Assembly: GCF_002201895.1 (NCBI RefSeq)
Contig: NZ_CP019436.1
Coordinates: forward strand, 385,456-449,455
DNA: 64,000 bases
Direction: 5' to 3'
DNA from: Methanopyrus sp. SNP6
GTDB taxonomy: Archaea; JAADCQ01; Methanopyri; Methanopyrales; Methanopyraceae
In this document: piece after piece, positions 1 to 64,000 of the stretch
Numbering within the stretch: the stretch's first letter is position 1
How the letters are laid out: each line of letters opens with the position of its first letter
Position numbers and translations under genes: made by a program
The notes under the pieces: generated by a model
Told to the model about the DNA's origin: nothing
What the model saw: only the letters and a program-made list of their open reading frames with translations
Databases searched by the model: none

Positions 1-701
1 GGTCGTAAATCTCCCTCGGATATCTGCTCTAGGAGATCCCGGAGCGTTTCGTAGATCTCCTCCAGCTCCTCCTCCTCGAACTCCGATGCGTGTGATTCCC
101 GACGCTCGTACAGCCCGACCCTCAGGAGCACCTCTTCGGCATAAAGGCCACCGAGGCCCACGTCCACGGCGAGTGTCCGGACGATATCACGGTCGGACTC
201 GAGGAGTAATTCTAGGAAGGTATCACGGCCGAGTTCGTAGGGATCGGGCGGGCTTTCAGGTGGCTTGTACGTCTCGCCTGGCACGACAGCCCTGTTACGG
301 AACCGTCTGGTCGGAAAGGCCCTCTCGATGGAATCGTTCTCGTCAGTTACGGCGAGCGTACCTTTGGGGAGCAGCTCGATGTAGATCCTACGGCCCGAAC
401 GCAGGTCGAAGCGTAATATCCTGTCGAAACCTAGCTGGGTGATACGCTCTATACGGTCACCCGAAAGGGTACTTCTGAGCGCCTGTGAAACGGGGGTAGG
501 CTGATCGGGGCTTGGTTTGGGGCGCCAGGTTAGGTGTACACGCGTCCCTGGTTCCAAGACCAGATAATGGGAGCCTACACCCGGGATGTGGAGCTTAACC
601 TTCAGCTCACGCTCACCTACCTGGTATACCTTATCTATCAAGGCCCCTTCGAGTAGGGAATCAAGTTCGCGGGCAGTGGCACGCACGTCGAAGGATGTCA
701 T
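1..701 (-). CDS. rqcH: RqcH/NFACT-family (FbpA-like) protein, N-terminal part, cut by window edge
   Basis: The reading frame runs off the left edge, so only about 233 N-terminal residues are visible. I translated it by hand: it opens MTSFDVRATARELDSLL and continues with a DKVYQ motif, a VPG-like 'IPGVGSHYLVLEPG' stretch, 'RVHLTW', 'GFDRILRFDL' and 'GETYKPP'. These are the conserved blocks of the NFACT-N domain of RqcH/NEMF/Rqc2 proteins. Those proteins bind stalled large ribosomal subunits carrying peptidyl-tRNA and take part in ribosome-associated quality control. The ATG at 701-699 fits the usual family N-terminus. It lies 56 bp after the stop of the CBS-domain gene on the same strand, so co-transcription is likely. 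An acidic run near the edge should be the beginning of the coiled-coil region. Family confidence is high; the role in this organism is inferred. Confidence 0.85.
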   Translation of the reverse strand, partial: MTSFDVRATARELDSLLEGALIDKVYQVGERELKVKLHIPGVGSHYLVLEPGTRVHLTWRPKPSPDQPTPVSQALRSTLSGDRIERITQLGFDRILRFDLRSGRRIYIELLPKGTLAVTDENDSIERAFPTRRFRNRAVVPGETYKPPESPPDPYELGRDTFLELLLESDRDIVRTLAVDVGLGGLYAEEVLLRVGLYERRESHASEFEEEELEEIYETLRDLLEQISEGDLR

Positions 702-757
702 CGCTTCCTTGGACCACGCTTTCAGACCGTGTAACCCCCGGCGGAACCACCGCCGAA

Positions 758-1990
758 TCACGAGGTCCTACTCTTGATCTTCGCCTTAACGGCTTCCTTT
801 CTCCGGACTGTCTCCTCCTTCTCCTCTTCTCCGAGAACCTCACGGACTAAGTGTCGGATGGCGTTCTTGAAGGCTGTAATCAGATCCCAATCGTGGTCCT
901 TGACCGATATGACGTTCCGCGCATCCTTGACGTGGATGCGTACCGAGTACTTGTGACGGTTACCTTCCTCATGGTACCGTTTGATGTGGACCTCGACAGC
1001 CTCGATCGACGGACGCATCGAGGCGAGCTTCTGAACGGCCGCGGCTATCGACTTACGGAGGATTACTAGGGTGAAGTCGTCGACGTCGTCTACACCCTTC
1101 AGCGACACGAACACGCCGCGCTTCCGCATCAACTCGGGGATCTTGCGCAGAATGTCCCGCCTCGTCACGACTCCGATTGGCTCTTCGAATTTATTAACTA
1201 TCGGCATACCACGGATGCCGTTCTCTACGATCTTCTCGCATAGGTCGACCAAGGTCTCGTCGGGCTCGGCTCGCACGCACGGTGAGCTCATGATATTCTT
1301 TACCGGGTGACCGAAAGCGGGCACCTTCTCACCCTTGCGGTCCATTTTCCCGAGCCTGGTGATCGGCTTGATGACCTCACGGATGATATCCGTTGTGGTG
1401 ACGATCCCTCGGAGCTTGTTCGCGTCGTTAACCACCGGGAGCCTGCTGATACCGTTATCGCGCATTATAGCTCTGGCTTTAGCGATGGTGTCGTTCTCGT
1501 GGATGGTGATGACAGGAGTGCTCATCACTTCCCGCGCGTCGATCTTGGCAAGCTCGTCCGACTCTCGCGCGACGTCGATGATGTCGTATTCCGTTACGAG
1601 ACCAACAAATTCCCCATCTTCTTCTACCACGGATAAAGCGCGGAGACCCGAATCGAGCATCGCGGTGATAGCTTCGACTATGAGTGTGTCGGGTGTGATC
1701 GTTTCCGGCTTCATCATCACGGTTTCTGGTTTAACGTTCGAGACGTCCGCTACGTGAGCGTCTACCACGTCGTAATACGAGATCATCCCCACAACCTTAC
1801 CATCATCTACAATTGGTATTTCCTTCACACCATGGCGTTCTAACTTCGAGAATATCTTCGACAACGGCTCGCCAGGTTCCGCGGTGATAACCTCTTCGGC
1901 AGGCGTCATAATCTCTTCGACGGGGCGCTCGAAGACCTCCAATGGATCGCCCCCATAGACCTTTGGCGGCACGGTGGTTGTCCCGTCCAC
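758..1990 (-). CDS. Four-CBS-domain protein with C-terminal HPF/S30AE-like domain
   Basis: 410 aa starting at GTG (1990-1988). Four CBS repeats fill roughly residues 25-280; each is introduced by a motif such as 'IMTPAEEVITAEP', 'VMMKPETITPD', 'VMSTPVITIHEND' or 'IMSSPCVRAEPDE', making two Bateman modules. Such modules bind adenosyl nucleotides and act as energy or nucleotide sensors. The last ~120 residues differ: alternating beta strands and helices ending in 'DWDLITAFKNAIRHLVREV' resemble the S30AE/hibernation-promoting-factor fold. A lysine/arginine-rich tail follows. The fusion suggests nucleotide-sensed control of ribosomes, and the RqcH gene directly downstream fits a ribosome theme, but this is inference. 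No catalytic residues are evident. Confidence 0.8.
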   Translation of the reverse strand: MDGTTTVPPKVYGGDPLEVFERPVEEIMTPAEEVITAEPGEPLSKIFSKLERHGVKEIPIVDDGKVVGMISYYDVVDAHVADVSNVKPETVMMKPETITPDTLIVEAITAMLDSGLRALSVVEEDGEFVGLVTEYDIIDVARESDELAKIDAREVMSTPVITIHENDTIAKARAIMRDNGISRLPVVNDANKLRGIVTTTDIIREVIKPITRLGKMDRKGEKVPAFGHPVKNIMSSPCVRAEPDETLVDLCEKIVENGIRGMPIVNKFEEPIGVVTRRDILRKIPELMRKRGVFVSLKGVDDVDDFTLVILRKSIAAAVQKLASMRPSIEAVEVHIKRYHEEGNRHKYSVRIHVKDARNVISVKDHDWDLITAFKNAIRHLVREVLGEEEKEETVRRKEAVKAKIKSRTS

Positions 1991-2038
1991 GGCAAAAAAG
2001 AAATCGGTACCGAACCGCGCCGGCGTCGAAATGGCGAG

Positions 2039-2314
2039 ATGAGGGTGGGTGACTTGAGCGGTGAGCCAGAGTATAAGTTAGTGCTAGCGGCGGTTCATCA
2101 AGGGCTCGGGGTCCTAGCCGGGTACCTATGCGCCACGAGATACTCGATCGTGCTCGCTATGGTTCTCTTGATCTTGCCGTTCGCCCTCGGCAGGGTCCTG
2201 GAGCGATTGCTGGATCGGGAGTGCATCGGCGGAGCCAAAGGCTGGATGGCGTACGGTCTAGGGGCGTACCTCTCGGCGTGGATACTAGCTTGGACGTACT
2301 TCATCAACCGGTAA
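2039..2314 (+). CDS. Small membrane protein upstream of Rli1
   Basis: 91 aa, ATG at 2039 (a TTG at 2054 is an alternative). The protein shows about three hydrophobic segments (around residues 15-33, 36-52 and 70-88) joined by short charged loops, ending 'AWTYFINR'. Length and topology resemble small archaeal EMC6-like membrane proteins, but I do not recognise a diagnostic motif and leave the product unnamed. It stops 6 bp before the rli1 gene and is probably in one operon with it. An A-rich stretch (AAAAAAG at about 1994-2000) may be part of its promoter. Confidence 0.65.
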   Translation: MRVGDLSGEPEYKLVLAAVHQGLGVLAGYLCATRYSIVLAMVLLILPFALGRVLERLLDRECIGGAKGWMAYGLGAYLSAWILAWTYFINR

Positions 2315-2320
2315 TCGGGG

Positions 2321-4117
2321 GTGGTATCGATCGGAAGAGTGGCGGTCGTGGATAGGGAGCGGTGTAAGGGAGGATCCAAATGCGACTACGTCTGCCAACG
2401 TTTCTGCCCTGGAGTTAGGACAGGGCGTGAAACCATCACGATCGACGAAGACACCAACAAGCCCGTGATCTCCGAGGAACTGTGCTCCGGATGCGGTATT
2501 TGCACTCAGAAGTGTCCCTTCGGTGCTATCAAAGTTGTACGTCTCCCCGAGGAGCTGGAGGGAGAATGCGTACACAAGTACGAGGAAGGGGGGTTCCGGC
2601 TCTACAGGCTCCCAGTCCCAAAGCCCGGAAAAGTCACCGGTGTGATCGGACGCAACGCGATCGGTAAAACTACCGCCGCCAAGATACTCACAGGTGAGCT
2701 CAAACCCAACCTAGGGGATCCCGAAGCGGACCCAGACTGGGATGAGGTGATCCGGGCATTTTCAGGTACGGAACTTCAGGAACACTTCAGACGTATCGCG
2801 AACGGTGACCTCCGACCCATCATGAAGCCGCAGTACGTCGAGATCCTGCCCAAGGTCGTCGAGGGCAGGGTGAAGGACGCCCTTGAGGATGTAGATGAGT
2901 TGGGAGTCGCCGACGAACTCATCGAGCGCCTCGGACTAACCGAGGTAACCGACCGGCGGATCTCCGACCTCAGTGGTGGAGAGCTGCAGCGCGTCGCCAT
3001 CGCCGCGGCACTCTCTCGAGACGCGGACTTCCTGGTTCTCGACGAGCCGTGTAGCTACCTCGATGTCGAACAACGACTCTCGCTAGCCAGATTACTTCGC
3101 GAGATCGCAGAGGATCGAGGGATTCCGATGCTCGTCATCGAGCACGACTTAGCTACACTGGACTACGTGGCCGACGTAGTACACGTCTTTTACGGAAAGC
3201 GCGGTGCGTACGGTGTAGTGTCCAAGCCGATGGGTGTGGGTAAAGGGATCAACGCGTACTTGAAGGGATATTTAGAGGCCGAGAACGTCCGCTTCCGGGA
3301 TGATGAAGTTGTACTTCCAGAGAAACCTGTTGAGGCCGAAGCGGGTGAGCGGGACACCCTCGTGGAGTACGGTGAGCTCGTCAAAGAATACGACGGCAAC
3401 TTCAGGCTAGAAGTGGAACCGGGAGAAATTCGTGTCGGGGAGATCATCGGAGCCCTCGGACCCAACGCTATCGGTAAGACGACTTTCGTTAAGCTCCTGG
3501 CCGGGGTGCTCGAGCCTACCGAAGGGAAAGTGGATGTCGACATTAAAGTCTCGTACAAGCCACAGTACCTGGAGGTGGACTCGGATGAACCCGTCGAGCA
3601 GGTGCTACGGAGAACCGCCGGCTCGGAATGGGGATCGAGCTGGTACCGGAGCAACATCGTGGAGCCACTGGACTTAGAGTACCTATTCGATAGACCGTTG
3701 TGTGAACTGAGCGGCGGTGAGCTGCAGCGCGTAGCCGTGGCGGCTGCCCTATCCCGGGAAGCAGATCTGTACCTTCTAGACGAACCTAGCGCATATTTGG
3801 ATGTTGAGGAGAGGATCAACACCGCCCGCGTCATAAGACGGGTGATTGAGACACGGGATGCCGCCGCCGTCGTAGTCGATCACGATTTACTCCTGATAGA
3901 CTACATCAGTGACAGGATGATGGTGTTCGAAGGCGAGCCAGGAAAGCACGGACGCGCGAATCCACCGGAGAGTAAACGAGAAGCCATGAACAGGTTCCTG
4001 TCGAACTTGGGCGTGACGTTCAGACGGGACCAGGAGACACGGAGACCGAGAGCTAACAAGCCCGGCAGTCACCGTGACCGTGAGCAGAAGCGTCGTGGTG
4101 AGTACTTCTACGCCTAG
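2321..4117 (+). CDS. rli1: ABCE1/Rli1 ribosome-recycling ATPase
   Basis: 598 aa. The N-terminus carries eight cysteines (about C15, 21, 25, 29 and 55, 58, 61, 65), enough for the two [4Fe-4S] clusters of ABCE1. Two ABC ATPase domains follow: Walker A 'GRNAIGKTT' near residue 110 and 'GPNAIGKTT' near 385, each with signature 'LSGGELQRVA' and Walker B 'LDEP'. The protein splits post-termination ribosomes and works with aRF1/aPelota. Length is normal for the family. The frame opens with GTG at 2321, but the family usually starts just before 'RVAVVD', and the GGGGGTGG at 2317-2324 overlaps that GTG, so a start at ATC 2330 or GTG 2339 is possible. The C-terminal ~30 residues are basic and not typical of the core fold. 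Confidence 0.95.
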   Translation: MVSIGRVAVVDRERCKGGSKCDYVCQRFCPGVRTGRETITIDEDTNKPVISEELCSGCGICTQKCPFGAIKVVRLPEELEGECVHKYEEGGFRLYRLPVPKPGKVTGVIGRNAIGKTTAAKILTGELKPNLGDPEADPDWDEVIRAFSGTELQEHFRRIANGDLRPIMKPQYVEILPKVVEGRVKDALEDVDELGVADELIERLGLTEVTDRRISDLSGGELQRVAIAAALSRDADFLVLDEPCSYLDVEQRLSLARLLREIAEDRGIPMLVIEHDLATLDYVADVVHVFYGKRGAYGVVSKPMGVGKGINAYLKGYLEAENVRFRDDEVVLPEKPVEAEAGERDTLVEYGELVKEYDGNFRLEVEPGEIRVGEIIGALGPNAIGKTTFVKLLAGVLEPTEGKVDVDIKVSYKPQYLEVDSDEPVEQVLRRTAGSEWGSSWYRSNIVEPLDLEYLFDRPLCELSGGELQRVAVAAALSREADLYLLDEPSAYLDVEERINTARVIRRVIETRDAAAVVVDHDLLLIDYISDRMMVFEGEPGKHGRANPPESKREAMNRFLSNLGVTFRRDQETRRPRANKPGSHRDREQKRRGEYFYA

Positions 4118-4520
4118 CGGGTCTCCACCGCACTAGCCGATGGAAACGCGCCCTCGAGTCCCATTGATTCTCGGACCGAAACATGCCCCGACACGTCCTG
4201 GAAGAAGCTCTTTCTTTATATTAAAATTTGGAAACATAATTGTATTTTTTGGTTCATACGGTTTATGCATAGTTTGTGCATGAAAGTTGAATTACAGTAC
4301 GTAAATAATACGATACTAATGAATAAATTACATGAGTACTATCGTACGATTCATGCAAGTACGAAGTTTAATCTTCGAAGATCCGTAATACCATTTAAGT
4401 ACAATTTTCCGAATTTCATGCATAGACCATAATACCCAACACCGAGCTAACACCAGTAGAAGGCTCAAGGACTCGATTTACTTGCGGAAAAAACAGTTTG
4501 GAGTGCAGGATTATGGGTGG
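4118..4520. other. AT-rich intergenic gap without a gene
   Basis: About 400 bp between convergent rli1 and the phosphodiesterase gene. From about 4205 to 4480 the sequence is strikingly AT-rich against the GC-rich genes around it. All frames contain frequent stops, and I see no ribosome site followed by an open frame. A pyrimidine-rich stretch 'CTTTCTTTATATT' (about 4210-4222) after rli1 could act as a transcription terminator. Short words such as 'TTCATGCA' and 'ATGCATAG' recur without a clear array. No tRNA, CRISPR or C/D-box pattern was found. Confidence 0.5.
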
Positions 4521-5072
4521 TCAGAGCTCCGTCTCGAACTCCTCGGTCTCCAACCGATCACGCTTGAGCATGTACAGCTTCATCCACACCTCTTTACCGT
4601 CGATGGTGCCGTACATGAACGACGGGCCCGGGCTGGGCCCTCCTCCAGATGGTACACCAGTGAGACTTCCCGGGTTTACGATCAGTACATCTCGGTGCTC
4701 CCTGAACTCCGGCCTGTGGGTGTGACCAGTGAAAATGATGTCGGATCCCTCTTCCTCGGCTATCGCCGAGAGCTGGTCCGGGTCACCCCTCGGGTGAACC
4801 CCACTGCCGTGGTCTACCGTCACCTTGACGTCTCCGATACCTTCGGTCACCCTGGGAGGTAGCGGGAGTCCGAAGTCGCAGTTCCCCACAACCATCAAGG
4901 CCTTTTCACCGAGTGATGCTATCCATTCCATAGTGTCCTCGGTCGTGTAGTCACCGGGTGAAATCACCACGTCCACTGGGGCGAGCTCCTCGATCTTCCG
5001 CCTGATAGTATGTGGGACTTCCTGCGCACGCTCGGGAATGTGAGCGTCCCCGAGCACCAGTACCGTGATCAT
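4521..5072 (-). CDS. YfcE/MJ0936-type metallophosphoesterase
   Basis: 183 aa beginning MITVLVLGDAHIPERA. The frame is open further upstream, but the ATG at 5072-5070 is preceded by GGGGGG (about 5 bases before) and gives the standard family N-terminus. Metal-binding motifs of calcineurin-like phosphoesterases are all present: GDAH near residue 8, GDYT, GNCD, and GHTH with a following 'VNPGS'. The family includes archaeal MJ0936 and bacterial YfcE, small cytosolic Mn/Ni-dependent phosphodiesterases of uncertain natural substrate. It is the last gene of a leftward run that starts with the PRC-barrel gene; the gap to thg1 is 31 bp. Confidence 0.9.
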   Translation of the reverse strand: MITVLVLGDAHIPERAQEVPHTIRRKIEELAPVDVVISPGDYTTEDTMEWIASLGEKALMVVGNCDFGLPLPPRVTEGIGDVKVTVDHGSGVHPRGDPDQLSAIAEEEGSDIIFTGHTHRPEFREHRDVLIVNPGSLTGVPSGGGPSPGPSFMYGTIDGKEVWMKLYMLKRDRLETEEFETEL

Positions 5073-5103
5073 CGCTAGCCCCCCATCCGAGTATCGGCGG
5101 GAA

Positions 5104-5892
5104 TCACTCTTCAACATGATCGGGGGTCGGGTCGAGGGGGACGTACCCTTGAGAGGCGCAGGCACGGAGAAGGCGCTTCCCTTCGCTTTCATCGAAGAAC
5201 GGGGGGGCCCAATCCCGCGTTACTCGGCGGCGTTGGACACCGTCCTCGTTCACAACCACCCGGTAGGCGAGTATCCCTCGACGTTGCCAAGCCGGGGTCC
5301 GTCCGAGGTTGATCCCAAACTCTCGGTAAAGCAGCTCATGCACATCCTGCGCCTTCATTCCACGGAGCCGCTCGGCAGCTTCCTTGGGTTTCAGTCCTCG
5401 CTCACGCAGCGCCCAGTACGCGTAGGAGTTCAGGTGATTCCGCCAAGCCTCGTCCTGACGCCACTTGAAGTAACATACCAGGTCATCGTCCGTGAGCACC
5501 ACGCACCTGGAGTCGAAGGACACCGTCTCGTCGGCCGGATCTATTCCACGACGCTGTAGGGCCCGGAGGAAGTACGTGGAGGCGCAGGACGCAGATACGG
5601 ACGTCAACTTCTCGACCCGACCGGAGAAGGGAACGTTGCCACGGGGTATGAGCGCATTCAGCTCATCGGAGAACGTGTAGACAAGTGTTACCCCCAAACC
5701 CGCGTCTCGGATCATCCGGACCGCCGTCTCGGCCATAGCTTCCGCGAATCGTCGGTCGTAGGGCTTTTTGAGGCGTAACCGGCGGACGAGTCCGGTGAAC
5801 GCCCTCCCGTCGATCCTCAGAACCAGATGTGTGTTGGGGGGCACCCTTAGGTCCGCGTACACCTCGAGGTCGCAGGGTTTCACGGGCTTCAA
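5104..5892 (-). CDS. thg1: tRNA-His guanylyltransferase (Thg1) family protein
   Basis: 262 aa. The palm-domain metal motif 'RIDGRAF' (D28) and the second motif 'YTFSDELNALI' (D76) are the signatures of Thg1, which adds nucleotides in the 3'-5' direction to the 5' end of tRNA. 'KPYDRRFAEAM' between them is also family-typical. Archaeal members add G-1 to tRNA-His in a template-dependent way or repair 5'-truncated tRNAs. The start is TTG at 5892, overlapping the TGA of the upstream nadX gene (TTGA), so translation is probably coupled. Family confidence is high; whether it does G-1 addition or tRNA repair cannot be read from the sequence. Confidence 0.92.
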   Translation of the reverse strand: MKPVKPCDLEVYADLRVPPNTHLVLRIDGRAFTGLVRRLRLKKPYDRRFAEAMAETAVRMIRDAGLGVTLVYTFSDELNALIPRGNVPFSGRVEKLTSVSASCASTYFLRALQRRGIDPADETVSFDSRCVVLTDDDLVCYFKWRQDEAWRNHLNSYAYWALRERGLKPKEAAERLRGMKAQDVHELLYREFGINLGRTPAWQRRGILAYRVVVNEDGVQRRRVTRDWAPPFFDESEGKRLLRACASQGYVPLDPTPDHVEE

Positions 5893-6677
5893 GTGCCCAC
5901 TCGAATCCCCTCGGTCATCCGTTCGATTAAAGCTACGGCGGAGTACGCAGCGACGGCACTCGTCTTCGGGTTATTCGGGAGCGCTTCGTTCTTCAGTTCG
6001 AACCGATACGTACCTGCACTCGACTCGACCTTGATAACGTGCGTGTTAACTGAGACCTCGGGGTCGCAGACGATCCGAACGGTGACTAGTGAGGGATCAC
6101 CGACGGCTAGCGACACGGCGGCCGCCACGTTGATGTTCTTAGGAAACTTGCGGACGGCATCCCGCACGGAACCCTCGTAGAGTACCGTCCGTTCGGAAAC
6201 ATCCTCATTCAGAGCTTTCGGGTGCTTGATGGTGGTGAGAGTGACCTCTCTCACCCGACCTCGAAGCGCTCGCAGCACGTCCAGACCTCCCACCGCACCG
6301 GACGGAACGTGAAGGCGATGTCCGGTGACTTCCGCGACCTCGCGACATCGACTCAGCAGGTCCTCCTCGAGCACCAGCGCTCCTACGCTCATCACGATCA
6401 CATCGAACCTCTTCAGCGCATCAGGTAGGAGGCTAGCCGCCGCTTCCACGGAGGCGGCTTCGAGCAGCACGTCGGCTTCGGCGCCCATGACGTCGTCTAG
6501 GTCGGTGGAGGTGTCGCAGTCTGGGAACCACCGCTTGATGCGTTTGAGCTTCTCCAGGTGACGATCACAGACCAGAACCGGTTCCACCTTGCCTTCGAGC
6601 CGCCCTTCACGGATCTCCCTCAGAACCGTCGTTCCGATGCCTCCAGCGCCTACGAGCGCTAAGCTCAGCTTCCTCAT
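5889..6677 (-). CDS. nadX: L-aspartate dehydrogenase
   Basis: 262 aa with an N-terminal Rossmann motif 'ALVGAGGIGTTVL' (residues ~7-19). Downstream blocks 'VLLEAASVEAA', 'VMSVGAL', 'HVPSGAVGGLD' and 'TTIKHPKAL' match aspartate dehydrogenase, which makes iminoaspartate for NAD biosynthesis with NadA. ATG at 6677 has GAGGGT about 9 bases upstream, so this start is credible even though it lies 71 bp inside the 3' end of the upstream SPOUT methyltransferase gene. The stop overlaps the thg1 start by 4 bp. NadX in place of aspartate oxidase (NadB) suits an anaerobe. Confidence 0.9.
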   Translation of the reverse strand: MRKLSLALVGAGGIGTTVLREIREGRLEGKVEPVLVCDRHLEKLKRIKRWFPDCDTSTDLDDVMGAEADVLLEAASVEAAASLLPDALKRFDVIVMSVGALVLEEDLLSRCREVAEVTGHRLHVPSGAVGGLDVLRALRGRVREVTLTTIKHPKALNEDVSERTVLYEGSVRDAVRKFPKNINVAAAVSLAVGDPSLVTVRIVCDPEVSVNTHVIKVESSAGTYRFELKNEALPNNPKTSAVAAYSAVALIERMTEGIRVGT

Positions 6678-7245
6678 AGTCGACGATACCCTCCCTCAGG
6701 TACTCGACCAAACCCTCCGGAAGTTCCGGCTTTCCGTTCTCGGAAGGGTAGTCGCAATCCAATCGTACCGTGTGACCCGGTGCGACCTCGATCTCGGGCC
6801 TCTCCACCACTTGTATCTCCTCCAAAGGGACTCCACACTCGAGTACTGTGAGAGCCACTTTGAGGGCACCGTCGATGCTGAAATGGTAAGGTCCTAAATG
6901 TCGAACTTCTGCGTCTGGGAACCTCGGTGTGAGCTCCTTCCGAGTACGATGTCGGCGTGGATAATCGCCGAGGATACCTCCGACGATCACCACGTCGGGA
7001 TCATCCTCGGGAGTCAAAGGATCCTCGGCGTCCGGGTCGAGGACTATCACACGATCTCCTCGGAGGGGCAGCTCGGACGCGGAGTACGGCAGCGCCGGAT
7101 ATTTGGCCTTAGCCAGTACTTCAGGGTCCGCGTTCGTAACCGTGAACTCCCAGCCGTACTTCCTCGCAGTCCGGTAGGCTTCCATGTACTCGAGGTCGAG
7201 CCAGGGGGACCACCGGTCAAGGTGTTCCACTATCGCCATTGGCAT
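6607..7245 (-). CDS. SPOUT-fold methyltransferase, DUF431/Sfm1-like
   Basis: 212 aa from ATG 7245. GAGGTG lies about 7 bases upstream; TTG 7260 and ATG 7239 are alternatives. It begins 'MPMAIVEHLDRWSPWLDLEY' and has 'IVLDPDAEDPLTPED', 'VVGGILGD', 'RTRKEL' and 'RHLGPYHFSIDGA'. These blocks match the archaeal/eukaryotic DUF431 family, which has a SPOUT knot and includes yeast Sfm1, a ribosomal-protein arginine methyltransferase. The substrate here is unknown: RNA or a ribosomal protein are both possible. Its last 71 bp are shared with the start of nadX. Confidence 0.8.
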   Translation of the reverse strand: MPMAIVEHLDRWSPWLDLEYMEAYRTARKYGWEFTVTNADPEVLAKAKYPALPYSASELPLRGDRVIVLDPDAEDPLTPEDDPDVVIVGGILGDYPRRHRTRKELTPRFPDAEVRHLGPYHFSIDGALKVALTVLECGVPLEEIQVVERPEIEVAPGHTVRLDCDYPSENGKPELPEGLVEYLREGIVDYEEAELSARRRWRHRNDGSEGDP

Positions 7246-7256
7246 CACGCGACACC

Positions 7257-7628
7257 TCAAATCTCCAGATCTGAAGGTTTAGCCGGCGAGCTCTCCTGCT
7301 TCTTCCTCTCCCTTCCCTCCCCGGAAGACGCCTTCTCCGGGGATTCGATTATGATTATGTCCCCGACGGCCTTCACCAGCTCCGCATCGACAGTCTCCGT
7401 GCGCCTACCTCCACCACCGGGAAGCGGTAGCAGACCGCCGCCGGAGGGTTGGTTGGTGACGGTCACTAGGAACCGGACGAGATCGCCCGTCTTAGGGTCG
7501 AAAGTCACGTCTTCGACGGTACCGACCCGACGACCGTCTTCGGTAAAAACTTCCATTCCGAGAATCCGTTGGAACCTCACGTATCTCTTCTTGTATTCCT
7601 CCTCGTTGCCACTTTCACCGTTTGTCAC
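7257..7628 (-). CDS. PRC-barrel domain protein
   Basis: About 123 aa if started at the GTG at 7628-7626, which sits on one arm of the palindrome at 7626-7643. The core 'RILGMEVFTEDGRRVGTVEDVTFDPKTGDLVRFLVTV' region is a PRC-barrel beta fold (the key part is the GRRVGTVEDV turn). A glycine/proline-rich insert 'GGGLLPLPGGGG' precedes a second strand pair 'VKAVGDIIIIESP'. The tail is charged. PRC-barrels occur in photosynthetic reaction centre H subunits and RimM, and in archaea as small standalone proteins linked to cell division and RNA metabolism. An internal GTG near 7580 is another possible start. The stop overlaps the TTG of the next gene. Confidence 0.75.
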   Translation of the reverse strand: MTNGESGNEEEYKKRYVRFQRILGMEVFTEDGRRVGTVEDVTFDPKTGDLVRFLVTVTNQPSGGGLLPLPGGGGRRTETVDAELVKAVGDIIIIESPEKASSGEGRERKKQESSPAKPSDLEI

Positions 7629-7643
7629 GGGGGATCCCCCGTG
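7626..7643. promoter_or_regulatory. Perfect 18-bp palindrome carrying two divergent start codons
   Basis: CACGGGGGATCCCCCGTG reads identically on both strands. The GTG at its right end opens the rightward carbamoyltransferase gene, and the GTG at its left end, read on the other strand, opens the leftward PRC-barrel gene. The central GGGGGATC resembles a Shine-Dalgarno element on both strands. In RNA it could fold as a 7-bp stem with a GATC loop that hides both ribosome site and start codon. The palindrome is directly observed; the shared function is inferred. Confidence 0.7.
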
Positions 7644-9188
7644 GAGGTCGTGGGAATTCATCACGGGCACGACGCAGGTGCCGCCCTGATCCGAGACGGG
7701 GAGATCGTGGCGGCGGCTAATGAAGAGCGATTCTCCCGTAAAAAGTTCCACCGTGGGTTTCCGGAGCGATCTCTCCAGTTCGTCCTCGAGCGAAGTGATG
7801 GCGTCGACGTCCTCGCGGTGGCAGGACTGTACCGAAAACGCAAGGATTTGGAGCGAGTGCGGAACATTGCCGAGGAGCTAGAGGTGCCCGTATACTTGGT
7901 TGAGCACCACACCGCACACGCGGCTTCAGCTTATTATACCTCCGGGTTTAACCGATGCCTGACGATCACGGTCGACGCGGCCGGTGACGGACTCTCCTCC
8001 ACGGTCTGGGTCTGCGAGCGCGGGGAGATGCACCGGATCGCGACGGAGCCGTACTACGACTCCTTGGGCGACTTCTACGCCAACGTGACCGAACTATTGG
8101 GATTCGAGCCGATGAAGGACGAGGGTAAGGTCATGTGCCTAGCCGCCTACGCCGAGCCGGATCTGAAATCCGTAGAGTGGATCAGGCGAGAAGTCATCGA
8201 CGTCGAGGAGGGAAACATTGTCAACCGCCTCGGTGCGATCTCGGGAGAGGCCGTGCGCCGCCTCAAAAGGTCGAAGCTCGCCAGAATGGGGCGAGAACGC
8301 GCCGCCGCCGTGGCTCAGGAGGCGTTGGAAGAGCTACTACTGGAGTACTTCGGATACTACGTGAACGAGTACGGAGAGAACCGTGTAGCCTACGCGGGCG
8401 GTGTGGCCGCGAACGTCGTGGCTAACATGAGGTTACGGGAGAGGCTCGATCTTGACCTTTTCGTGCACCCGAACATGGGCGACGGCGGTCTCGCAGTCGG
8501 AGCGGCGCTATGGGCGTGGGCGGAAGAGGAACTCGCCCATGGACGAAAACCAGAACCACGGCGTTTGGAGAACGTGTACTTCGGACCCCAATACGATGGG
8601 AAGGAAGTGCGTAAGGCCCTGGAAGAGCGGAGCATGACGGACAGGGCGGAGTACGTGGGAAACGACCCCGACGCCATCGTCCGCGAGCTGCTGGAGGGTA
8701 AGACCGTAGCGTTTTTCCACGGTCGTATGGAGTACGGCCCCAGGGCGCTCGGAGCCAGGAGTATTCTCGCCGACCCGCGGGATCGGGACGTGGTGCACAA
8801 GCTCAACCGCGATCTGGGACGGGAGTCGTTTCAGCCCTTCGCACCGACAATCCTGTACGAGGACGCTCCGGAGTACCTAAGGAAGCCCTGTGAGTCACCG
8901 TTCATGACCCTAGCATTTCGCGCCACGGACACGTTCCGCAGGGAGGCCCCCGCGGTGGTTCACGTCGACGGAACCACACGTCCACAGACCCTCCAGGACG
9001 AACTGCCGTTCTACCGTGAGGTAATCGAAACGTTCCGAGAGGAGACCGGGTTAGGAGCCGTTCTGAATACCAGCTTCAATCCACATGGTGAGCCCATCGT
9101 GTGTTCGCCGAGAGACGCTCTCGAGGCGTTCGAGCACGGTGTCGCGGACGTCCTATGGATCGAGGGGTATATGATCGAGCGGGGGTGA
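7641..9188 (+). CDS. NodU/CmcH/TobZ-family carbamoyltransferase
   Basis: 515 aa starting at GTG 7641 with 'VEVVGIHHGHDAGAALI'. Longer upstream extensions in this frame read through the PRC-barrel gene and look non-native. Early motifs 'HDAGAAL', 'NEERFSRKKFHRGFP' and 'HHTAHAASAYYTSGF' belong to the ASKHA/YgjD-like domain. 'GGVAANVVANMRL' and 'HPNMGDGGLAVGAAL' are also typical, and the C-terminal part has 'GRMEYGPRALGARSILADPR' and 'LNTSFNPHGEPIV' of the YrdC-like carbamoyltransferase domain. The family transfers a carbamoyl group from carbamoyl phosphate through carbamoyl-adenylate to hydroxyl groups of sugars or antibiotics. The acceptor in this methanogen is unknown. The next gene starts 5 bp after the stop. 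Confidence 0.9.
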   Translation: MEVVGIHHGHDAGAALIRDGEIVAAANEERFSRKKFHRGFPERSLQFVLERSDGVDVLAVAGLYRKRKDLERVRNIAEELEVPVYLVEHHTAHAASAYYTSGFNRCLTITVDAAGDGLSSTVWVCERGEMHRIATEPYYDSLGDFYANVTELLGFEPMKDEGKVMCLAAYAEPDLKSVEWIRREVIDVEEGNIVNRLGAISGEAVRRLKRSKLARMGRERAAAVAQEALEELLLEYFGYYVNEYGENRVAYAGGVAANVVANMRLRERLDLDLFVHPNMGDGGLAVGAALWAWAEEELAHGRKPEPRRLENVYFGPQYDGKEVRKALEERSMTDRAEYVGNDPDAIVRELLEGKTVAFFHGRMEYGPRALGARSILADPRDRDVVHKLNRDLGRESFQPFAPTILYEDAPEYLRKPCESPFMTLAFRATDTFRREAPAVVHVDGTTRPQTLQDELPFYREVIETFREETGLGAVLNTSFNPHGEPIVCSPRDALEAFEHGVADVLWIEGYMIERG

Positions 9189-9192
9189 GCCA

Positions 9193-9900
9193 GTGCCTCG
9201 GCCGAAGGTCCTGTACAATGTTGGGATGACGGCGGACGGGAAAGTCGTGACCACCGCCGGTGATTCGAGGATCTCGGGCGAAGAGGATCTCAGAGAGGTT
9301 CACAAGTTGAGGGCCGAACACGACGCGGTGGCCGTTGGAATCAACACGGTGCGGAAGGACGACCCAATGCTGAACGTGAGGTTGGTGAAGGGAGAGGACC
9401 CCATTCGAGTTGTGTTCGACACCGAGTGCTCAATTCCGCTCGGCTGTCGTCTAGTTCGCACCGCTCGGGATATCCCCACGGTCGTACTATGTGCCGAAGC
9501 AGACCCGAATCGTGTCGAGAAGCTCGAAAAAAGAGGTGTAAGGGTGGAGGAGGTCGGTACCTGTGAGGACGGCGTCAACGTGGAGCTCGGACTGGAGCGG
9601 CTCTACGATATGGGAGTACGAACCCTGCTACTCGAAGGTGGACCCACGCTGGCTTGGTCCTTCTTGAAGCGCGGCCTGATCGACGAGTTCCGTGTGGCCG
9701 TGGCTCCAGTGCTCGTGGGCGGATCCGACGCGTTGACGCCCATAGAAGGTGAGGGGTTCCCGCGCGTCGATCTCGGAGTGGGCCTGGAATTAAAACGAGT
9801 GGAGCGAGTGGGGCGCGACGTGGTACTCTGGTACGAAGTTTCCGGATCCGCCGCTGACCTGGCCTCCGAACACGAGGAAGCCAGGGGGAGATCATCATGA
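9193..9900 (+). CDS. arfC: 2,5-diamino-6-ribosylamino-pyrimidinone 5'-phosphate reductase (RibD C-terminal type)
   Basis: 235 aa with GTG start at 9193, preceded by GGGGGTGAG. Opening motif 'YNVGMTADGKVVT', then 'DAVAVGINTVRKDDPMLNVR' and 'LLLEGGPTLAWSFLKRGLIDEF' are the conserved blocks of the archaeal/fungal standalone RibD-C reductase (MJ0671-like). The enzyme reduces the ribosyl side chain of the GTP-derived pyrimidine intermediate in riboflavin and F420 (Fo) biosynthesis using NAD(P)H. Length is standard. It overlaps the zinc-ribbon gene by the 4-bp ATGA, so translation is likely coupled. Confidence 0.92.
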   Translation: MPRPKVLYNVGMTADGKVVTTAGDSRISGEEDLREVHKLRAEHDAVAVGINTVRKDDPMLNVRLVKGEDPIRVVFDTECSIPLGCRLVRTARDIPTVVLCAEADPNRVEKLEKRGVRVEEVGTCEDGVNVELGLERLYDMGVRTLLLEGGPTLAWSFLKRGLIDEFRVAVAPVLVGGSDALTPIEGEGFPRVDLGVGLELKRVERVGRDVVLWYEVSGSAADLASEHEEARGRSS

Positions 9901-10253
9901 GGTGTCCGGAGTGCGGAACCGAGATGCGGTCGGAGCTACGGGACGACGGGGTGGAACTCCTCAAGTGTCCCGAGTGCGGCAAGGAGATCAAGCGTGTCCC
10001 GTCGTACCGAGAGTTCGGTCTGAAACGTCCGAACTTCTTCGAGATGACGGTACCGGAGTGGGACGAGGAAGTACTCGGGAAGGAGGTCGTGGCGGTCGTC
10101 AAGTACCGTTCTCCGGACGGTTACCGCCGCCGTAAGATCAGGGGCAAGGCGGTGCGCATCGACAACCGGGGTAACCTGGTAATCCGCCGGGATAACGGTT
10201 TCGAGGTCTCCCTGTACCCACAGGTGGTCGAGAACATCAAGGTACTGGAGTGA
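9897..10253 (+). CDS. Zinc-ribbon protein of unknown function
   Basis: 118 aa. Two CPxCG knuckles ('MRCPECG' at residues 3-6 and 'KCPECGKEI' near residue 26) form a zinc ribbon. The remaining ~80 residues are basic and beta-rich, with 'EVVAVVKYRSPDGYRRRKIRGKAV' and 'NLVIRRDNGFEVSLYPQ', reminiscent of a small SH3/OB-like nucleic-acid-binding fold. I do not recognise a named family. The start ATG overlaps the TGA of the riboflavin-pathway reductase gene, which suggests one transcript but does not show the function. Confidence 0.75.
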   Translation: MRCPECGTEMRSELRDDGVELLKCPECGKEIKRVPSYREFGLKRPNFFEMTVPEWDEEVLGKEVVAVVKYRSPDGYRRRKIRGKAVRIDNRGNLVIRRDNGFEVSLYPQVVENIKVLE

Positions 10254-10353
10254 GTCGGCTCCCGCCGGTCAGGTCATCGACCGTAACGGTCTCCCTGATC
10301 CCCACCGGAGATCCCATCCTCATCCCACCGAGAGGCACACGGTGCGGTGCAGG

Positions 10354-10360
10354 TATTAAA
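10354..10360 (+). promoter_or_regulatory. TATA-like box of the BPL_N gene
   Basis: TATTAAA lies 48 bp upstream of the ATG at 10408 inside GC-rich intergenic DNA. An archaeal start site about 25 bp downstream would leave a short leader that includes the GGGGGTGA ribosome site just before the ATG. Confidence 0.5.
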
Positions 10361-10407
10361 CTGATCTCGAGCCGACGAGTGGCAGGCGGTTCGACGGGGG
10401 TGAACCG

Positions 10408-11592
10408 ATGCTGGCGGTGGTCGCGATCATAACTTCACTGGCCATCATGACGGGTCCGGTTTACGCGGAAGTTCACGTGCTCACTTGGGCCGGTGACGGA
10501 GCCGACTCCACCTGCGTCGCCAAAACCAAAAAAATAGTGGATTGGTGGAACACGTACAGGGCGACCGGTCCAGATACCACCATCGTCTGGCACTACACCA
10601 AAAACAAGGATCGTTGGAGGACAGTCTTGGAAACGGGTAACGATCCGCTCACCGGAGCTAGAATAAGCGTGGTGTACGTCCCAGGAGGTTGGCACCCCGA
10701 GCGTTACTGGAACTTCGATTGGGTTCGAGCCCTCTACCACGCGCAGATCGACCTGGGCATCGGATACGTCGGCATCTGCGCGGGCGCATACCTGCACGCG
10801 GGTGACGTCGCGTATTCCACCAACGGACCGGGACACGGCGACGTACTGCAGGATGGGGTCACGGTGATCGACGGTATGAACGGGCCCGACAGGATCTGTC
10901 GCGTACTGATACTACCGGGCAACCCGCTGACCCCGGAATGGACGTGGGGTAACGTGTTCACGTACAAGTACTGGAACGGGCCGGGATTCGGGCCGGAACC
11001 GGGTCTCGAGTTCAACACTTCGTACAAGTGCTGGGTGAAGATCACGAACATCGAAGGCCGTGAGGTGATGATTAAGATCTGGCCGGTGGGAGAGTACGTC
11101 GACACGTGCAAGGGTTGGGCGATAGTCGCCGGACAGTACTTCGTCAAGGAGGGCAACAAGTGGGTACCACGCGGCCGGTTCGTACTCTTCGGACCGCACC
11201 CGGAACTGACGTCGAGAACGGGAGCCCATGCACTGCTGGCCAAGGCCATCCTGTGGGCGGCGGGAGCCAAAGTACCGATGGAACCTAACCCGTCGCCAGT
11301 CGTTCAGGTGATACCGAAGGGAACGATCCCGAAGACACTGGTAGCGGCCGTCGTGTCGACAGTACTGACCTTCGCGCTCCCGGATGACGTCAAGGAGGAA
11401 CTGTTCGAGGCGTCGGACCCGTCCATCCAGGAGATATTCAAAACCATTTCAAACGTGATCCGTGACGAGCTAGGGCTCAAAGTACCTCCTGAGGATCTAC
11501 TGACGGCAACGGTGGCGACAGTCGTGGTCTACGTCATCGAGGCGCTGATCGAGTGGCTGTTCGGAACGGCACCCGTTCCGGCCTCCGCATAA
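10408..11592 (+). CDS. Secreted BPL_N (class I amidotransferase-like) protein with C-terminal hydrophobic anchor
   Basis: 394 aa, ATG with GGGGGTGA 5 bases upstream. Residues 1-20 form a signal peptide (hydrophobic stretch ending 'GPVYAE'). The rest follows the biotin-protein-ligase N-terminal (BPL_N) fold: 'VVYVPGGWH' near 90, a nucleophile elbow 'GYVGICAGAYLHAG' with a cysteine near residue 120, and a C-terminal 'RFVLFGPHPE' carrying the likely catalytic His and Glu. Tryptophan and aromatic content is high. After residue ~300 come two hydrophobic segments ('TLVAAVVSTVLTFAL' and 'TVATVVVYVIEALIEWLF'). An exported amidotransferase-like enzyme with intact Cys-His-Glu is unusual, and its substrate is unknown. 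It is monocistronic. Confidence 0.8.
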   Translation: MLAVVAIITSLAIMTGPVYAEVHVLTWAGDGADSTCVAKTKKIVDWWNTYRATGPDTTIVWHYTKNKDRWRTVLETGNDPLTGARISVVYVPGGWHPERYWNFDWVRALYHAQIDLGIGYVGICAGAYLHAGDVAYSTNGPGHGDVLQDGVTVIDGMNGPDRICRVLILPGNPLTPEWTWGNVFTYKYWNGPGFGPEPGLEFNTSYKCWVKITNIEGREVMIKIWPVGEYVDTCKGWAIVAGQYFVKEGNKWVPRGRFVLFGPHPELTSRTGAHALLAKAILWAAGAKVPMEPNPSPVVQVIPKGTIPKTLVAAVVSTVLTFALPDDVKEELFEASDPSIQEIFKTISNVIRDELGLKVPPEDLLTATVATVVVYVIEALIEWLFGTAPVPASA

Positions 11593-11639
11593 CCTCTTCG
11601 CCAGTGTTTTGTTATGAATTCGATAACGATGCATGGGGT

Positions 11640-11718
11640 TGGTAGCGGGGCCGGGATTTGAACCCGGGACCTCCGGGTTATGAGCCCGGCGGGATGGACC
11701 TGGCTACCCCGCCCCGCT
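11640..11718 (-). tRNA. Initiator tRNA-Met (CAT), CCA encoded, C at position 8
   Basis: On the minus strand the gene starts AGCGGGG and ends CCCCGCT-A-CCA, giving a perfect 7-bp acceptor stem with the A1-U72 pair diagnostic of archaeal initiator tRNA. The anticodon stem CCGGG/CCCGG encloses loop CTCATAA with anticodon CAT (11682-11680), and the T-arm is CCGGG-TTCAAAT-CCCGG. Position 8, almost always T, is C. C8 in tRNA genes, corrected by C-to-U editing, is known for M. kandleri. The 3' CCA is genome-encoded. Confidence 0.96.
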
Positions 11719-11745
11719 GCCTTCCACCAATCCCACACCCGGGGG

Positions 11746-11758
11746 ATTATATGAATTT
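11746..11758 (-). promoter_or_regulatory. TATA box of the initiator tRNA gene
   Basis: On the minus strand the sequence AAATTCATATAAT sits about 30-35 bp upstream of the mature tRNA 5' end, the expected position for an archaeal TATA element. The surrounding DNA is GC-rich, so the element stands out. Confidence 0.6.
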
Positions 11759-11805
11759 TTCGTGCTCCGAACTCTCTCGACACCACCCGAGCGGGGAGGA
11801 CGAGC

Positions 11806-12390
11806 ATGGGGCTGTACTTGGGGGTTGAGGGCGTTGACGGTGTCGGCAAGTCATCCGTGGTGAACCTAGCCGCGGAATTCCTCGAGATCCACGGGCTTGA
11901 GGTCACCACCGTGAGGGAGCCTTCCACCGACATCGGACGAGAGGCCTTGGAGTGGGACGACCCCCACCTCCAAGCCCTGGCCTTCACACTCGATCGCATG
12001 CTCACACTGAAACGACTGGACTTCGAGGCCGTCGACGTCGTCCTGTCCGACCGCACATTCCTCAGTACACTCGCCTACCAGTCCGCACTAGGCGCCGACA
12101 TCCGGTGGCTGCTGGAACTCCAACGTCCAGTCCCCAAGCCCGACGTCGTGTACGTCATCGATCGAGAACCGCTGACGGAAGACGCGACGTTTGAGAAGGA
12201 ATTCCTAGAGCGCGTACGGAATCGCTACCGGGAAGCGGCACGACTTGTCGAGGAAGAGTTCGACGTCGAAATCAAATGGATCGGAGCGGAAGGTATGGAC
12301 AAAGAAGAGATTGCCGAACTGATCGTGGCCGACGCACGCCGGAGACTGGACGACCCGCTCGGGATTCCGGACGATCTCCTCGAGGGGTGA
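11806..12390 (+). CDS. tmk: Thymidylate kinase
   Basis: 194 aa. P-loop 'EGVDGVGKSS' at residues 8-17, 'VREPST' (DR/EP motif), 'FTLDRMLTLK' and 'DVVLSDRTFLSTLAYQ' (DRY-like motif) identify dTMP kinase, which forms dTDP for DNA synthesis. GGGGAGGA precedes the ATG. The protein is slightly shorter than bacterial Tmk, as is common in archaea. It ends 6 bp before hjc, so nucleotide supply and recombination repair genes form a small operon. Confidence 0.9.
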   Translation: MGLYLGVEGVDGVGKSSVVNLAAEFLEIHGLEVTTVREPSTDIGREALEWDDPHLQALAFTLDRMLTLKRLDFEAVDVVLSDRTFLSTLAYQSALGADIRWLLELQRPVPKPDVVYVIDREPLTEDATFEKEFLERVRNRYREAARLVEEEFDVEIKWIGAEGMDKEEIAELIVADARRRLDDPLGIPDDLLEG

Positions 12391-12396
12391 CGTACG

Positions 12397-12813
12397 GTGA
12401 GTTACCAACGCGGCGCCGACTTCGAGCGTCAACTGGTGCGCTACCTTCGAGAGCACGGAGGCGAGGCCGTCAGAGTGGCCGGATCCGGGGGATACGTCGA
12501 CGTAGTAGGTTACGCGCCGGCGATGGGACACGTGGCCATCGAGTGCAAAGTCCGCCGCGACGACAGGTTATACGTAAGAAGAGAGGAGATCGAAGGCCTG
12601 ACGGAGTTCGCGGAACGGTTCCGTGCTGAACCGATGATAGCCTGGAAGCCACCACACGTCCGGACGGGCCTCACGCTCAACGCCGTCCTCTTCCCACCCG
12701 ATCTGATGGAAGAACGCGAGAGAACGTACGTTATCGACCTGAAAACGGCCCTCGAGGAGGGGATCGACGTCATCTGTCTCGTCACCCGCCCTTTAGACAG
12801 CTATCGAAAGTGA
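12397..12813 (+). CDS. hjc: Holliday junction resolvase Hjc
   Basis: 138 aa with GTG start. 'RGADFERQLVRYLREHGGEAVRVAGSG' at the N-terminus, the catalytic Asp in 'YVDVVG', and the ExK motif in 'VAIECKVRR' give the archaeal Hjc nuclease core. 'YVRREEIEGLTEFAERF' and 'AEPMIAWK' also match the family. It acts as a dimer that cuts four-way DNA junctions in recombination. The last 32 bp overlap the 3' end of asnB on the opposite strand (tail to tail). Confidence 0.92.
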   Translation: MSYQRGADFERQLVRYLREHGGEAVRVAGSGGYVDVVGYAPAMGHVAIECKVRRDDRLYVRREEIEGLTEFAERFRAEPMIAWKPPHVRTGLTLNAVLFPPDLMEERERTYVIDLKTALEEGIDVICLVTRPLDSYRK

Positions 12814-14347
12814 GCACCCGTTCCTCCAAGAAGTCCGAAACCTCCGGATCTACACCCAACCTCGCACACTCCTTCTCCACATCCTCGACGGACGGCGCCT
12901 TCCACGGGAACCCGAGGTACTTACCAACCAACCGTAGGAACAATTCCTTGTGACTACGGTACCCGAGACGCTTAGCCACCGCCCGCTTAATACCAAGCTC
13001 CCGCACGAGCTTGTCCAACATCTTGGAAGTCAACGACCCGTACTGGGTCGCGCGTTTCCGCCTCTCCACCACGAACTCCGGGAGTCCGAGCTCGGCCGCG
13101 ACTCGCCTCAAGGCGCGCTTGCGCAGATCGTCCTCGGGCCCGGAAACGTTTTCCCTGGGGTCTATATCCAAACCCACCCTGACCACGTCCAAGTCGAGGT
13201 ACGGAACCCGAAGCTCGACCGAACTGTACATCGCGGCCTTATCATCCCGCTCCAGGTTCACGGCGTGTATAGACGCCACGTCCTTCCAGAGTTCCCACGA
13301 GAACCTGTCCCAATCGCCACAATACCGAAGATGCCGGTGGTAACCCCCTAGTAGCTCGTCCGCCCCTTGGCCCGAGAGAACCACCCGGATCCCGTCGTCG
13401 GACGCAGCCCCGGCGCAGGCCAAGATCGGGATTCCAACTTCCACCTTCATCGGGTTCCAAGTTTCGACGGCGTAGACCGTGGAGACCACGTACCGCTCGA
13501 ACCCGTCCTCTAGAGATACCGGGACGAACGACCATCCCATCTCGTCGCATAACCGTTCCGCGACCTCCACGTCATCCGAACCCTCGAACCCAGCCACGTA
13601 GCACCTGACATCCACGTGCTCGGACGCCAATCTCGCCACAGTCGAGCTGTCCACACCACCGGACAATACCACCCCCACGCGCTCCGTCTCCATCACGCGC
13701 TCCCGGACGGACCGCTGAAGAACCTTCAACAGGTCTTTCCAGGAGCTTTTTCCCGGTCTCGGCTTAGGGACATCGACCACGTTCCTAAGCTCGACACGAC
13801 CGTCACGGAGCACGAGAAGCGCACCCGGGGGTACCCTACGCACGTCCCGGAACCCAGCCGCCCACAAGGCCTTACGCTCTGAAGCCACGGCGGTCCCGCC
13901 TTCCGCGGACACGGAATAGTATAGAGGACGAACGCCGACTGGATCCCTCGCCGCGACCACCGTACCGTCCACGAAAGCGGCGACGAACGTGTACTCTCCA
14001 CGGAGGATACGGAGAGCCGCCGCCGCGTCTCGCACGGATCTCACGACCTCGAACACCGCCCAGGAGTCCGACGGCGCGTCCTCGACGAACCGCCGGTAGT
14101 TGTAGATCTCACCGTTCACGGCGACCGCCCGATCCTCTCCTACGATCGGCTGGATCGCAGAAGGCTCACCGCGCACCCACAGTCGAACGTGGCCTAGAAC
14201 GACATCACCCTCAGAGGGCGACTCCTCGGAGAACTCGACGTCGCCGTCCGATACCGAAGCGAAACCTCGCCCGTCGGGACCACGATGCTTTATCGCCGCA
14301 ACCATCTCGGCGACATCACCGCCGACCGTGCACGCAATACCACACAT
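12782..14347 (-). CDS. asnB: Asparagine synthetase (glutamine-hydrolysing)
   Basis: 521 aa. The mature N-terminus 'MCGIACTVGG' gives the Cys2 nucleophile of the class II glutaminase domain, with 'KHRGPDGRG' and 'VNGEIYNYR' following. The synthetase domain has the PPi-loop 'VVLSGGVDSSTVAR' near residue 226 and 'LSGQGADELLGGYHRH'. It converts aspartate, glutamine and ATP to asparagine. Length is normal for archaeal AsnB. GGAGG lies about 11 bases before the ATG. A TATA-like element centred at 14371 is so close that the mRNA could instead be nearly leaderless. Confidence 0.93.
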   Translation of the reverse strand: MCGIACTVGGDVAEMVAAIKHRGPDGRGFASVSDGDVEFSEESPSEGDVVLGHVRLWVRGEPSAIQPIVGEDRAVAVNGEIYNYRRFVEDAPSDSWAVFEVVRSVRDAAAALRILRGEYTFVAAFVDGTVVAARDPVGVRPLYYSVSAEGGTAVASERKALWAAGFRDVRRVPPGALLVLRDGRVELRNVVDVPKPRPGKSSWKDLLKVLQRSVRERVMETERVGVVLSGGVDSSTVARLASEHVDVRCYVAGFEGSDDVEVAERLCDEMGWSFVPVSLEDGFERYVVSTVYAVETWNPMKVEVGIPILACAGAASDDGIRVVLSGQGADELLGGYHRHLRYCGDWDRFSWELWKDVASIHAVNLERDDKAAMYSSVELRVPYLDLDVVRVGLDIDPRENVSGPEDDLRKRALRRVAAELGLPEFVVERRKRATQYGSLTSKMLDKLVRELGIKRAVAKRLGYRSHKELFLRLVGKYLGFPWKAPSVEDVEKECARLGVDPEVSDFLEERVLTFDSCLKGG

Positions 14348-14365
14348 ACCTCTCGACCTCCAACA

Positions 14366-14377
14366 CTTTTATATCAC
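14366..14377. promoter_or_regulatory. Possible bidirectional TATA element
   Basis: CTTTTATATCAC lies midway between the asnB start (14347) and the GTG of the exported protein (14401). At the usual 25-bp spacing a start site would fall at or next to either start codon, implying leaderless or near-leaderless transcripts in both directions. Confidence 0.35.
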
Positions 14378-14400
14378 TCCATACCGATCCCACTCTGAGG

Positions 14401-14970
14401 GTGCCGGGAACAGGCGGGGGTTATCCTGCTTTGCCGAGGGCCCCAACTTTAACGGCTTTATCCCTCGCCATACTTGCCACACTTTCAATTCCATCCCCAA
14501 CTCAAGGGAACCCACAACAGTCGCCTCAGACAGGCAACGGCGAGGAAAAGGAGGTAATATCAGGTATAGGACCGCTTAAGGCGTACTTGATGTCGTACTA
14601 CGGGAGAGACTGGCCACACTATGCTCAATGGGTACACTCCGAGATCAAGGTGGCGGACGACGTCGACGCATACAGCATTAAAGCTATTGACTTCGGGTAC
14701 AACATACTACCTGGAGTGCCGGCGAGAGGAGTCCTAGTAGCGTACGCTTCACGTGGCAGAATAGGACTATCCTTCGTAGCTGAAACCGGTGAAATTTTCA
14801 AGCTTTGTGAGATTCCAGCCATCCTACCGGAAAAAAAAAGAGGGAGAAGAGAGTGCAGATTGGATAGACTTAGATTACATCAGGAAAGAGGATGGTGTTG
14901 TTACAACACTCATAGCCTGGAGCTGTGGAGACAAATTATACCTGTTAAGGATAGACTTGAGCGGATATAA
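14401..14970 (+). CDS. Exported protein of unknown function, N-terminal part of a frameshifted gene
   Basis: This frame starts at GTG 14401 and gives 189 aa. A probable signal peptide (hydrophobic 'LTALSLAILATLSIP') is followed by a Gln/Pro-rich linker and then plausible folded sequence up to 'CEIPAILPE' near residue 145. After the run of nine A at 14831-14839 this frame turns into an arginine-rich stretch that does not look native. The natural continuation is in the +1 frame (14789-16387). Removing one A would join both parts into a single ~660-aa protein. I do not recognise the family. Composition is AT-richer than the neighbouring genes. Confidence 0.6.
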   Translation: MPGTGGGYPALPRAPTLTALSLAILATLSIPSPTQGNPQQSPQTGNGEEKEVISGIGPLKAYLMSYYGRDWPHYAQWVHSEIKVADDVDAYSIKAIDFGYNILPGVPARGVLVAYASRGRIGLSFVAETGEIFKLCEIPAILPEKKRGRRECRLDRLRLHQERGWCCYNTHSLELWRQIIPVKDRLERI

Positions 14971-16387
14971 ACCCCTTAACAGCAGTGCCGAAAATGTCCC
15001 AGAAGAAGTGAAAGAGATAACCGTTCCGGAATTAAAAGAGGTGCACAACATAAATTCAATATCTTCACCGTGGAAGTACAAAGACATTAAGCAACTTAGA
15101 GTGTTGGCACTAAATGACAAGTTTCTAGTGCTCTTTACGGCTAAACGCGAAGATAAACAGACAGAAGAATACGGCTACGATCTACTTTACTTAATAGTGG
15201 ATAAAAATGGGAACTTGAAGATAGGACCGGCAGACTTAGGTTTTCATGATGTGCTAACCTTTCAAGCGAAGTTAATATCAAAGGATGTGAAAAGCATGAC
15301 GCCATCACTTATAGGACTAGCCGTAATGGGGAAATGGCTACAACAAAACTTCGGAGTATGGTGGACAATACTAGGTGTTGAAGGAAGCTCAATAAAGGTG
15401 TTACAAGACCCAATACTGGTGAGTGACCAAGGTTTCAAAGTACCTAAAGTAGAGAGAGCATTAATAGACTTTGGCTACTATAAGGTTGAGGACAATGATG
15501 GAATCACATACAAAATCTTAGTAGTATGGAATGATTGTAGATCCCCCGACATCCTAGCAGACAGGATATATAGAATCACTGGTGCAGGTATCACGTACGA
15601 AGAAAATAAATTATGGATAGTATACGGACAACGACTCAAAGTCGATCTTCATGTGAGTAATGGTAATATTTGGGTTGGAACTACACTCGAACCAGAGATT
15701 ATTAGGGAGAGATGGTATCGAGAATCTGAGGGAGAAGACAATCATATTAAAATAGAGACAGAAAAGGTAGAGATTATGAACTTTCCAATAGTATATCTGG
15801 CAACAATGGGAGGAGCAGGAGGTATTAGTTTTGGAGAAATTGACTCAATTACAGTATATACTAGTAGGGATAAGGATGGAAGAGCGTACTTTGTGGTTGA
15901 CGCTTCAGTTAAAATTCCGGACACTGCAGTATCCGGAAATCTGTCGTGGGTTCACTACGGTTGTTTTGAACTTGGTAGAGAGACATATGGCTTCGACGTG
16001 TTATCAGTTCCTGTACCAGTAGATCCAGATTATGGAACTGTCGCGACTGAAGTCGGAACGTCAACAAAAAAATTGTACATAATTTATCCAATATTTAACG
16101 CTAATGGTGTCGACGCTATACCAGTGCCGCAAAGTAATAAATATCCTGACTTGCAAAACATATCAACAAATATTGAAGAGAAGATGATCATACCAGTAAG
16201 CCACGTGTTTTTATGTGACACAATCCAGTTTGATGAAGTGTATAAGATAGGTATATGTAGAGACCAAATTAATGTAAAATCAGTATCACTACATGACGGG
16301 GTAGTAGTCGAAGGGTTTATTGAAAGGAGCTCAGATGGAAAAAATAGAATTCTTATCGATGATGATCACAGTGCCGTTCGTATGTGA
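14789..16387 (+). CDS. Exported protein of unknown function, C-terminal part of a frameshifted gene
   Basis: The frame is open from GTG 14789, but native-looking sequence begins after the A-run with 'EGEESADWIDLDYIRKEDG'. About 515 residues follow with regular beta-rich, aromatic and Asp/Gly-rich segments such as 'LYLLRIDLSGY', 'YGYDLLYLIVDKNGNLK' and 'NGNIWVGTTLEPE'. This periodic pattern is reminiscent of beta-propeller or beta-sandwich surface proteins, but no repeat is clear enough to name. It ends 'DDDHSAVRM' 53 bp inside the next gene. With the upstream signal peptide it should be extracellular. The translation is likely only real if the frameshift is bypassed. Confidence 0.6.
   Translation: MKFSSFVRFQPSYRKKKEGEESADWIDLDYIRKEDGVVTTLIAWSCGDKLYLLRIDLSGYKPLNSSAENVPEEVKEITVPELKEVHNINSISSPWKYKDIKQLRVLALNDKFLVLFTAKREDKQTEEYGYDLLYLIVDKNGNLKIGPADLGFHDVLTFQAKLISKDVKSMTPSLIGLAVMGKWLQQNFGVWWTILGVEGSSIKVLQDPILVSDQGFKVPKVERALIDFGYYKVEDNDGITYKILVVWNDCRSPDILADRIYRITGAGITYEENKLWIVYGQRLKVDLHVSNGNIWVGTTLEPEIIRERWYRESEGEDNHIKIETEKVEIMNFPIVYLATMGGAGGISFGEIDSITVYTSRDKDGRAYFVVDASVKIPDTAVSGNLSWVHYGCFELGRETYGFDVLSVPVPVDPDYGTVATEVGTSTKKLYIIYPIFNANGVDAIPVPQSNKYPDLQNISTNIEEKMIIPVSHVFLCDTIQFDEVYKIGICRDQINVKSVSLHDGVVVEGFIERSSDGKNRILIDDDHSAVRM
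14831..14839 (+). other. Nine-A run at the frame break
   Basis: Nine consecutive A follow CCGG. Frame 1 reads GAA-AAA-AAA-AGA and the continuing frame reads CGG-AAA-AAA-AAA-GAG. Such tracts are prone to polymerase slippage, ribosomal frameshifting and sequencing error, so the biological meaning is open. Confidence 0.75.
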
Positions 16388-17768
16388 ACTGACTGACTAC
16401 TTGCCGTACTTAAAAGAGATAGGGCAAGTGATTGGGAGTGTTTATGACGAGAACAGTATTTATAACAAGTACTATAACAAGTACAAGGACGTCGTACAAG
16501 TATATGATATAATGTCAGAGGATATGGAGGACGTATTAATGGGTGAGGCACATTCCGAACTCCAACGATACATTAAGAACAAACTCGAGGAGCTTAGTGA
16601 AGAAGTACGGAATTTCCTTAAATTGTTGATTAGTAAGGCTATATGGCCAGATGAAATTCTTAGACTGATTCATTCTATTTATCTGTACTATTACGACAAA
16701 GATGGTAACTATGACGATACCGAAATCAAACCACTCCTAGTGTTGAAGTTTAGACCAATTAGATTCCATGATTACCCAACTTCCACAGCAAGTCCGGTGT
16801 TGTATGACCTATCGAAACCGCACGACGAATCATACAGCGCTATTGAGATCACAGTGTCATACACGACTGATGAATTCAGCTACATCCAGCACAAGGCGAA
16901 GGTGTTAGTTATGATATTCGGGCCAGGTCGAGAAGACGAATTCGATGAACTTACCCCGCTGTCCGGATTTGCATATTGCAACGATCACAGCGTTGGATCA
17001 CGGAATGTTTGTTTGTACAAAACGGGTCGTAGGGTTTCAGTGCGCTTCTTGCCACCGGTAGTTGATGTTATAAGAACTGTAACCAAAATTGCCAAAATTA
17101 TAAAGGAGGCCATGAGAGAGGCGACAATCACGGATGGAATGATGCGAAAGATACGGGATGGAGTGAGTAAAGCATTGAGTGAAATAGAGGACTTAAAAGA
17201 AGAAAATTTACTGAAAGGCCAGGCTGGAATTCCCGGTGAGGTCAAGTACGTTGAAGAGGTACTCAGGCGTATCGAGAAGGACACAAGTTTGAAGATCGAA
17301 GACTTAGCTGAGGGCGTCTCCTCTATACTAAATGTGTTAAAGCGCCTCGTGGAGGGCACATACCATGTTACCATTATATACCATCCATACGGTTCTGTCC
17401 GGCACTATCCTAAGGAGCTACCGGAGGGCGTTATGAAACTCTTCGACAGTATCTCCTACGCGTCGGTCATCTCATGGGTTCCAATCAATGTTAAATGTAA
17501 AGTGCTTCAAATCGTTCCACCGACTGTTTCAGGGGTTGAAAGTACCATTGAGGGTGTAAGAACTTCGGAGAGGCCACTAGTGCAACCACCGAAATTGGAG
17601 CGGGAGGAGAGTGGTGGGCAAGGGAGTGCTAAACTATCGGAGCATCGGTCGTCGGCTCGGAACAAGTCCGGGAGGAGTCCGGTACCGTTGCTCCCGGTGA
17701 TCCCTTACAGACGTTGGCTGTCAAGACCGAGGTTAAGGAGGCGATCTTGTACCCGGAGTGCGTGTTGA
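16335..17768 (+). CDS. Hypothetical protein, AT-rich, probably linked to the preceding exported protein
   Basis: 477 aa if started at ATG 16335, which has AAAGGAG 5-6 bases upstream; the start lies inside the end of the preceding gene, suggesting translational coupling. The protein has helical segments (around 'YIKNKLEELSEEVRNFLKLL' and 'VTKIAKIIKEAM'), a central beta-rich part and no obvious signal peptide or domain I can name. From about 17560 onward base composition becomes GC-rich and the frame yields a basic, low-complexity tail. A neighbouring frame gives a more natural sequence ending at 17779, so the 3' end may be shifted. The last 64 bp overlap the RNA ligase gene tail to tail. Confidence 0.55.
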   Translation: MEKIEFLSMMITVPFVCELTDYLPYLKEIGQVIGSVYDENSIYNKYYNKYKDVVQVYDIMSEDMEDVLMGEAHSELQRYIKNKLEELSEEVRNFLKLLISKAIWPDEILRLIHSIYLYYYDKDGNYDDTEIKPLLVLKFRPIRFHDYPTSTASPVLYDLSKPHDESYSAIEITVSYTTDEFSYIQHKAKVLVMIFGPGREDEFDELTPLSGFAYCNDHSVGSRNVCLYKTGRRVSVRFLPPVVDVIRTVTKIAKIIKEAMREATITDGMMRKIRDGVSKALSEIEDLKEENLLKGQAGIPGEVKYVEEVLRRIEKDTSLKIEDLAEGVSSILNVLKRLVEGTYHVTIIYHPYGSVRHYPKELPEGVMKLFDSISYASVISWVPINVKCKVLQIVPPTVSGVESTIEGVRTSERPLVQPPKLEREESGGQGSAKLSEHRSSARNKSGRSPVPLLPVIPYRRWLSRPRLRRRSCTRSAC

Positions 17769-18775
17769 GTGCGTTGTGAAAGCTTCCTCCATTTCCTAGC
17801 CAGTACGTTCCGCTCACCCTCCAACTTACTGAGGTTCTCGTGCAATATTTTCGTTTGGAGAAGTTGAGCCGTGATCCTCCCGGCGACCTTGTGTGACCCT
17901 CGACGGGGAGGTCGTCCGTCGAACTCCCGCTTCAGGAACCATGGGCACCGTAGTTTGACGGAGTGGAGTTTGTCGTCGGTCTCCGTCATTGGTTTCACAC
18001 AGAGTCCTTCGCGCCAATTCCGTTCGAGCTTGTTGAGGTCCTTCTTCAGGTCTTCAGGATCGGGATCGACGACGACCCGCCATCTGGGTGGTTCCGTGGA
18101 TAGGCGGCGACATTCCCTGAGCTGTTCGGTTCGAGGTGTCGTGATCTTTACGCTCCCCTCGAGCATATCGAGCTCGTAGAAGCAGATCTTGGGTTTGAGC
18201 TTCCCCTCGGCCACGGCGGATTCGAAGTCCGGTTTGGTCTGGTTCTCACGGAGGAAGCGCTGGATGAGTTCATGATCGGGGTCCAACTCGCAGGCTCGGG
18301 AGAACAGCGGTTCGGGTCGGCACTCGTACCGTTTTCCTTCCAGGTACACGAGTTCCGCCGTGATGTCCGAGGGTTCGCCGTCGAACAGCACCTCGGTCTC
18401 GAGTCTTCCTGAGAGCTCGTGCAGCCTGGGTGACTCCTGGGAGAATAAGTCGTAGGGAAGCAGTTCACCTTCCAAGATCGTGATCCGGTCGAATTCGCCG
18501 CGGAGGTCCTCCCAAGGGGGTTCGATGCCGAGCTTCCGGAGGTATTCGTCGGCGTTCACCCAACCCCTGGTGTGGGCGAGGAGGCGGTCCCCTTCCAGGT
18601 ACACGCGGACGTTGGTGCCGTCCAGTTTCTCCTCGATGACTAGCTCGCGGTCCCGGGAGAAAGCGCGGAGGAGGCGTAGTGTAGGTTCGGGTTCCTCGGG
18701 GCGGGCGGCCGCCATGGTCCGCGTCGCGGTGATCCGGATGTCTTCTGGGATTTTCGGAGGTGTTTCCTCCCGCAT
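17705..18775 (-). CDS. ATP-dependent RNA ligase family protein
   Basis: 356 aa. Nucleotidyltransferase motif I 'EEKLDGTNVRVY' contains the lysine that would accept AMP (near residue 49). 'ILEGELLPYDLF' (motif III-like region), 'KPKICFYELDML' and a motif V-like 'EGLCVKP...VKLR' follow. These fit the archaeal Rnl3-type RNA ligases. Such ligases are widespread in hyperthermophilic archaea and their physiological substrate (circular RNAs, repair) is uncertain. It is the last gene of the operon with thiC, 16 bp after the thiC stop. The C-terminal ~60 residues are helical and basic. Confidence 0.75.
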   Translation of the reverse strand: MREETPPKIPEDIRITATRTMAAARPEEPEPTLRLLRAFSRDRELVIEEKLDGTNVRVYLEGDRLLAHTRGWVNADEYLRKLGIEPPWEDLRGEFDRITILEGELLPYDLFSQESPRLHELSGRLETEVLFDGEPSDITAELVYLEGKRYECRPEPLFSRACELDPDHELIQRFLRENQTKPDFESAVAEGKLKPKICFYELDMLEGSVKITTPRTEQLRECRRLSTEPPRWRVVVDPDPEDLKKDLNKLERNWREGLCVKPMTETDDKLHSVKLRCPWFLKREFDGRPPRRGSHKVAGRITAQLLQTKILHENLSKLEGERNVLARKWRKLSQRTQHALRVQDRLLNLGLDSQRL

Positions 18776-18791
18776 CGCGACGTTTCCCTGG

Positions 18792-20081
18792 TTATCGGCG
18801 GTCTTCTAGTGCGTCCTTCAATATCTTGATGGCGCAGTATTCCCCGCACATCGAGCACAGTTCCTTGGCTTGCGGGGGGCGTTCCTCCCGGTAGTGTCGT
18901 GGTTTCTTCGGATCGATAGCGAGCTCGAACTGGCGGTCCCAGTCCAGGTTCCACCGTGCTTCGGCCATTTCCTCGTTCTCTCGACGGGCGTACTTCATAC
19001 CCCTGGCCGTGTCGGCGGCGTGAGCCGCGATACGTGTCGCTATCACGCCGAGGATCACGTCCTTAACGTCCGGGAGCGCCAGATGCTCTGCCGGTGTCAC
19101 ATAACACAGGAAGTCGGCGCCGTGGTACGCGGCGATGGCCCCTCCGATGGCCGCGGCGATGTGATCGTATCCAGGGGCCACGTCGGTCGGTACGGGACCG
19201 AGCACGTAGAACGGAGCACCGTCACACACGCGCTTCTGCAGCCTCACCACCGCCGGTATCTGGTCGAGTGGCACGTGGCCGGGCCCCTCTACCATCGCCT
19301 GTACTCCGGCCTTGCGGCACCTGTCTACTAGCTCCCCCTGAACCACGAGCTCCCGGTGTTGGGCGGCGTCGTTGGCGTCGAGCACGGATCCGGGACGCAT
19401 CGCGTCGCCTAGGGATAGGGTCACGTCGTGCTCCCGCGCGAGCTCCAGGATGTAGTCGAAGTTCTCGTACAGTGGGTTCTCGGCGTCGTGATGGATCATC
19501 CAGGCCGCGACGATGGCACCGCCGCGCGAAACGATACCTAGTGCCCTACCCCTACGGAGGATGTCCTCGAGCGCGTCCAGTGTGACCGCGCAGTGTACCG
19601 TCATGAAGTCGACTCCGTCCTTCATGTGCCGCTCGATGGCTCGTAGCATGTCGTCCTCGTCCATGTCCACTACGGCCTGTCCTCGTCTTGTCATCTCGAC
19701 GGCCGCCTCGTACACGGGTACGGTCCCTACGGGTACGTCCACTGCCTTCATGATCCGTCGTCGGATCTCCCTAGGATTTCCACCCGTGCTGAGATCCATC
19801 ACAGTGTCGGCACCGTGGTCGACCGCCGCGCGGGCCTTCTCCACTTCGAGGTCTGGGTCGCAGACCTCCGGGGAGGTTCCGACGTTGGCGTTGACCTTCA
19901 CGCGGAGCCCTTCTCCTATACCGACGGGGCGGACCTCGTCACGGCGGTCCGCGTGGATCGGGACGACTACCCGTCCTTCGGCCACCTGTCTCGCGAGTTT
20001 CTCGGGCCGGACGCCTTCCTCCTCCGCGATCTTCCGGACCGTGTCGGGTACTGTCCGTCTACATTCTTCCATCAGGGTCAC
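18792..20081 (-). CDS. thiC: Phosphomethylpyrimidine synthase ThiC
   Basis: 429 aa. Motifs 'VKVNANVGTSPE', 'DTVMDLSTGGN', 'VDFMTVHCAVT', 'GDAMRPGSVLDANDAAQ' and 'MVEGPGHVPLDQI' are characteristic. The radical-SAM cluster motif CxxCx4C ('LCSMCGEYCAIK') is at the very C-terminus, as expected. The enzyme rearranges aminoimidazole ribotide to HMP-P in thiamine biosynthesis. The gene overlaps the upstream tandem-palm gene by ATGA. No TPP riboswitch is recognisable in front of it, since it has no leader of its own. Length matches the short archaeal/anaerobe version. Confidence 0.96.
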   Translation of the reverse strand: MTLMEECRRTVPDTVRKIAEEEGVRPEKLARQVAEGRVVVPIHADRRDEVRPVGIGEGLRVKVNANVGTSPEVCDPDLEVEKARAAVDHGADTVMDLSTGGNPREIRRRIMKAVDVPVGTVPVYEAAVEMTRRGQAVVDMDEDDMLRAIERHMKDGVDFMTVHCAVTLDALEDILRRGRALGIVSRGGAIVAAWMIHHDAENPLYENFDYILELAREHDVTLSLGDAMRPGSVLDANDAAQHRELVVQGELVDRCRKAGVQAMVEGPGHVPLDQIPAVVRLQKRVCDGAPFYVLGPVPTDVAPGYDHIAAAIGGAIAAYHGADFLCYVTPAEHLALPDVKDVILGVIATRIAAHAADTARGMKYARRENEEMAEARWNLDWDRQFELAIDPKKPRHYREERPPQAKELCSMCGEYCAIKILKDALEDRR

Positions 20082-21436
20082 GGCGTACCTGCCCCTGCCC
20101 GCGCTGCCATGGTCTTAGCCAATTTCATGAGCTGTGAGAGCAACGTGTTCATTTCGAGGACCAACGGCCGCGGTAGGTAATGCTCGCGGACGTACAGACC
20201 GAACCAAGCTGACGATAACGTTACGAGGACCCAGATCAGGAACCACACCACGGCGACGGGCGCCGAATCGCGGTTCCTACGGGCGGCCGCGATAGGAAAG
20301 TAAACGAAGAACGGCAGTGCTAAGTACGGATGTAGGGCGGTTAGTGAACCCACTATGGCCGACGCCCCGACGGCACGGGCGGACTCGGACGGGATGCGTC
20401 CGAATATCTTGACGGCGTAGTCGGGCGGCTCCACGTACGCTACGAGGTGGGGTCCAAAGCGGAACGCTACGTACGAGCAGTCGTAATCGACGCGTTCACG
20501 GACCGTTACAGCGTTTTCGGCGGCGCGACCCCTCGAGTCCCCTATGCCGATCTTTATCTTGACGTCGTCTCCCGTCAGCCGGCCGACGATCTTGATCGCG
20601 GCCCTCAGCGCCCGACTTTTGGTGGGGAACCGGGCTATTACGTCGTCCCCTCCTCTGCGGTGGTCGAGCACGACTCCTTCCTCCTCGTTGATTACGTCGA
20701 TCACCCTACTCATGATACCTTCTAGGTACCGGCGTCCGCGCTCGCGGACGAGCTCGGAGGACCCGACGATATCGAGGTATAGGATGCGGTCGGGTGCGGT
20801 GTTGGTTCGGCGTGGTAGGGGGAGTGGGTCGCCACCCCGGTGGATGATCCACTCTGCCCCGATCTTGGAAAACGCGGCAAACTCGGAGTCGGCGTGACGT
20901 TCGGCCTTGGCGAACCGTTCGGTGGCGGCGGCCTGGGTGAGGCCGATAGCGGCGCTACCACGCAGCCGCAGTGGGACCTGAGCTGCGAATCGCAGTGCGT
21001 GGAATTTGGAAGGGGCTTCCACGGTCGCTTCGCCCCCAGCGTACTCCAGCACGGTGCATTGGCACTCGTGAGCGAGCGACTGGAGGTCGTCTTCGTTGCT
21101 GTACGTACAGTACACGTACCTGGTCTCGTCCAGCACGATCTTGCTGACGAGCGCCACTTCAGGGTCGTCGTACTTGAACCGTTCTATCTTCGTCAGTCCG
21201 AATCCTTCGCGTCGGAGCTCTTCCGCCACCTCACCGAGCTCGTTGGAGATTACCTGTGGAGCAGGTAGGGGGTATCCCTCGAAGCGCGTTAGTAGCATGT
21301 ACATGGAGTTGAGGGTCTCCACTATCTCCAGCTCCTCTTCGGTGATCGGGTCGTACTTGGTACCACAGGCGACGATCTCTCCATCGACCCGCGGGGAGGC
21401 CGAGAGTTTCACGAACAGGCGTGAGGGGTGGATCAT
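20078..21436 (-). CDS. Membrane-anchored tandem-palm (GGDD) nucleotide polymerase/cyclase-like protein
   Basis: 452 aa. Residues ~218-310 form a palm-domain core: 'ILYLDIVGSS' (metal-binding D222), 'HRRGGDDVIARFP' (GGDD at 262-265) and 'IKIGIGDSRGRAAENA'. This combination resembles class III cyclases, the Cas10/mCpol GGDD palm and archaeal GTP cyclohydrolase III. A second, possibly weaker copy precedes it (residues ~100-190) with 'EYAGGEATVEAPS' and 'GSAAIGLTQAAATERF', so the architecture is tandem palm as in GTP cyclohydrolase III. Two hydrophobic segments (about 356-385 and 391-415) anchor the protein, and a basic tail follows. It starts one base after the stop of an unknown gene and overlaps thiC. 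Product and substrate are unknown: a signalling nucleotide or a pterin/flavin precursor reaction are both conceivable. Confidence 0.75.
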   Translation of the reverse strand: MIHPSRLFVKLSASPRVDGEIVACGTKYDPITEEELEIVETLNSMYMLLTRFEGYPLPAPQVISNELGEVAEELRREGFGLTKIERFKYDDPEVALVSKIVLDETRYVYCTYSNEDDLQSLAHECQCTVLEYAGGEATVEAPSKFHALRFAAQVPLRLRGSAAIGLTQAAATERFAKAERHADSEFAAFSKIGAEWIIHRGGDPLPLPRRTNTAPDRILYLDIVGSSELVRERGRRYLEGIMSRVIDVINEEEGVVLDHRRGGDDVIARFPTKSRALRAAIKIVGRLTGDDVKIKIGIGDSRGRAAENAVTVRERVDYDCSYVAFRFGPHLVAYVEPPDYAVKIFGRIPSESARAVGASAIVGSLTALHPYLALPFFVYFPIAAARRNRDSAPVAVVWFLIWVLVTLSSAWFGLYVREHYLPRPLVLEMNTLLSQLMKLAKTMAARAGAGTP

Positions 21437-21437
21437 T

Positions 21438-22163
21438 TCACTCCACCTCTTCGGGCGTTTTGACGCGCACCTTGTAGTCTCCTTTCTCGACCAACAGGCT
21501 TTCTTTCACTACCACGTACGGGAACTTCAGATAGGCGGCGCGGGTGGCTACGGTGCTGGCTATGAAGCGGGCGAGACGGATCATGGTCGACCTCAAATCT
21601 TCACCCACTAAGACCTCCACTTTGAAGGGGGGTCGTTCCTTCGCTACCTCCGAGGAGTGGAGCGTGAGGACTCCGAACTCTTCAGGACCCACACACAAGT
21701 CGTTCCGAACGAGGACCAGTGGCGTATGGTCGAGATCGAGTTCTTCCCGGGCGGTGACGGCGATCGCTCCGGCTTTTTCCCGTAACTCCCGATAGTTGCG
21801 GGGATCAACGGCGATGAAGCACACGTAACGGTCTTCCTCAGCCACCGGCTCGAGCTCCTCCTCGGCGACAACGGTTTTCACGACGGGGATCTTGCTGAGG
21901 AACTTGTCCAGTACGGTGTCAACACCCTTGAGTGAGAACTCGAGACCTGCCATCCCACCTATCTCTCTGACCACCTCCCTGGCCACACTACGGACGTCGA
22001 GTTCGGCGCACTTCTTCAGGTCGTACACGGGGTAATCCCTTTTGGATAACGCGTCGAGGACCTGGAGGCTGACGTCGGCACCTATACGCTTCGCCTCCTC
22101 GTCCGGGATCCACACCTTATCCTGGCCCGCGTCCGACCTCTCGGCCTCCGTCACGTTCGTCAC
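21438..22163 (-). CDS. Unknown protein coupled to the tandem-palm gene
   Basis: 241 aa from GTG 22163. I recognise no family. An N-terminal acidic segment 'KVWIPDEEAKRIGADVSLQ' is followed by helices ('VAREVVREIGGMAGLEF'), then a mixed alpha/beta region with 'RYVCFIAVDPRNYREL' and 'HTPLVLVRNDLCVGPEEFGVL', and a C-terminal helix plus strand 'YLKFPYVVVKESLLVEKGDY'. There is no signal peptide and no clear membrane segment. The stop is one base upstream of the tandem-palm ATG, so the two are almost certainly translated together. A sensor or regulator role is possible but unproven. It is divergent from the aspartokinase gene with 29 bp between starts. Confidence 0.65.
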   Translation of the reverse strand: MTNVTEAERSDAGQDKVWIPDEEAKRIGADVSLQVLDALSKRDYPVYDLKKCAELDVRSVAREVVREIGGMAGLEFSLKGVDTVLDKFLSKIPVVKTVVAEEELEPVAEEDRYVCFIAVDPRNYRELREKAGAIAVTAREELDLDHTPLVLVRNDLCVGPEEFGVLTLHSSEVAKERPPFKVEVLVGEDLRSTMIRLARFIASTVATRAAYLKFPYVVVKESLLVEKGDYKVRVKTPEEVE

Positions 22164-22192
22164 CCCGGAACCCGCGGGTAGGGAGGAGGACC

Positions 22193-23596
22193 TTGAGGAT
22201 CGTTATGAAGTTCGGCGGTACCTCGGTAGGTACTGGGGAGTCCATTAGGAAAGTTGCGAAAATCGTCACGGACGCAGCGGAAGAGCACGAGGTGATCGTG
22301 GTAGTTTCAGCGATGTCCGGGGTTACGGACGAGCTGGTACGTGCGGCCGAAAGCGCCCCGGACTGGACGGAGGAGGATGTTAAAAACTTCGTAGGGAAGC
22401 TCCGAAGGAGGCACGGAAAAGCCGCTTCGGAAGCGATTTCATCCGATCTAATCCTGCGAGAGGTGATGGGTTACATCGACTCATTGCTCGAGGAACTAGA
22501 GAAAGTGTTGTTGGGACTCAGTTACGTCGGTGAGGTGACCTCTCGTTCGACGGACCTCATACTCTCGTTCGGGGAGCGGATGTCCGCACCAATCGTGGCG
22601 GGCGCATTGAGGGATCAGGGACTCGAGGCGGAGCATCTCGAGGGAGGAGAGGCCGGAGTGATTACGGACGATAGGTTTGGTGAAGCTGAGCCGATACTGC
22701 CCGCCTGTCGGCGGAAGGCGCAGAAGACACTGATCCCCATGATCGAATCCGGTAAAATCCCCGTGATTACGGGCTTCATCGGGCGGACTATCGACGGCGA
22801 GGTGACGACGCTGGGGCGCGGAGGATCCGATTACTCTGCCGCAATCATCGGGTGCATCTCGGAGGCGGACGAGGTGCAGATATGGACCGACGTCGACGGC
22901 GTGATGACAGCGAACCCGAACCTCGTACCAGACGCCCGAACGGTTCCGAAGCTCTCGTACGAGGAAGCCATGGAACTAGCCAGTTTCGGCGCGGAGGTAC
23001 TCCATCCGAAGACCGTCATTCCGGTGAGGCCGGAAAACATCCCGATCCGGGTTAAGAACACCTTCAACCCAGAGAGCGAAGGTACACTGATCACCTCCGA
23101 ATCGGAACCTTCCGAGCAGGTGGTGAAGGCTGTCGCGTCGTCCTCGGACGTCGGCATGGTCGACATCCGAGGTATCACGATGATAGGGCGCCCAGGAGTG
23201 GCCGGACGGGTATTCTCGAGCCTAGGGGAGGAGGGAATCAACGTCATTATGATATCCCAATCGGCCTCGGAGTCGAACATCTCGATAGTCGTTGACCGCC
23301 CAGAGGTTCACCGCGCCGCCCGTATCATCGAACGTGAGTTCGTCGGCGAGCGGGTGGTCGAGAGGGTTACGACGTACGAAGACGTAGCCGTGGTGGCGGT
23401 GGTTGGAGAAGGTATGCGAGGAACTCCCGGAGTCGCTTCCAGGGTGTTCAGAGCCGTAGCAGACGCCGGGGTAAACGTCAAAACCATCTCACAAGGAGCG
23501 TCTGAAGTGAATATATCGTTCGTGGTGGCGGAGGAAGATGAGGCGGCGGCGGTTAACGCGGTTCACAGTGAGTTCGAACTCGGTGAGGAAGCATGA
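22193..23596 (+). CDS. lysC: Aspartate kinase
   Basis: 467 aa. 'MKFGGTSVGTGESIRKV' (catalytic KFGGTS), 'STDLILSFGERMSAPI', 'GFIGRTIDGEVTTLGRGGSDYSAAI' and 'IWTDVDGVMTANPN' define the amino-acid kinase domain. Two ACT domains at the C-terminus ('GRPGVAGRVFSSLGEEGINV' and 'GTPGVASRVFRAVADAGVNV') should bind an amino-acid effector such as lysine or threonine. I use TTG 22193, which has GGGAGGAGGA upstream; ATG 22205 is the alternative. The end overlaps the next gene by ATGA. Confidence 0.95.
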   Translation: MRIVMKFGGTSVGTGESIRKVAKIVTDAAEEHEVIVVVSAMSGVTDELVRAAESAPDWTEEDVKNFVGKLRRRHGKAASEAISSDLILREVMGYIDSLLEELEKVLLGLSYVGEVTSRSTDLILSFGERMSAPIVAGALRDQGLEAEHLEGGEAGVITDDRFGEAEPILPACRRKAQKTLIPMIESGKIPVITGFIGRTIDGEVTTLGRGGSDYSAAIIGCISEADEVQIWTDVDGVMTANPNLVPDARTVPKLSYEEAMELASFGAEVLHPKTVIPVRPENIPIRVKNTFNPESEGTLITSESEPSEQVVKAVASSSDVGMVDIRGITMIGRPGVAGRVFSSLGEEGINVIMISQSASESNISIVVDRPEVHRAARIIEREFVGERVVERVTTYEDVAVVAVVGEGMRGTPGVASRVFRAVADAGVNVKTISQGASEVNISFVVAEEDEAAAVNAVHSEFELGEEA

Positions 23597-24324
23597 TCGG
23601 ACGGCTGGTCGAGCGGTACCTTAGACACGTCACCAAAAAGCGGCTAACCCGCAGACCCACCACGGCGCTTATCTACACTTGCCTCCTCGGGATGAAAGCC
23701 CTGGCCCGAGCGTTTTCCGGGGAGACTATTTCGTCTATTTCCCCAGAACCACTTTGGACTGTTGAATCCGTATCCCTGGTGCGGATTGGAGACTATCCGA
23801 GAAACGTCCTCTGTTCCGAACTGATCTCGTTCCTCGTCCGCGAGTTCGAAGGGGAAGAGAAAGTCGAAGACGTGCTGCCGGAGGTGGAAGTCGAAGCAGA
23901 ATTCCTGGCCCGTGTGGAACGTTTCAACGACCTCCTGTACGAAGACATCGAGCTCCCGTTCGAAATCGAAGGCACCGGTAAAGGGGAACCGGACCTCGAC
24001 CTGCGTTTGATCGAAGTCCTCCTGGCACTCGACGAAATCCCGCGATCCGAGCGGGGGCGATACGCGAAGCCGTTCATACTCGTCTGTTTCGAGACTCTCT
24101 CGGATTACCTCGATGTGCTGGGACTCCGGTGGTCGGACGTCGACACAGTGCGCCGCAAGGTGAGGATTAAAGGACGAGTTCATCGTATTTCGCGGGCGCT
24201 CGCCTATGAGCTCCGTAGGATTCCACGCGAAGGTGAGTTGGTGTTCCCGGTAAGCTCCGTGGACGTGATGCGATGGGAGCGGACCGTGTCGAAGGAGGTA
24301 GGACGTAGGTTCAGGTTCCTGTGA
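23593..24324 (+). CDS. Truncated tyrosine-recombinase-like protein
   Basis: 243 aa. The C-terminal third, 'YLDVLGLRWSDVDTVRRKVRIKGRVHRISRALAYELRRI' region (key block GLRWSDVD) and 'ELVFPVSSVDVMRWERTVSKEV', matches the N-terminal half of the XerA/integrase catalytic domain. The box I arginine expected before GLRWSDVD is replaced by an acidic stretch (SDYLD). The HxxR and Tyr part is absent because the protein ends at 'RRFRFL'. It should therefore be catalytically dead. It is translationally coupled to aspartokinase (4-bp overlap) and overlaps hel308 tail to tail by 14 bp. The stable operon position argues for retention or domestication, but decay cannot be excluded. Confidence 0.6.
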   Translation: MIGRLVERYLRHVTKKRLTRRPTTALIYTCLLGMKALARAFSGETISSISPEPLWTVESVSLVRIGDYPRNVLCSELISFLVREFEGEEKVEDVLPEVEVEAEFLARVERFNDLLYEDIELPFEIEGTGKGEPDLDLRLIEVLLALDEIPRSERGRYAKPFILVCFETLSDYLDVLGLRWSDVDTVRRKVRIKGRVHRISRALAYELRRIPREGELVFPVSSVDVMRWERTVSKEVGRRFRFL

Positions 24325-26446
24325 GTCGTCTGGCGTTCTTCAGGATCTTCCGGGCTAGTCGTTCCCCTATCCCTTTCACCCTCATCAGTTCCGTGACAGT
24401 CGCTTCCGCAAGATCCCGGACGGAGTGATAACCAGCACGGTACAACCTCATCGCCAGCGTCCTACCGACGCCTTCCACCTCGGTCAGTTCAAGGGCTTCT
24501 TTCGGAACTCCGTACTCCAGCCTACGACTTAGGAGCGGAGAACGCCATGTGATCCCCGCGGCGTTGGCCAACCTGGACATACCCCAAGCGATCCACGCGG
24601 CGTCATCCTTGGCTCTATACAGGTCACCCGGATACAAGCCGTACTTCCGCAGAATACTCCTGTCCGGAGACCCCGATACCCAATCACTTAACGCTTCCGC
24701 CCAGGCCAACCTACGCTCGAGTTCCCAGTCATCGTAGCCGAACTCCTCGACGGCTAGTTCCAGGACCTCGTCCGCCTCCACCGAGGGCGACCCTCCCATG
24801 AACTCGTCCAGCGTGCTCATATCGCGTGATTTCGGGGAGATAGGGGCCGGTTGGAAGTCCGGGCAGAGCGTGATGGACGGTAACACCACGTCCTCCTCGG
24901 TTCCCACTTCCTCCATGCATCGTAGGAGGAACTTGGCGGAGTCGGGCGTCAGGTAGCTTTGCGACACGGCGTGACCCACTCTCGTCGCCGTGAGTTCACC
25001 CTCCATCTCCTCCAAGAATTCCCAATCTACCAGCATCTTCAGTGAGGATAACACTGCGTCTTCAGGGCGGATGTTCACCGAAGATGCGAACGTGTTCAGC
25101 GCCACCTGCATTACATCCGCGATCTGACGACAGAACCCCGCCGCCACGAGACCCAAGAGGAAACGCCGCAACTGAGGTCCGCTCGCCCATATCCTACTTC
25201 GGATGGGATCTGCATCGGAGTGCACGTACTCCTCAGCTAACTCCTTCAAGTTCGGGGTGGTGAGAACGAACACGAGACCTATATCATCGTAGCCCGGTCT
25301 ACCCGCCCTGCCAGCCATCTGTTTGAACTCGTTCTTCGTGGGCTTGATCTCGTTCCCCAATCGAATCCCGAAGTCTTTGATTATCACGTACCTAGCCGGC
25401 AGGTTCACACCCGCCGCGAGCGTCGGCGTCGATACCACGACCTTCAGAAGACCTTCCCGGAACGCGTCCTCCACCAGAGCGCGTTGCTCGGCGGTGAGTC
25501 CTGCGTGGTGGAAAGCGACTCCACGCATCACGGAATAAGTCAAGATTTCGGTCTCCTCACCCTCTCCCAGCTCACTAACACGCTCCGCGAGTGTCCGAAG
25601 TTCCTTTTTCTCATCATCTGACAGTAGTCCAGACACCATCCGAGATAGGTTCTTGGCTTCCGTCATCGTGCGCCTCCGGGAGTACAAAAACACTAACGCT
25701 TGTCCACCTTCTCTGAGGCACTTTCGGATTAGATCCCGAACCTTAGCGTCTTTCTCCGACGTGGAGGGGACTTCCACGATCACGTGCTCGAGTTTGACAG
25801 GTCTCCAATCGCTGATCACGGGAGTAGCGTCGAGCCAGTCCGCCAGCTCCTCGGCGTTACCCACCGTGGCTGAGAGGGCGAGCAGCGAGACCTCTTTCCG
25901 GAAGGTTCTGACGAGGGATATCAGCGCCTCGTACGTGGCACCCCGGTTCCGATCCCCGACTATGTGAACCTCGTCTAGGACCAGCAGGTCCACATCTTCC
26001 ACTAAGCTCGGTCGTGAGCGCAGGCTGGCGTCGAGTTTCTCAGCCGTCGTCACCGTGATTCCGGGCCGCAACTCTCGGATGGGACGTCTAATGTCACCTG
26101 TTGAGATTTCAACGGTTGATTCTACCCCCTTCTCCCGGCAGAACTCGATGACATCCTTGAGTTCCTCGTATTTCTCCCTCGCTAGAGCCCGGAAGGGCAC
26201 GACGTAGACTACTCTGGCCTCCCCATGGGATTCGATGATCTCGTGTAACGCGCGCATCTCCGCGAGGAGTGTCTTACCGCTAGCCGTTGGGGAGGCGATC
26301 AGGAGGTTCTTATCGTCGAACAGACCCTTCTCAACGGCCTCGCGCTGAGGAGGGAAGAGCTCTCGGATCCCCTTGCTATCGAGGTACTCCCGCACGTGCT
26401 CGGGTAGTTTCAACTTCGAACACCCTCGTCGGACCGGCGTGTACAT
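24311..26446 (-). CDS. hel308: Hel308 (Ski2-like) DNA helicase
   Basis: 711 aa. Q-motif and Walker A 'LFPPQREAVEKG...ASPTASGKT' (residues ~30-59), Walker B 'VLDEVHIVGD', motif III 'LLALSATVGNAEELADWL', motif IV-VI ('VFLYSRRRT', 'VAFHHAGLTAEQR', 'VVSTPTLAAGVNLPAR', 'QMAGRAGRPGYD') and a C-terminal helix-hairpin-helix ('VEGVGRTLAMRLYRAGY', 'VKGIGERLARKIL') define the archaeal Hel308 helicase. It remodels stalled replication forks in the 3'-5' direction. Length is standard. It is divergent from the gamma-CA-like gene. Confidence 0.95.
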   Translation of the reverse strand: MYTPVRRGCSKLKLPEHVREYLDSKGIRELFPPQREAVEKGLFDDKNLLIASPTASGKTLLAEMRALHEIIESHGEARVVYVVPFRALAREKYEELKDVIEFCREKGVESTVEISTGDIRRPIRELRPGITVTTAEKLDASLRSRPSLVEDVDLLVLDEVHIVGDRNRGATYEALISLVRTFRKEVSLLALSATVGNAEELADWLDATPVISDWRPVKLEHVIVEVPSTSEKDAKVRDLIRKCLREGGQALVFLYSRRRTMTEAKNLSRMVSGLLSDDEKKELRTLAERVSELGEGEETEILTYSVMRGVAFHHAGLTAEQRALVEDAFREGLLKVVVSTPTLAAGVNLPARYVIIKDFGIRLGNEIKPTKNEFKQMAGRAGRPGYDDIGLVFVLTTPNLKELAEEYVHSDADPIRSRIWASGPQLRRFLLGLVAAGFCRQIADVMQVALNTFASSVNIRPEDAVLSSLKMLVDWEFLEEMEGELTATRVGHAVSQSYLTPDSAKFLLRCMEEVGTEEDVVLPSITLCPDFQPAPISPKSRDMSTLDEFMGGSPSVEADEVLELAVEEFGYDDWELERRLAWAEALSDWVSGSPDRSILRKYGLYPGDLYRAKDDAAWIAWGMSRLANAAGITWRSPLLSRRLEYGVPKEALELTEVEGVGRTLAMRLYRAGYHSVRDLAEATVTELMRVKGIGERLARKILKNARRLTGT

Positions 26447-26483
26447 TAGGGCGGTCGGCGGCTCGCACCGGGGCTTTCGACCG

Positions 26484-26981
26484 TTGAGGAAGTTGAAGAT
26501 AGAGGGACGCGCTTACATCCATCCCACAGCCACTGTCCTAGGTGAAGTCGAGTTGGGCCGGGACGCCAGTCTGTGGCCGGGCGCCGTGGTACGAGGTGAC
26601 TTGGAGCCCGTGAGGATCGGCCGTAAATCTAATGTCCAGGACAACGCGGTGATCCATACTTCTAAAGGGTATCCGGTAGAGATCGGAGACAGGGTCAGCG
26701 TGGGTCACGGAGCGGTCGTCCACGGTGCGACGATCGAACGAGATTGCCTCATCGGGATGAACGCCACAGTGATGAACGGAGCAGTAATTCGGAGAGGATC
26801 GATCATTGGAGCCGGAGCTGTAGTGACGGAAGGTACCGAGGTGGGTCCTTACGAAGTTTGGGTAGGAGTCCCCGCCAAGCGGATCGGAACGACCGATGAA
26901 AAACGCGTCGAAGAGATCCGCGAGAACGCCAGACGCTACTTGGAACTAGCCCGTGAGGAGCTTCCCGAGTGGCGGAAGTAA
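26484..26981 (+). CDS. Gamma-carbonic-anhydrase-like hexapeptide protein
   Basis: About 165 aa from TTG 26484; the frame is open further upstream, but that part overlaps hel308 and looks non-native. Left-handed beta-helix hexapeptide repeats run through most of the protein ('IHPTATVLGEVELG', 'SLWPGAVVRGD', 'IGDRVSVGHGAVVHGATI', 'IGMNATVMNGAVI'). Metal-ligand histidines are in 'NAVIHTSKG', 'VGHGAVVHG'. These match the YrdA/PaaY/gamma-CA family, which binds Zn or Fe as a trimer. Carbonic anhydrase activity would suit a CO2-reducing methanogen, but many family members have no proven activity. Confidence 0.85.
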   Translation: MRKLKIEGRAYIHPTATVLGEVELGRDASLWPGAVVRGDLEPVRIGRKSNVQDNAVIHTSKGYPVEIGDRVSVGHGAVVHGATIERDCLIGMNATVMNGAVIRRGSIIGAGAVVTEGTEVGPYEVWVGVPAKRIGTTDEKRVEEIRENARRYLELAREELPEWRK

Positions 26982-26988
26982 CCACTAC

Positions 26989-27996
26989 CTAGCGCCTAAT
27001 CGCGAGGAACGCGGCACCGACCGCCGGCGCGACCTCGGAACCTTTCCCGAATATCTCGTCGAACTGTTCCACCTCGACACCGATCCTCTTGCAGGCCATC
27101 TCGATCAGGAAATCACCCGCACCGGCCGCCACTACGGTGTCCAGCCCGTGCTCTCGAAGTTTGAGTTCGATGTGCTTCAGTAGCCGTCCGAGCAGCGCTC
27201 GAACCGCGGCCTTCGCTAGATCAATCACACCATCCCAACCAAGTTCCTCCGGATCAGAGCACACCGTTCTGGCGAGCCTGCGGGCACACTCCTCCGGTGA
27301 TTTTCCACGACCGTCCGGCGTCTCAGGTGTGTAATCATCAGGGTCGATTTCACCGAGTAATAGTAGCGCGTCCGCCACGATCGAGAAGTATTCGTACGAG
27401 GTCGGTACCGGCTCGCCGCCGATCTCGACTTCTCGGAGCAGAAAAGGTATCGGTGTTCTCAGCGCCCCCAAGTACGCCAATTCTCCGTTCTTCATCCTTT
27501 CCAAATCGGTACGTCCCTCGGCCGATATCTCACCGCGGATGATGGGGATTAGATCCAGTGTGGTAGATCCAAGATCCACCAGGAGATAGGAACCGGGCCG
27601 GACGTGAGCTAAGACCTCGGCCGTCGCCCTCCAGTTGGCCGACGCGACTTCACGCCAACGTCTGAGGGCATCTTCCGGGGGCACCGTCGAACCATCGGAA
27701 GTCACCACGTAAACCGGGGCGTGACATGCCGAGGTGACGGTGCTGACGATGTACTCGACCCCTTCCCGTCTCGTGTTGAAAGCATCGGCCAACTCACCCG
27801 TCATAGTTAAACCGACGACATCCGGCTTGAACTTATGAACAATCCTCTTGATAGTTTTCTTTAGTCGTTTTTTCTTTTTCCACATTGGAAGATATACCCT
27901 ATCAGTTCCTAATACCATCACTTTACCATCTTCATCACAACGAACTAGAGCAGCATCGGTGTGTGCTCCGCCCACATCTAACCCCAACGCTTTCAC
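26989..27996 (-). CDS. mfnF: Methanofuran biosynthesis protein MfnF (APMF-Glu synthase), ASKHA family
   Basis: 335 aa from GTG 27996, which has GGGGGT 6 bases upstream and directly follows the mfnD stop. N-terminal 'ALGLDVGGAHTDAALV', central 'LLVDLGSTTLDLIPII' and C-terminal 'VVAAGAGDFLIEMACKRIG' are ASKHA/hydantoinase-like phosphate and adenosine motifs. The family joins gamma-glutamyltyramine to the furan methylamine diphosphate in methanofuran assembly. The adjacent mfnD supports the assignment strongly. An earlier start would add ~27 unusual Cys/Arg-rich residues and is unlikely. Confidence 0.88.
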   Translation of the reverse strand: MKALGLDVGGAHTDAALVRCDEDGKVMVLGTDRVYLPMWKKKKRLKKTIKRIVHKFKPDVVGLTMTGELADAFNTRREGVEYIVSTVTSACHAPVYVVTSDGSTVPPEDALRRWREVASANWRATAEVLAHVRPGSYLLVDLGSTTLDLIPIIRGEISAEGRTDLERMKNGELAYLGALRTPIPFLLREVEIGGEPVPTSYEYFSIVADALLLLGEIDPDDYTPETPDGRGKSPEECARRLARTVCSDPEELGWDGVIDLAKAAVRALLGRLLKHIELKLREHGLDTVVAAGAGDFLIEMACKRIGVEVEQFDEIFGKGSEVAPAVGAAFLAIRR

Positions 27997-28000
27997 GACG

Positions 28001-28924
28001 TTACCCCCGATACACTCGCAACCCATGGAAATTCTCAACGACCTCGAACCTTTCGGGCACCAACGCCTCAGCCCCACGCTTCACGTATACGTACTCACGA
28101 CGGTACCGCAGTACCCTCCCGGTCGGTCCTTCGAGAAGCGATCGAACTACCGCCTCGGGATGTTCCAAGGCCGCGGCGACCGTGGGTGTGGTCGGACGTG
28201 GGTTAACTTCGATCAGGTACGGCTCCTCACCTTTCATCACGAGGTCCACACCGAACAGGCCTAAGAGTCCAGGTATGCGTTCGGCGACTTCCTCCGCGAT
28301 ATCCCTCGCGATGTGGGTTAACTCTCGGTGGTCCGAAGGTGTTCTCCCGCCCAAGTACACCAGCTCCCTACCGGCGAAAGCCACGAACTGGTCGTTAATC
28401 CCTAATACGTCGACAGTCTCTCCGTCCGATACGCACAACAAGCTGTGATGGGAGCCCGGAACCAGTTCCCGGGAGAATTCACCTCGACCTATTCGAACAC
28501 CATCTGAACCTGCGCCGTCTGCGGGCTTAGATACCATCACATCGGCCTCCAGTGCTGGAAGTTGAAAGGATTGAGCATCCCTGAGAACGTCTTCTGTCTT
28601 GCGCTTGTCGGCTGTCACCCTGATGGCCTTAGGGGTAGGTCCTATCACCTCAGTCTCACGGGAATACTCCAAAACCTTGCCCTCCAGCAAGCCATCGGAC
28701 TCGGGGGCTATAACCAGCGCCAGATCGGCACACTCCAACGCCTTTGTCTCGTCTCGAAGGACCTCATCCGCCCAGCGCACACCGACGGAGTGGTGCGCTA
28801 CGGTCAGTGTTTCATAGCCTGATTTCGCGAACGCCCTTAGGAGTGACTCGAGCATGGCCTGACCTTCGGCTAGAAACTCCTCATCCCCAGTCGCCACCGC
28901 GTACTCGTATATATACACTCGCAT
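28001..28924 (-). CDS. mfnD: Tyramine-L-glutamate ligase MfnD, ATP-grasp
   Basis: 307 aa from ATG 28924 ('MRVYIYEYAVATGDEE', the family N-terminus). ATP-grasp features are 'VMVSKPADGAGSDGV' and the metal-binding end 'LFGVDLVMKGEEPYLIEVNPRPTTP'. The enzyme attaches glutamate to tyramine through a gamma-amide bond in methanofuran biosynthesis. The coupled mfnF gene 4 bp downstream and the nearby ftr support this. It is divergent from the YcaO gene, with starts only 26 bp apart. Confidence 0.88.
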   Translation of the reverse strand: MRVYIYEYAVATGDEEFLAEGQAMLESLLRAFAKSGYETLTVAHHSVGVRWADEVLRDETKALECADLALVIAPESDGLLEGKVLEYSRETEVIGPTPKAIRVTADKRKTEDVLRDAQSFQLPALEADVMVSKPADGAGSDGVRIGRGEFSRELVPGSHHSLLCVSDGETVDVLGINDQFVAFAGRELVYLGGRTPSDHRELTHIARDIAEEVAERIPGLLGLFGVDLVMKGEEPYLIEVNPRPTTPTVAAALEHPEAVVRSLLEGPTGRVLRYRREYVYVKRGAEALVPERFEVVENFHGLRVYRG

Positions 28925-28950
28925 CGCGGCACCACCCGGGGACCTTCCGG

Positions 28951-30084
28951 ATGACGGATATAGTGTACGATGTGGAAGGGTTCCGAGCTTTTCTCCCGGA
29001 AGAAACACTTCGATGGATTCGACACAGGGAGCTTGAGCGTGAGGTGGGTGTGGTGGAGAAATTTTCGGACCGGATCGGACCTGTCCCGGTGGAGATCCGC
29101 CGCAGAAGGTCCCAACACGGCGAGTTCTATCACGCCGGAAAGGGAACTACTCGAACCCAGGCCCGCGTCTCCGCCGTGATGGAGTGCGTGGAACGCGCCG
29201 CCGCGGAACCCCGAGAAGAGCTCATCGAGCGGGACCCGGAAGATGACAAGTGGACACCGGCATGGTACCGGACGGAACCGCGGGAGTGGATCGAGGGCGT
29301 TGATCTGACGACCCACGAACCCATCTACGTACCGGCGAACGAGGTGTTCCACCCCTGGTTAGGTAACACTTTGCCCAGTCATACCAACGGACTTTCGGCC
29401 GGTCGTCTCCGGGAAGAGGCAGTGGTTCAAGGACTGTTAGAGGTCGTGGAGAGGGACTCGTGGAGCATCGTCGAATACTTCAGGATCCATCCACCCGAGT
29501 TGGAAGTACATGGTGAGCTGGAGGAACTTCGCCGATCGTTAGAGTGGGAGGTCGGTCGAGTGGAGCTCAGACTACTACCTTCCCGAGTCGAAGGCGTTTA
29601 CGTGGTAGGAGCCATCACCGAAGCCGAGCGTGTCGAGGAAATGGTGATGGGATTCGGTGCTAGTCCAGACCCGGAGATGGCCGTTCTCCGAGCTTTACTG
29701 GAGGTCGCCCAAGGACTCTCAATGGCCCGTCGTGGCATCGAAAGCCCGGTGAGGAAAGGGCTCGGTGAGTTTTCTGACACGGGGAAGCTGACCCCGGAAC
29801 GTCTCAAGAGGATGAACCGGCACTGGTTCGAGCCAGGAGGGACCGTCGAGATAGATGACTTGGACCGCGTCATCACGACCGGTTCGTTGGAGAAGTTAAC
29901 GGAAGAACTCGTGGAGAGGGTCGCGGAGGCCGGCCTCGGTAGGGTGATCGAGGTGGACTTAACGTTGGATGACTTGAACGTTCCAGTGGTGAGGATGCGA
30001 GTGACCGGCGCCTCGGAGTACGTGATAGATGGAGCGAGGGTGGGGAAGATGCCGGAAAAACCGCCCGGAGTGCCTGTGGGATGA
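28951..30084 (+). CDS. ycaO: YcaO-domain protein (methanogen type)
   Basis: 377 aa from ATG 28951. The frame is open upstream, but that part overlaps mfnD antisense and looks non-native. YcaO motifs visible are 'GKGTTRTQARVSAVMECVERAAAE' (ATP/Mg region, key block SAVMECVER), 'NGLSAGRLREEAVVQGLLEVVERDSW' and a Pro-rich C-terminus 'PEKPPGVPVG'. YcaO enzymes phosphorylate backbone amides with ATP. In methanogens one member, usually with TfuA, installs thioglycine in methyl-coenzyme M reductase, and this is the likely role. No tfuA is present in the window. Confidence 0.9.
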   Translation: MTDIVYDVEGFRAFLPEETLRWIRHRELEREVGVVEKFSDRIGPVPVEIRRRRSQHGEFYHAGKGTTRTQARVSAVMECVERAAAEPREELIERDPEDDKWTPAWYRTEPREWIEGVDLTTHEPIYVPANEVFHPWLGNTLPSHTNGLSAGRLREEAVVQGLLEVVERDSWSIVEYFRIHPPELEVHGELEELRRSLEWEVGRVELRLLPSRVEGVYVVGAITEAERVEEMVMGFGASPDPEMAVLRALLEVAQGLSMARRGIESPVRKGLGEFSDTGKLTPERLKRMNRHWFEPGGTVEIDDLDRVITTGSLEKLTEELVERVAEAGLGRVIEVDLTLDDLNVPVVRMRVTGASEYVIDGARVGKMPEKPPGVPVG

Positions 30085-30147
30085 GGAAAGGAGGCCCTCG
30101 GAGCCCCTGCGATGACGAGTGTCACCCTCGCCGACCTCGAAACGAGC

Positions 30148-31038
30148 TCAGAACAGGTCGTGTAGGTGGATCTCGTACTGTCCGAGCTTACCACCGAAGT
30201 TACCCGCGCTGATTTTCACCACGCCGGGCTGACGACACGCGGCTTCGATGCCGACCCTCATCGCCTCCTTGACGACATCCTCGTTGAGGCCGTTGATCAC
30301 GATCTCGTAGACGCACTCCACGCCCTCGGGCAGCTCGTTGTCCTCCACCGTGGGGCAGTACGCGTCGTTGGTCGACGCGGGTAGGAAGTCGTACTGCTTA
30401 GAGCCGACCTTCGACGCGGACGCGACGATTCCGCCGGGGAACGGCGCGTAGGCTCCTTCAACTCCCTTGATGGCGTCGACTGCCGCCTCCGCCGCCTGAA
30501 GACCCGCCGGCTGACTTTCCGCCATGATGTAGAAGTTACCGCCGGCCACACCGGTGGTGATTCCGAACGAGTCCTCTACGACGAACTCTCCCTCCACGAC
30601 CGGAATTTTCCACACTTTACGGCCGTCCAGCTCGTCCTCCTCTTGGTACCCATCTCCGAAGAAGCTGAGCTTGTATCCGACCCTGTCTTCATCCTCCTTC
30701 TCAGCTTCTGGCATCGCGTCGAACGCGGACGCAGTAGGCGCCGTCATTACGCACTGTCCGATGCGGTCCAAGAGCTGTTCCTTGAGCTCATCCTCGTCGT
30801 TGTGACCGACCATTATAGTGACGCCGGGTCTCCCGTCGGGGGTTTCCTCCGGCGGAACGTAGCCGCGATCGATACCGGCCTCAGCCGGGCACATAATTAC
30901 CGAAGTACCGAATCCTGTAGCCTCCTTAGCGGCGATCATCGCCCACTTGTGTGAAGCGGCGGTGATCAAGACTCGTGCCATCTTCGCTTCGAAGGCCTCG
31001 GCGAAGGTGTCTTCGATCTCCACGCCGTTGATTTCCAC
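30148..31038 (-). CDS. ftr: Formylmethanofuran:tetrahydromethanopterin formyltransferase
   Basis: 296 aa from GTG 31038 with GGGGTG upstream, giving the known Ftr N-terminus 'MEINGVEIEDTFAEAF'. The sequence is strongly acidic, as known for the hyperthermophile enzyme, and contains 'WKIPVVEGEF', 'GNFYIMAESQ', 'GGIVASASKVGSKQY' and C-terminal 'SAGNFGGKLGQYEIHLHDLF'. Ftr transfers the formyl group from formylmethanofuran to H4MPT, the second step of CO2 reduction to methane, as a tetrameric cytosolic enzyme. From memory it is nearly identical to the M. kandleri crystal-structure protein, with a few differences I cannot verify here. It is followed by the YcaO gene tail to tail. Confidence 0.98.
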   Translation of the reverse strand: MEINGVEIEDTFAEAFEAKMARVLITAASHKWAMIAAKEATGFGTSVIMCPAEAGIDRGYVPPEETPDGRPGVTIMVGHNDEDELKEQLLDRIGQCVMTAPTASAFDAMPEAEKEDEDRVGYKLSFFGDGYQEEDELDGRKVWKIPVVEGEFVVEDSFGITTGVAGGNFYIMAESQPAGLQAAEAAVDAIKGVEGAYAPFPGGIVASASKVGSKQYDFLPASTNDAYCPTVEDNELPEGVECVYEIVINGLNEDVVKEAMRVGIEAACRQPGVVKISAGNFGGKLGQYEIHLHDLF

Positions 31039-31089
31039 TCGGAACACCCCGCGTGGACCGCCCGGGTTGACCCTTAAATTAGCAACGAT

Positions 31090-31962
31090 TCACTGGAGGT
31101 GTTCCAGGACGGCTTCCCTCATAACATCCACTGGTGCCTCTTCCCCCGTCCATAGCTCGAACGCCAGCGCCCCCTGATACACCAGCATACCGACACCGCT
31201 CACCGGGACGGCTCCGGCCTTCTCGGCTTCCTCGAGCAGCCGCGTCTTCGGTGGGTTGTACACGAGATCGTTCACGATCAAGTCCTCGCGCATTTGGTCG
31301 GCGGTAACTAGGGGTGGTTCGTTCTCGTTCGGGTACATACCGACCGGCGTGGCGTCAACCAACAGATCGGCGTCCTGAAGCTCCCTCTCGATTTCGTCTC
31401 CGTCCAGCCCTATGGCGCGTGCCTTTACTCCCACTTTCTCCCTCAGCTCCTCCGCGAGCCTCTCTGCCCGGCTTACCGTACGGTTGGCGATGACGATCTC
31501 GTCGGCCCCTTCCGTGGCGAGCTTGAAGGAGACAGCGCGGGCTGCACCTCCCGCACCTAGGATCACGGACTTAGTACCTCTGGGATCGAAGTCTGTCTCT
31601 TCCTGCAGTGCCCGCAGGAACCCCTCGCCGTCGGTGTTGAACCCCTCGATTTTGCCACGTGAGAACCTGACGGTGTTCACGGCCCCGGTCAGTTCGGCGT
31701 CGCGATCTAGCTCGTCGCACAACTCCATGACAGCTTCTTTGTGAGGTATCGTCACGTTAAGGCCGACGATCCCAAGATCGGCGGCACCTCGGACGGCACC
31801 TTCAAGCCTTTCCGGTGGCACGTCGAAGGCTAGATATACGTAGTTCAGCCCGAGCTCCTTGAACGCAGCGTTATGCATAGCTGGAGACATGGAATGCTCG
31901 ACGGGATGTCCGATGAGTCCTACGACGTTGGTTTCAGCGTCGACCGATACGGACACGCTCAC
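31090..31962 (-). CDS. aroE: Shikimate dehydrogenase
   Basis: 290 aa. 'LIGHPVEHSMSPAMHNAAF' (shikimate binding), 'VTIPHKEAVMELCDEL' (catalytic Lys), 'TDGEGFLRAL', NADP motif 'VILGAGGAARAVSF' and 'NRTVSRAERLAEEL' are all present, with 'DATPVGMYP'. It reduces 3-dehydroshikimate to shikimate with NADPH. The GTG at 31962 has GGTGATC 4 bases upstream, a good ribosome site. The start lies 29 bp inside the upstream phosphoesterase gene. aroE leads to aromatic amino acids and, through chorismate, to the UbiC-like gene in the same operon. Confidence 0.95.
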   Translation of the reverse strand: MSVSVSVDAETNVVGLIGHPVEHSMSPAMHNAAFKELGLNYVYLAFDVPPERLEGAVRGAADLGIVGLNVTIPHKEAVMELCDELDRDAELTGAVNTVRFSRGKIEGFNTDGEGFLRALQEETDFDPRGTKSVILGAGGAARAVSFKLATEGADEIVIANRTVSRAERLAEELREKVGVKARAIGLDGDEIERELQDADLLVDATPVGMYPNENEPPLVTADQMREDLIVNDLVYNPPKTRLLEEAEKAGAVPVSGVGMLVYQGALAFELWTGEEAPVDVMREAVLEHLQ

Positions 31963-32764
31963 GGTCGATCACCCGCGCCTCGTGCAGGTTGAACAGCTTC
32001 GCCCGGAGGGTTCTCCCAGAAGTCTTCAGTATGCAGACGTTACCTACGTTGAGCGGATCACGACACGTGGCGCAAATCGCGGGACATGAGGTGGTACCTA
32101 CGTTCACTACCAGTTTTCCCTCAACGTTCCCGAGGTATCTACAGTGCGTGTGACCTGTGATCACGACGTCGGCATGTGTCGAGCGAGCTATTTCCTCCAG
32201 TCGTTCGGGCATCTCGTACTCCCGGCACGTGTAATTGTCCAGGATCTGATCGCGTTTCGGCATCGGAGATTCTCGGGCTACGGGATTGACAGGCTTCTGC
32301 GGGTTCAAGTCCAGCTCCGAACAAGGTTCGTGACCGTGCAAGACGAGCATCCAAACGTCCCCGAAGCGGAGTAAGTGAGGCCCGCCCAGTGACGGTCCCG
32401 AGTGTCCCGGCGGGCACCCGCGTCCGCGACGGTTATCGTAGCGGCGCGATAGTACGTGCACCCCGGCGTCACGCAGCGATTTCACGAGATCTACGGTGTC
32501 GTGGTTCCCGGGAACGAAGTAAATCTGGACTTCGGAGGACAACCTCCGTAAGTCCCGCAAAAGCTCCCTCAACTCGGGATCCGGGGCCCTAGGATCTGCG
32601 AGGTCGCCATCGATGAGAAACGCGTCGAAATCCAACGCCAGATCGAGTGCCGCTTCCCAGATTTCCCGATCGTGCCCCTGGTATTCGTCACCGACGTGTA
32701 CATCGGAAGATATCAGTAGGCTATCACCGGGTAAGCGCGTTACATCGAGCGTCATCTGAACCAC
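31934..32764 (-). CDS. Calcineurin-like metallophosphoesterase
   Basis: 276 aa from GTG 32764 (GGAGGG 5 bases upstream; ATG 32755 is an alternative). Metal motifs are 'LLISSDVHVGD', 'LIDGDLADP', 'YFVPGNHDT', 'MLVLHGHEP' and 'VVITGHTHCRYLGN'. The overall layout matches a standard cytosolic phosphoesterase, with an insert containing 'KPVNPVARESPMPKR' and several cysteines ('CPAICATCRDPLNVGNVC'). Those four cysteines could bind a metal or cluster and are unusual for the family. Substrate is unknown. It begins one base after the stop of the UbiC-like gene. Confidence 0.82.
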   Translation of the reverse strand: MVQMTLDVTRLPGDSLLISSDVHVGDEYQGHDREIWEAALDLALDFDAFLIDGDLADPRAPDPELRELLRDLRRLSSEVQIYFVPGNHDTVDLVKSLRDAGVHVLSRRYDNRRGRGCPPGHSGPSLGGPHLLRFGDVWMLVLHGHEPCSELDLNPQKPVNPVARESPMPKRDQILDNYTCREYEMPERLEEIARSTHADVVITGHTHCRYLGNVEGKLVVNVGTTSCPAICATCRDPLNVGNVCILKTSGRTLRAKLFNLHEARVIDRERVRIGRR

Positions 32765-32765
32765 G

Positions 32766-33260
32766 CTAACCCTCCCGACCGAAGACCTCGGGGTTGAACC
32801 TCTCACGAATCAGCAGCATCGGCGTCTTTCGGTGGTAGACTAAATACTCACGCCAGGGTATCTTCGGCGCACTCGCACCCAAGATCTCCTCATCTTCTGG
32901 CGATGGCCGCGCCTCCTCAACGCGGAGTATCTCACGTCGCGTCTCCAGTCTTAACTCTTCGATCATCTTTCCAAGCGGTTTTCTCGACTGAAGAACCAAT
33001 CTACGCAGGCGCCCTGGAAGGTTATCGGGACGGGCGAGTGAAGTAGCTAGGATGGCGGGTCGACCGTCAACCTTGATGACGACTCGTCGGACGTACACGG
33101 TGTCTCCATCGGGAACACCGAGAAGTCTCGCATCTCGACCTTCAACTTCCAGTTTCCTGGTTTCGAGTGGATCGATCGTTACTTCCCCGAAGAACCGCTC
33201 GAGGATCCTCGTCACCGACCCGTCAGTGTAGAGGAGTACCTCCAACAGCGGGACCTTCAT
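32766..33260 (-). CDS. Chorismate pyruvate-lyase-like (UbiC/DUF98) protein
   Basis: 164 aa from ATG 33260, preceded by GGAGGT at 7 bases. 'LLEVLLYTDGSVTRILERFFGEV', 'VEGRDARLLGVPDGDTVYVRRVV' and 'KPLGKMIEELRLETRREI' are typical of DUF98, an archaeal relative of UbiC chorismate lyase. The lyase forms 4-hydroxybenzoate and pyruvate. In methanogens 4-hydroxybenzoate is a precursor of the methanopterin side chain, and the aroE gene in the same operon fits this. A regulatory UTRA-like role is a weaker alternative because the fold is shared. Confidence 0.75.
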   Translation of the reverse strand: MKVPLLEVLLYTDGSVTRILERFFGEVTIDPLETRKLEVEGRDARLLGVPDGDTVYVRRVVIKVDGRPAILATSLARPDNLPGRLRRLVLQSRKPLGKMIEELRLETRREILRVEEARPSPEDEEILGASAPKIPWREYLVYHRKTPMLLIRERFNPEVFGREG

Positions 33261-33276
33261 CCGATGAACCTCCATT

Positions 33277-34227
33277 TCATATCTCGCCGTACTCCTGTAG
33301 CAGTTGGAGTTCCTCCAAGCTGACCTTCTCCCCACGCTCGAGCCGCTCCTTGATCTCCTTCAGTCGCTCTCTGTCTACCGCCTGTTTCTCCAGGTCTTTG
33401 ATTCGAACCTCGAGCGCGCGCTCTTCCGCGCGTTTCTCCATTATTTTCTGCTCTAAATCGCGGAGCTCCGACTGAAGTTCACGGAGCTCGTCTTCCAGCG
33501 GTTTCACTTTGGCCAGCTCCTCGACGTACTTACGGTGGTAACCGTCCGCCTTCTCTCGCAACTCGTCGGCACGTTCGTAATGTTCGATCATCTTCTGGTG
33601 GTACTCATCCGCCTCTTCGGCCGTTTTCATGACCTTTTCGTGGTATTCGGAGGCCTTTTCGCGGAGCTCGTCCGCCTGGGAGAACAGCTCGTCGGCCTTT
33701 TTGGAGTGCTCGTTGGCCTTCTCCCACGCTCTCAGCTGCTCGCGGAGCTCTTCGAGACGCTGAGCGATTTGCTCCTCCCTTCTCGGACTGAGCGGGTTGG
33801 TTTCGATCTCCCTTTCTAGCTTACGTATCTCGGCTCGGATCTCTCGGATCGGACGTTCCACTTTAGAGCGAAGTTTCTTGGCGGTTTCAACGTGCTCCCG
33901 GGCCTTCTGAGCTAGCTTCCTGGCACGCTCGTTCAACTCGTCACGCTTAGCCTTGTACTGCTGGACCTCCTCGTTCAGCTCGTCCCTACGTCGGCGATGC
34001 TCATCGGCTCGCTCTCTGAGCTCTCGGACGCGTTCGTTCAGCTCATCACGCTTAGCACGGTATCTCTCCGCTCGCTTCCGGATTTCGTGGATTTGATCCT
34101 GAAGCTGGTTTACCTTACGCTGGATTTCCCGCCGCTTTTCTTCAAGGTCATCGAGTTCCTCACGGGTTTTAACTAGCTGATTCTCGAGTTCCTTGATTCT
34201 CTGCAGCTTGTCCTCGGAGGGCATCAT
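33277..34227 (-). CDS. Long coiled-coil protein
   Basis: 316 aa, nearly all heptad-patterned and rich in Glu, Arg, Lys. Several imperfect repeats carry 'KRDELNERVRELRERA', 'RRDELNEEVQQYKAKRDELNE' and 'ADELREKA'. No globular domain or membrane segment is visible. The ATG at 34227 overlaps the TGA of serB. Archaeal serB-like phosphatase genes are often followed by such coiled-coil genes, so the pairing is conserved to my knowledge, but the function is unknown. A break near the middle ('ETNPLSPRREEQ') probably forms a turn that lets the rod fold back. Confidence 0.75.
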   Translation of the reverse strand: MMPSEDKLQRIKELENQLVKTREELDDLEEKRREIQRKVNQLQDQIHEIRKRAERYRAKRDELNERVRELRERADEHRRRRDELNEEVQQYKAKRDELNERARKLAQKAREHVETAKKLRSKVERPIREIRAEIRKLEREIETNPLSPRREEQIAQRLEELREQLRAWEKANEHSKKADELFSQADELREKASEYHEKVMKTAEEADEYHQKMIEHYERADELREKADGYHRKYVEELAKVKPLEDELRELQSELRDLEQKIMEKRAEERALEVRIKDLEKQAVDRERLKEIKERLERGEKVSLEELQLLQEYGEI

Positions 34228-34877
34228 TCGACGGGAACACCCCAAAAGCGCAGTACGACAGGGACGGCACGACGAAAGTCGTCGAACGCCATCTCGATGA
34301 TCTCGTATAGCGGCTTTTTAGGGCGGAACCCTAGTGGCAGACCGGCACGCTTTAACATTGATGCGTCGTTCGCGCCGTCTCCTACCGCCACGGTGTCCTC
34401 AGGACGGGTGCCGAATCGGCGGCATAGCTCCATCAGGACCCTTTCCTTCGCGGAAGAGCTCATAACGGGACCGTAAACTCTGCCCGTAAGGAAACCGTCT
34501 CGTACCTCGAGTTCGTTGGCTACATACGCGTCCAATCTTAGCTCTCTACAGAAACGGGAAACCACTTCGGTGAACCCTCCGCTGATCACCGCTACGGCTG
34601 CTCCTACGGATCGTACAGCTGCTACGAATTCCCGGACGCCGGGGTTCAGGCGCAGCTCGGTCACGACCTCGTCGAGAACGGAGGCGGGTGTGCCAGCCAG
34701 TAACCGGACCCGTTCCCGGAGGGCCTCTCCGAACTCGAGCTCGCCGCGCATCGCCCGTCTCGTGATCTCTTCGACTTCGTCGTCGACTCCTGCCGCCTCC
34801 GCGATTAGGTCGATGGTCTCCCCGTCGACCAGCGTCCCATCGAAGTCCAACACTACCAGTCGGCGAGCCTGGACCAT
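34224..34877 (-). CDS. serB: Phosphoserine phosphatase (SerB-like HAD hydrolase)
   Basis: 217 aa. HAD motif I 'VVLDFDGTLVDGE' (D11, D13), motif II 'AVISGGFTEVV' and motif III/IV 'ERVLMELCRRFG...VAVGDGANDASML' define a phosphoserine phosphatase-type enzyme with the alpha-helical cap of SerB. It makes serine from phosphoserine. It lies between glyA (overlap 25 bp) and the coiled-coil gene, so serine synthesis and its use as C1 donor are grouped. A phosphatase with other substrates is possible since HAD specificity is hard to predict. Confidence 0.85.
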   Translation of the reverse strand: MVQARRLVVLDFDGTLVDGETIDLIAEAAGVDDEVEEITRRAMRGELEFGEALRERVRLLAGTPASVLDEVVTELRLNPGVREFVAAVRSVGAAVAVISGGFTEVVSRFCRELRLDAYVANELEVRDGFLTGRVYGPVMSSSAKERVLMELCRRFGTRPEDTVAVGDGANDASMLKRAGLPLGFRPKKPLYEIIEMAFDDFRRAVPVVLRFWGVPVE

Positions 34878-36139
34878 TCGTGGGCACCCACTCCCGACCC
34901 GAACCCGTACTTGACTTCCTGGAACTCACGCCGAAGTTCCTCGACGTCCTTACGGACCTCGGACGGCTCCCTGCGACCGAGCACGACGTCCGCTATCAGC
35001 TCGGCGATGTACTCCATCTCAGAAGGACCCATACCTAACCGAGTGAGCTCTTGGGTACCCAGCCGGATACCGCTCGGATCGTGGGATTTCGATTCGTCGT
35101 CCCAGGGCAGCAGGTTCTTATTGCACAGGATGTTAGCGCTCTCCAGTTTTTCGGCGATGACCGCTCCCCCTCCTTGCTCCCGCACGTCAACAGCGATTTG
35201 ATGGGACTCCGTGAAACCCCGGTGCTCACAGAGTACCGCGAGTCCCTCGGCGTACAGGGACTCGGCCAGGGCTTTAGCGTTCTTAACCGTGTCACGTGCG
35301 TATCGCTCCCCGTACTCCTTGAACTCCGCGAGCGCTACGGCTAGCGCCGCCACGTGGTGTAGGTGGTGGTTGCTCACGAGCCCCGGAAACACGGCCTCGT
35401 CGATGTCGTCGGCTAGATCCCGCTGACAGAGCACGATTCCACCCTGGGGACCCGGAAGCGTCTTGTGGGTGCTTCCGGTAACCACATGGGCGCCCTCTCG
35501 GATCGGATCTTGGAACTGACCGCCGGCGATTAGCCCGAGCACGTGGGCTGCGTCGTACACTACGTAACCTCCTACGGCCTCCACAGCTTCTACGGCCTCT
35601 TTCACCGGATGTGGAAACAGGAACAGGCTGGCCCCGAGCATGACCACCGACGGCTCGACTTCCTCGATCTTACGGACCATGCTGTCGACGTCGATGACCA
35701 TATCATCCTCGTCGAACGGTAGGTACTCAACGTTGAGCCCTCTAACACCCGGGGCGCTGATATCGTGGTGGCTGATGTGTCCACCGTGGGAGATCCTAAG
35801 CCCCAGAATCGTGTCGCCGGGATCGGTCAACGCGAAGAGGGCGGCTAGGTTGGCCACAACTCCGGATGTGGGCTGAACGTTCGCGTGCTCGGCACCGAAG
35901 AGCTCTTTGGCTAGCCGTACGCAGGCCAGCTCGACTTCGTCGATGTACCCACAACCCTCGTAAAGCCGCTCACCGGGTCTCCCCTCGGCGTATCGGTGCC
36001 CGAAATCCGTCACGAGCATCTCACGCACCGCGGGGCTGGTCACGTTCTCGCTGGCGATCATGGGGAGGCACTTCTTCATCCACTCATGATGCTTCTCAAC
36101 CGCCCGCACGACGGAGCGTATGTCCTCCAACCCGAACAC
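34853..36139 (-). CDS. glyA: Serine hydroxymethyltransferase
   Basis: 428 aa from GTG 36139. 'MIASENVTSPAVRE', 'RYAEGRPGERLYEGCGYIDEVE', 'PTSGVVANLAALFAL', 'YDAAHVLGLIAGGQF' and the PLP-lysine motif 'VTGSTHKTLPGPQGG' identify SHMT. In methanogens it exchanges C1 units between serine and tetrahydromethanopterin. Length is typical of the archaeal form. The divergent hypothetical gene begins only about 20 bp away, so each promoter must lie inside the other gene or the messages are nearly leaderless. Confidence 0.96.
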   Translation of the reverse strand: MFGLEDIRSVVRAVEKHHEWMKKCLPMIASENVTSPAVREMLVTDFGHRYAEGRPGERLYEGCGYIDEVELACVRLAKELFGAEHANVQPTSGVVANLAALFALTDPGDTILGLRISHGGHISHHDISAPGVRGLNVEYLPFDEDDMVIDVDSMVRKIEEVEPSVVMLGASLFLFPHPVKEAVEAVEAVGGYVVYDAAHVLGLIAGGQFQDPIREGAHVVTGSTHKTLPGPQGGIVLCQRDLADDIDEAVFPGLVSNHHLHHVAALAVALAEFKEYGERYARDTVKNAKALAESLYAEGLAVLCEHRGFTESHQIAVDVREQGGGAVIAEKLESANILCNKNLLPWDDESKSHDPSGIRLGTQELTRLGMGPSEMEYIAELIADVVLGRREPSEVRKDVEELRREFQEVKYGFGSGVGAHEWSRLADW

Positions 36140-36159
36140 CCCGAAGGAGGGTTTTGACT

Positions 36160-36741
36160 TTGGTCGAGGCGCGAGCGCTGGCCGAGGCAGTGACCAAGGG
36201 TGTGCTCACGTACGTCGAAGTGAGCGTAGAGCAAGGCTCCGGCTTGGAGCTGGAGGTGGACGTTCCCAGAGCGGATCGAGTGAAAGACATCGTCAGATCG
36301 CTAGTAACCCCGATCACGGGCATGTATCGGGTTAGGGTCCGGATAACCAACGCGCGCGCCGAACCGGAGGCGGCGAATAAAAAGTGTCTCGCTACGGGGA
36401 CGTTCACGGCTCTAGGGAAGGTGCTCATGGACGCGTTCTTCCCCGGCCGGGGTACCGAAGCCGTGAATAAGGCTCTCCTAAGGGTGCCTATAACCTCCGA
36501 AGAAGCGTATCGCGGCAAGAGGTTCGACCGTGTGTACGATCCCCGCGAGAAGCGTTGGGTTCCGGCTCGGCCCGGTATGATGTGTAGAACCAAGGACGGG
36601 ATGATCTGCGCGGTCACGGACGATCCCGACGGTATCGCGCCCACGATCGCGGCCGAAAAGGACGCGAAGTTGGCTACGGTCCTGTGTGACACGTTGTTCG
36701 ACATGCTCCTGGCTGAAAAGCCACCCACGGTGCGGGGGTAA
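36160..36741 (+). CDS. Conserved-looking protein of unknown function
   Basis: 193 aa if started at TTG 36160; GGAGG lies 9 bases upstream, and TTG 36154 is an alternative. Sequence upstream in the same frame is antisense to glyA and looks non-native. I do not recognise the family. Features are a helix-strand start 'VEARALAEAVTKGVLTYVEV', a Lys/Cys motif 'AANKKCLATGTFTALGKVL', and a C-terminal part with 'GMMCRTKDGMICAVTDDPDG' containing two cysteines. It has no signal peptide or membrane segment. The next gene starts 6 bp downstream. Confidence 0.65.
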   Translation: MVEARALAEAVTKGVLTYVEVSVEQGSGLELEVDVPRADRVKDIVRSLVTPITGMYRVRVRITNARAEPEAANKKCLATGTFTALGKVLMDAFFPGRGTEAVNKALLRVPITSEEAYRGKRFDRVYDPREKRWVPARPGMMCRTKDGMICAVTDDPDGIAPTIAAEKDAKLATVLCDTLFDMLLAEKPPTVRG

Positions 36742-36747
36742 ACGGGA

Positions 36748-37281
36748 GTGAGTTCCGAGTCCGAAGGCGTCCGCCAAGCTGCGCGTCTGATGGCGGTAGC
36801 CGCCCGCACGGCCCCGAAAACGAGGGGTATCGACGATATCGTCATCGAGATCGTGGAGGACGAGGATACGCTGGATAAGATCGCCGAGAGGATGGAAGAA
36901 ATTGCCGAGGAAAAGGGGGTCGACTCCTTCAAGCGCGACGCGGAGTGCCTCAGGAGATCGGAGTGTCTGGTATTAATCGGTGTCAAGTCCAGCGGGCCTT
37001 GTGGCCTCAACTGCGGTATGTGCGGGGCCTCGTGCGACGACATCGAGGAGCGCAGCGCGGACGTCGAGTTCGCGGGACCGATCTGCGGGTTCAAGCTGAT
37101 CGATCTGGGAATCGCGTTGGGATCGGCGGCGAAGGTCGCCAACGATCTAGTAGTCGACAACAGACTGATGTACACCATCGGCGTCGCAGCACGCTCCTTG
37201 GGCGTAGTCGACGCGGACGTCGTGATAGGGATTCCGCTATCCGCGACCGGGAAGAATATATACTTCGACAGAGATGGCTGA
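36748..37281 (+). CDS. DUF2148 ferredoxin-domain protein
   Basis: 177 aa with GTG start. 'RLMAVAARTAPKTRGIDDI' at the N-terminus and the cysteine cluster 'KSSGPCGLNCGMCGASC' (CxxxCGxCG-type) followed by 'GPICGFKLIDLGIALGSAAK' are the signature of DUF2148 proteins, which carry an iron-sulfur site and occur in anaerobic archaea and bacteria. The function is not established. It is 17 bp upstream of the S26e-like gene. Confidence 0.85.
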   Translation: MSSESEGVRQAARLMAVAARTAPKTRGIDDIVIEIVEDEDTLDKIAERMEEIAEEKGVDSFKRDAECLRRSECLVLIGVKSSGPCGLNCGMCGASCDDIEERSADVEFAGPICGFKLIDLGIALGSAAKVANDLVVDNRLMYTIGVAARSLGVVDADVVIGIPLSATGKNIYFDRDG

Positions 37282-37298
37282 CCGGGAGGGATCGCGCG

Positions 37299-37559
37299 AT
37301 GGCGCGCAATCCCAGACGCAAAGGTCGCGATGGATGGAAGCAGTCGAAATCGCGTGGTAAGCCCTCGTTCGTGACCTGTGAGTGCTGCGGGGGAAAAGTA
37401 CCTCGACACAAGGCCATCTCCTGGACGCAAGGGTTCAGGATTACCGATCCGGTGGTTCGTCAGGCGGTGGACGACCGATACGTTCACACTTTCAGCCGCA
37501 AGGTGTACTACTGCCCTAAGTGCGCCAGGTTCTTGGGGATTAGAAAGCCCAAACGCTGA
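37299..37559 (+). CDS. S26e-like small ribosomal protein
   Basis: 86 aa. The gene is short and hidden in a longer unrelated frame. ATG 37299 has GGGAGGG 8 bases upstream. The basic N-terminus 'RRKGRDGWKQSKSRGK' is followed by 'CECCGGKVPRHKAI' and, about 50 residues later, 'VYYCPKCARFLGI'. The paired CxxC knuckles and the 'VPRHKAI' block match eukaryotic/crenarchaeal ribosomal protein S26e. S26e is mainly known outside the Euryarchaeota, so this member is notable. An unrelated zinc-ribbon RNA-binding protein is the alternative. Confidence 0.65.
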   Translation: MARNPRRKGRDGWKQSKSRGKPSFVTCECCGGKVPRHKAISWTQGFRITDPVVRQAVDDRYVHTFSRKVYYCPKCARFLGIRKPKR

Positions 37560-37752
37560 TTCTTCCCCGATCCCCATCGGGTTCCGCGCACCGTCCACAC
37601 CCAAAATACGCTCTGATTGTTTCGAGTCTTCCCTAACCAGCTTCCAGGTTTTCTCACATAAACAGGTTTTAAGGAGTTGCCATACTCCGTGCACGCCCAG
37701 TGTACAGCCTCCCGCGAGTTAACAGGGGGAAGCCGCGATCACCCTTCATGCC

Positions 37753-39189
37753 GTGCTGGGTGGTGGATCAGTAGGTCACGTGGTGGCGGACGCACTGAGG
37801 GATCGTGGTGAAGAGGTGGTAATCGTCGACTGTAACGAGGACCGTGCGGAGGTCCTGAAGGAGCAAGGTTTCGAAGTGATTATCGGAGACATCACGGAGA
37901 AAGAAGTATTACTCGAAGCGGGCATAGAGAAGGCCGTCATGGTGTACGTCCTCACCCCCGACGACGACGCTAACGCGGAAGCTATCAGGCTGATCCGTAA
38001 GATCAACGAGGACACGTACATCATCGCGCGAGTCACGGACGAGGAACGCGTTGAGGAGTTTAAGGAGCTCGGAGCGGACGAAGTTCTCTCCCCGAATCAG
38101 CTGCTGGTCGGGAAGTTGCTTCACAACATCGACAACGTGAGGAACCGCCGAAAGGTGCACGAGCTGCTGACAAAGCTCGAAGACGTGGAGAGTTTGGCTA
38201 TAATCCCACATAACAACCCTGATCCCGACTCCATCGCTAGCGCTGTAGCTCTTCAGGAGATAGCCAGTATCGTCGACGTTCAATCCGACGTGGTATACGG
38301 AGGCGAGATCGGTCATCAGGAGAATAAAGCCCTCGTGAACCTCCTGGATATCGAGATGAAGCGGATCTCACGTGTAGACTTAGATGAGTACGACGCTATC
38401 GCCGTAGTGGACACCCCAGTCCTACCACGGGAGCTGGCTGAGTACGACGGTATCGAGGATAGTATTCTGGTGGCTGTCGACCACCACGATTCGTCGGACG
38501 GCATGATGGACATGAACGGCACTTCTAAGAGCGCTTTAGAGCTCGCGGACTTCGTAGATCACAGACCGGAGGTCGGAGCCGCTTCTACGATACTCACCCA
38601 ATACCTCAAAATCCTCGATAGGAACGTCGACCGGAGGATAGCGACGGCACTACTGTACGGTATCAGGACTGACACGTTGAACTTCACGAGGAACGTGTCG
38701 CCGGAGGACCTCAAGGCGGCCGCGTATCTCTACCCGCGGGCCGATCACGAAGCGCTGGCTAAGATCGAGTCTCCGGACATCTCTCCCGAGACTCTCGACG
38801 TGCTCGGTGAAGCTATCCGCAACAGGACGGTTATTCGGAGCTACCTGTTCTCGAACGTGGGGTTCGTGAAAAATGAGGATGCGTTGCCTCAAGCCGCCGA
38901 CTATCTGCTTAACCTTGAGGGTGTCCACACGGTCATAGTGTTCGGTGTGGTCAACGGTAAGGTCAAGATCTCAGCGCGAACGGACGATATCCGCCTGAAC
39001 ATAGGTGAGATAATGAAAGAAGCGTTTGGTGACGTGGGTTCCGCTGGAGGTCACTCGAAGGCCGCCGCAGCCGAGATCCCGTTAGGCATCTTCCAGGACG
39101 TCGAGAGCGACATGGTGCTCGATCTCGTCGAGCAGGCGGTGCGTAAACGGATATTCAAGGTGATAGGCATCGAAGAGGAGGAGGACTGA
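37753..39189 (+). CDS. RCK/TrkA-N domain fused to DHH-DHHA1 phosphoesterase
   Basis: 478 aa from GTG 37753. The N-terminal ~125 residues are a TrkA-N Rossmann domain ('LGGGSVGHVVADALRDRG', 'VVIVDCNEDRAEVL', 'VIIGDITEKEVL'). Residues ~150-330 form a DHH domain with 'IIPHNNPDPDSIASAVAL' (metal site), 'AVVDTP' and 'VAVDHHDSSDGM'; the DHHA1 domain at the C-terminus has 'SAGGHSKAAAAEIPLG'. The fusion is common in methanogens and may hydrolyse small nucleotides (nanoRNA or cyclic dinucleotides) under NAD(H) or nucleotide control. The GTG start cuts off the first beta strand; the frame is open to 37723, and an ATC at 37738 with GGGGG 8 bases before it would restore it. Confidence 0.9.
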   Translation: MLGGGSVGHVVADALRDRGEEVVIVDCNEDRAEVLKEQGFEVIIGDITEKEVLLEAGIEKAVMVYVLTPDDDANAEAIRLIRKINEDTYIIARVTDEERVEEFKELGADEVLSPNQLLVGKLLHNIDNVRNRRKVHELLTKLEDVESLAIIPHNNPDPDSIASAVALQEIASIVDVQSDVVYGGEIGHQENKALVNLLDIEMKRISRVDLDEYDAIAVVDTPVLPRELAEYDGIEDSILVAVDHHDSSDGMMDMNGTSKSALELADFVDHRPEVGAASTILTQYLKILDRNVDRRIATALLYGIRTDTLNFTRNVSPEDLKAAAYLYPRADHEALAKIESPDISPETLDVLGEAIRNRTVIRSYLFSNVGFVKNEDALPQAADYLLNLEGVHTVIVFGVVNGKVKISARTDDIRLNIGEIMKEAFGDVGSAGGHSKAAAAEIPLGIFQDVESDMVLDLVEQAVRKRIFKVIGIEEEED

Positions 39190-39191
39190 AC

Positions 39192-41036
39192 TCACTCTAC
39201 GGTTACGCTCTTGGCCAGGTTCCGTGGATAGTCAGGATCGATGCCTCTGGCTACGCTCATGTAGTACGCCAGCAATTGAAGCGGTACCGTGTAGACTATC
39301 GGGGAGAACACCTCGCTGATACTCGGCACCTGGATGACGTGATCGGAGTGCTCCTCCACGGCTTCGTCCTTCTCATCGGCCACGGTGATCACAGTGGCAC
39401 CCCGAGCTTTCACCTCTTCGATGTTCGCGAGCATCTTCTCGTAGGCGCCGCCTGGCTGAGCTACGGCGACCACCGGCACACCCTCCTCGATCAATGCCAG
39501 CGGACCGTGTTTGAGCTCACCCGCAGGGTACGCCTCCGCGTGCTGGTAGGTGATCTCCTTGAGCTTCAGTGCGCCCTCCATGGCGGTAGGATATCCAGGA
39601 CCGCGGCCGATGAAGAACCAGTTGGGACGTTCCTTGTACCGACCACCCATCACCGCTATCTCACGCTCCCGCTCCCAGTTGAGTACCTCCTCCAGCATCT
39701 CCGGAACCTTGTCCAGCTCATCGTGGTACTCCTCCGACTCCTTGTCGGTTATCTCACCAAAGTGGCGGGCTAGCTCCACGGCCAACGTGTACATCGCCGC
39801 GAGCTGCGCTGTGTAGGTCTTTGTGGCGGCGACGGCTTTCTCGAAGCCAGCGTGGGTGTACATGACGTGGTCGACCTCGCGGGTGATCGTGCTCCCGACG
39901 ACGTTGGTCAGTGCTATCGTCGTGGCCCCCCGGGCGTTCGCCTCCCGCACCGCCGCTAGCGTATCGGCGGTTTCACCCGACTGTGAGATGGCTAGAACGA
40001 GGGTGTCCTCGTCGACGAGTTCCTTTGTCACATATCGGAACTCGGAGGCTATCACCACGTCCACGGGGAACTTGGCGAGCAACTCCGTGGCGTACTTCGC
40101 GCCGAGTCCGGCATGGTACGAGGTACCGCACGCGACGATGTACAACTTAGTGTAATCGCCGCCGACAAGCTCCTCCGCCATCTCCATGAGGTTTTCCCGT
40201 TCGATCCGAAGCGTGTTCCTAACGGCTTCGGGTTGCTCGTGGATCTCCTTGAGCATGAAGTGCGGGTAGCCACGGCGTTCCAGCGTGTGCGGATCCTCCT
40301 CGACTATCTGCACTTTCTTCTCTTCCGTGACGTCCTCAAGGGTCTCCACGTCCAGTATCTTGATCTCGTCCCGCTTCACTACGACGATCTCGCCGTCGTC
40401 GATAGGGATCACGCGGTTCGTTTCTGGTAGTATTGCCGGTATATCGGACGCCAAGAAGTTACCATCGTCTCCCAACCCTACTACCAACGGACTCTCCTTC
40501 CTAGCGGCCAGGATTACGTCGGGCTCGCGGGTACAAATGGCGGCGATGGCGTACGACCCCTCTAGCCGGCGCACGGCCTCGACGAACGCCTCGAAGAACG
40601 ATTTCCCTTCCTTCATCCCCTGCTCGATGAGATGGGGTACGATCTCGGTGTCCGTCTCGGAGTCGAACCGGTGTCCCTTATCTTCCAGTTCCTCCTTAAG
40701 TTGCATGAAGTTCTCGATGATCCCGTTGTGCACGACCGCGATCTCGTCACGACAGTCCGTGTGCGGATGTGCATTACGCCGGTTAGGGTCTCCATGAGTC
40801 GCCCATCGGGTATGTCCGATTCCAACCTTACCGGGGAGCTTTCTGAGGTTACGCTGCAGCTTCGTCGGCTCGCCGCCCTCGGTCAGCTTCCCGGCATCCT
40901 TCTCGACGTACAATCGACCCTCGTGGATCGTGGCGACTCCGGCGGAGTCGTAGCCGCGGTACTCGAGCCTGACCAACGAGTCGACTATAATGGGGGCCGC
41001 GTCACGCTCCCCGATGTACCCTACGATCCCGCACAA
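39192..41036 (-). CDS. glmS: Glutamine-fructose-6-phosphate aminotransferase
   Basis: 614 aa. Cys2 nucleophile in 'MCGIVGYIG', '[10 protein letters not shown]', 'GHTRWATHG' and 'HNGIIENF' form the glutaminase domain; two SIS domains follow ('[10 protein letters not shown]', '[12 protein letters not shown]', '[18 protein letters not shown]'). The C-terminus 'NLAKSVTVE' is the standard GlmS end. It makes glucosamine-6-phosphate for UDP-sugars of glycoproteins and envelope polymers. Length is normal. It converges with the RCK-DHH gene with 2 bp between the stops. Confidence 0.96.
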
Positions 41037-41055
41037 ACCGGTTCACACCCTTTAC

Positions 41056-42108
41056 TTACGAGAGGTATTCCACAACGTCGTAAAGCACGCGAACAGCATT
41101 TACGAGGTCCTCAATCGGAACGTGCTCCGAAGGGGAGTGCGCGTAGTCGATCGAACCGGGTCCGAAGACCACCACGTCCTTACCAACCAATTTACGGATG
41201 TAACCGGCGTCCGTGCTCGCTGGCCAGGTAATAGGTTCGTTCGGGAGCCTGCGGGCACTTAGGGCTTCCCGTAGCGCGCGCACTACCGGTTCGTCGCCTG
41301 AGAGTACGAACGGTGGTGCTCCTGCCCGAATGTCGGCCGAGACCCCTTCCACTCCGTGAAAGAATCGCTCGAGGTCCTCGGGAGACAGCTGAGTGTTGAG
41401 CCTGACGTCCAACACGGCTTCCAGGCACTGGGGTGTCACGTTAGTCGCCACCCCCCTGGAGTGAACGCTCGTGGGATTGGCGGTAGGGACTCCGAGTGCG
41501 TCCTCAAAATCCTCCAGCGTCTCATAGAGGTCATGCAGTATCCTGCAGAATTTCAAAATGGGGTTCTCCGGGTTGTGTGAGCCGGCGTGTTTGGACTCCC
41601 CTTCGATACACAACCTGACTTCCACACGGGACTTGTGCCCGATCACGGGACGTAGTTCCGTCGGTTCCCCGTTGATCACGTGGTTCGCTTGAATTTCCCT
41701 ACGACGTAACACGTGACGAATGCCGGCCGAATCGGTCTCTTCTCGGACTACCGCGATTATCTCCAGTGGTCCATCCCATATCTCGGCCAGGGTAACGTAA
41801 ACGGCCAGATTGGCCTTCGCGTCGCAAGCTCCTCGGCCGTACAGCTTACCGTCGACGATACGGGGCTCGAACGGTTTCTCCATCCCGTCGGGTGGGACAG
41901 TATCGAGATGTGACGTTAAGCACACCTCCGGCTCTCCACGTCGCCCGATCACGTTCCCCAGACGGTCGATTTCCACCTCTAAGCCGGCACGCTCCAGGTC
42001 CGAAGCGTACCGCTCCGAGAGCTCTTCCTCCTCGCCGCTGACGCTGGGGATAGAGATGTAGTCGCACAGGAGCTTTACCACGCGCTCCCTGACGTCCAAC
42101 CTAATCAC
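41056..42108 (-). CDS. M20 family metallopeptidase (ArgE/DapE/LysK-like)
   Basis: 350 aa with GTG overlapping the gatE stop (GTGA). 'LTSHLDTVPPDG' (first metal His/Asp), 'LYGRGACDAKANLAVYV' (bridging Asp), 'VVREETDSAGIRHVL' (catalytic Glu) and 'GPGSIDYAHSPSEHV' (last His) give a complete M20 dinuclear zinc site. The family includes acetylornithine deacetylase, succinyl-diaminopimelate desuccinylase and LysW-linked lysine/ornithine hydrolase. The short length and archaeal context make a LysK/ArgE-type role in arginine or lysine synthesis likely, but the specificity is not readable. Confidence 0.82.
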   Translation of the reverse strand: MIRLDVRERVVKLLCDYISIPSVSGEEEELSERYASDLERAGLEVEIDRLGNVIGRRGEPEVCLTSHLDTVPPDGMEKPFEPRIVDGKLYGRGACDAKANLAVYVTLAEIWDGPLEIIAVVREETDSAGIRHVLRRREIQANHVINGEPTELRPVIGHKSRVEVRLCIEGESKHAGSHNPENPILKFCRILHDLYETLEDFEDALGVPTANPTSVHSRGVATNVTPQCLEAVLDVRLNTQLSPEDLERFFHGVEGVSADIRAGAPPFVLSGDEPVVRALREALSARRLPNEPITWPASTDAGYIRKLVGKDVVVFGPGSIDYAHSPSEHVPIEDLVNAVRVLYDVVEYLS

Positions 42109-44048
42109 TCTCCCGAAATCTCTTGAATTCGCTCACGGACGAGCTCGCTTACCCGTTTACCGTCCGCCCGTCCCCGTAGGACTTCCATTACTTCACCCAT
42201 AATCTTGCCCATGACTGCCATACCTCGCTCCCGAATCTCATCCTTGTACCTACGAATCGCCTCTTCGACAACCTCCTCGATCTCCTCCTCGGACACCATC
42301 ACTATGCCGAGTTCTTCCGCGAGCTCCTCTGGATCGGAGTCCGGATCGGCCGCAAGGGCGCCCAGCAGCTCCTCGATTCCAGACTTAGCTATGGTACCCT
42401 CGGCGTAGAGCTTCAGCACATCCTTAACGTGGTCTATGGTGAGGTTATCCACTGGGTACCCGTCTTTTTCAAGCCGAGGGATCGTGTTCACTAGCGTGGC
42501 CGCTGCTACCTTGGGTTCCGCTCCGGTCTCCTCCACGATCTTCTCGAACTCGTCCACGACTCCATGCTCGAACATCTGCTCAACTAACTCCTCCCCGAGA
42601 CCGTACTCTTCGGTGAGCCTCTCCTTACGCTCCCAAGGTTTCTCCGGGAGCTTTTCCGCCAGCTCTTTTACCCTGTCCTCGTCGATAACTACTGGCGGGA
42701 TGTCCGTCTCAGGGTACATTCGAGCGGCTCCCGGGCGAGGCCGCATGTACTCCGTGGTCCCGTCCTTCCGAGCGCGTCGGGTCTCGGCCGGGACGCCTTT
42801 CAGCGCCATGATAGCGCGATCCTTCACCGCTTCCATGGCGGACTTAACACGATCCTCCGGACCCGCTATCAAGACGAACCCGTCACCGTCTTCCACACCG
42901 AGACGCTGCCTGACAGTCTCGACTTCCTCCTCCGAGATACCGTACTTGGGAAGCTCATCGGAGTGGAACAGCCCCGAAACCCCTCGTCTCCTCGCGTAGT
43001 CGGCGAGCTCGGTACCGAACCTCCGGCCCGGACACAGTTCCCAACCTAAAATCCCTTCGAACCCGGGCAGAAGCAGAGCGTACACTACACCATCACGCTC
43101 GAGTTCCCGACGGATAACCTCGCTGTCGGTGTCCTCGAACACGTCAGTAACATCCACTGGCTCACAATTGACTAGGTCCGTTTCACTAACATCGCGTTCA
43201 CGAAGCTCGTCTCGGATCCTGAGTAGATTCGCCTGTCTTAACGCCTCGTACTTGACTACCTTAGGAATCAGGTTCAAGTCCTGAACACCCTTGATCTCCT
43301 GCACGGCGCCACCCTTTATCGAGACGTTCACGTCCTGCCTTACCGTGCCGATTCCTGACTTCACACCGCCTACGGCTTTGATCGCCTCACCGATCCTCTC
43401 AGCGGCCTCACGGGCCTGTTCCGGCGTCCTGATGTCCGGCTCCGTAGAAACCTCGATAAGCGGTATCCCGAGCCTGTCAAGGCAGTAATCGACCTCGAGA
43501 TCCTGATCACGTCCCTTCACCTTGCGAGCGGCGTCTTCTTCCAGACACACCGTACTGATACGGACTGGGCCTTCGGACGTCGGGACCTCACCACCGAACC
43601 CGACGAGCATTGTACGCTGGAATCCAGTGGTGTTCGAACCGTCGATTACCATCTTCCGCATCACGTGCACCTCGTCGACGACGGACCCACCCAGAAGGAG
43701 GGTAACCTTAATCGCGACGTCGAGAGCTTCAGAACAAGGCTCGTGCGGGGGCTCTTCGTCCAGTTCAACTAGGCACGAGAAGGACCCGTCCGCCAGGTAG
43801 TAGAACGTTCGGTCGCGCTTGAATTCTTCCAAAGCCGCCGGATCGAACTCGCCCATCTCGCTCTGGACCGGGCGGAGCTTACGTCTGACCTTGGGCTCCT
43901 CCGGCACCTCTTCCCCTAGCTCTGGAGTACAGCGACAGAACAGCTTTCTGGAGGTATCAAGCTGCCGGTGGATCTCAAGTCCCACTCGGAGACCGATCTC
44001 TTCCCAGTCTAGGTCCTCTTCTCGCACGGGCTCGGGCAGGGGGGTCAC
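42105..44048 (-). CDS. gatE: Glutamyl-tRNA(Gln) amidotransferase subunit E
   Basis: 647 aa from GTG 44048. 'GLRVGLEIHRQLDT' and 'KLFCRCTPEL' open the GatB/GatE kinase core; 'VHVMRKMVIDGSNTTGFQRT' (archaeal E-type insertion) and 'DYCLDRLGIPLIEVSTEPD' follow. A GAD-like insert and the C-terminal YqeY-like tail ('IMGKIMGEVMEVLRGRADG') are present. GatDE converts Glu-tRNA-Gln to Gln-tRNA-Gln in archaea. gatD is not in the window. The M20 peptidase gene follows with a 4-bp overlap. Confidence 0.96.
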   Translation of the reverse strand: MTPLPEPVREEDLDWEEIGLRVGLEIHRQLDTSRKLFCRCTPELGEEVPEEPKVRRKLRPVQSEMGEFDPAALEEFKRDRTFYYLADGSFSCLVELDEEPPHEPCSEALDVAIKVTLLLGGSVVDEVHVMRKMVIDGSNTTGFQRTMLVGFGGEVPTSEGPVRISTVCLEEDAARKVKGRDQDLEVDYCLDRLGIPLIEVSTEPDIRTPEQAREAAERIGEAIKAVGGVKSGIGTVRQDVNVSIKGGAVQEIKGVQDLNLIPKVVKYEALRQANLLRIRDELRERDVSETDLVNCEPVDVTDVFEDTDSEVIRRELERDGVVYALLLPGFEGILGWELCPGRRFGTELADYARRRGVSGLFHSDELPKYGISEEEVETVRQRLGVEDGDGFVLIAGPEDRVKSAMEAVKDRAIMALKGVPAETRRARKDGTTEYMRPRPGAARMYPETDIPPVVIDEDRVKELAEKLPEKPWERKERLTEEYGLGEELVEQMFEHGVVDEFEKIVEETGAEPKVAAATLVNTIPRLEKDGYPVDNLTIDHVKDVLKLYAEGTIAKSGIEELLGALAADPDSDPEELAEELGIVMVSEEEIEEVVEEAIRRYKDEIRERGMAVMGKIMGEVMEVLRGRADGKRVSELVRERIQEISGE

Positions 44049-44119
44049 CCCCCTCGCGGTACCGGTTCGATTATCGAACGCCTTATGGGCGCGGGTACGT
44101 AGTCCACGACGGCGAGGTA

Positions 44120-44515
44120 GTGCTAGAGGTAACCCTACCGGGGGAAGGCACGCCGGCGGCGGAGAGATCCCGCACGCTCCGCACCCTTAAACGTGCCCTG
44201 GAGCGGTACTTCCGGGGCCACCCCGTAAACTTCGGTGATGTCCCGGTGAGGATAAACGTTTCCGGAAAACCTCGGGAGGTGCTCGAGCTCGTCCGCGAGA
44301 TCCCGTACGGGACAGTGGTCACCTACGGGGATATCGCCCAAAAGGCCAACATCCATCCACGGGTGGTGGGAGTCTCCCTCGCCCTAAACAGGACCCCGAT
44401 AATCGTGCCATGCCACCGCGTCGTAGCCACCGACGGGCTCGGTGGGTTCAGGTGGGGGTTGGAATGGAAGAGGAGGCTGTTAGAGCTAGAGGGAGCGTTA
44501 CCATCGAAGAGGTAG
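44120..44515 (+). CDS. ogt: Methylated-DNA-protein cysteine methyltransferase
   Basis: 131 aa from GTG 44120. The active-site motif 'IIVPCHRVVATDGLGGFRWG' has C98 as methyl acceptor, and 'IPYGTVVTYGDIAQKANIHPRVVG' is the helix-turn-helix and arginine finger. The protein removes O6-alkyl groups from guanine in DNA. The N-terminal domain is very short. The same frame stays open upstream and encodes a native-looking segment ('RGYVVHDGEVV') without any ATG, GTG or TTG, and the GTG used here has only a poor ribosome site, so the true start is unclear. It is divergent from gatE. Confidence 0.88.
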   Translation: MLEVTLPGEGTPAAERSRTLRTLKRALERYFRGHPVNFGDVPVRINVSGKPREVLELVREIPYGTVVTYGDIAQKANIHPRVVGVSLALNRTPIIVPCHRVVATDGLGGFRWGLEWKRRLLELEGALPSKR

Positions 44516-45072
44516 GCCAGTGGGTAGTGATCGTCGACCGTGAGGAGCTCGAGTACGACGGCTCGCAGCTCCGCAGGACGTTCGCTCACGAGCGGTACGG
44601 AATTAAAGGGCGGGCCGTAGTGGTGTTTCGAGGCCCGATGGACGTAAGGACGGAATACACCGCGGATGCTGAGGATGTCGGCTCGCCTATCCGGGGCAAC
44701 GACGTGCTGCATTTGCTCGTGGACGACCCCACCCGAGCCGATCCGTTGGTATCGGGATTACTTCAAAGGTTGCTGGTAGTGGTAGCGAAGGAAGTCATCG
44801 AGAGGGAACTATCGACAAATCTGAACCGAGACGGTGACGACCTCTTACACGACGGCAGAAAGCTCACCGTGTCGGTTTTCAAGCCGGCGGGCCCCGGTTC
44901 GCTCGCGCACCTCGGGATCAACGTGACAACCGAGGGTGTTCCCGTCCCAGCCTCCTCCCTACGCGACCTCGGTTACCTTGGAGACCCACTCGACCTGGGT
45001 CGACGCGTTGCCGTCGAATTCGTCCGCGAGATCACGGATGTGGAGTTGGACCTCACCAAGATCAGGTGGTGA
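44464..45072 (+). CDS. DUF366 family protein
   Basis: 202 aa from ATG 44464, with GGGGGTTGG just upstream, inside the 3' end of ogt (52-bp overlap). 'ELEYDGSQLRRTFAHERYGIKG', 'AVVVFRGPMDVRTEY', 'EDVGSPIRGNDVLHLLV' and 'LLQRLLVVVAKEVIERE' match the archaeal DUF366 family, whose function is not known. No membrane segments or metal-binding clusters are visible. It overlaps the tfrB gene by 7 bp, so ogt, this gene and tfrB form a tight operon. Confidence 0.8.
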   Translation: MEEEAVRARGSVTIEEVGQWVVIVDREELEYDGSQLRRTFAHERYGIKGRAVVVFRGPMDVRTEYTADAEDVGSPIRGNDVLHLLVDDPTRADPLVSGLLQRLLVVVAKEVIERELSTNLNRDGDDLLHDGRKLTVSVFKPAGPGSLAHLGINVTTEGVPVPASSLRDLGYLGDPLDLGRRVAVEFVREITDVELDLTKIRW

Positions 45073-46544
45073 GGAACTTGGACGAAGCCGTCGTGATCCG
45101 CATCGAGACCGCCGAGCGATCGGAGAGCGTGAAAGTCCCGTATCGTGAGGGGATGACGCTACTCGACGCGCTACGGTGGATCAAGGAGCACGAGATACAG
45201 GACCTCGAGTTCGAGTTCTCGTGTCGGAACGCTCAATGTGGCACTTGCGCTGTGCTCGTGAACGGGAAAGCTCGACTCGCCTGTGAGTACTTGTTGGAAC
45301 CAGGTCAGGAAGTGACCGTGGAACCCCTGAGGCACCTACCAGTAGTCAAAGACCTGGCGATCGATTGGTCGGCGGTCACGTCGAGGCTCCGGCCTCTCTC
45401 CCCCAAATCCTACCGGGAGTGGTTCCGTCGAATGGAACCCGAGAAGCAGCGGAAATTGTACGAGCTAAGATCTTGCATCGAGTGCCTCTGCTGCGTCGCC
45501 GAATGTCCCGTGATCAAGTCGGGATCGACGCGGAACCCGGGCCCGATCGTACTACGGAAGGTAGCGGAGGAAGTCGAAAAATGGGACGAATCTCCAGGAA
45601 TAGACGACACCGTGTACGCCTGCACCACGTGCCATACCTGCGCCGAAGTGTGCCCTAAGGACATAGAGATCCCGGCGAAGGCTGTCGAGACGTTACGGGC
45701 GAGACTCTACGAGGAAGGTAAAGGTCCACTACCCGAGCACAAGGAGCTAGGAGAAAGGGCCGTACGCACGGGCAGGTCCGTCGAGAAGGGGAACAGGTCG
45801 TTCATAGAGGAGTACTCCGGCGAGTACGGGGAGGGAGACGTCGAGGCCATGTTTTTCACTGGATGCCTAGTGGATTACCGACTACCCGATACTGGGAAAG
45901 CCCTAGTTAAGCTGGCCGAGGAGTTAGGGGTCAGACTGATCGTTCCTCGGGAGCAAGTCTGTTGCGGCTCACCACTCCTGAGGACGGGGCAGTACGACCG
46001 TGCCGAACGCCTAGCTTTCGAGAACCTGGAGACGTTCCGACGGGTCGACCCCGATGTTATCGTCACCGTCTGCGCCGGCTGCGGAGCCACGCTGAAGAAC
46101 AACTACCCCGAACTCCTCGGTGATAGGTTCGAGTGGGACGTACTAGACGTCACGGAGCTACTCGTAGAGATAAGGGCACACGAGCGGGGATTCCGGCTCC
46201 AGGAGCGTACAACGGTTACGTATCACGATCCGTGTCATCTGAAGCGGGGACAAGGTGTCGAGGGCGAGCCCAGGAAGCTCATCCGATCGATCGAGAACGT
46301 TGAGTTCGTTGAGATGGAGGAACCGGATCGGTGTTGCGGGGCCGGCGGGGGCGTTCGATCCGGTCTACCGGAGCTCGCGGAGCTGATGTCCGACGTGAAG
46401 GCTCACATGGTACGCGAGACCGGGGCCGAAGTGTTGACCACGGTCTGTCCGTTCTGCGAATACAACCTCAGGGAAGGGCTCGAGCGCAACGACGTCGAGG
46501 CACGGGTGGAGAACTTGACGGTACTGCTCTCCAGAGGTCTTTAG
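45066..46544 (+). CDS. tfrB: Iron-sulfur/CCG-domain oxidoreductase subunit, TfrB/SdhB-HdrB fusion type
   Basis: 492 aa. An N-terminal [2Fe-2S] ferredoxin-like domain ('FEFSCRNAQCGTCAVLVNGKARLAC' region, key block CRNAQCGTC) is followed by two [4Fe-4S] motifs ('SCIECLCCVAECPV' and 'CTTCHTCAEVCPKDIEIP') and two CCG domains ('EQVCCGSPLLR', 'CAGCGATLKNNYPEL', 'DRCCGAGGGVR', 'CPFCEYNLREGL'). This is the layout of thiol:fumarate reductase subunit B, which couples oxidation of CoM-SH and CoB-SH to fumarate reduction. A heterodisulfide-type or other CCG role is possible; no tfrA is seen here. It ends 4 bp inside the convergent pseudouridine synthase gene. Confidence 0.85.
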   Translation: MVRNLDEAVVIRIETAERSESVKVPYREGMTLLDALRWIKEHEIQDLEFEFSCRNAQCGTCAVLVNGKARLACEYLLEPGQEVTVEPLRHLPVVKDLAIDWSAVTSRLRPLSPKSYREWFRRMEPEKQRKLYELRSCIECLCCVAECPVIKSGSTRNPGPIVLRKVAEEVEKWDESPGIDDTVYACTTCHTCAEVCPKDIEIPAKAVETLRARLYEEGKGPLPEHKELGERAVRTGRSVEKGNRSFIEEYSGEYGEGDVEAMFFTGCLVDYRLPDTGKALVKLAEELGVRLIVPREQVCCGSPLLRTGQYDRAERLAFENLETFRRVDPDVIVTVCAGCGATLKNNYPELLGDRFEWDVLDVTELLVEIRAHERGFRLQERTTVTYHDPCHLKRGQGVEGEPRKLIRSIENVEFVEMEEPDRCCGAGGGVRSGLPELAELMSDVKAHMVRETGAEVLTTVCPFCEYNLREGLERNDVEARVENLTVLLSRGL

Positions 46545-47539
46545 CCCCAAGCCTTCGGGTACGTGCCCGGCTCCATCAGGACCCTCTTGGTGTCCACCAT
46601 AATACCCCGATCCGCGTGTAGCATCTCCTTCCAAGTAGCCTTGGCCACTCCCAGCGCTACCGCCTCCCCCTTCAACGTGAAGATGGCGACTAGATCGCCG
46701 GGCTGGATCCCTTTCTCCACCCTAACGATTCCCGGTGCGGCCAGGTCGGCCCCGTGGCAGATGGCGTCGACGGCAGTATCCCTGATCTCTATCCTCGGTA
46801 GGTGCTCTAGGCCTTCCTCCATCGGACGTACGATGTGTCGTAAGGGTTCCTCCCACCGACACTCCTTCCAGAACTCGTACGCGTCCTTCACGTCGTGGAG
46901 AGTGACGGCGTTCTCCTCCGAGAACGGCCCCGTCCTCGTCCTTCGAAGCTCAGCCATGTGCGCACCGACACCCAAGGCCTCACCGATGTCATGACACAGC
47001 TTCCGGATGTAAGTACCAGCCTGACACCCGACCCTCATCAGCACGTCGCGATCGTCGATCTCGAGGATATCGATGTAGTAAACTTTCTTAGGACGTACCC
47101 TCCTCTTGACCGCCGAGCGTAACGGTGGCCGCTGGAGTATCGTCCCCTCGAACTCCTTCACGACGCGCTCCAGCTCCTCCTCGTCCACATCGCCGTGGAG
47201 ATGCATAATCGTCACGTATTCCTTGCCCGCCGGTAGCAGCGTCTGGATTATCTTCGTGGCTTTCTCGAGGGCGATAGGAAGGACTCCCGTGACCTTAGGA
47301 TCCAGGGTACCACCGTGACCCGCCTTGGACAGACCGAAGATCTCCTTCACCCAAGCCACGACCTCGTGCGATGTGGGCCCGGCTGGCTTATCTAGGTTGA
47401 TAACACCCTTCATGATGTACTCCTCGATAGGGCGCTCCTCCGGAGGACAACCGTACCGAGGGTCCGTTTCCGCCTCGGCTTTCGTAACCATTTCCCGATC
47501 TCGGTCGAACGGTAACCGACGGTCCTTGTCACCGCTCAT
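46541..47539 (-). CDS. cbf5: tRNA/rRNA pseudouridine synthase TruB/Cbf5
   Basis: 332 aa. 'GVINLDKPAGPTSHEVVAWVKE', 'KAGHGGTLDPKVTGVLPIAL' (catalytic Asp), 'LPAGKEYVTIMHLHGD', 'RPPLRSAVKRR' and 'GTYIRKLCHDIGEALG' define the enzyme. The C-terminal ~80 residues form a PUA domain ('AICHGADLAAPGIVRVEKGIQPGD'). In archaea it acts alone on tRNA U55 and with Nop10, L7Ae and Gar1 in H/ACA particles on rRNA. The N-terminal extension 'DKDRRLPFDRDRE' is typical of the archaeal protein. Confidence 0.95.
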   Translation of the reverse strand: MSGDKDRRLPFDRDREMVTKAEAETDPRYGCPPEERPIEEYIMKGVINLDKPAGPTSHEVVAWVKEIFGLSKAGHGGTLDPKVTGVLPIALEKATKIIQTLLPAGKEYVTIMHLHGDVDEEELERVVKEFEGTILQRPPLRSAVKRRVRPKKVYYIDILEIDDRDVLMRVGCQAGTYIRKLCHDIGEALGVGAHMAELRRTRTGPFSEENAVTLHDVKDAYEFWKECRWEEPLRHIVRPMEEGLEHLPRIEIRDTAVDAICHGADLAAPGIVRVEKGIQPGDLVAIFTLKGEAVALGVAKATWKEMLHADRGIMVDTKRVLMEPGTYPKAWG

Positions 47540-47596
47540 GCGTGGCCCCCTCGACGTTCGTCGGCGCCTCTGGTGACTCTCTCGATAATAACCTCT

Positions 47597-50500
47597 TCAC
47601 CAGCCTCGCGAAGTCCCGATCCTCGGTCTCCACAGCGTGCCGACCAGGACGACCGCCGCCAGCAACGCGACAATGAGGGCTACGAGTATCCAGCGAGGAA
47701 CCGAAGTGGTGACTGGAGATTGCGCCGAGGTTCGACGAAGTACCGAGACCCTCGCCGGTCTCCCCTGCGAGGGTTTACCCTTATCAGCCGAACTTCCGAC
47801 GTTTACCTCGACGGTAGCAGCCGACTTCGCGCCGACAGTACCACGGAGAGGGACGCCCGTAACCGACACCGGGACGACACCTCGACCGGAGCCGCTGAGC
47901 GCAGCCTGACTAGCTAGAGCCGACACGATCATAGCCGAAACCGTGGCCGCTAGACTACCGGTGGCCCGACTTTGGGTGATTTGAGACGATGATGTTCTAA
48001 CGGCATGAACAACGGAGGTTCTAGCGGCCGTGACAGTCGTCGGGATGGTTCCTCTCGTAAACGTGGAGGTGAGCTGCCGGAGGATCCGAGCGGCGAGTTC
48101 CGGGTTGTTCATGTAGTTGGTGGCGAAGACCGCCATGGCCACTCTGAGGTTGGGGACCAGTCCCTCGTACTGGGAGAGGGCCTCTAAGAGGCGCCGCTGC
48201 ACTACCGGGTTCCCGCAGACTCCCGGACAGCAGCATAGGACGCCTCGGAGGAGCTCGGGCACGATCACGTCCCGGACGAGGGTTACGAACTCCCGGCTCT
48301 TGAGGACTTCCTCGTTGATAAGCTTATGTTGAGCCCGGTCATACGCGATCACGAGCAAAGACACCGCCAGCGAGAACAGGCCCTCCGGGGAATATCGCGC
48401 CAGCCAGTCCCGGTTCTCCACGAGTGTCGCGGCCGTACGGCGGAGGATACCCTCCCAGCCGAGGAGCCCCGGTGCGAGAGTGGACCAGCCGCGGATGAGG
48501 TAACTGAGGCGTTTCAGGAGTTCCACCGCACCCGAGTACCCGTGGAATCGGAGTCCACGGACATAAGTTGGGTTGAAGACCGTACGCATCAGATCGTACC
48601 ATGCGTAGGTGTCGAAGGGCATGAGGAAGGAGTACCGAAACGCGGCCATCTCGTTCCCGGTGAGCGTGGCGAGTGTACGGGTAGTCACGGTGGAGAATAA
48701 CGAGGTCATGTTCGAAGCCAGGAGCGCCGCCAAGTAGCTCCCCGCGCCGAGTTGGGGTGCGAGATCACGTAACCAAGGGGCCAGGTTCGGGTTCACCGAG
48801 ATCATCAGCTGGATCTCCTCCGCGAGCCGGCGCGCCATCCGCGAATAATCACCGCCTACGTAAGAGCCAAGGGCTGTGTTCCTAAGGTTCAGGACTAACG
48901 CGTCGATCATCGTCTCTTGCTTGGGTAGCAGCCCGTTGACAGCGCTTACGGCCAGCCTCAAACCGCCCTCGAAAGCGTAGATACAGTCGTCGTAGAAGAA
49001 CGTGGCCTTCTCATCGGATGAAACCATCGTATGAAGCGTGCGGTCGGGCGCCGCGAGGTTCAACGCGAGGAGAAGCGGGAAGCTGGCTCCCCAATACTTC
49101 GGCCCGTAGACGTAGCTGAGACCGGATATCCAACTCATCGCGAGGTTCAACCGATCCTCCAGCAGAAACTCTCCGGACTCGATCGTCTTGCCGATCACGT
49201 TCGTGTAGTCGCCGGGTGCTTGACAGAACACGTTGAACGCGGCGAGTAACGGGAGATCTTCGTCCGGAACTCCACGAATTTGATCGACCCAACCCGTGAT
49301 GATCCCGACGTTCGAAGGTCTCCGAAGACCGGTACCAGGAGTGGAGGTTCGGCTCGACTCCCGACAGGACAACAGCGCCAAGTAGACGACGGCCCAGTCC
49401 AGGAACGGATAATTCTCGGCCGGTGGCACGAGAACGGCGAGTGAGGACGCGGTGTTGACGACGGATTCGAAGTCGTACCCGTGTTCCGCGCAGAACTCCT
49501 CTATCAGGTCGTAGAGCCGCCTCAGCCCCTCCTCGAGCTCGCGAGCCAACTCCTCGTCCGGAGTCGTGAGCGCCCGCCACAGCGCCGCCAGGTACACGTG
49601 TAGCACTGTCTCGTGGATAGGGTTCTTCCATTCACCCTGAGATAATCGCTCCACGATCTCGCGTAGCCACCGACGGACGCAGTACACTGGATGTTCCTCG
49701 GGACCACAGATCTCCAGAACTTTGTCCACGTCGCCGACGATCAGTGAGCTGTGACCGAGTAGTCGTGCCAGATAGGGTTCGGCGGCCAGAATCGCCGCCA
49801 CCCTACCCAAGAACAGTTCCGTCAGGATATTGTGTGCGAACACGTCTCGGAAGCACGAAGTACCCGTGATGATCACATCGGTAAGCCGACGTGGAACCCG
49901 CCGTAATACCAGGCTGGCCGAGATCACCGGTCTGTCTCCCACGAGCGTTATCGTGCCGATCACGGTAACTACCTCTCCCTCCTCAGGCACACGCCCCTCG
50001 TCAATCCGAACCCGGACTTCCGTACGCCCGTCCGTTAGGGTGATCCACCGTCCCTCTACCCGATCGACCCTACCGCGGATCGGAAGTCTACCGAACGCCC
50101 GTCCGACGGCCAAGAGTTGCGTGGGCGTGAGTACCTCGTCCTCGATTCTCTTCACCTCTTCCTCAGAGAGGACCCTAGCGTTAACGACTTCTACACGACC
50201 GCCCGTAGGTACCAGCGTACCTAGCACCATGACTTCATCGTCCAAGTGGAGCGGTATCGGCAGCACGCTGACCGGGCACCGCACCTCGATGCGTTGACCA
50301 CCCATCAGAGGCTCGATCACCAGGCGAACGGCACCCGATCCGAGCGACTCCATCCGAACGATGCGGCCCACAACTAAGATCTGACCGAAGCGTCGGGTAT
50401 AGAACACGCCGCTGGGGTTCATACAAAGGGATGGGTCGACGCCCGTTACGATCCAATCCGAGTTACGGTGTGGGAGTACACCCAACAGGAGCATCTGAAC

Positions 50501-53500
50501 CGCGATCGGCAGTCCCCTGGTGTTGATGTTGTCCGTCGCCCAGTCGAAGGCCACTACCTTTCTAGTGACAGTACGTAGTGGGATCGCAACAGTGTATGCT
50601 ACGTTGATCGAGATCCAGTCAGGCCACTTCCTGGGGTCGAACATGCACGCGTTCCGGCCGGTAGGTAACGCGTCGAGCTGTTTGAAAGGACTAGAGTTGA
50701 AACCCGGCGGCACGTAGCCACCGCTCAGCGCGTTGAGGAAGTTCGCACGTTCGAGCCGCGCACTCTCGAAGAGTAATTCAACGATCCGGGCTGCTTCACG
50801 GTGTAGGTCGTCGACGTCCCGCGTCTCAGGCCGCTCGATCACCTCGCGACATACGTTCAGAGCCTTGGAGTAGTCCAGTGACCCCATCACCTCGTTCAGG
50901 AGTACCCTCGCTGCGAAGCTGGCCATAGTGCTTACGGGATCCTCTCCGATCGGCGGCATCCCGAACACGTGGAGGCCGATCGGAACCACCTCGTGTTCTT
51001 CCAGGTCGTGCAGTAGGAAGTACAGCTTAGCACAGTTCTCGTCGAATCTCCTCTCAAACGCCTCCAGCGAGCTCAGGTTCAGCAGCTCGTAGGCACGCGT
51101 CTTCTTCACTAATTCCAGGATCGCCAGCTTCAGAGAGCTCAAGTGGGAAGACTGATACCTTTCCAACAACTTTAGGAGTCGACCCATGTCGCCGGTGAGT
51201 TCTTCTTTGGCCAGGGATTGCGGTAGATAGTTCACTATCACGGCCCAGCCGCGGCGCTTCGCCACCAGAGCCTCCGACGGGTCCGCGACGTAGTACGGGT
51301 AGACTTGGGGCACGTTTTGGATGCATATCTGCGGGAAGTCCCACCAAGACATGAACAGGGGCTTGTACGGCAGCCACTCGTACGTCCCGTGCTTACCTGT
51401 ATTCACGATCACGTGCGCCCGGAACACCCGGGTGAAGTAGTAGTAGCAGGCCAGATAGTAGTGGCAGGGTGGAAGTACAGTAGAGTGGTACGCGACGCTG
51501 ATCCCGACGTAATATCCTCTGGCGGGTTGGGGCGCGACGATGACGTTTCCGAAGTCGATCCCCCGTATCACGAAGTACATCTTCCCGTCGATCTCGACGA
51601 GGTACCGGGAGCGCTCTGGCGGTCCCCAACCCGTGAACCAACCGTAGAAAGCCTCGACTCGGCTCCACTTAGCATGAAGTGACCTACACAGCTCGAGGGC
51701 GCGCCCCACTTTCTTCTGGTCCGTTAGTGCATCGATGACGGCGTCCACCAGTGACTCCACGTCCCGCCGGAACTGTTCTTTCGTCTCTTCGGGAACGTCC
51801 AGGTATTGCAGGTGACCCGCTATGTAAGATACGAGAGACTTCAGACCGTTGACGATAACCCGTAACTTCAGCGGGTCGGTAATCGGACCGTGCTTTTGGA
51901 TTTGAAGCAGCACCGCCTCTAGGTACCCGAAGACACCCTTCTCCACACACAACCTGGCTTCCTCGGGCAGCGACCGGTACCATTTCAGATACTCGTCGAG
52001 CGGCAACAGGTACAGGTACCGGATCTCCTGCTCCCGCTCCACGAACCGACCGTGCTCATAGGCAAGTAGTCGGAGAACGAGCTTGTGACCTTCCACGCTC
52101 ACACGCCTCAATATGTACGAACCGACGTTGGAACCCTCCTCCACAATGAGGCGTCCTAGTGCATCGGCGAGTGGCCTCACGAGGAGATAGGCCTTGTAGT
52201 AGAGATCGAGAGCTTCCTTCCACTTACCCTCCTGGGCGAGCTTTTCCGCCCGTTCTTCTAGCTCTGCAATCTTCAGCAGCATCTCCTTGATCGATAATCC
52301 TCGAGCGTCGGTCGGGATCTCGTCCGCGAACTCCAACAGCTTCTCCTTAAGTTCCTCTGGAATCTCGACGCGGTACCCTTCCTTAATCAGCCATGCGAGG
52401 AAGTTCACGATCGATGCGGGCACGTCCAACGATGAAGCCGTTCCGACGCCCTCCTTACCCGGCTCCGAAGCCCAGTACAGTATCACGACACGCTTCTCCC
52501 GGTTTGGGATGTTATTGAGTCTTATCCAAGCGAGGATCCTGTCGGCGGCTATGTGGATCATCTCGGGAACAGGTTCGTCCGTGCACATTACGCGATCCAG
52601 TAGCGTTTCTGGACCGTCCTTACGCCACTCGCGAACCGAGATGGGGATACCTTCGATTGCACCGATGTTTTCCGGAATCACGATGTGATACAAGGCGGAC
52701 CAGTCCAGGCCGCTCGGAGTTCGCCAGTACGTCTGCCACTCGCTCATCGTCCAGGGTAGACTCACGAGTTTAATCACGGGTAGATTCAGCTGTTTCAGAA
52801 GATTTACCTCCGGTGAATCTGGGGAACGCATCTTGAAGAAACCAGGGAGAAGTGCAATCGCCTCCACTTTAAATAGCTTTAACTTCGATATCACGTGTTC
52901 GAGAGCGGAAAGTACATCCTCGAAACAACCGTCAAGGATATCGTAATGGAGACCGAGTACTATCGGTACCAAACCACGCTCTATCAGCGCCCTACACAAT
53001 TCGCGAATGGGGGCCGTCCAACCACTTTCTAACCTCGTTGTATCGACGATTATGAGCACACAAGGTATACGTTCCTTTTCAATTTTGGAAGCGTCGTGTG
53101 ATAGGATCAAGCGTAATATTTGAATCATTGAGTAAGGTGGTGTGCTGGTATTCTTCGTATGAGTTGTACTGAGGTGTTCAGCAATAACGCTTGCGGTAAC
53201 CATTGTAATCCCAGAGATGATGTTTGATATGTCCAACATTTTGTTCATTACTTCGGCGACAGCGCGTGGTAGGTGTTTGCGAAGAAGTTCCACAAACCAT
53301 ACTGGATAACGCGTGTGACCGAGGGTTACAGTTTTACTACCGTACCGCCTGATCAGATCGGCCACTTCTTCCGGATCCGGATCGGACGGTCGAATTATTT
53401 CATCCCTAAAAGGATCATAACCTTCGATCCATCCGTCGAATAGATGGTAAGGGCCGGGATGTCCATTAAGGAGATAGGAGAGAAGAGAACGAAAGTTCCG

Positions 53501-53920
53501 AACGGAACGTGACTGTACGTACATGGAGAGCGGTATCTTTAACCCGTGCCAATCAACTTTTATTTGATTCAGCTCTTTCGCATCCGATGGTACCGGAAGA
53601 ACGTTATCGAATTCAAACACACGTTTTTTTGACTCCGAGATAACCTCGTTGAGAATGTTTTCGAGTACTGTGTTACTCGTCGTATGGATTAATAACAAGG
53701 TATCGGCGGATTCAACCTCCTTCCTAACGAGGTCTTCTGAGATCAATCCTTTGGAAACGGCGTCCTCAACGATCACGGTCACAGGGAACCCAGAAGCAGC
53801 CTTCGCGGCCGGGATACCGGTGGACCAATACCTGGTGATGATGACCAACTTATCGGCGTGAACGGGCGATACCGCGATCAAGGATGCGAGCGTGATTACG
53901 AGTGCCGGCTTGAAACTCAT
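47597..53920 (-). CDS. Secreted, membrane-anchored CobN/Mg-chelatase-H-like giant protein
   Basis: 2107 aa from ATG 53920, preceded by GGGGGTG. Residues 1-27 are a signal peptide ending 'VSPVHA'. The CobN/ChlH core is recognisable by 'VNTGKHGTYEWLPYKP' near 840, 'YPYYVADPSEALVAKRRGWAVI', 'ITGTSCFRDVF', 'SSDEKATFFYDDCIYAFEGG' and 'NPTYVRGLRFHGYSGAVELL'. Unlike standard CobN (about 1200-1300 aa), two OB-fold-like beta segments are inserted around 1180-1340. A Ser/Thr-rich stalk leads to a final transmembrane helix ('WILVALIVALLAAVVLVG') and a short basic tail. CobN subunits insert Co or Mg into corrin or porphyrin rings with CobS/CobT in the cytoplasm; here the enzyme must face outside, so metal capture, F430/corrinoid scavenging or a structural use are possibilities. 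N-terminal third is more AT-rich. Confidence 0.85.
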   Translation of the reverse strand: MSFKPALVITLASLIAVSPVHADKLVIITRYWSTGIPAAKAASGFPVTVIVEDAVSKGLISEDLVRKEVESADTLLLIHTTSNTVLENILNEVISESKKRVFEFDNVLPVPSDAKELNQIKVDWHGLKIPLSMYVQSRSVRNFRSLLSYLLNGHPGPYHLFDGWIEGYDPFRDEIIRPSDPDPEEVADLIRRYGSKTVTLGHTRYPVWFVELLRKHLPRAVAEVMNKMLDISNIISGITMVTASVIAEHLSTTHTKNTSTPPYSMIQILRLILSHDASKIEKERIPCVLIIVDTTRLESGWTAPIRELCRALIERGLVPIVLGLHYDILDGCFEDVLSALEHVISKLKLFKVEAIALLPGFFKMRSPDSPEVNLLKQLNLPVIKLVSLPWTMSEWQTYWRTPSGLDWSALYHIVIPENIGAIEGIPISVREWRKDGPETLLDRVMCTDEPVPEMIHIAADRILAWIRLNNIPNREKRVVILYWASEPGKEGVGTASSLDVPASIVNFLAWLIKEGYRVEIPEELKEKLLEFADEIPTDARGLSIKEMLLKIAELEERAEKLAQEGKWKEALDLYYKAYLLVRPLADALGRLIVEEGSNVGSYILRRVSVEGHKLVLRLLAYEHGRFVEREQEIRYLYLLPLDEYLKWYRSLPEEARLCVEKGVFGYLEAVLLQIQKHGPITDPLKLRVIVNGLKSLVSYIAGHLQYLDVPEETKEQFRRDVESLVDAVIDALTDQKKVGRALELCRSLHAKWSRVEAFYGWFTGWGPPERSRYLVEIDGKMYFVIRGIDFGNVIVAPQPARGYYVGISVAYHSTVLPPCHYYLACYYYFTRVFRAHVIVNTGKHGTYEWLPYKPLFMSWWDFPQICIQNVPQVYPYYVADPSEALVAKRRGWAVIVNYLPQSLAKEELTGDMGRLLKLLERYQSSHLSSLKLAILELVKKTRAYELLNLSSLEAFERRFDENCAKLYFLLHDLEEHEVVPIGLHVFGMPPIGEDPVSTMASFAARVLLNEVMGSLDYSKALNVCREVIERPETRDVDDLHREAARIVELLFESARLERANFLNALSGGYVPPGFNSSPFKQLDALPTGRNACMFDPRKWPDWISINVAYTVAIPLRTVTRKVVAFDWATDNINTRGLPIAVQMLLLGVLPHRNSDWIVTGVDPSLCMNPSGVFYTRRFGQILVVGRIVRMESLGSGAVRLVIEPLMGGQRIEVRCPVSVLPIPLHLDDEVMVLGTLVPTGGRVEVVNARVLSEEEVKRIEDEVLTPTQLLAVGRAFGRLPIRGRVDRVEGRWITLTDGRTEVRVRIDEGRVPEEGEVVTVIGTITLVGDRPVISASLVLRRVPRRLTDVIITGTSCFRDVFAHNILTELFLGRVAAILAAEPYLARLLGHSSLIVGDVDKVLEICGPEEHPVYCVRRWLREIVERLSQGEWKNPIHETVLHVYLAALWRALTTPDEELARELEEGLRRLYDLIEEFCAEHGYDFESVVNTASSLAVLVPPAENYPFLDWAVVYLALLSCRESSRTSTPGTGLRRPSNVGIITGWVDQIRGVPDEDLPLLAAFNVFCQAPGDYTNVIGKTIESGEFLLEDRLNLAMSWISGLSYVYGPKYWGASFPLLLALNLAAPDRTLHTMVSSDEKATFFYDDCIYAFEGGLRLAVSAVNGLLPKQETMIDALVLNLRNTALGSYVGGDYSRMARRLAEEIQLMISVNPNLAPWLRDLAPQLGAGSYLAALLASNMTSLFSTVTTRTLATLTGNEMAAFRYSFLMPFDTYAWYDLMRTVFNPTYVRGLRFHGYSGAVELLKRLSYLIRGWSTLAPGLLGWEGILRRTAATLVENRDWLARYSPEGLFSLAVSLLVIAYDRAQHKLINEEVLKSREFVTLVRDVIVPELLRGVLCCCPGVCGNPVVQRRLLEALSQYEGLVPNLRVAMAVFATNYMNNPELAARILRQLTSTFTRGTIPTTVTAARTSVVHAVRTSSSQITQSRATGSLAATVSAMIVSALASQAALSGSGRGVVPVSVTGVPLRGTVGAKSAATVEVNVGSSADKGKPSQGRPARVSVLRRTSAQSPVTTSVPRWILVALIVALLAAVVLVGTLWRPRIGTSRGW

Positions 53921-53963
53921 TGGCCACCCCCTCATGGGAGTACCGAGCGACCGGTCGGAATGA

Positions 53964-53975
53964 CTTTATAAAAAG
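53964..53975 (-). promoter_or_regulatory. TATA box of the CobN-like gene
   Basis: On the minus strand CTTTTTATAAAG lies 44-55 bp upstream of the ATG at 53920. With 25-bp spacing the start site falls near 53943, leaving a short leader that includes the GGGGGTG ribosome site. Confidence 0.55.
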
Positions 53976-53999
53976 ATCGTTTGGGTGGGAGGGAGTGGA

Positions 54000-55748
54000 T
54001 CACCGGCGCCGCAGTAATGCCAGCGCGAGCACGCTCAGAGTCGCCATCACTAGCGGTACCGTGGGTACCCTCTTCCTGGCCCTGGCACGTCCGAATATTT
54101 CGTACTTCACACTCTTCGGTAGGTTCTCCACGGCCTTCAACGCCGCCACTACGTGGGCCGTAGCGAAGGCGCACTCGTTGGCTTCACGGTCCTTGAAGAA
54201 CCGGCTCATGTAAAGGTAATAGGAGCTTTGCGGTGTCGGCACGTAAAAGTAGTACTTGAGTCCGTTCTTAATAGCTTCCTTGTACTGGTTGACAATCGCA
54301 TTAACGACGTTCTTTATCAACTGAACCGTCAGGTTGTCCTTGTAGCCGAGATCCACCACCGTACACAGTCCGAGTAAGGCCGCACACGTGCTCGCGAAGT
54401 CAGGTGATCCCTTGATGTACTCGTTGTATGGGAAGTACCCTGGCTTGTTTTCGAGCTGCATTCCGTAGAGCCAGCACACGTACCGTCTCAGCGCGTCGTG
54501 GAGTAAGTCCCTCGCCTTGTCGCTCAGGTACCCCGCCTTCTCGGCCTCACGGATCGCCCACAGCGCGTAGAAGGAGTATTTAACTGGGTAGTAGTAGGAT
54601 TTCGAGTACAAGCCCTGCTCCACTGCCTGCTTCTCCAGGAAGCACGGGTTACCGTTGCCCTCGTAGAACCGCTTCACTAAGAAGTTAACAGCGTACTTGA
54701 TTATGTCAGCTACCTTGTACGTCGATCCTTCAACGCTCACATTATCGTTTTCACTTATGAGCCCCGTTTTGATGGCATGTATCAGCGTCAGCACAGCGCC
54801 GGCGGTGTCGTAGACGGCGCTGTAATCAACCCAGATGCCGTCCTTCAACCTCTGTCGGACCCAGTAAGCTATCCCGTTCTTCGAGTCGACTATCAGCGCA
54901 TCTTTCTTGTTCTGCTTCGAGCTACAGTATACTTCTGGAGCCAGGATCGCATTTTTAATAATGTACAAGGCGTCGTCTTTGACTGAGTTCCATAAATCGT
55001 CGTCGACAAGTCCTAACTCACGGCCGATTAACAATGGAATCAGTTGGTACAGGCAGACACCGCCGATCGATCCTGTACGGATGTATCCATTTTCTTCTTC
55101 AAGCGTTGTTCTGATGTCCTTGAGCGAGTATTGGTAGTAGTACCCACGTGGATTACTGACTGTTAGTACCCACTTAATAGCCCGTTTTACAGCATTTTTG
55201 AACTGTTCATCTGTCACTCCTTCCTCTACAGCTAGCACTAACATGGGAATGGTAAATTTAGTAATTGAGTACCCTGGCTCGCCTCCAAACCCGACGTATC
55301 CGTACTTATCATTCTTTTTAACGTAAACTATGCGCTTATTGTTGTCAATAAGAGCCAATATCTTGTCTCCCAGTTTAACCGCCTCCAGCCCGTGGTCTGA
55401 GGAGAAGTAGTTATACTTTTTGACGTAAATTATCCGACAGTCTCCCTTGTACGTGGTCGGCCACGTGCCGATATCGACGTCCTCTACCGTGAAGTCCCTG
55501 GACGCCGGACCCTCGTCCTGCAGTTGGCCGTCCTGCTCGGTCGCAAAGTGGACTTCGTACTGATTACCGTTGTAGGTGCCACCTGGATCCCGAAGTGTGT
55601 AGGTCTTACCGACGTCCTGCTCGGTGAACTGGTTCTCCACCAGCCACGCTGTGCTGTCCTTCAAGCATTGGTCGACGTCTTCGAGCGTGACCGCACTGGC
55701 GGGTCCCATCGCCGTTACGCAGCACAGAATCACGAGCAACCGTCTCAC
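54000..55748 (-). CDS. Secreted, membrane-anchored alpha/alpha-toroid-like protein
   Basis: 582 aa from GTG 55748 (GGGGATGA 6 bases upstream). Residues 1-19 form a signal peptide ('LLVILCCVTAMGPASA'). The mature part is mostly helical, with recurring pairs such as 'YDTAGAVLTLIHAIKTG', 'KYSFYALWAIREAEKAG', 'FASTCAALLGLCTVVDLG' and 'ECAFATAHVVAALKAVE', typical of squalene-cyclase/prenyltransferase-like alpha/alpha toroids. Cysteines and tyrosines are frequent. The C-terminus has a hydrophobic helix 'VPLVMATLSVLALALLRRR' followed by arginines, resembling a sorting or anchor signal. The next gene in the same direction, 80 bp on, is the secreted CobN-like protein, so the two could form one cell-surface complex. 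Enzymatic function is not evident. Confidence 0.75.
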   Translation of the reverse strand: MRRLLVILCCVTAMGPASAVTLEDVDQCLKDSTAWLVENQFTEQDVGKTYTLRDPGGTYNGNQYEVHFATEQDGQLQDEGPASRDFTVEDVDIGTWPTTYKGDCRIIYVKKYNYFSSDHGLEAVKLGDKILALIDNNKRIVYVKKNDKYGYVGFGGEPGYSITKFTIPMLVLAVEEGVTDEQFKNAVKRAIKWVLTVSNPRGYYYQYSLKDIRTTLEEENGYIRTGSIGGVCLYQLIPLLIGRELGLVDDDLWNSVKDDALYIIKNAILAPEVYCSSKQNKKDALIVDSKNGIAYWVRQRLKDGIWVDYSAVYDTAGAVLTLIHAIKTGLISENDNVSVEGSTYKVADIIKYAVNFLVKRFYEGNGNPCFLEKQAVEQGLYSKSYYYPVKYSFYALWAIREAEKAGYLSDKARDLLHDALRRYVCWLYGMQLENKPGYFPYNEYIKGSPDFASTCAALLGLCTVVDLGYKDNLTVQLIKNVVNAIVNQYKEAIKNGLKYYFYVPTPQSSYYLYMSRFFKDREANECAFATAHVVAALKAVENLPKSVKYEIFGRARARKRVPTVPLVMATLSVLALALLRRR

Positions 55749-55780
55749 TTAAGTCATCCCCTAGTGCGTCGATTCCGGGA

Positions 55781-55795
55781 CATTATTAATATTTC
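55781..55795 (-). promoter_or_regulatory. TATA-like box of the toroid gene
   Basis: The minus-strand sequence GAAATATTAATAATG lies about 40 bp upstream of the GTG at 55748 in otherwise GC-richer DNA. A start site 25 bp downstream would just include the GGGGATGA ribosome site. Confidence 0.5.
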
Positions 55796-55889
55796 TTTCG
55801 ATTGTGATGTTACTAGAAGACCACAGGTTCCGCCCAGGCGCTGAACGTTCTATAATTCGTAACGATTCCGGATGAGGGCAGAGGGAGGT

Positions 55890-56270
55890 TCAGTCTCCGT
55901 GGATCTCCTCGAGTAGTTCCTCTACTATCTTCTCCCGGACTTCCTCTCCGGTGACGCGTCGGAGGATGGCTCCTAACGTCTCGTCATCGTCCACCGGGAT
56001 GAAATACGCCGTCTTACGGCCGAGACGCTTCGACTTCAGCAGCCCTTCCTGCCTAACCTTGTAGAGTGCGCTTCTGATGCTGTTGGCTTTGACGTTGTAT
56101 CCTAGTTCTTTAAGCACCTTAACGATTTCATCAACGTTAATCCATTGACCCTTAAGGCTCGCTAGTAACACCACCGCCAAGGCCGCTCCTAGGTTCGTTA
56201 GCTCACCTTCACGAAGCCTTCTCTTAATCTCTTCGACATCCTTCTGGAACTCCTTCGTGACCTCAGACAA
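55890..56270 (-). CDS. Winged-helix regulator-like protein
   Basis: 126 aa from TTG 56270, which has GGGGGGTGG 6 bases upstream (GTG 56306 would add 12 residues). A helical charged N-terminus 'KEFQKDVEEIKRRLREGEL' precedes a winged helix-turn-helix: 'GQWINVDEIVKVLKELGYNVKANSIRSALYKVRQEGLLKSKRLGRKTAYFIP' region, with recognition helix around 'ANSIRSALYKVRQEGLL'. The C-terminus is an acidic helix 'VREKIVEELLEEIHGD'. It may regulate the secreted toroid and CobN-like genes that lie directly downstream, 140 bp away and in the same direction, but there is no direct proof. Confidence 0.75.
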   Translation of the reverse strand: MSEVTKEFQKDVEEIKRRLREGELTNLGAALAVVLLASLKGQWINVDEIVKVLKELGYNVKANSIRSALYKVRQEGLLKSKRLGRKTAYFIPVDDDETLGAILRRVTGEEVREKIVEELLEEIHGD

Positions 56271-56386
56271 CTCCGACCACCCCCCTCCACGTCTAATTCC
56301 TTGCACTGGCGGGATTCGCTGTTAATAAATAAATCGCCGTGCGGTTACCGAACTGACTTACATGTGGGCCGATGACGAGGTAATCC

Positions 56387-56401
56387 CCGGCTGACAGCCG
56401 G
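56387..56401. repeat. Inverted repeat CCGGCTG-A-CAGCCGG
   Basis: A perfect 7-bp inverted repeat around a single A in the 159-bp gap between the SPOUT gene stop and the winged-helix gene start. It could be an operator for the nearby regulator gene or a transcription-end hairpin of the SPOUT gene. No T-run follows. Confidence 0.35.
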
Positions 56402-56429
56402 TGTGATGATGGAGAGCCGGCGGAGGTCT

Positions 56430-57197
56430 TTATATCAGTCCCAAGTAGTTGAGCACGGCAAGGGTGGCGTGGACGGCCTCCTCGGTCCTCACTACCTGCA
56501 CCCCTTGATTTGGCACGAAGTTGATCGTTAGATACTCGTCTCGAACCTCCGGATTTACGTCCAGAACGCTCACTTTACCAGATCCGAACACCACGCACTT
56601 TACCGGAGTATTGAACTCGACTTCCCGAACGTTTTCACCGTACCTTGAAGTCACAATAATACCGTCCTTAAATTTCCTTAACACCTCATTAAGCCCAGTC
56701 ACAACCTCTACTCGGTACCCCCAGTACTCCTCGGGCTCGGCCGGTTCCACCTCCAGTGGATCCTCGGAAACTACTCGTACGGTCACCCGTTCATGTGGTT
56801 TAAAGCGCCGTTTGGCGCGTGCGAGGCGGTCGGCACCCACGTCCACTAGCGCTCCGTTCCGACTCCTCCTAACGACGTAACCCTCCCGTACCTCACCTTC
56901 CTTCGGCGGGTGGACCTTATGGTGAGGAGCCCTCAGCGGCGGCATGACTCCGGCGTACCTTAGGTCACGGTCCAGTCTGAATACTCTCTTCCTAAGGTAT
57001 TGTGGACATTCCTGATACTCCAAGAGTTTTCGTAACCGCTCCGCGTTCCTGCGGGTTCCGACACCATCGCCGTATAGATAGACCTCCTCCACCCGATATA
57101 TAGCCAGAGCACGCGCGAGGGTCCCCACCCGATAAGTGTAGATCTTCGGGTCGGTCTCCTCGGAAAAGAGGCTCCACGGGAACGCGACAGCCACCAC
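56430..57197 (-). CDS. SPOUT methyltransferase, DUF171/SPOUT1-like
   Basis: 255 aa. 'VAVAFPWSLFSEETDPKIYTYRVGTLARALAIYRVEEVYLY' region, with 'ECPQYLRKRVFRLDRDLRYAGVMPPLRAPHH' (key block MPPLRAPHH), an internal OB-like insert ('EGYVVRRSRNGALVDVGADRLA') and C-terminal 'VVFGSGKVSVLD' and 'NQGVQVVRTEEAVHATLAVLN' with the SPOUT knot. These match the DUF171 family (human SPOUT1/C9orf114), putative RNA methyltransferases. The target RNA is not known. It starts 30 bp from the divergent comB. Confidence 0.85.
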   Translation of the reverse strand: MVAVAFPWSLFSEETDPKIYTYRVGTLARALAIYRVEEVYLYGDGVGTRRNAERLRKLLEYQECPQYLRKRVFRLDRDLRYAGVMPPLRAPHHKVHPPKEGEVREGYVVRRSRNGALVDVGADRLARAKRRFKPHERVTVRVVSEDPLEVEPAEPEEYWGYRVEVVTGLNEVLRKFKDGIIVTSRYGENVREVEFNTPVKCVVFGSGKVSVLDVNPEVRDEYLTINFVPNQGVQVVRTEEAVHATLAVLNYLGLI

Positions 57198-57227
57198 GAC
57201 CTACCACCCCCTCCGGGGGAGATCGAG

Positions 57228-57890
57228 TTGCGGTTAGTGTCCGGCCTCGAACCTCAAGAAGGGTACGAGATAGGGGTAGTCGTGGACGCGCTGCGAGCTA
57301 GCTCGACGATAGTCACGGCCCTGGCCCTGGAAGCTGAAGCGGTCGTGCCGCTTTCTTCCCCGGAGGAACTCAAACGGGTGGATGGACCCACGATCGGGGA
57401 ACACCATGGTAAGAAGATCGACTTCGCGGACTACGGTAACTCGCCGACCGAGCTGCTGCGCCACGCCGATGAGATTGAGGGAAAGACATTGTACATGGTA
57501 ACCACCAATGGGACCGATGCCATTTTACGGGCCGCAGAGGTTCACGAGGAGGTGCTGATCGGTAGCCTGCTGAACGCTTCGGCCGTGGCCTCGAAACTCT
57601 CCGGTGACACCTGCTTCGTGGAGGCGGGTCATCGGGGGATGCTCGCTGTCGAGGACACCTACACGGCGGGCTACATCGCGCACTTAGTATGCGGAGAACC
57701 TGCCGACGGTAGGACACGAGCGGCCATGGAAATGGCCCGCGGTCTTCCGGCGGAGGAGGTGTTCAAAGGCTCGAGGACTGGCCACGTGCTCGAGCAACGC
57801 GGGAGGCTCGAAGACGTCGAGTTCTGCGCTCGTGTGGACGAGTTCGAAGTCGTACCGGTCTACGAGGACGGTATGGTGGTGCCCCGGTAG
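57228..57890 (+). CDS. comB: 2-phosphosulfolactate phosphatase
   Basis: 220 aa from TTG 57228, with GGGGGAGATC upstream. 'GVVVDALRASSTIVTAL', 'TIGEHHGKKIDFADYGNSPTEL', 'YMVTTNGTDAILRAAE' and 'GHRGMLAVEDTYTAGYIAHLV' are the ComB signature. The enzyme dephosphorylates 2-phosphosulfolactate, the second step of coenzyme M biosynthesis from phosphoenolpyruvate and sulfite. Length is normal. The TraB-like gene starts within 10 bp of the stop. Confidence 0.93.
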   Translation: MRLVSGLEPQEGYEIGVVVDALRASSTIVTALALEAEAVVPLSSPEELKRVDGPTIGEHHGKKIDFADYGNSPTELLRHADEIEGKTLYMVTTNGTDAILRAAEVHEEVLIGSLLNASAVASKLSGDTCFVEAGHRGMLAVEDTYTAGYIAHLVCGEPADGRTRAAMEMARGLPAEEVFKGSRTGHVLEQRGRLEDVEFCARVDEFEVVPVYEDGMVVPR

Positions 57891-57896
57891 TTGCTG

Positions 57897-58640
57897 ATGG
57901 ATCGGTTCGAGATGTTCGGCTCAGAGCTCTATGTGATTAGAACCGCACACGCCGGGGTGGACGGCGACCGGGTCCGGCGTAAAATTTTGGAGTTAAATCC
58001 CGAAGCCGTGTTGGTGGAGCTATGTGAAGGTAGGCTGCTCTCGTTCCTCGCTGAACTTCGCGGTGAGCGAGCAGGATCACGGACCGGCGGTCTCACTGGG
58101 AGGTTAATCGCCGCAGCTGAGCGCATTGTAGGTCGCGTAGTCGGAGGAGAGTTAGGTGAGGACATCAAGGGTGCCATCGAAGCGGCACTGGAGCTGGAGG
58201 CTGAGATAGTTCCCGTGGATATGGACATCGGCTGGGTCTTCCGAAGGGTAAAAATGAAAGCTTCGAGATGGGAACTTCTGAGGTTCCAGCTCTCCGTGAC
58301 CATCGATGTCTTACGATCGTTACTCCGGCCGGGTCAGACCAGGGATGCCCTGCTATCATCCGTCGCGGACGAGGAAGCCGCTCGGGAGATGGTTCGTGGG
58401 CTCAGGAGTGCTTTTCCCAGGATAGCCGAAGTGTTGATCGACGAGCGCAATCGGGTTATCGCGGAGAACACGATCGAGTTCCTCCACAGCCGTGAGGACG
58501 TAACCAAAGCCGTTCTCGTGATAGGTGCGGCCCATTACGGAGTGCTCGACATTCTTCGAGAAGCGGAGCTGGAGAGCGCGTCGCATCATGATGATGAGGA
58601 TACGGCGAGCGGAGAGGGTGAAGAGGAGACCGCGGGCTGA
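57897..58640 (+). CDS. TraB/PrgY-family protein
   Basis: 247 aa from ATG 57897 (TTG 57891 is possible). 'LYVIRTAHAG' at the N-terminus, 'PEAVLVELCEGRL' (conserved Glu/Arg), 'GAIEAALELEAEIVPVDMDIGW' with 'RVIAENTIEFLH' and C-terminal 'VLVIGAAHYGVLDIL' match the TraB/GumN fold (EreA/ChaN-like). The conserved GxxH pair suggests metal-dependent hydrolase or peptidase activity, but no archaeal member is characterised to my knowledge. The tail is acidic and low in complexity ('HHDDEDTASGEGEEE'). The usual hydrophobic C-terminal part of longer archaeal TraB proteins is missing. Confidence 0.8.
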   Translation: MDRFEMFGSELYVIRTAHAGVDGDRVRRKILELNPEAVLVELCEGRLLSFLAELRGERAGSRTGGLTGRLIAAAERIVGRVVGGELGEDIKGAIEAALELEAEIVPVDMDIGWVFRRVKMKASRWELLRFQLSVTIDVLRSLLRPGQTRDALLSSVADEEAAREMVRGLRSAFPRIAEVLIDERNRVIAENTIEFLHSREDVTKAVLVIGAAHYGVLDILREAELESASHHDDEDTASGEGEEETAG

Positions 58641-58667
58641 GCAGGTCGACCGGAAGATTGAAAGATT

Positions 58668-58682
58668 TTTGAATAATTCAAA
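58668..58682. promoter_or_regulatory. Palindrome TTTGAATAATTCAAA overlapping a TATA-like site
   Basis: A perfect 7-bp inverted repeat around one A, 35-49 bp upstream of the DUF166 gene. The AT-rich centre could serve as TATA box, with the symmetric arms as operator. A second palindrome follows 3 bp downstream. Confidence 0.45.
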
Positions 58683-58684
58683 GT

Positions 58685-58696
58685 CTCTTTAAAGAG
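58685..58696. promoter_or_regulatory. Palindrome CTCTTTAAAGAG near the expected transcription start
   Basis: A perfect 12-bp palindrome placed between the TATA-like palindrome and the GGAGGG ribosome site (58705-58710) of the DUF166 gene. Its position would allow a bound dimeric repressor to block transcription. Confidence 0.45.
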
Positions 58697-58716
58697 CGGA
58701 TACGGAGGGTACCACG

Positions 58717-59391
58717 ATGCGAGTACTGTTCCTAGGCTACCGATACGGGAGTAGGGCCGCGGAAAACGTAGAGTCGAGGTCGGACTTCGACGTCGAGTTC
58801 CTAGAAGTGAAGGAGCCTCCGAAGAACGTTATTTTGGATGAAGACTATGTGAGGGCTCTCTTGCCATCGTCCTACTCGGAGTTCGACCTCGTCGTTTCGT
58901 ACCTCCAACATCCGGATCTGCAACTCGCACTGGCCGAAGTTTGTGACTTACCTATACTGTACGGCATCTCCCCTGATCCGGCGGTTCGAGAGGAAATAAA
59001 GCGCAGTCACGACGCCGTCGCTTTCCCAGAGACCACCATGTGTTCCCTGTTGCCTGAAACCGGCATCCCAGAGGTCGACCGGTTCGCCGAGAAGTTCGGA
59101 AAACCGAAACTGGAGGTGTCGATGTCCGGAGGAAGGGTCCGGGAGGTACGAGTCGTCCGAGGTGCTCCGTGTGGTGCCACTTGGATGGCAGCCGAGCGTG
59201 TGGAGGGGATGTCAGCGGACGAAGAGGCCGTGAGAGCCTTCGCTCTGGCGGCCTGTCATCACTGCGTCGCACCGCGGTTCGGTAAGTTCGAGTCGAAGGA
59301 CGTTGCGGCGTATCTACACGGTGTCGCGTTGGCCGAAGCACTCGGAATCGAACTCGACGTCGACTTGAGGGAGTTCGAGTTCCCCATCTAG
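58717..59391 (+). CDS. DUF166 family protein
   Basis: 224 aa from ATG 58717 with GGAGGGT 6 bases upstream. 'RVLFLGYRYGSRAAENV', 'FDLVVSYLQHPDLQLALAE', 'GISPDPAVREEIKR' and 'RGAPCGATWMAAERVEG', then 'AACHHCVAPRFGKFE', fit the archaeal DUF166 family. That family was once labelled a putative thymidylate synthase, but this is not established. Conserved cysteines ('PCGATW', 'CHHC') hint at a metal or cluster site. It stands alone, with its own palindrome-containing promoter. Confidence 0.8.
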   Translation: MRVLFLGYRYGSRAAENVESRSDFDVEFLEVKEPPKNVILDEDYVRALLPSSYSEFDLVVSYLQHPDLQLALAEVCDLPILYGISPDPAVREEIKRSHDAVAFPETTMCSLLPETGIPEVDRFAEKFGKPKLEVSMSGGRVREVRVVRGAPCGATWMAAERVEGMSADEEAVRAFALAACHHCVAPRFGKFESKDVAAYLHGVALAEALGIELDVDLREFEFPI

Positions 59392-59395
59392 CGTC

Positions 59396-60193
59396 TCAAA
59401 GAAGCTTAACGCCCAACCCCCGTAAGATGAACTTCATCGATACGTACAGGAATACCGCCCCGAATATACCCTTGATCGTCCACGGCTCGATTTTCTGGGT
59501 AGTCTTCGCGCCTAGTTTCACCCCGGCGATGGTGCCCAAGCCCAGCAGCGTGCCTCCAATCAGGTCCGTTATGCCCTGGGCCATCTTGTACGCCGCAGAG
59601 ACCGTCGCCATGAGGACCATGCTGATCATGGACGTCCCCACGGCGAGGTGAACCGGCGCGTCCAGCAGGTAAATGAATGACGGAACCAGGGCGTAGCCTC
59701 CACCCAGTCCCAGGATCCCAGTAAGGACTCCGATGCCGAACCCTATTGCGGCCTTGCCGGACGGCTTACCTGGGATCTCATCGGCCTCGGACCCAGGGAT
59801 CTTCTTGATCCACTCGTAAATCATTCTCACCGAGGCGTACAAGAAAGCCGCTCCGAGGATCACCTGCAGCACTCCGATGTGCCTCATTATGAAGGCGAAG
59901 ATTATGGAGCCAAGCAGTGCACCTATGGCACCGGCGGCCAGAACGATAGATGACGTTTGGTAGTCGATGTTCCCGAGTTTCGCGTGAGATATCGTACCGA
60001 ACGTCGCCGTCCAAACCACCGCGAATACTGTCGTGGCGATAGCCTTCGGAATGGGATATTTCAGCAGGAACACGAGCATGGGTAACATCAGCACGCATCC
60101 ACCGGTACCTATGAGGCCACCTAAGTAGCCAGCTATGAACCCCGTTCCAAGTAGCTCGAGTGCCGTGAGTGCCGATATTCCGGGCAAACACAT
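59396..60193 (-). CDS. TauE/SafE-family membrane transporter (first copy)
   Basis: 265 aa from ATG 60193 (GAGGAG about 9 bases upstream; TTG 60217 would add 8). Eight or so hydrophobic helices, with the family glycine-rich repeats 'FIAGYLGGLIGTGGCVLMLPML' region and 'GVLTGILGLGGGYALVPSFIYL' region (GLxGxGGG type). The family exports or moves sulfite, sulfonates and other organosulfur anions. Substrate here is unknown; comB nearby makes a sulfur anion plausible. It is divergent from uspA. Confidence 0.85.
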   Translation of the reverse strand: MCLPGISALTALELLGTGFIAGYLGGLIGTGGCVLMLPMLVFLLKYPIPKAIATTVFAVVWTATFGTISHAKLGNIDYQTSSIVLAAGAIGALLGSIIFAFIMRHIGVLQVILGAAFLYASVRMIYEWIKKIPGSEADEIPGKPSGKAAIGFGIGVLTGILGLGGGYALVPSFIYLLDAPVHLAVGTSMISMVLMATVSAAYKMAQGITDLIGGTLLGLGTIAGVKLGAKTTQKIEPWTIKGIFGAVFLYVSMKFILRGLGVKLL

Positions 60194-60262
60194 CGCCCTG
60201 CTCTCCTCTAATTTCAAAAGTTTTTTAATGTTTCGAGATTAGTTGAACAAGGGGACGCGGTC

Positions 60263-60742
60263 GTGCCTCGGAAGATCTTGGTGCCGTTCGACGGGTCCGA
60301 ACCAGCCGAGCTGGCCTTGAGGTGGGCGCTTCTGGACGCGCACGACCACGGGTTTCCGATCAAGATTATGTACGTGGTCGATGAGCGTTCCTTGGACGAG
60401 CTTACTGGCTTCGCTCCCAAAGAGACGGTGCTTAAGGAACTGAGGGGAAGAGGGGAGAGAATACTGAACAGAGCAGAGCGAATGGCGAATGAATTGGGCG
60501 TCGACGTGGAGATCGAGAAGAAGGTCCGTGTAGGTGTTCCGTGGCGTGAAATCGTGAGGGAAGCGGAAGATGACGAGGAGATCAACTTGATCGTGTTGGG
60601 ATCTCACGGACGGACAGGTCTAGAGAAATTGATCCTGGGAAGCGTCGCGGAGAACGTGATCAGATACAGTCCCGTCAACGTCTTGGTGGTGAAGCATGAG
60701 AAGAGAATCGAGGATAGCGTCGATGAGGCTCCCCGTCCTTAA
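60263..60742 (+). CDS. Universal stress protein UspA family
   Basis: 159 aa from GTG 60263. 'KILVPFDGSEPAELALRWAL' and the ATP-binding motif 'VLGSHGRTGLEKLILGSVAENVI' (GxxGxnG-S) are complete, so this is the ATP-binding type. 'YSPVNVLVVKHEK' ends the fold. It lies between two TauE/SafE genes, divergent from one and overlapping the other tail to tail by 4 bp, which suggests a regulatory link with transport. Confidence 0.92.
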   Translation: MPRKILVPFDGSEPAELALRWALLDAHDHGFPIKIMYVVDERSLDELTGFAPKETVLKELRGRGERILNRAERMANELGVDVEIEKKVRVGVPWREIVREAEDDEEINLIVLGSHGRTGLEKLILGSVAENVIRYSPVNVLVVKHEKRIEDSVDEAPRP

Positions 60743-61497
60743 GTCAAGAGCAGACCGTTGAGCGTCATCTTGGCCCCTACGATGGCTAATACCACCGAGA
60801 ACGCCCGCTTGACTTTCTCACCGCCGATCTTGTTGGAGAGCTCCGCCCCCACGTATGACGACATTAACATTCCGACAACTACGGCCAGTGCGGCCCAGAA
60901 GTTCACGTACCCTTCCATCCAGTACTGAGCGACTCCCGCCAGCGCGCTGATTGGTACGATCACGGATGACGTGCCTACGGCGAGCATGGTCGGGAAGTTC
61001 AAGATCGACGCCATTACCGGGACGAAAAGCACGCCGCCCCCTGACCCGGTGAAACCGCTGAAAGCACCCACGCCGAAACCCGTGAGCGACGCTATCGCGG
61101 TGTTATCGCGGATCTCGTTCTTTTCCTCGATCTCCCCGTCGAACGCCATCCTGAGGGCCATTGCGGAGCACGCTACCCCCAGTGCTACTTTGAGCACGTG
61201 CTCGGAAGCTAGGCACGCCAGGTAGCTCCCTACCTGCGCCCCGACGATCGCGCTTAACCCGAAGACCGGTGCCGCGCCGACGTGTACATTGCCCTCTTGA
61301 AGGTGCTTGTAAGCTCCGGTGAACCCGCCGAGACTTATAGCAAACAGCGTAGTGCCCAGAGCCAGATGCATGGGCATTCCGGTGGAGTTCAGAAGTGGTA
61401 CTAGTAGGAAACCCCCACCGACGCCGAACATTCCGGAAATTAACCCTACGAGACTGCCTATACCGAGATACAGCATCGTTGACGGATCCGGTATCAT
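60739..61497 (-). CDS. TauE/SafE-family membrane transporter (second copy)
   Basis: 252 aa. 'LVGLISGMFGVGGGFLLVPLL' region and 'GVGAFSGFTGSGGGVLFVPVM' region are the two inverted family repeats, with about eight membrane helices and 'LSNKIGGEKVKRAFSVVLAIVGAKM' at the end. The helix order is similar to the first copy, but the two are not close sequence duplicates. A short GC hairpin (61514-61536) lies in its probable leader. Confidence 0.85.
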   Translation of the reverse strand: MIPDPSTMLYLGIGSLVGLISGMFGVGGGFLLVPLLNSTGMPMHLALGTTLFAISLGGFTGAYKHLQEGNVHVGAAPVFGLSAIVGAQVGSYLACLASEHVLKVALGVACSAMALRMAFDGEIEEKNEIRDNTAIASLTGFGVGAFSGFTGSGGGVLFVPVMASILNFPTMLAVGTSSVIVPISALAGVAQYWMEGYVNFWAALAVVVGMLMSSYVGAELSNKIGGEKVKRAFSVVLAIVGAKMTLNGLLLT

Positions 61498-61513
61498 AGT
61501 GAAACTTCTTCCC

Positions 61514-61536
61514 CTCCGCGCTCTGCGCGCTCGGAG
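61514..61536 (-). promoter_or_regulatory. Hairpin in the leader of the second TauE/SafE gene
   Basis: On the minus strand CTCC-GA-GCGC-GCAGA-GCGC-GGAG can form an 8-bp stem with a two-base bulge, 17-39 bp upstream of the gene. Above it, CATTAAGTAAC is the only TATA-like stretch in the gap. It may be a regulatory or mRNA-stability element, or a terminator-like structure after the thiolation gene's opposite side; evidence is structural only. Confidence 0.3.
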
Positions 61537-61555
61537 GAGACGTTACTTAATGACG

Positions 61556-62314
61556 TTATCGCCCTCTTAGCGTCCTCAGGGCCGTCCCTACAACGTTTCC
61601 CTTAACGTGAGGGATCCACTCGCGTTCCAACCGATCGAGAAACCCCTTCACCTCATCTCGAAGCCCTCCGGCGTAGGGACACACGTCCTCCGTCCTTACG
61701 GTATCGACTTTTAACTCCTCAGACAGCGCCTTGGTGACGGCCTCTGGACAGCGAGCTAACGGTCGGACGAGTCTGGGTCCCTCACGCCACGTTCCCGTGT
61801 ACCACAGCAATTTCAACCGTTCGGCGCCTGTGAGCAGCGAGAGTATTGCGGTAGTCGCCGCGTCGTCCAGCGTATGACCCAAGGCGATATAATCGAACCC
61901 CTCATCTTCCGCGAGTCGACCGAGCTCGATCCTCCGAAGTGTACGGCACGCGTAGCAGACCTTGCGAGCGCTCATCTCCCTCTTGAGGTCGAGCACATCC
62001 GTCTTCGGCTCCAGGAGGTGTGCCTGTATACCCAATATGTTCGCCTGCTTCTCGACGACACTCCAAGCGCTGATTTTCTCACCGTCCACCGTCGGGGCCA
62101 CGTGAGCTCCCTCTACCTCCCACCCGTACTCATCTTCGAGTCTCTTCAGACCGAACGCCACCGCGAAACTGTCCTTACCACCCGACATAGCCACCAGGAC
62201 TCTGGAACCCGGACGCGGGTGACCTGACCTCCTAACGCATTCCTCAATTTTGTCCTCGATTACCTGTGCAGGGTCGCTGAACGCGTGTGACAACTTAAGA
62301 AACCCCGCTAGCAC
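61556..62314 (-). CDS. PP-loop ATPase, TtcA/TtuA/Ncs6-like tRNA 2-thiolation protein
   Basis: 252 aa from GTG 62314. The PP-loop 'VLVAMSGGKDSFAVAFGL' and the CxxC pair in 'KVCYACRTLRRIELGRLA' followed by 'YIALGHTLDDAATTAIL' fit the TtcA/TtuA group, which adenylates a tRNA base and replaces oxygen by sulfur, often using an Fe-S cluster bound by CxxC plus another Cys. 'TEDVCPYAGGLRDEVKGFLDRLE' provides that third cysteine. The N-terminal zinc finger of full-length TtuA is absent. Target position (U54 or the wobble base) cannot be read. Confidence 0.82.
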   Translation of the reverse strand: MLAGFLKLSHAFSDPAQVIEDKIEECVRRSGHPRPGSRVLVAMSGGKDSFAVAFGLKRLEDEYGWEVEGAHVAPTVDGEKISAWSVVEKQANILGIQAHLLEPKTDVLDLKREMSARKVCYACRTLRRIELGRLAEDEGFDYIALGHTLDDAATTAILSLLTGAERLKLLWYTGTWREGPRLVRPLARCPEAVTKALSEELKVDTVRTEDVCPYAGGLRDEVKGFLDRLEREWIPHVKGNVVGTALRTLRGR

Positions 62315-62480
62315 TTTGAGACGACGACTGGCGACGAAATGCGCAGCGTTGTGAATCCCGTCAGGAACGTCGTTCCAGTATCCTCAAGCGGTGCTTTTTG
62401 GTCCGTCGCTACTCACTTAGAGGCTTTAAGGTAGTTTCTGTTTCCCCACACCTCTCCGCTAGTCCCAGTGCACGCACCCG

Positions 62481-63881
62481 CTAGTCCCAAATCGCGTCGC
62501 CTACTAACGTGCTCAACACCAGCCCTCCGAGCCACGAGAAAGCGTTTCCGACCACGTTAGTCCAACGCCTCGGGTCGGCGAAACTATCGAGCGAATGCAC
62601 GGATACACCCACCGGGCAACGGTAAGATCGTGTAAAGGGCGTGACGTACCGTTATATCAATTATCGTATCGATATTCATACCCTTCAATAAACCGTACAA
62701 TCCACCCGACAACGATCTTGGCAACTCAAAGAGCTCACTTATCAAACGTTTCGTGGATTCCTAAATTAACGGAATTTCAACGCTTAAATGTACTGTTTCC
62801 AATACTTCTTCAATAACTGTGTCCGGCCTGCCCCACAAAGGTTCACCTGATAAGAGTCTCACAAATAAATTTACTAGTGATCGAACATTAGATCAAACCA
62901 GTCAAGATAGCAATCATATTAGTTCGCATATTAGTACATATACCAGAGTCGCACAGCTTAGTCTATCTATATGACCCATTTAGCTAACTCCCGGAAGCAT
63001 GTAACAATAACTTGATTGGTCTGGCGTGAATTATATCTGACTTTTCTAGTATATGTTCGAGTTTGAACGCTTCACGGCAGGGTTGGAAATAGTTTCAGCT
63101 CAAGAAGTTGCTACAGATAATAAACTTAATGAAATTTAAAAATTCTAACAGTTTGCGATTGTACCTATTTATTTCCACATTAGAGAGTTTGATAAATGCG
63201 GTTACTAGCTCATTGGAATTAGTACCATATACTACTAGCGAAAATCTGTAGACGTAGAATGTTGCAAAATCTCCATTAACATTAATTCCGAAGATAAAAT
63301 CCAGCACATGTAATACCCATTCGATAGCGTATTTAGAAATAATCTTGACATATTTAGAAGTACGTTCTTTTAATGCTTTAGACATTAGAAGTGGACAGGA
63401 GGTAAATGGGAGAACCTGAGGTTCAGCTCTTGTATCCACGAATGCGTAGGTCCTTCTTCCCTTAACTATGTTAAGTCTAAAATGGTGCCGACGTCGAAAT
63501 CCGTTGATGTAGGTATTAATGGTATATTGGATGAGAGCTTAAATACTGTGTACGTGTGTTTCGGGTGTAACGTTATACTTTCGATAAGTTGAGAACCGAT
63601 TTCAAATATTAACTTATTATCTTCGATAGACATGAAGCTTGATGCCCTATCACTAGTTTTGGAGTATGGTGGAATTTTGATAATATAAGGTATAAAGACG
63701 GAAGTTTTTGATCGTATAATGATCGTACAGTATAATTAAGGTTCAAAGTTTGGATAACCCCTTTAGTAGTGGTAACTGGGATACATTCTTTCTTCACTGT
63801 TAATAACGCTGATTTTTCTAACAATAGGATTCGATCATGTGTATCGCGCACGTAAAAGCACGAGGAGGGTGTTGACACCAT
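62481..63881 (-). pseudogene. Decayed gene for an AT-rich exported protein, broken frames
   Basis: Reading leftward from ATG 63881, coding-like segments continue through several frames. Segment 1 ('MVSTPSSCFYVRDTHDR' to about 'NYTVRS') breaks near 63720 between two CGATCA copies. Segment 2 ('SVFIPYIIKIPPYSKTSD' to 'TDFDVG') breaks near 63500. Segment 3 ('GRRTYAFVDTRAEPQVLPF' to a stop at 63095) is followed by fragments including 'GEPLWGRPDTVIEEVLETV', a TAG at about 62766, 'ESTKRLISELFELPRSL', and finally 'ADPRRWTNVVGNAFSWLGG' with a hydrophobic C-terminus ending at a TAG at 62483-62481. The preceding residues (before ATG) also read like a signal peptide. Overall it looks like one exported protein of about 450 residues that has degenerated. 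Sequencing errors cannot account for all breaks. Fragment ends differ by how one joins frames. Confidence 0.6.
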
Positions 63882-64000
63882 CAGAATAGTGTTAGTGATA
63901 GTGAAGAAGAGACCGTGGTAGTGGTAACGAAACGAGTTAGATCCTCTCTAACCGGTGGAGTATCTCGTTGGAGCGAAGCGGAGAATGACAAGAGGACTCC

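Follow-up and report, generated by a model that had tools for sequence, protein, structure and literature searches.

Does the gene at 20078..21436 (minus strand) of the window, the 64,000-nucleotide stretch of Methanopyrus sp. SNP6 DNA analysed here, encode an enzyme of nucleotide signalling? The open reading frame, with an ATG start, specifies a candidate nucleotide cyclase of 452 aa, a tandem-palm membrane protein (the palm protein) for which we found no match in Pfam or NCBIfam at E<=5. Downstream, with a 4-nt overlap, lies thiC (18792..20081, minus strand; phosphomethylpyrimidine synthase, TIGR00190, E 1.5e-187), which is also found 3' of the palm gene in 3/3 Methanopyrus neighbourhoods retrieved. 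The two genes are perhaps co-transcribed; thiC was not counted into the system proposed below.

The preliminary description had read the protein as two palms in tandem, and comparison of the two regions in a 30-sequence alignment confirmed this reading. Of the 152 matching genomes (147 + 5), 30 are represented in the alignment, covering 18 genera by our own count. The columns of palm 1 (residues 94-207; 20816..21157, minus strand; delimited by hhalign to palm 2) and of palm 2, a catalytic-type palm (residues 208-340; 20417..20815, minus strand; delimited by the palm-2 profile match to 1ybt, Foldseek and VIA), matched with an hhalign probability of 98.2 and a score of 82.5, against scores of at most 17.2 for 40 column-shuffled versions of palm 2 and 15.2 for the N-terminal region versus palm 2. 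In 16 of the 25 genomes with an orthologue a palm-2 profile also picked up palm 1 as a second match; the five Methanopyrus genomes were not among these 16. Palm 1 alone gave nothing convincing against the PDB, its best match being a designed repeat protein (0.013), with Ma1120 at 0.3-1.1. We conclude that one chain carries two homologous palms and that palm 1 is a real repeat.

The motifs on which the cyclase reading was originally based, D222 in LDIVGS (codon 20771..20773, minus strand; the first metal-ligand position) and GGDD at 262-265 (20642..20653, minus strand), proved to be invariant: D222, S226, G262, G263, D264 and D265 are each present in 30/30 orthologues, and position 260 is R or K in all of them. 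Because palm 1 has T, R, E or M but never Asp at the D222 equivalent, and D at the D264 equivalent in 1/30 orthologues, a complete metal site is, as read from the alignment, present in palm 2 only. The complete active site described earlier is therefore that of palm 2, palm 1 having no metal ligands. Palm 1 has invariant residues of its own (K144, T167, E173, R174, K191 and E195).

The C-terminal membrane region (residues 351-447; 20096..20386, minus strand) was delimited by model helices, hydropathy and the transmembrane count in PMC11915815, a passage of which gives more than one such segment for its OG0001214 family. At least one 19-residue segment of mean hydropathy >1.6 was found in 30/30 orthologues, supporting a conserved anchor. 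Two such segments were present in 15/30, and the window protein has one (residues 394-412, mean 2.16). The AlphaFold2 model, built from three alignment rows and of low confidence (mean pLDDT 49.4; 52-78 for palm 2 in blocks 221-300, about 40 beyond), predicts C-terminal helices at 351-368, 370-387, 392-420 and 423-447.

To which family do these palms belong? All six PDB matches of the 30-row profile at E<=10 were class III cyclases (best 1.7e-5). The palm-2 profile gave 12 matches at the same threshold, headed by 1ybt (Rv1900c, 4.8e-6) and Ma1120 (2.6e-4 to 5.2e-4), with weaker matches to DosC (0.17), 3mr7 (0.24), cytidylate cyclase (0.9), DgcZ (1.4) and three unrelated chains (1.4-1.7). Among 388 archaeal genomes at E<=0.001, its only matches outside the family were two PF00211 cyclases and one GTP cyclohydrolase III (E 1.6e-4, genome G039). 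Palm 2 aligned with those two archaeal cyclases (a two-row alignment) at an hhalign probability of 92.6%, which places D222 and the GD motif opposite their counterparts. Class III cyclases have two metal-binding Asp residues; D222 aligned with the Asp of FTDIVGST in Rv1900c, and D264 with the Asp of the GD motif in Rv1900c and Ma1120, which we take to be the second metal ligand. R/K260 aligned with the Ma1120 Lys preceding the GD motif; we assume this Lys to be the K in the PDB titles of a KDA-to-EGY mutant. Structure comparison agreed, as far as a low-confidence model allows: all 27 PDB matches at E<=0.001 by Foldseek were adenylyl cyclases, and VIA gave Z 13.4 to Ma1120 (112/161). Judged by these profiles and alignments, palm 2 is a relative of the class III nucleotidyl cyclases, with which it shares the beta1 Asp motif, the GD motif, the basic residue and the fold.

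Unlike class III cyclases, the palm protein has two palms per chain, GGDD instead of GDG, and a compact palm below PF00211 detection. PF00211 was over cut-off in 0/12 genomes; it matched the palm protein in G006 only (E 0.163), a match in G076 (0.052) being to a different protein, and found none of the 30 aligned orthologues at E<=0.5. In the 30-row alignment the stretch of palm 2 that follows the GIG strand is shorter than in class III domains, where it holds the transition-state Asn and Arg; the palm protein appears to lack this region. The invariant R174 of palm 1 could, from its conservation, substitute for a transition-state residue.

The palm gene has a constant companion. A partner gene (21438..22163, minus strand; 241 aa, identified by alignments and neighbourhood) is 1 nt from it in the window and adjoins it in 16/16 sampled neighbourhoods, a chosen sample of nine genera and mostly complete genomes. 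In genomes L003 (wrong frame), L037, L039-L043 and L045 no partner lay within 120 bases of the palm gene, and L030 gave no palm frame; L037 and L042 are the two palm-alignment genomes missing from the partner alignment. An N-terminal Zc3h12a NYN ribonuclease domain (PF11977) is present in 23 of 28 partner rows, all 23 with invariant Asp at columns 31, 86 and 128. The five rows without it are Methanopyrus, the window protein included, and NYN was over cut-off in 0/5 Methanopyrus genomes. The partner model has a pLDDT of 42.

The palm gene was found in 5/5 Methanopyrus genomes and in 147/151 genomes of the phylum to which G006 belongs, and a survey of 394 archaea gave 26 full-length matches, every one of them in these two groups. 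It is thus a core gene of both. A role in pseudomurein synthesis was considered and set aside: the range of the gene agrees with that of the two pseudomurein orders, yet Lupo et al. (2025; PMC11915815), in their passage on this gene cluster ('cluster D'), judge it probably unrelated to pseudomurein.

Outside Methanopyrus, a phosphodiesterase gene lies upstream of the partner and palm pair in 11/13 neighbourhoods. Its nearest PDB chains are of the CpdA/Rv0805 kind: 2dxl (8.6e-11; listed as a phosphohydrolase and presumably GpdQ) and Rv0805 (4.2e-10). Unlike CpdA-type members, it falls below the NCBIfam cAMP phosphodiesterase cut-off (7e-19, 68 of 225 bits); the second NCBIfam match, an anti-phage phosphoesterase that ranks highest for the Methanopyrus copy, likewise stays under its cut-off. 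The Methanopyrus copy is unlinked to the palm gene and resembles palm-linked and unlinked copies to much the same degree. Clear orthology to either kind was not evident, also in a tree that lacked the second copies of Methanothermobacter type and part of the linked ones; a tie to the palm protein in Methanopyrus was therefore set aside. The family is broad (45/197 genomes at E<=1e-20, of which 30 belong to neither palm-bearing group), so that co-distribution with the palm gene is no argument for a link.

From the tandem palms, the invariant motif, the class III homology and the conserved operon we infer catalysis, a product and a sensor. We lean slightly towards the view that the palm protein is a membrane-tethered nucleotide cyclase, a built-in pseudo-heterodimer working with the phosphodiesterase and an NYN effector. 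The two-metal site of palm 2 (D222, D264 and D265) would activate the ribose hydroxyl and the alpha phosphate of an NTP, and palm 1, with invariant charged residues in place of metal ligands, would supply the other half of the pocket. In two-domain cyclases the non-metal half completes the pocket; in Cas10, Palm 1 does so and metals are bound in the second palm only. Of the cyclic nucleotides that could be its product, a 3',5'-cyclic mononucleotide is the most likely. In most neighbourhoods outside Methanopyrus the adjacent phosphodiesterase would remove this product, and the partner would receive the messenger and gate its own NYN ribonuclease, so that RNA turnover would follow the messenger. 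In Methanopyrus, where the NYN half is absent, the partner's other domain alone would remain. Counting against this reading are the apparent loss of the transition-state region, the failure of PF00211 to detect the family over cut-off, the absence of NYN and of a linked phosphodiesterase in Methanopyrus, the breadth of the phosphodiesterase family and its anti-phage match, the low confidence of the model and the presence of CYTH proteins.

Several features would also suit a synthase of cyclic di- or oligonucleotides like mCpol and Cas10, with the two palms binding and joining two NTPs. The GGDD motif in place of GDG is shared with mCpol (Panoptes OptS) and Cas10, as is a two-palm arrangement, with metals in the second palm alone as in Cas10. 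Palm 2 may also have their minimal size (VIA Z 11.0 to mCpol 9pd0, 105/119 residues aligned at 2.4 A, on a model whose confidence drops from 52-78 in blocks 221-300 to about 40). In addition, another palm-family profile weakly matched a Cmr2 Cas10 (E 1.8e-4). However, mCpol and a Cas10-sized type III-B CRISPR effector chain were matched in structural comparison and not in sequence searches: class III cyclases ranked first, mCpol and Cas10 chains were absent from the PDB matches of both profiles at E<=10, PF18182 and PF22335 found none of the 30 aligned orthologues at E<=0.5, and the sole PADLOC match of the window protein at E<=0.1 was the cyclase PycC (0.034). We consider such a synthase unlikely. 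A nucleotide-sensing pseudoenzyme, in which palm 2 would bind NTP and metal without cyclising and report nucleotide state to the partner and its ribonuclease, would explain the apparently missing transition-state region and fits a core gene, and strict conservation could serve binding. Passages of PMC1183210 describe the archaeal genomes of 2005 as having no class III cyclase save highly diverged, probably inactive ORFs, which might include this family. Invariance of the metal-ligand positions in 30/30 orthologues would be unusual for a pure binder, and the upstream phosphodiesterase is of cyclic-nucleotide type; we therefore regard this possibility as slightly less likely still.

GTP cyclohydrolase III (PF05165, 2qv6) has the same tandem-palm layout, its halves matching each other at 97.9% by hhalign, with GGDN/GGDD and GIG motifs in register with ours. 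It is missing from 5/5 Methanopyrus genomes (PF05165, E<=0.1), and the palm protein might be imagined as a hydrolase or ring-opening enzyme of this type replacing it there. To the profile match in G039 can be added an hhalign probability of 65.5% for palm 2 against its second half. Orthology was nevertheless rejected, because palm orthologues and true GTP cyclohydrolase III coexist in G006, G028 and G048. The latter is a separate family of 249-272 aa rows without the membrane anchor; its YGPWTVTP signature, invariant in eight rows, is absent from the 30-row palm alignment, and PF05165 did not match the window protein at E<=5. A creatininase-family protein of G000 falls below the ArfB cut-off (24.8 of 180 bits), which also counts against an activity of this type, and we consider it very unlikely. 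The earlier statement that this is no ordinary GTP cyclohydrolase III was thus borne out. Of the three likenesses proposed with it, that to class III cyclases is upheld by sequence and that to mCpol is suggested by size and fold, while GTP cyclohydrolase III is not the nearest relative. Least probable of all is antiviral signalling of the CBASS, Panoptes or type III kind. A cyclase-like palm, an RNase and a membrane anchor make a similar layout, and the phosphodiesterase weakly matches anti-phage models (three in PADLOC, the strongest, at 1.3e-7, being an effector endonuclease model). The palm gene, however, is core (147/151) and recurs beside NAC and argJ with no sign of a defence locus; no relatives were found in viral contigs, plasmids or phages, and PADLOC matched neither the other palm protein tested nor either partner protein. 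A defence role was set aside on the PADLOC and mobile-element searches. A viral fold library gave no match at E<=0.001.

The novelty first supposed for the family holds only in part. Cluster D of PMC11915815 pairs OG0001213 (NYN) with OG0001214, already listed there as 'Nucleotide cyclase'; it agrees with our locus in gene pair by annotation, order-level scope and transmembrane count, and includes Methanopyrus sp. KOL6. The passages on cluster D give no function, tandem palm, active-site analysis or phosphodiesterase link, and we found no paper on MTH178-181 (presumed Methanothermobacter tags). Nor is messenger chemistry in methanogens as scarce as was thought: di-adenylate cyclase activity has been reported for a Methanocaldococcus protein, and PMC8646023 notes in a passage that cAMP was identified in Methanothermobacter (M. 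thermautotrophicus; citing Leichtling et al. 1986). The same source states that very few of the predicted archaeal adenylate cyclases belong to class III, and considers a still unknown class to be the probable one in most archaea. CYTH proteins, which are also possible cyclases, were found in 12/12 genomes tested; part of PMC8233210 argues against archaeal CYTH proteins being cyclases.

A wider proposal, which we regard as doubtful, casts the palm protein as the cyclic-nucleotide synthase so far missing in pseudomurein methanogens, at the centre of a second-messenger system common to the whole lineage, together with a dedicated phosphodiesterase and a messenger-gated NYN ribonuclease. If true, this would explain the 1986 report of cAMP in Methanothermobacter. 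On a narrower conjecture within this proposal, the protein may prefer GTP and make cGMP, since the base-selecting position is Glu in 28/30 palm-1 domains. A core gene whose cyclase-type metal site is intact, and which often lies next to an RNase and a phosphodiesterase of cyclic-nucleotide type, brings the archaeal cyclase question within reach of a test on one purified protein.

The palm protein, a 452-aa ORF (20078-21436, minus strand), starts 1 nt downstream of a 241-aa partner gene (21438-22163, minus strand), which lies directly upstream, and is overlapped by 4 nt by thiC (18792-20081); the genome holding the window is a single contig of 1.42 Mb. Neither protein had a Pfam match at E≤5. 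NCBIfam returned no match for the palm ORF and a single chance-level match for the partner (fructose-bisphosphatase, E 0.034, 13.4 bits vs a cut-off of 395). Nearby, an RNA ligase family protein (17705-18775, minus strand; PF09414, 40.1 bits, over cut-off) lies beside thiC, a 243-aa ORF (23593-24324, plus strand) has a chance-level integrase as its sole Pfam match (E 0.24), and two adjacent long ORFs of 532 and 482 aa (14789-17768, plus strand) have no Pfam match at E≤0.01.

The preliminary description proposed a tandem-palm protein in which a first copy precedes the active one. Palm-1 and palm-2 columns, cut separately from a 30-row alignment of orthologues, matched each other in hhalign at 98.2% with a score of 82.5, while 40 column shuffles reached 17.2 at most, bearing out the tandem arrangement. 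In 16 of 25 orthologue-bearing genomes, none of them Methanopyrus, a palm-2 profile also matched palm 1 in addition to palm 2. The proposed active site holds, in palm 2 only. In palm 2, D222, the GGDD residues (G262, G263, D264, D265), S226, K273, G297 and G299 are invariant in all 30 rows, and position 260 is R in 26 and K in 4. At the equivalent positions of palm 1, T, R, E or M occur at 111; T, S or G stand at 135 in 25/30, with D in only one; E occupies 131 and 136 in 28/30 each. These counts place the metal site in palm 2 and leave palm 1 as a conserved half without one, with its own invariant residues (K144, T167, E173, R174, K191 and E195; 30/30).

Profile searches pointed to class III cyclases. 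All six PDB matches of the whole-protein profile at E≤10 were of this class (Rv1900c 1.7e-5, Ma1120 0.002-0.005, 3mr7 1.4). The palm-2 profile gave stronger matches to Rv1900c (4.8e-6) and Ma1120 (2.6e-4 to 5.2e-4), followed by the diguanylate cyclase DosC (0.17), 3mr7 (0.24), a cytidylate cyclase (0.9) and DgcZ, another diguanylate cyclase (1.4); three unrelated chains scored 1.4-1.7. In 388 archaeal genomes, it matched 25 orthologues and three further proteins at E≤0.001: two PF00211 cyclases, to which palm 2 aligned at 92.6% in hhalign with both motifs in register, and one coinciding with a GTP cyclohydrolase III. The reverse test was weak: PF00211 exceeded its cut-off in 0/12 genomes and matched the palm protein in one only (G006, E 0.163). 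Against GTP cyclohydrolase III, hhalign gave 33% when the whole protein was compared and 65.5% when palm 2 was set against the second half of that enzyme. R/K260 aligned with a Lys of Ma1120, taken here, from structure titles, as the K in the name of the KDA-to-EGY mutant. Two class III cyclase domains of the ordinary kind were seen in other archaea (L105 1951-2619 and L106 886-1674; PF00211 5e-23 and 1.7e-13).

A structural comparison used a model built from only the window protein and two public relatives. Its confidence is low (mean pLDDT 49.4; by ten-residue block, 52-78 over residues 221-300, 55-76 over 111-150 and about 40 over 301-350); with it, all 27 Foldseek PDB hits at E≤0.001 were adenylyl cyclases. 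A second comparison with the same poor model returned Ma1120 (Z 13.4, 112 of 161 aligned), the mCpol OptS (Z 11.0, 105 of 119 aligned, 2.4 Å) and, at Z 10.4, a type III-B CRISPR effector chain of 975 residues that is presumably Cas10. Taken with the sequence comparisons, palm 2 seems class III-like by sequence and mCpol-like by size.

The palm gene is present in 5/5 Methanopyrus genomes and in 147/151 genomes of a second group, the phylum of G006 (90/91 of better quality, 20/20 genera), which, judging from PMC11915815, appears to be the Methanobacteriales. In this group, 144 of the 147 palm-bearing genomes have a single match; in G174 the gene is split into two pieces, and in G106 and G115 the additional match is weak and lies in the membrane region. 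In a set of 394 archaeal genomes, every one of the 26 full-length matches fell within the two groups; of three partial matches outside them, two share a genus, and the one inspected (G479) is a Cmr2 Cas10. A profile search of viral contigs and a search of plasmids and phages with one orthologue detected no relative. GTP cyclohydrolase III coexists with the palm protein in three genomes (G006, G028 and G048) and was found in 0/5 Methanopyrus genomes (G000-G004). The creatininase-family protein of G000 is no clear ArfB, an observation bearing on the first riboflavin/F420 step of Methanopyrus.

Neighbourhoods were read at 16 chosen loci from 9 genera, 13 of them non-Methanopyrus. The partner gene adjoins the palm gene in 16/16. 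In the non-Methanopyrus loci, a phosphodiesterase gene (11/13) and NAC (12/13) lie upstream and argJ downstream (12/13; on the opposite strand in L060). Of 28 aligned partner rows, 23 have a Zc3h12a NYN domain, in which three Asp columns are invariant (23/23); the five rows without it are Methanopyrus, and no NYN domain exceeded the cut-off in the five Methanopyrus genomes. The phosphodiesterase has 2dxl (GpdQ) and Rv0805 as its nearest PDB chains. In NCBIfam it matches cAMP phosphodiesterase first (7e-19, 68 bits vs a cut-off of 225), followed by an anti-phage phosphoesterase (2.9e-17), an order swapped in the Methanopyrus copy. This homologue (44-46% identical, 5/5 genomes) lies away from the palm neighbourhood in 3/3 loci read and is about equally similar to palm-linked and unlinked copies of other genomes. 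Since the Methanopyrus copy is unlinked and the family is broad (45/197 genomes, 30 of these outside the two palm-bearing groups), any argument from the phosphodiesterase is confined to the non-Methanopyrus group.

In G000, outside the window (L083 1399-2741), the Methanopyrus phosphodiesterase gene shares an overlap with the gene for a cysteine-rich protein of 177 aa, which ends in a tail resembling UBA (PF19026 at E 8e-4, under the cut-off). NAC ends in UBA, and the palm-linked phosphodiesterase elsewhere comes after NAC; the tail may have been carried along with the gene order.

From its sequence, the palm protein is a candidate pseudo-heterodimeric nucleotide cyclase, its catalytic half backed by homology and invariance. 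Palm 1 would take part in the reaction, the membrane side would control it, and the partner/NYN protein would receive the product. In two-domain cyclases the non-metal half reads the base. E131 matches position 260 in the palm1/palm2 alignment and, if palm 1 reads the base in the same way, might favour GTP, which is a guess by analogy.

The tandem-palm protein of the preliminary description is borne out, and its reading as a candidate new nucleotide-signalling enzyme is supported in part; the family has already been listed once by annotation, in PMC11915815. No further paper on the pair appeared among the matches listed in literature searches. Other papers give background on archaeal cyclic nucleotides (PMC8646023, PMC6741144, PMC1183210, PMC8233210); according to two more (PMC12657230, PMC11346440), mCpol is a di-adenylate cyclase, and a CRISPR NYN is an RNase that depends on Mn. 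As a tandem-palm, class III-related candidate cyclase, the palm protein brings a long-standing question within direct experimental reach.

Follow-up and report, generated by a model that had tools for sequence, protein, structure and literature searches.

Can a relative of CobN, a cytosolic protein with ATPase partners, serve a purpose outside the cell? The question is raised by a long gene in the window (the whole stretch of 64,000 nucleotides analysed here), which encodes an exported, C-terminally anchored CobN-like class I chelatase homologue (47597..53935, minus strand, as are all features below), as judged from profiles, alignments, a structural model and a tree. Counted from the first ATG, the open reading frame comprises 2112 codons and encodes 2112 amino acids. 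Translation could start equally well from the next in-frame ATG, at position 53920 (M6), which gives a protein of 2107 amino acids, and the orthologue L041 starts near M6 of the window protein with the same signal peptide. This peptide is encoded with either start and consists of a short n-region, ALVITLASLIAVSPVHA and then DK. The host is a thermophilic methanogenic archaeon of the Methanopyrus type. Since all features of the window protein recur in three same-genus orthologues (n=3, 54-88% identity), frame and architecture are conserved rather than a product of chance. An Rfam scan of the window detected a single tRNA only and no riboswitch near the CobN-like gene.

The first-pass annotation had described an exported and anchored protein, and each part of that architecture was found. 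Based on sequence, hydropathy and conservation in L041, residues 1-27 form the signal peptide (53855..53935), with cleavage predicted after VHA. The head and neck follow (residues 28-759, 51659..53854), which align with domains I-II of CobN, ChlH and HmuS (PF02514 positions 59-351 and PDB alignments). Beyond the core lies a Ser/Thr-rich stalk (residues 1935-2080, 47696..48133), in which Ser and Thr make up 27% of the residues versus 11% in the remainder of the protein. The sole strong hydrophobic helix, with a mean hydropathy of 3.1, spans residues 2083-2101 (47633..47689) and is predicted to cross the membrane; it precedes a basic tail, RPRIGTSRGW. Both signal peptide and C-terminal helix were called from hydropathy and conservation, with no dedicated predictor.

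The core itself is that of a class I chelatase. PF02514 matched with E=5e-134 and 448.9 bits (curated cut-off 24.5) in four stretches that jointly span profile positions 59-1034 of 1090, and the PDB relatives found by sequence were CobN, ChlH and HmuS. A model of residues 760-1915 (mean pLDDT 83, pTM 0.85) was matched by Foldseek to CobN (7c6o, E 4e-22), HmuS (9d26, 2e-21) and also ChlH (4zhj). Profile and fold together make the window protein a member of the class I chelatase superfamily. However, it reached neither the CobN equivalog model TIGR02257 (283 bits versus a cut-off of 822) nor the ChlH/BchH equivalog model (251.5 versus 829). With the CobN cobaltochelatases (7c6o, 9uk9) it shares core domain order and fold, but these lack an anchor or post-core extension; ChlH/BchH, alike in fold, also lack an anchor and have ATP-dependent partners.

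Within the body, OB-fold-like inserts had been suspected around residues 1180-1340. The predicted model bears this out with two five-stranded units, at residues 1186-1255 (50171..50380) and 1283-1345 (49901..50089); OB-fold proteins match part of this region weakly in Foldseek. Among the sequences compared, the inserts are restricted to the orthologue group of the window protein and one paralogue, L014.

Where the protein belongs was addressed with an unrooted tree of 48 sequences, from which ChlH was left out. One branch (support 99/97, present in 100% of 200 bootstrap trees) divides all 29 anchored from all 19 cytosolic proteins. The anchored side includes the window protein and true Bacteroidales HmuS (L224, L225), and CobN lies on the opposite side. 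The Methanopyrus proteins form a group with long branches, whose join may be an artefact according to a warning of the tree tool. Because a single branch parts anchored from cytosolic proteins, we regard export as ancient and not as a quirk of this gene. The anchored relatives were gathered by genome search, as an alignment-based contig scan gave mostly cytosolic bacterial CobNs. CobN homologues occur in 29 of the 30 sampled Methanobacteriales genomes, many of them anchored among the loci read. Thus the window protein is not a one-off: five such proteins are encoded in its own genome, and anchored relatives exist in Methanobacteriales. Judged by sequence, export and anchoring are predicted for many archaeal CobN homologues, which separate cleanly from cytosolic CobN. 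Those of Methanobacteriales and Methanosarcinales (L044-L048, L148, L180-L197) share with the window protein the signal peptide, the chelatase core, a CCxxxCxN motif and the C-terminal helix. However, OB inserts and a toroid partner (see below) were not seen among them, their second axial position is usually a CobN-like Asp, and several adjoin DUF2162-ExbB-DUF2149 genes.

The company of HmuS matters because of what this enzyme does. HmuS removes iron from heme independently of ATP and is membrane-bound with helices at both ends (PMC12583661). The first-pass annotation had argued that a CobN relative could not function outside for want of its ATPases. That objection is answered by HmuS, which works outside the cytoplasm without ATP and groups with the window protein. 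Bacteroidota HmuS (PDB 9d26, 9p4s) and the window protein share the class I chelatase body, an N-terminal membrane-targeting segment and a C-terminal helix, with an extracytoplasmic placement that is predicted for the window protein. They also share the superfamily His. His849 of the window protein (51389..51391, in NTGKHGTYEWLP) corresponds to HmuS His538, conserved across the superfamily (PMC12583661); as the GxHG His of domain III it is an invariant column in a 16-sequence alignment. In addition, the post-core motif CCCPGVCGN (residues 1901-1909, 48209..48235) carries the C-x4-C-x-N pattern, which characterises anchored members and is lacking in cytosolic CobN. A profile of this region scored 109 bits against HmuS and at most 61 against CobN and ChlH.

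In contrast, the second axial position differs. The HmuS motif LSLDHxxEFMGG (His1209, Glu1212; PMC12583661) is not kept: within FYDDCIYAFEGG (residues 1647-1658, 48962..48997), Cys1651 stands at the position of the axial His1209 and Ala1654 at that of Glu1212. Because of these replacements, catalysis may differ from that of HmuS or be absent. C1651 is invariant in four orthologues. The active-site check proposed in the first-pass annotation therefore came out divided, with the GxHG His retained and the second axial residue a Cys. Loss of all active-site residues, which it had named as evidence against its reading, was not found in the window protein, but it is found in L014, in which both motifs are lost; other anchored paralogues retain full CobN-like motifs. 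Further differences from HmuS lie in the tandem OB inserts, the Ser/Thr stalk and the toroid partner on the side of the window protein, which lacks the methionine-rich domain IV insertion of about 120 residues that the alignment reveals in HmuS. The head is too divergent for safe alignment to the HmuS heme ligands Met79 and His254.

If ATPases are dispensable, which partners might the protein have? No CobS/CobT AAA+ partners were recognised among the neighbours of the window gene. For the unknown partner that had been postulated there are now two candidates, an adjoining toroid protein and a DUF2162/ExbB/DUF2149 operon. The former is a secreted alpha/alpha-toroid protein of 582 amino acids (54000..55748), encoded 64 nucleotides upstream in the same direction, with a signal peptide, a C-terminal hydrophobic-RRR tail and a model of pLDDT 88. 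The genome encodes one cytosolic CobN besides the five anchored paralogues, which are 20-41% identical to one another, and within the fetched genome regions a toroid-family gene adjoins all five anchored genes (5/5). We did not adopt an identity as a transcobalamin-like carrier, since Foldseek matches at similar E-values are shared with many toroid enzymes. Neighbours of the anchored genes include proteins with surface-anchor tails, and the genome carries an archaeosortase-like gene; no NCBIfam sorting-signal model matched the tails of the toroid partners. A secreted 508-amino-acid neighbour of the paralogue L011, by eye a CbiX-type chelatase, was unsupported as such by Pfam or PDB sequences.

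The second candidate mirrors the surroundings of hmuS, which clusters with genes for a membrane protein, ExbB and DUF2149 (PMC10434189); hmuU and hmuV are the ExbB and DUF2149 genes. HmuT did not match the DUF2162 profile in Pfam, and we therefore claim for these two proteins a similar position and membrane topology alone. Of 30 Methanobacteriales genomes, 13 have a DUF2149 gene no more than 4 kb from a CobN homologue and 20 have one no more than 15 kb away; at the loci read, DUF2162 and ExbB genes accompany it. Methanopyrus likewise holds these genes, but in one operon that adjoins no CobN gene and lies 65 kb from the window gene, which, unlike hmuS, is not linked to an hmu-type operon. Nor is the module exclusive to CobN, since one genome (G066) has DUF2149 but no CobN. 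Homologues of hmuY and hmuR are not expected in Methanopyrus, which has no outer membrane.

Chelatase fold, predicted export and anchoring, the kept superfamily His and membership in the anchored half of the tree are thus features of the window protein. As to function, the explanation we favour, with middling confidence, is a membrane-anchored class I chelatase that resembles HmuS and acts outside the cytoplasm, either as a surface (de)chelatase or as a scavenger of metallo-tetrapyrroles; proton-motive force may supply the energy. The first-pass annotation had already suggested that metal or tetrapyrroles may be captured at the surface, and this is kept as a possible use. The head, outside the membrane, would capture a metallo-tetrapyrrole, be it a corrinoid, F430 or a product of F430 breakdown, or heme set free by the lysis of neighbouring cells, and hand it on to the cleft of the body; there the metal might be bound from opposite sides by H849 and C1651. 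The metal (Ni, Co or Fe) would then be released for uptake, or the ring held for uptake. As for HmuS, an ATPase would not be needed. The toroid protein could be a surface capture or docking subunit, and the OB inserts could be where it or wall polymers bind. Several anchored proteins may draw on proton-motive force through the one DUF2162/ExbB/DUF2149 operon, a role that hmuTUV may have for HmuS.

The altered second axial residue suits a surface receptor without catalysis: the chelatase fold would bind a tetrapyrrole or free metal ions for delivery to a transporter, with metal neither inserted nor removed. L014, in which both motifs are degenerate, persists and therefore suits a binding role; the large expansion and fast divergence of the paralogues would suit ligand capture, and the toroid fold of the partner is also that of transcobalamin, a cobalamin carrier, although this match (8ixu, E 0.008) is one of many unspecific ones. 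However, orthologues of 54-88% identity show no change in H849, its GKHGTYEWLP context or the FYDDCIYAF motif, and full CobN-like motifs are retained by other anchored paralogues. We consider such a receptor possible but doubtful.

The same invariant cleft motifs argue against a structural or adhesive envelope protein with a co-opted fold, in which OB inserts, stalk and toroid partner would build up a surface layer or attach to other cells or to wall polymers, as does the fact that a known enzyme shares the split from cytosolic CobN. Despite the stalk and tandem OB units, the anchor tails on neighbours, the archaeosortase-like gene and several paralogues, one without active-site motifs, we think this unlikely. 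At the surface the protein could instead insert metal into a tetrapyrrole, much as CobN and ChlH do inside but with proton-motive force replacing ATP; this would fit the CobN-like body and the ExbB-type operon. Yet there is no known reason for a metal-free acceptor outside, HmuS operates in the direction of removal, and methanogens insert Ni and Co intracellularly with small CbiX/CfbA-type chelatases, which leaves insertion very improbable.

Extending the demetallase reading to other methanogens, we tentatively propose, with well under even confidence, a widespread surface metal harvesting: anchored CobN-like demetallases, driven by an archaeal ExbB/DUF2149 motor, would free Ni, Co or Fe from F430, corrinoids or heme outside the cell, and Methanopyrus would have diversified the system into five paralogues with toroid partners, of which the window protein also has OB inserts and a metal site formed by His and Cys. 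The papers found do not describe such a system, and the 2025 HmuS paper calls the archaeal use of HmuS/CobN homologues unclear (PMC12583661). In a hydrogenotrophic methanogen, nickel limitation was the one condition under which a protein annotated as CobN1, which may be of the anchored or of the cytosolic type, was strongly produced (PMC12350162). The grouping of an anchored family with heme-stripping HmuS suggests an unrecognised harvesting of tetrapyrrole metals by methanogens. It corrects the routine labelling of the anchored proteins as subunits of a cobaltochelatase for B12 synthesis, and it gives predictions on how methanogens may be supplied with the nickel and cobalt needed for methane formation.

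The CobN-like gene is an open reading frame of 2112 codons without a stop on the minus strand (47597-53935) of a genome that forms a single contig of 1.42 Mb; the end at 53920 in the first-pass annotation is the second in-frame ATG. The protein scored 449 bits against PF02514 and matched the solved structures of CobN, ChlH and HmuS at sequence level, and fell below the cut-offs of the NCBIfam CobN (283 versus 822) and BchH (251 versus 829) models. A signal peptide is followed by head and neck and by a body with two catalytic motifs and two inserts. Past the core lie a Cys motif, a stalk (27% Ser+Thr), a C-terminal helix and a basic tail. Signal peptide, PF02514 core, stalk and C-terminal helix confirm the earlier observation of a CobN-like protein that is predicted to be exported and anchored.

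The predicted model of the body (residues 760-1915, built from 59 sequences; mean pLDDT 83, pTM 0.85) had its best Foldseek matches in CobN (7c6o, E 3.7e-22), HmuS (9d26, 2.0e-21) and ChlH. In this model, the inserts form two five-stranded units (1186-1255 and 1283-1345). Weaker hits to OB domains of lysyl-tRNA synthetase, to engineered OB proteins and to tandem-OB HIN domains (E about 0.1-0.2, spanning about 70 to 200 columns) are in line with the two OB-fold-like inserts noticed earlier. These inserts are present in the four orthologues and in the paralogue at locus L014. The fold, the predicted export and the superfamily placement all come from computation.

A tree of 48 proteins (unrooted, ChlH left out, with a program warning on long Methanopyrus branches) contained one branch parting 29 anchored from 19 cytosolic proteins (support 99/97, 200/200 bootstrap trees), "anchored" being assigned from hydropathy over the C-terminal 100 residues. 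The same split appeared in an earlier, bigger tree of 62 proteins. Bacteroidales-type genomes supplied three genuine HmuS sequences (L224-L226), recognized by LSLDHV(Y/F)EFMGG and membrane helices and, for L225, also by an adjoining ExbB gene; the two included in the 48-protein tree both fell on the anchored side. As a separate line of evidence, anchored proteins run on past the end of the CobN core into a segment that contains C-x4-C-x-N or a variant. Helix and motif occurred together in 52 of 162 distinct sequences and were both missing from 92; the helix stood alone in 12 and the motif alone in 6, several of the latter being truncated at a contig or locus end. HmuS aligned throughout a profile of this region (109 bits), whereas CobN and ChlH reached at most 61 bits and stopped short of the motif. 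The motif itself is present in the HmuS of L226 and absent from those of L224 and L225. An anchored CobN on an Actinomycetota MAG contig (L059, JASEEZ010000026.1) was nested within Methanobacteriales proteins, and the contig is probably misbinned or a transfer. At L181, L184 and L057, anchored CobN genes of Methanobacteriales are disrupted by stops or frame breaks next to paralogues that are intact, which points to fast turnover of these genes.

The window protein shares with HmuS the anchored half of the class I chelatases, but it lacks defining features of HmuS proper, namely the second motif in its HmuS form, the methionine-rich insertion and linkage to the operon. In HmuS the cation sits between His538 and His1209, and Glu1212 lies behind it (PMC12583661). 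H849 occupies the first of these positions in the window protein, Cys1651 and Ala1654 the second and third, and all three are identical across four orthologues. Since H849 is kept and the other two are substituted, the active site is altered, not erased. In most of the remaining anchored archaeal proteins the second position is Asp, as in CobN. In the anchored L014 paralogue (L014:5770-11604, 1944 aa), Arg replaces the first conserved His and the second motif is absent, so that it is probably a pseudo-enzyme, judged by sequence; its toroid neighbour is still there. In a cytosolic CobN clade from Methanococcoides, Desulfobacterales and Methanoregula (L138-L140), the second metal site bears a CCC-type motif.

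The genome encodes five exported, anchored CobNs: the window protein, L010 (1775 aa), L011 (1736), L013 (1334; signal peptide short and weak by hydropathy) and L014. It also has a cytosolic CobN (L009, 1201 aa) and a split pair, L012:8140-11477 (C1 about 885139-888477), a cytosolic-type CobN with its N-half on the plus and its C-half on the minus strand. The split is found in at least four of five Methanopyrus genomes, and here TGA and TAG interrupt the C-half. A secreted alpha/alpha-toroid gene adjoins all five anchored genes, lying 14-64 nt upstream in the same direction at L014 and the window gene and divergently at L010, L011 and L013, the last with one extra secreted gene between. The pairing is conserved at other Methanopyrus loci with the toroid flank in reach. 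The window's toroid partner (54000-55748, minus strand; 582 aa, model pLDDT 88) combines the toroid with an N-terminal beta-rich part, and its weak Foldseek matches (glycoside hydrolases, terpene cyclases, transcobalamin) point to no single ligand.

This partner and the secreted neighbours of L010, L011, L013 and L014 (locus L212 was noted with them) end in a common tail, roughly basic-PVxP-hydrophobic-RRR, perhaps a new C-terminal sorting signal; an archaeosortase/exosortase-like gene lies near C1:667056. The same tail occurs in a 508-aa secreted protein adjoining an anchored CobN (L011:13985-15511), with no relative in Pfam or PDB. At 55890-56306 (minus strand), 141 nt upstream of the toroid gene, a small winged-helix protein with a weak PaaX/penicillinase-repressor match, present also at the orthologue's locus L041, is a possible regulator.

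The first-pass annotation had objected that CobN needs cytoplasmic ATPases and so cannot function outside. Its interpretation is supported in part, as to a CobN relative at the surface, but the objection falls, since HmuS requires reductant and not ATP (PMC12583661); NADH may not be its natural donor (PMC13227078). Besides HmuS and HmuY, the hmu operon codes for a TonB-dependent receptor, a membrane protein, an ExbB protein and a DUF2149 protein (PMC10434189). DUF2162, ExbB and DUF2149 genes adjoin anchored CobNs of Methanobacteriales. Of 30 genomes, 13 have their nearest DUF2149 gene within 4 kb of a CobN homologue and 20 have it within 15 kb; chance would place one within 4 kb in roughly 1-7% per genome, the genomes being related and not independent. 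HmuT was not matched by the DUF2162 model of Pfam. DUF2149 is a single-copy gene in all of five Methanopyrus genomes. Here it belongs to an operon (C1:364708-367599, L214:6709-9600) in which genes for DUF2162, MotA/ExbB and DUF2149 accompany that of a 233-aa protein, either membrane-bound or secreted. The operon lies beyond the window, at a distance of 65 kb from the CobN-like gene, and recurs in two other Methanopyrus genomes (G001, G004). It is likely an archaeal ExbBD-type motor and possibly the driver of the anchored CobNs. The module also has uses elsewhere, as G066, a genome without CobN, has four DUF2149 genes. Beside an anchored CobN in a Methanobacteriales genome of 1,751,377 bp, L187:10128-13028 encodes a secreted protein of 966 aa that has FmdE domains and, below threshold, a Shr-like heme-protein domain.

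By title and abstract, with subscription papers mostly outside coverage, we found no prior report in methanogens of an exported CobN or of CobN with ExbB. The strongest outside hint on function comes from a hydrogenotrophic methanogen in which a protein annotated CobN1, which may or may not be of the anchored type, reaches a high level only when nickel is limiting (PMC12350162). We infer the substrate, the direction, the partner and the source of energy; the window protein is best read as an HmuS-like surface (de)chelatase or metallo-tetrapyrrole scavenger.
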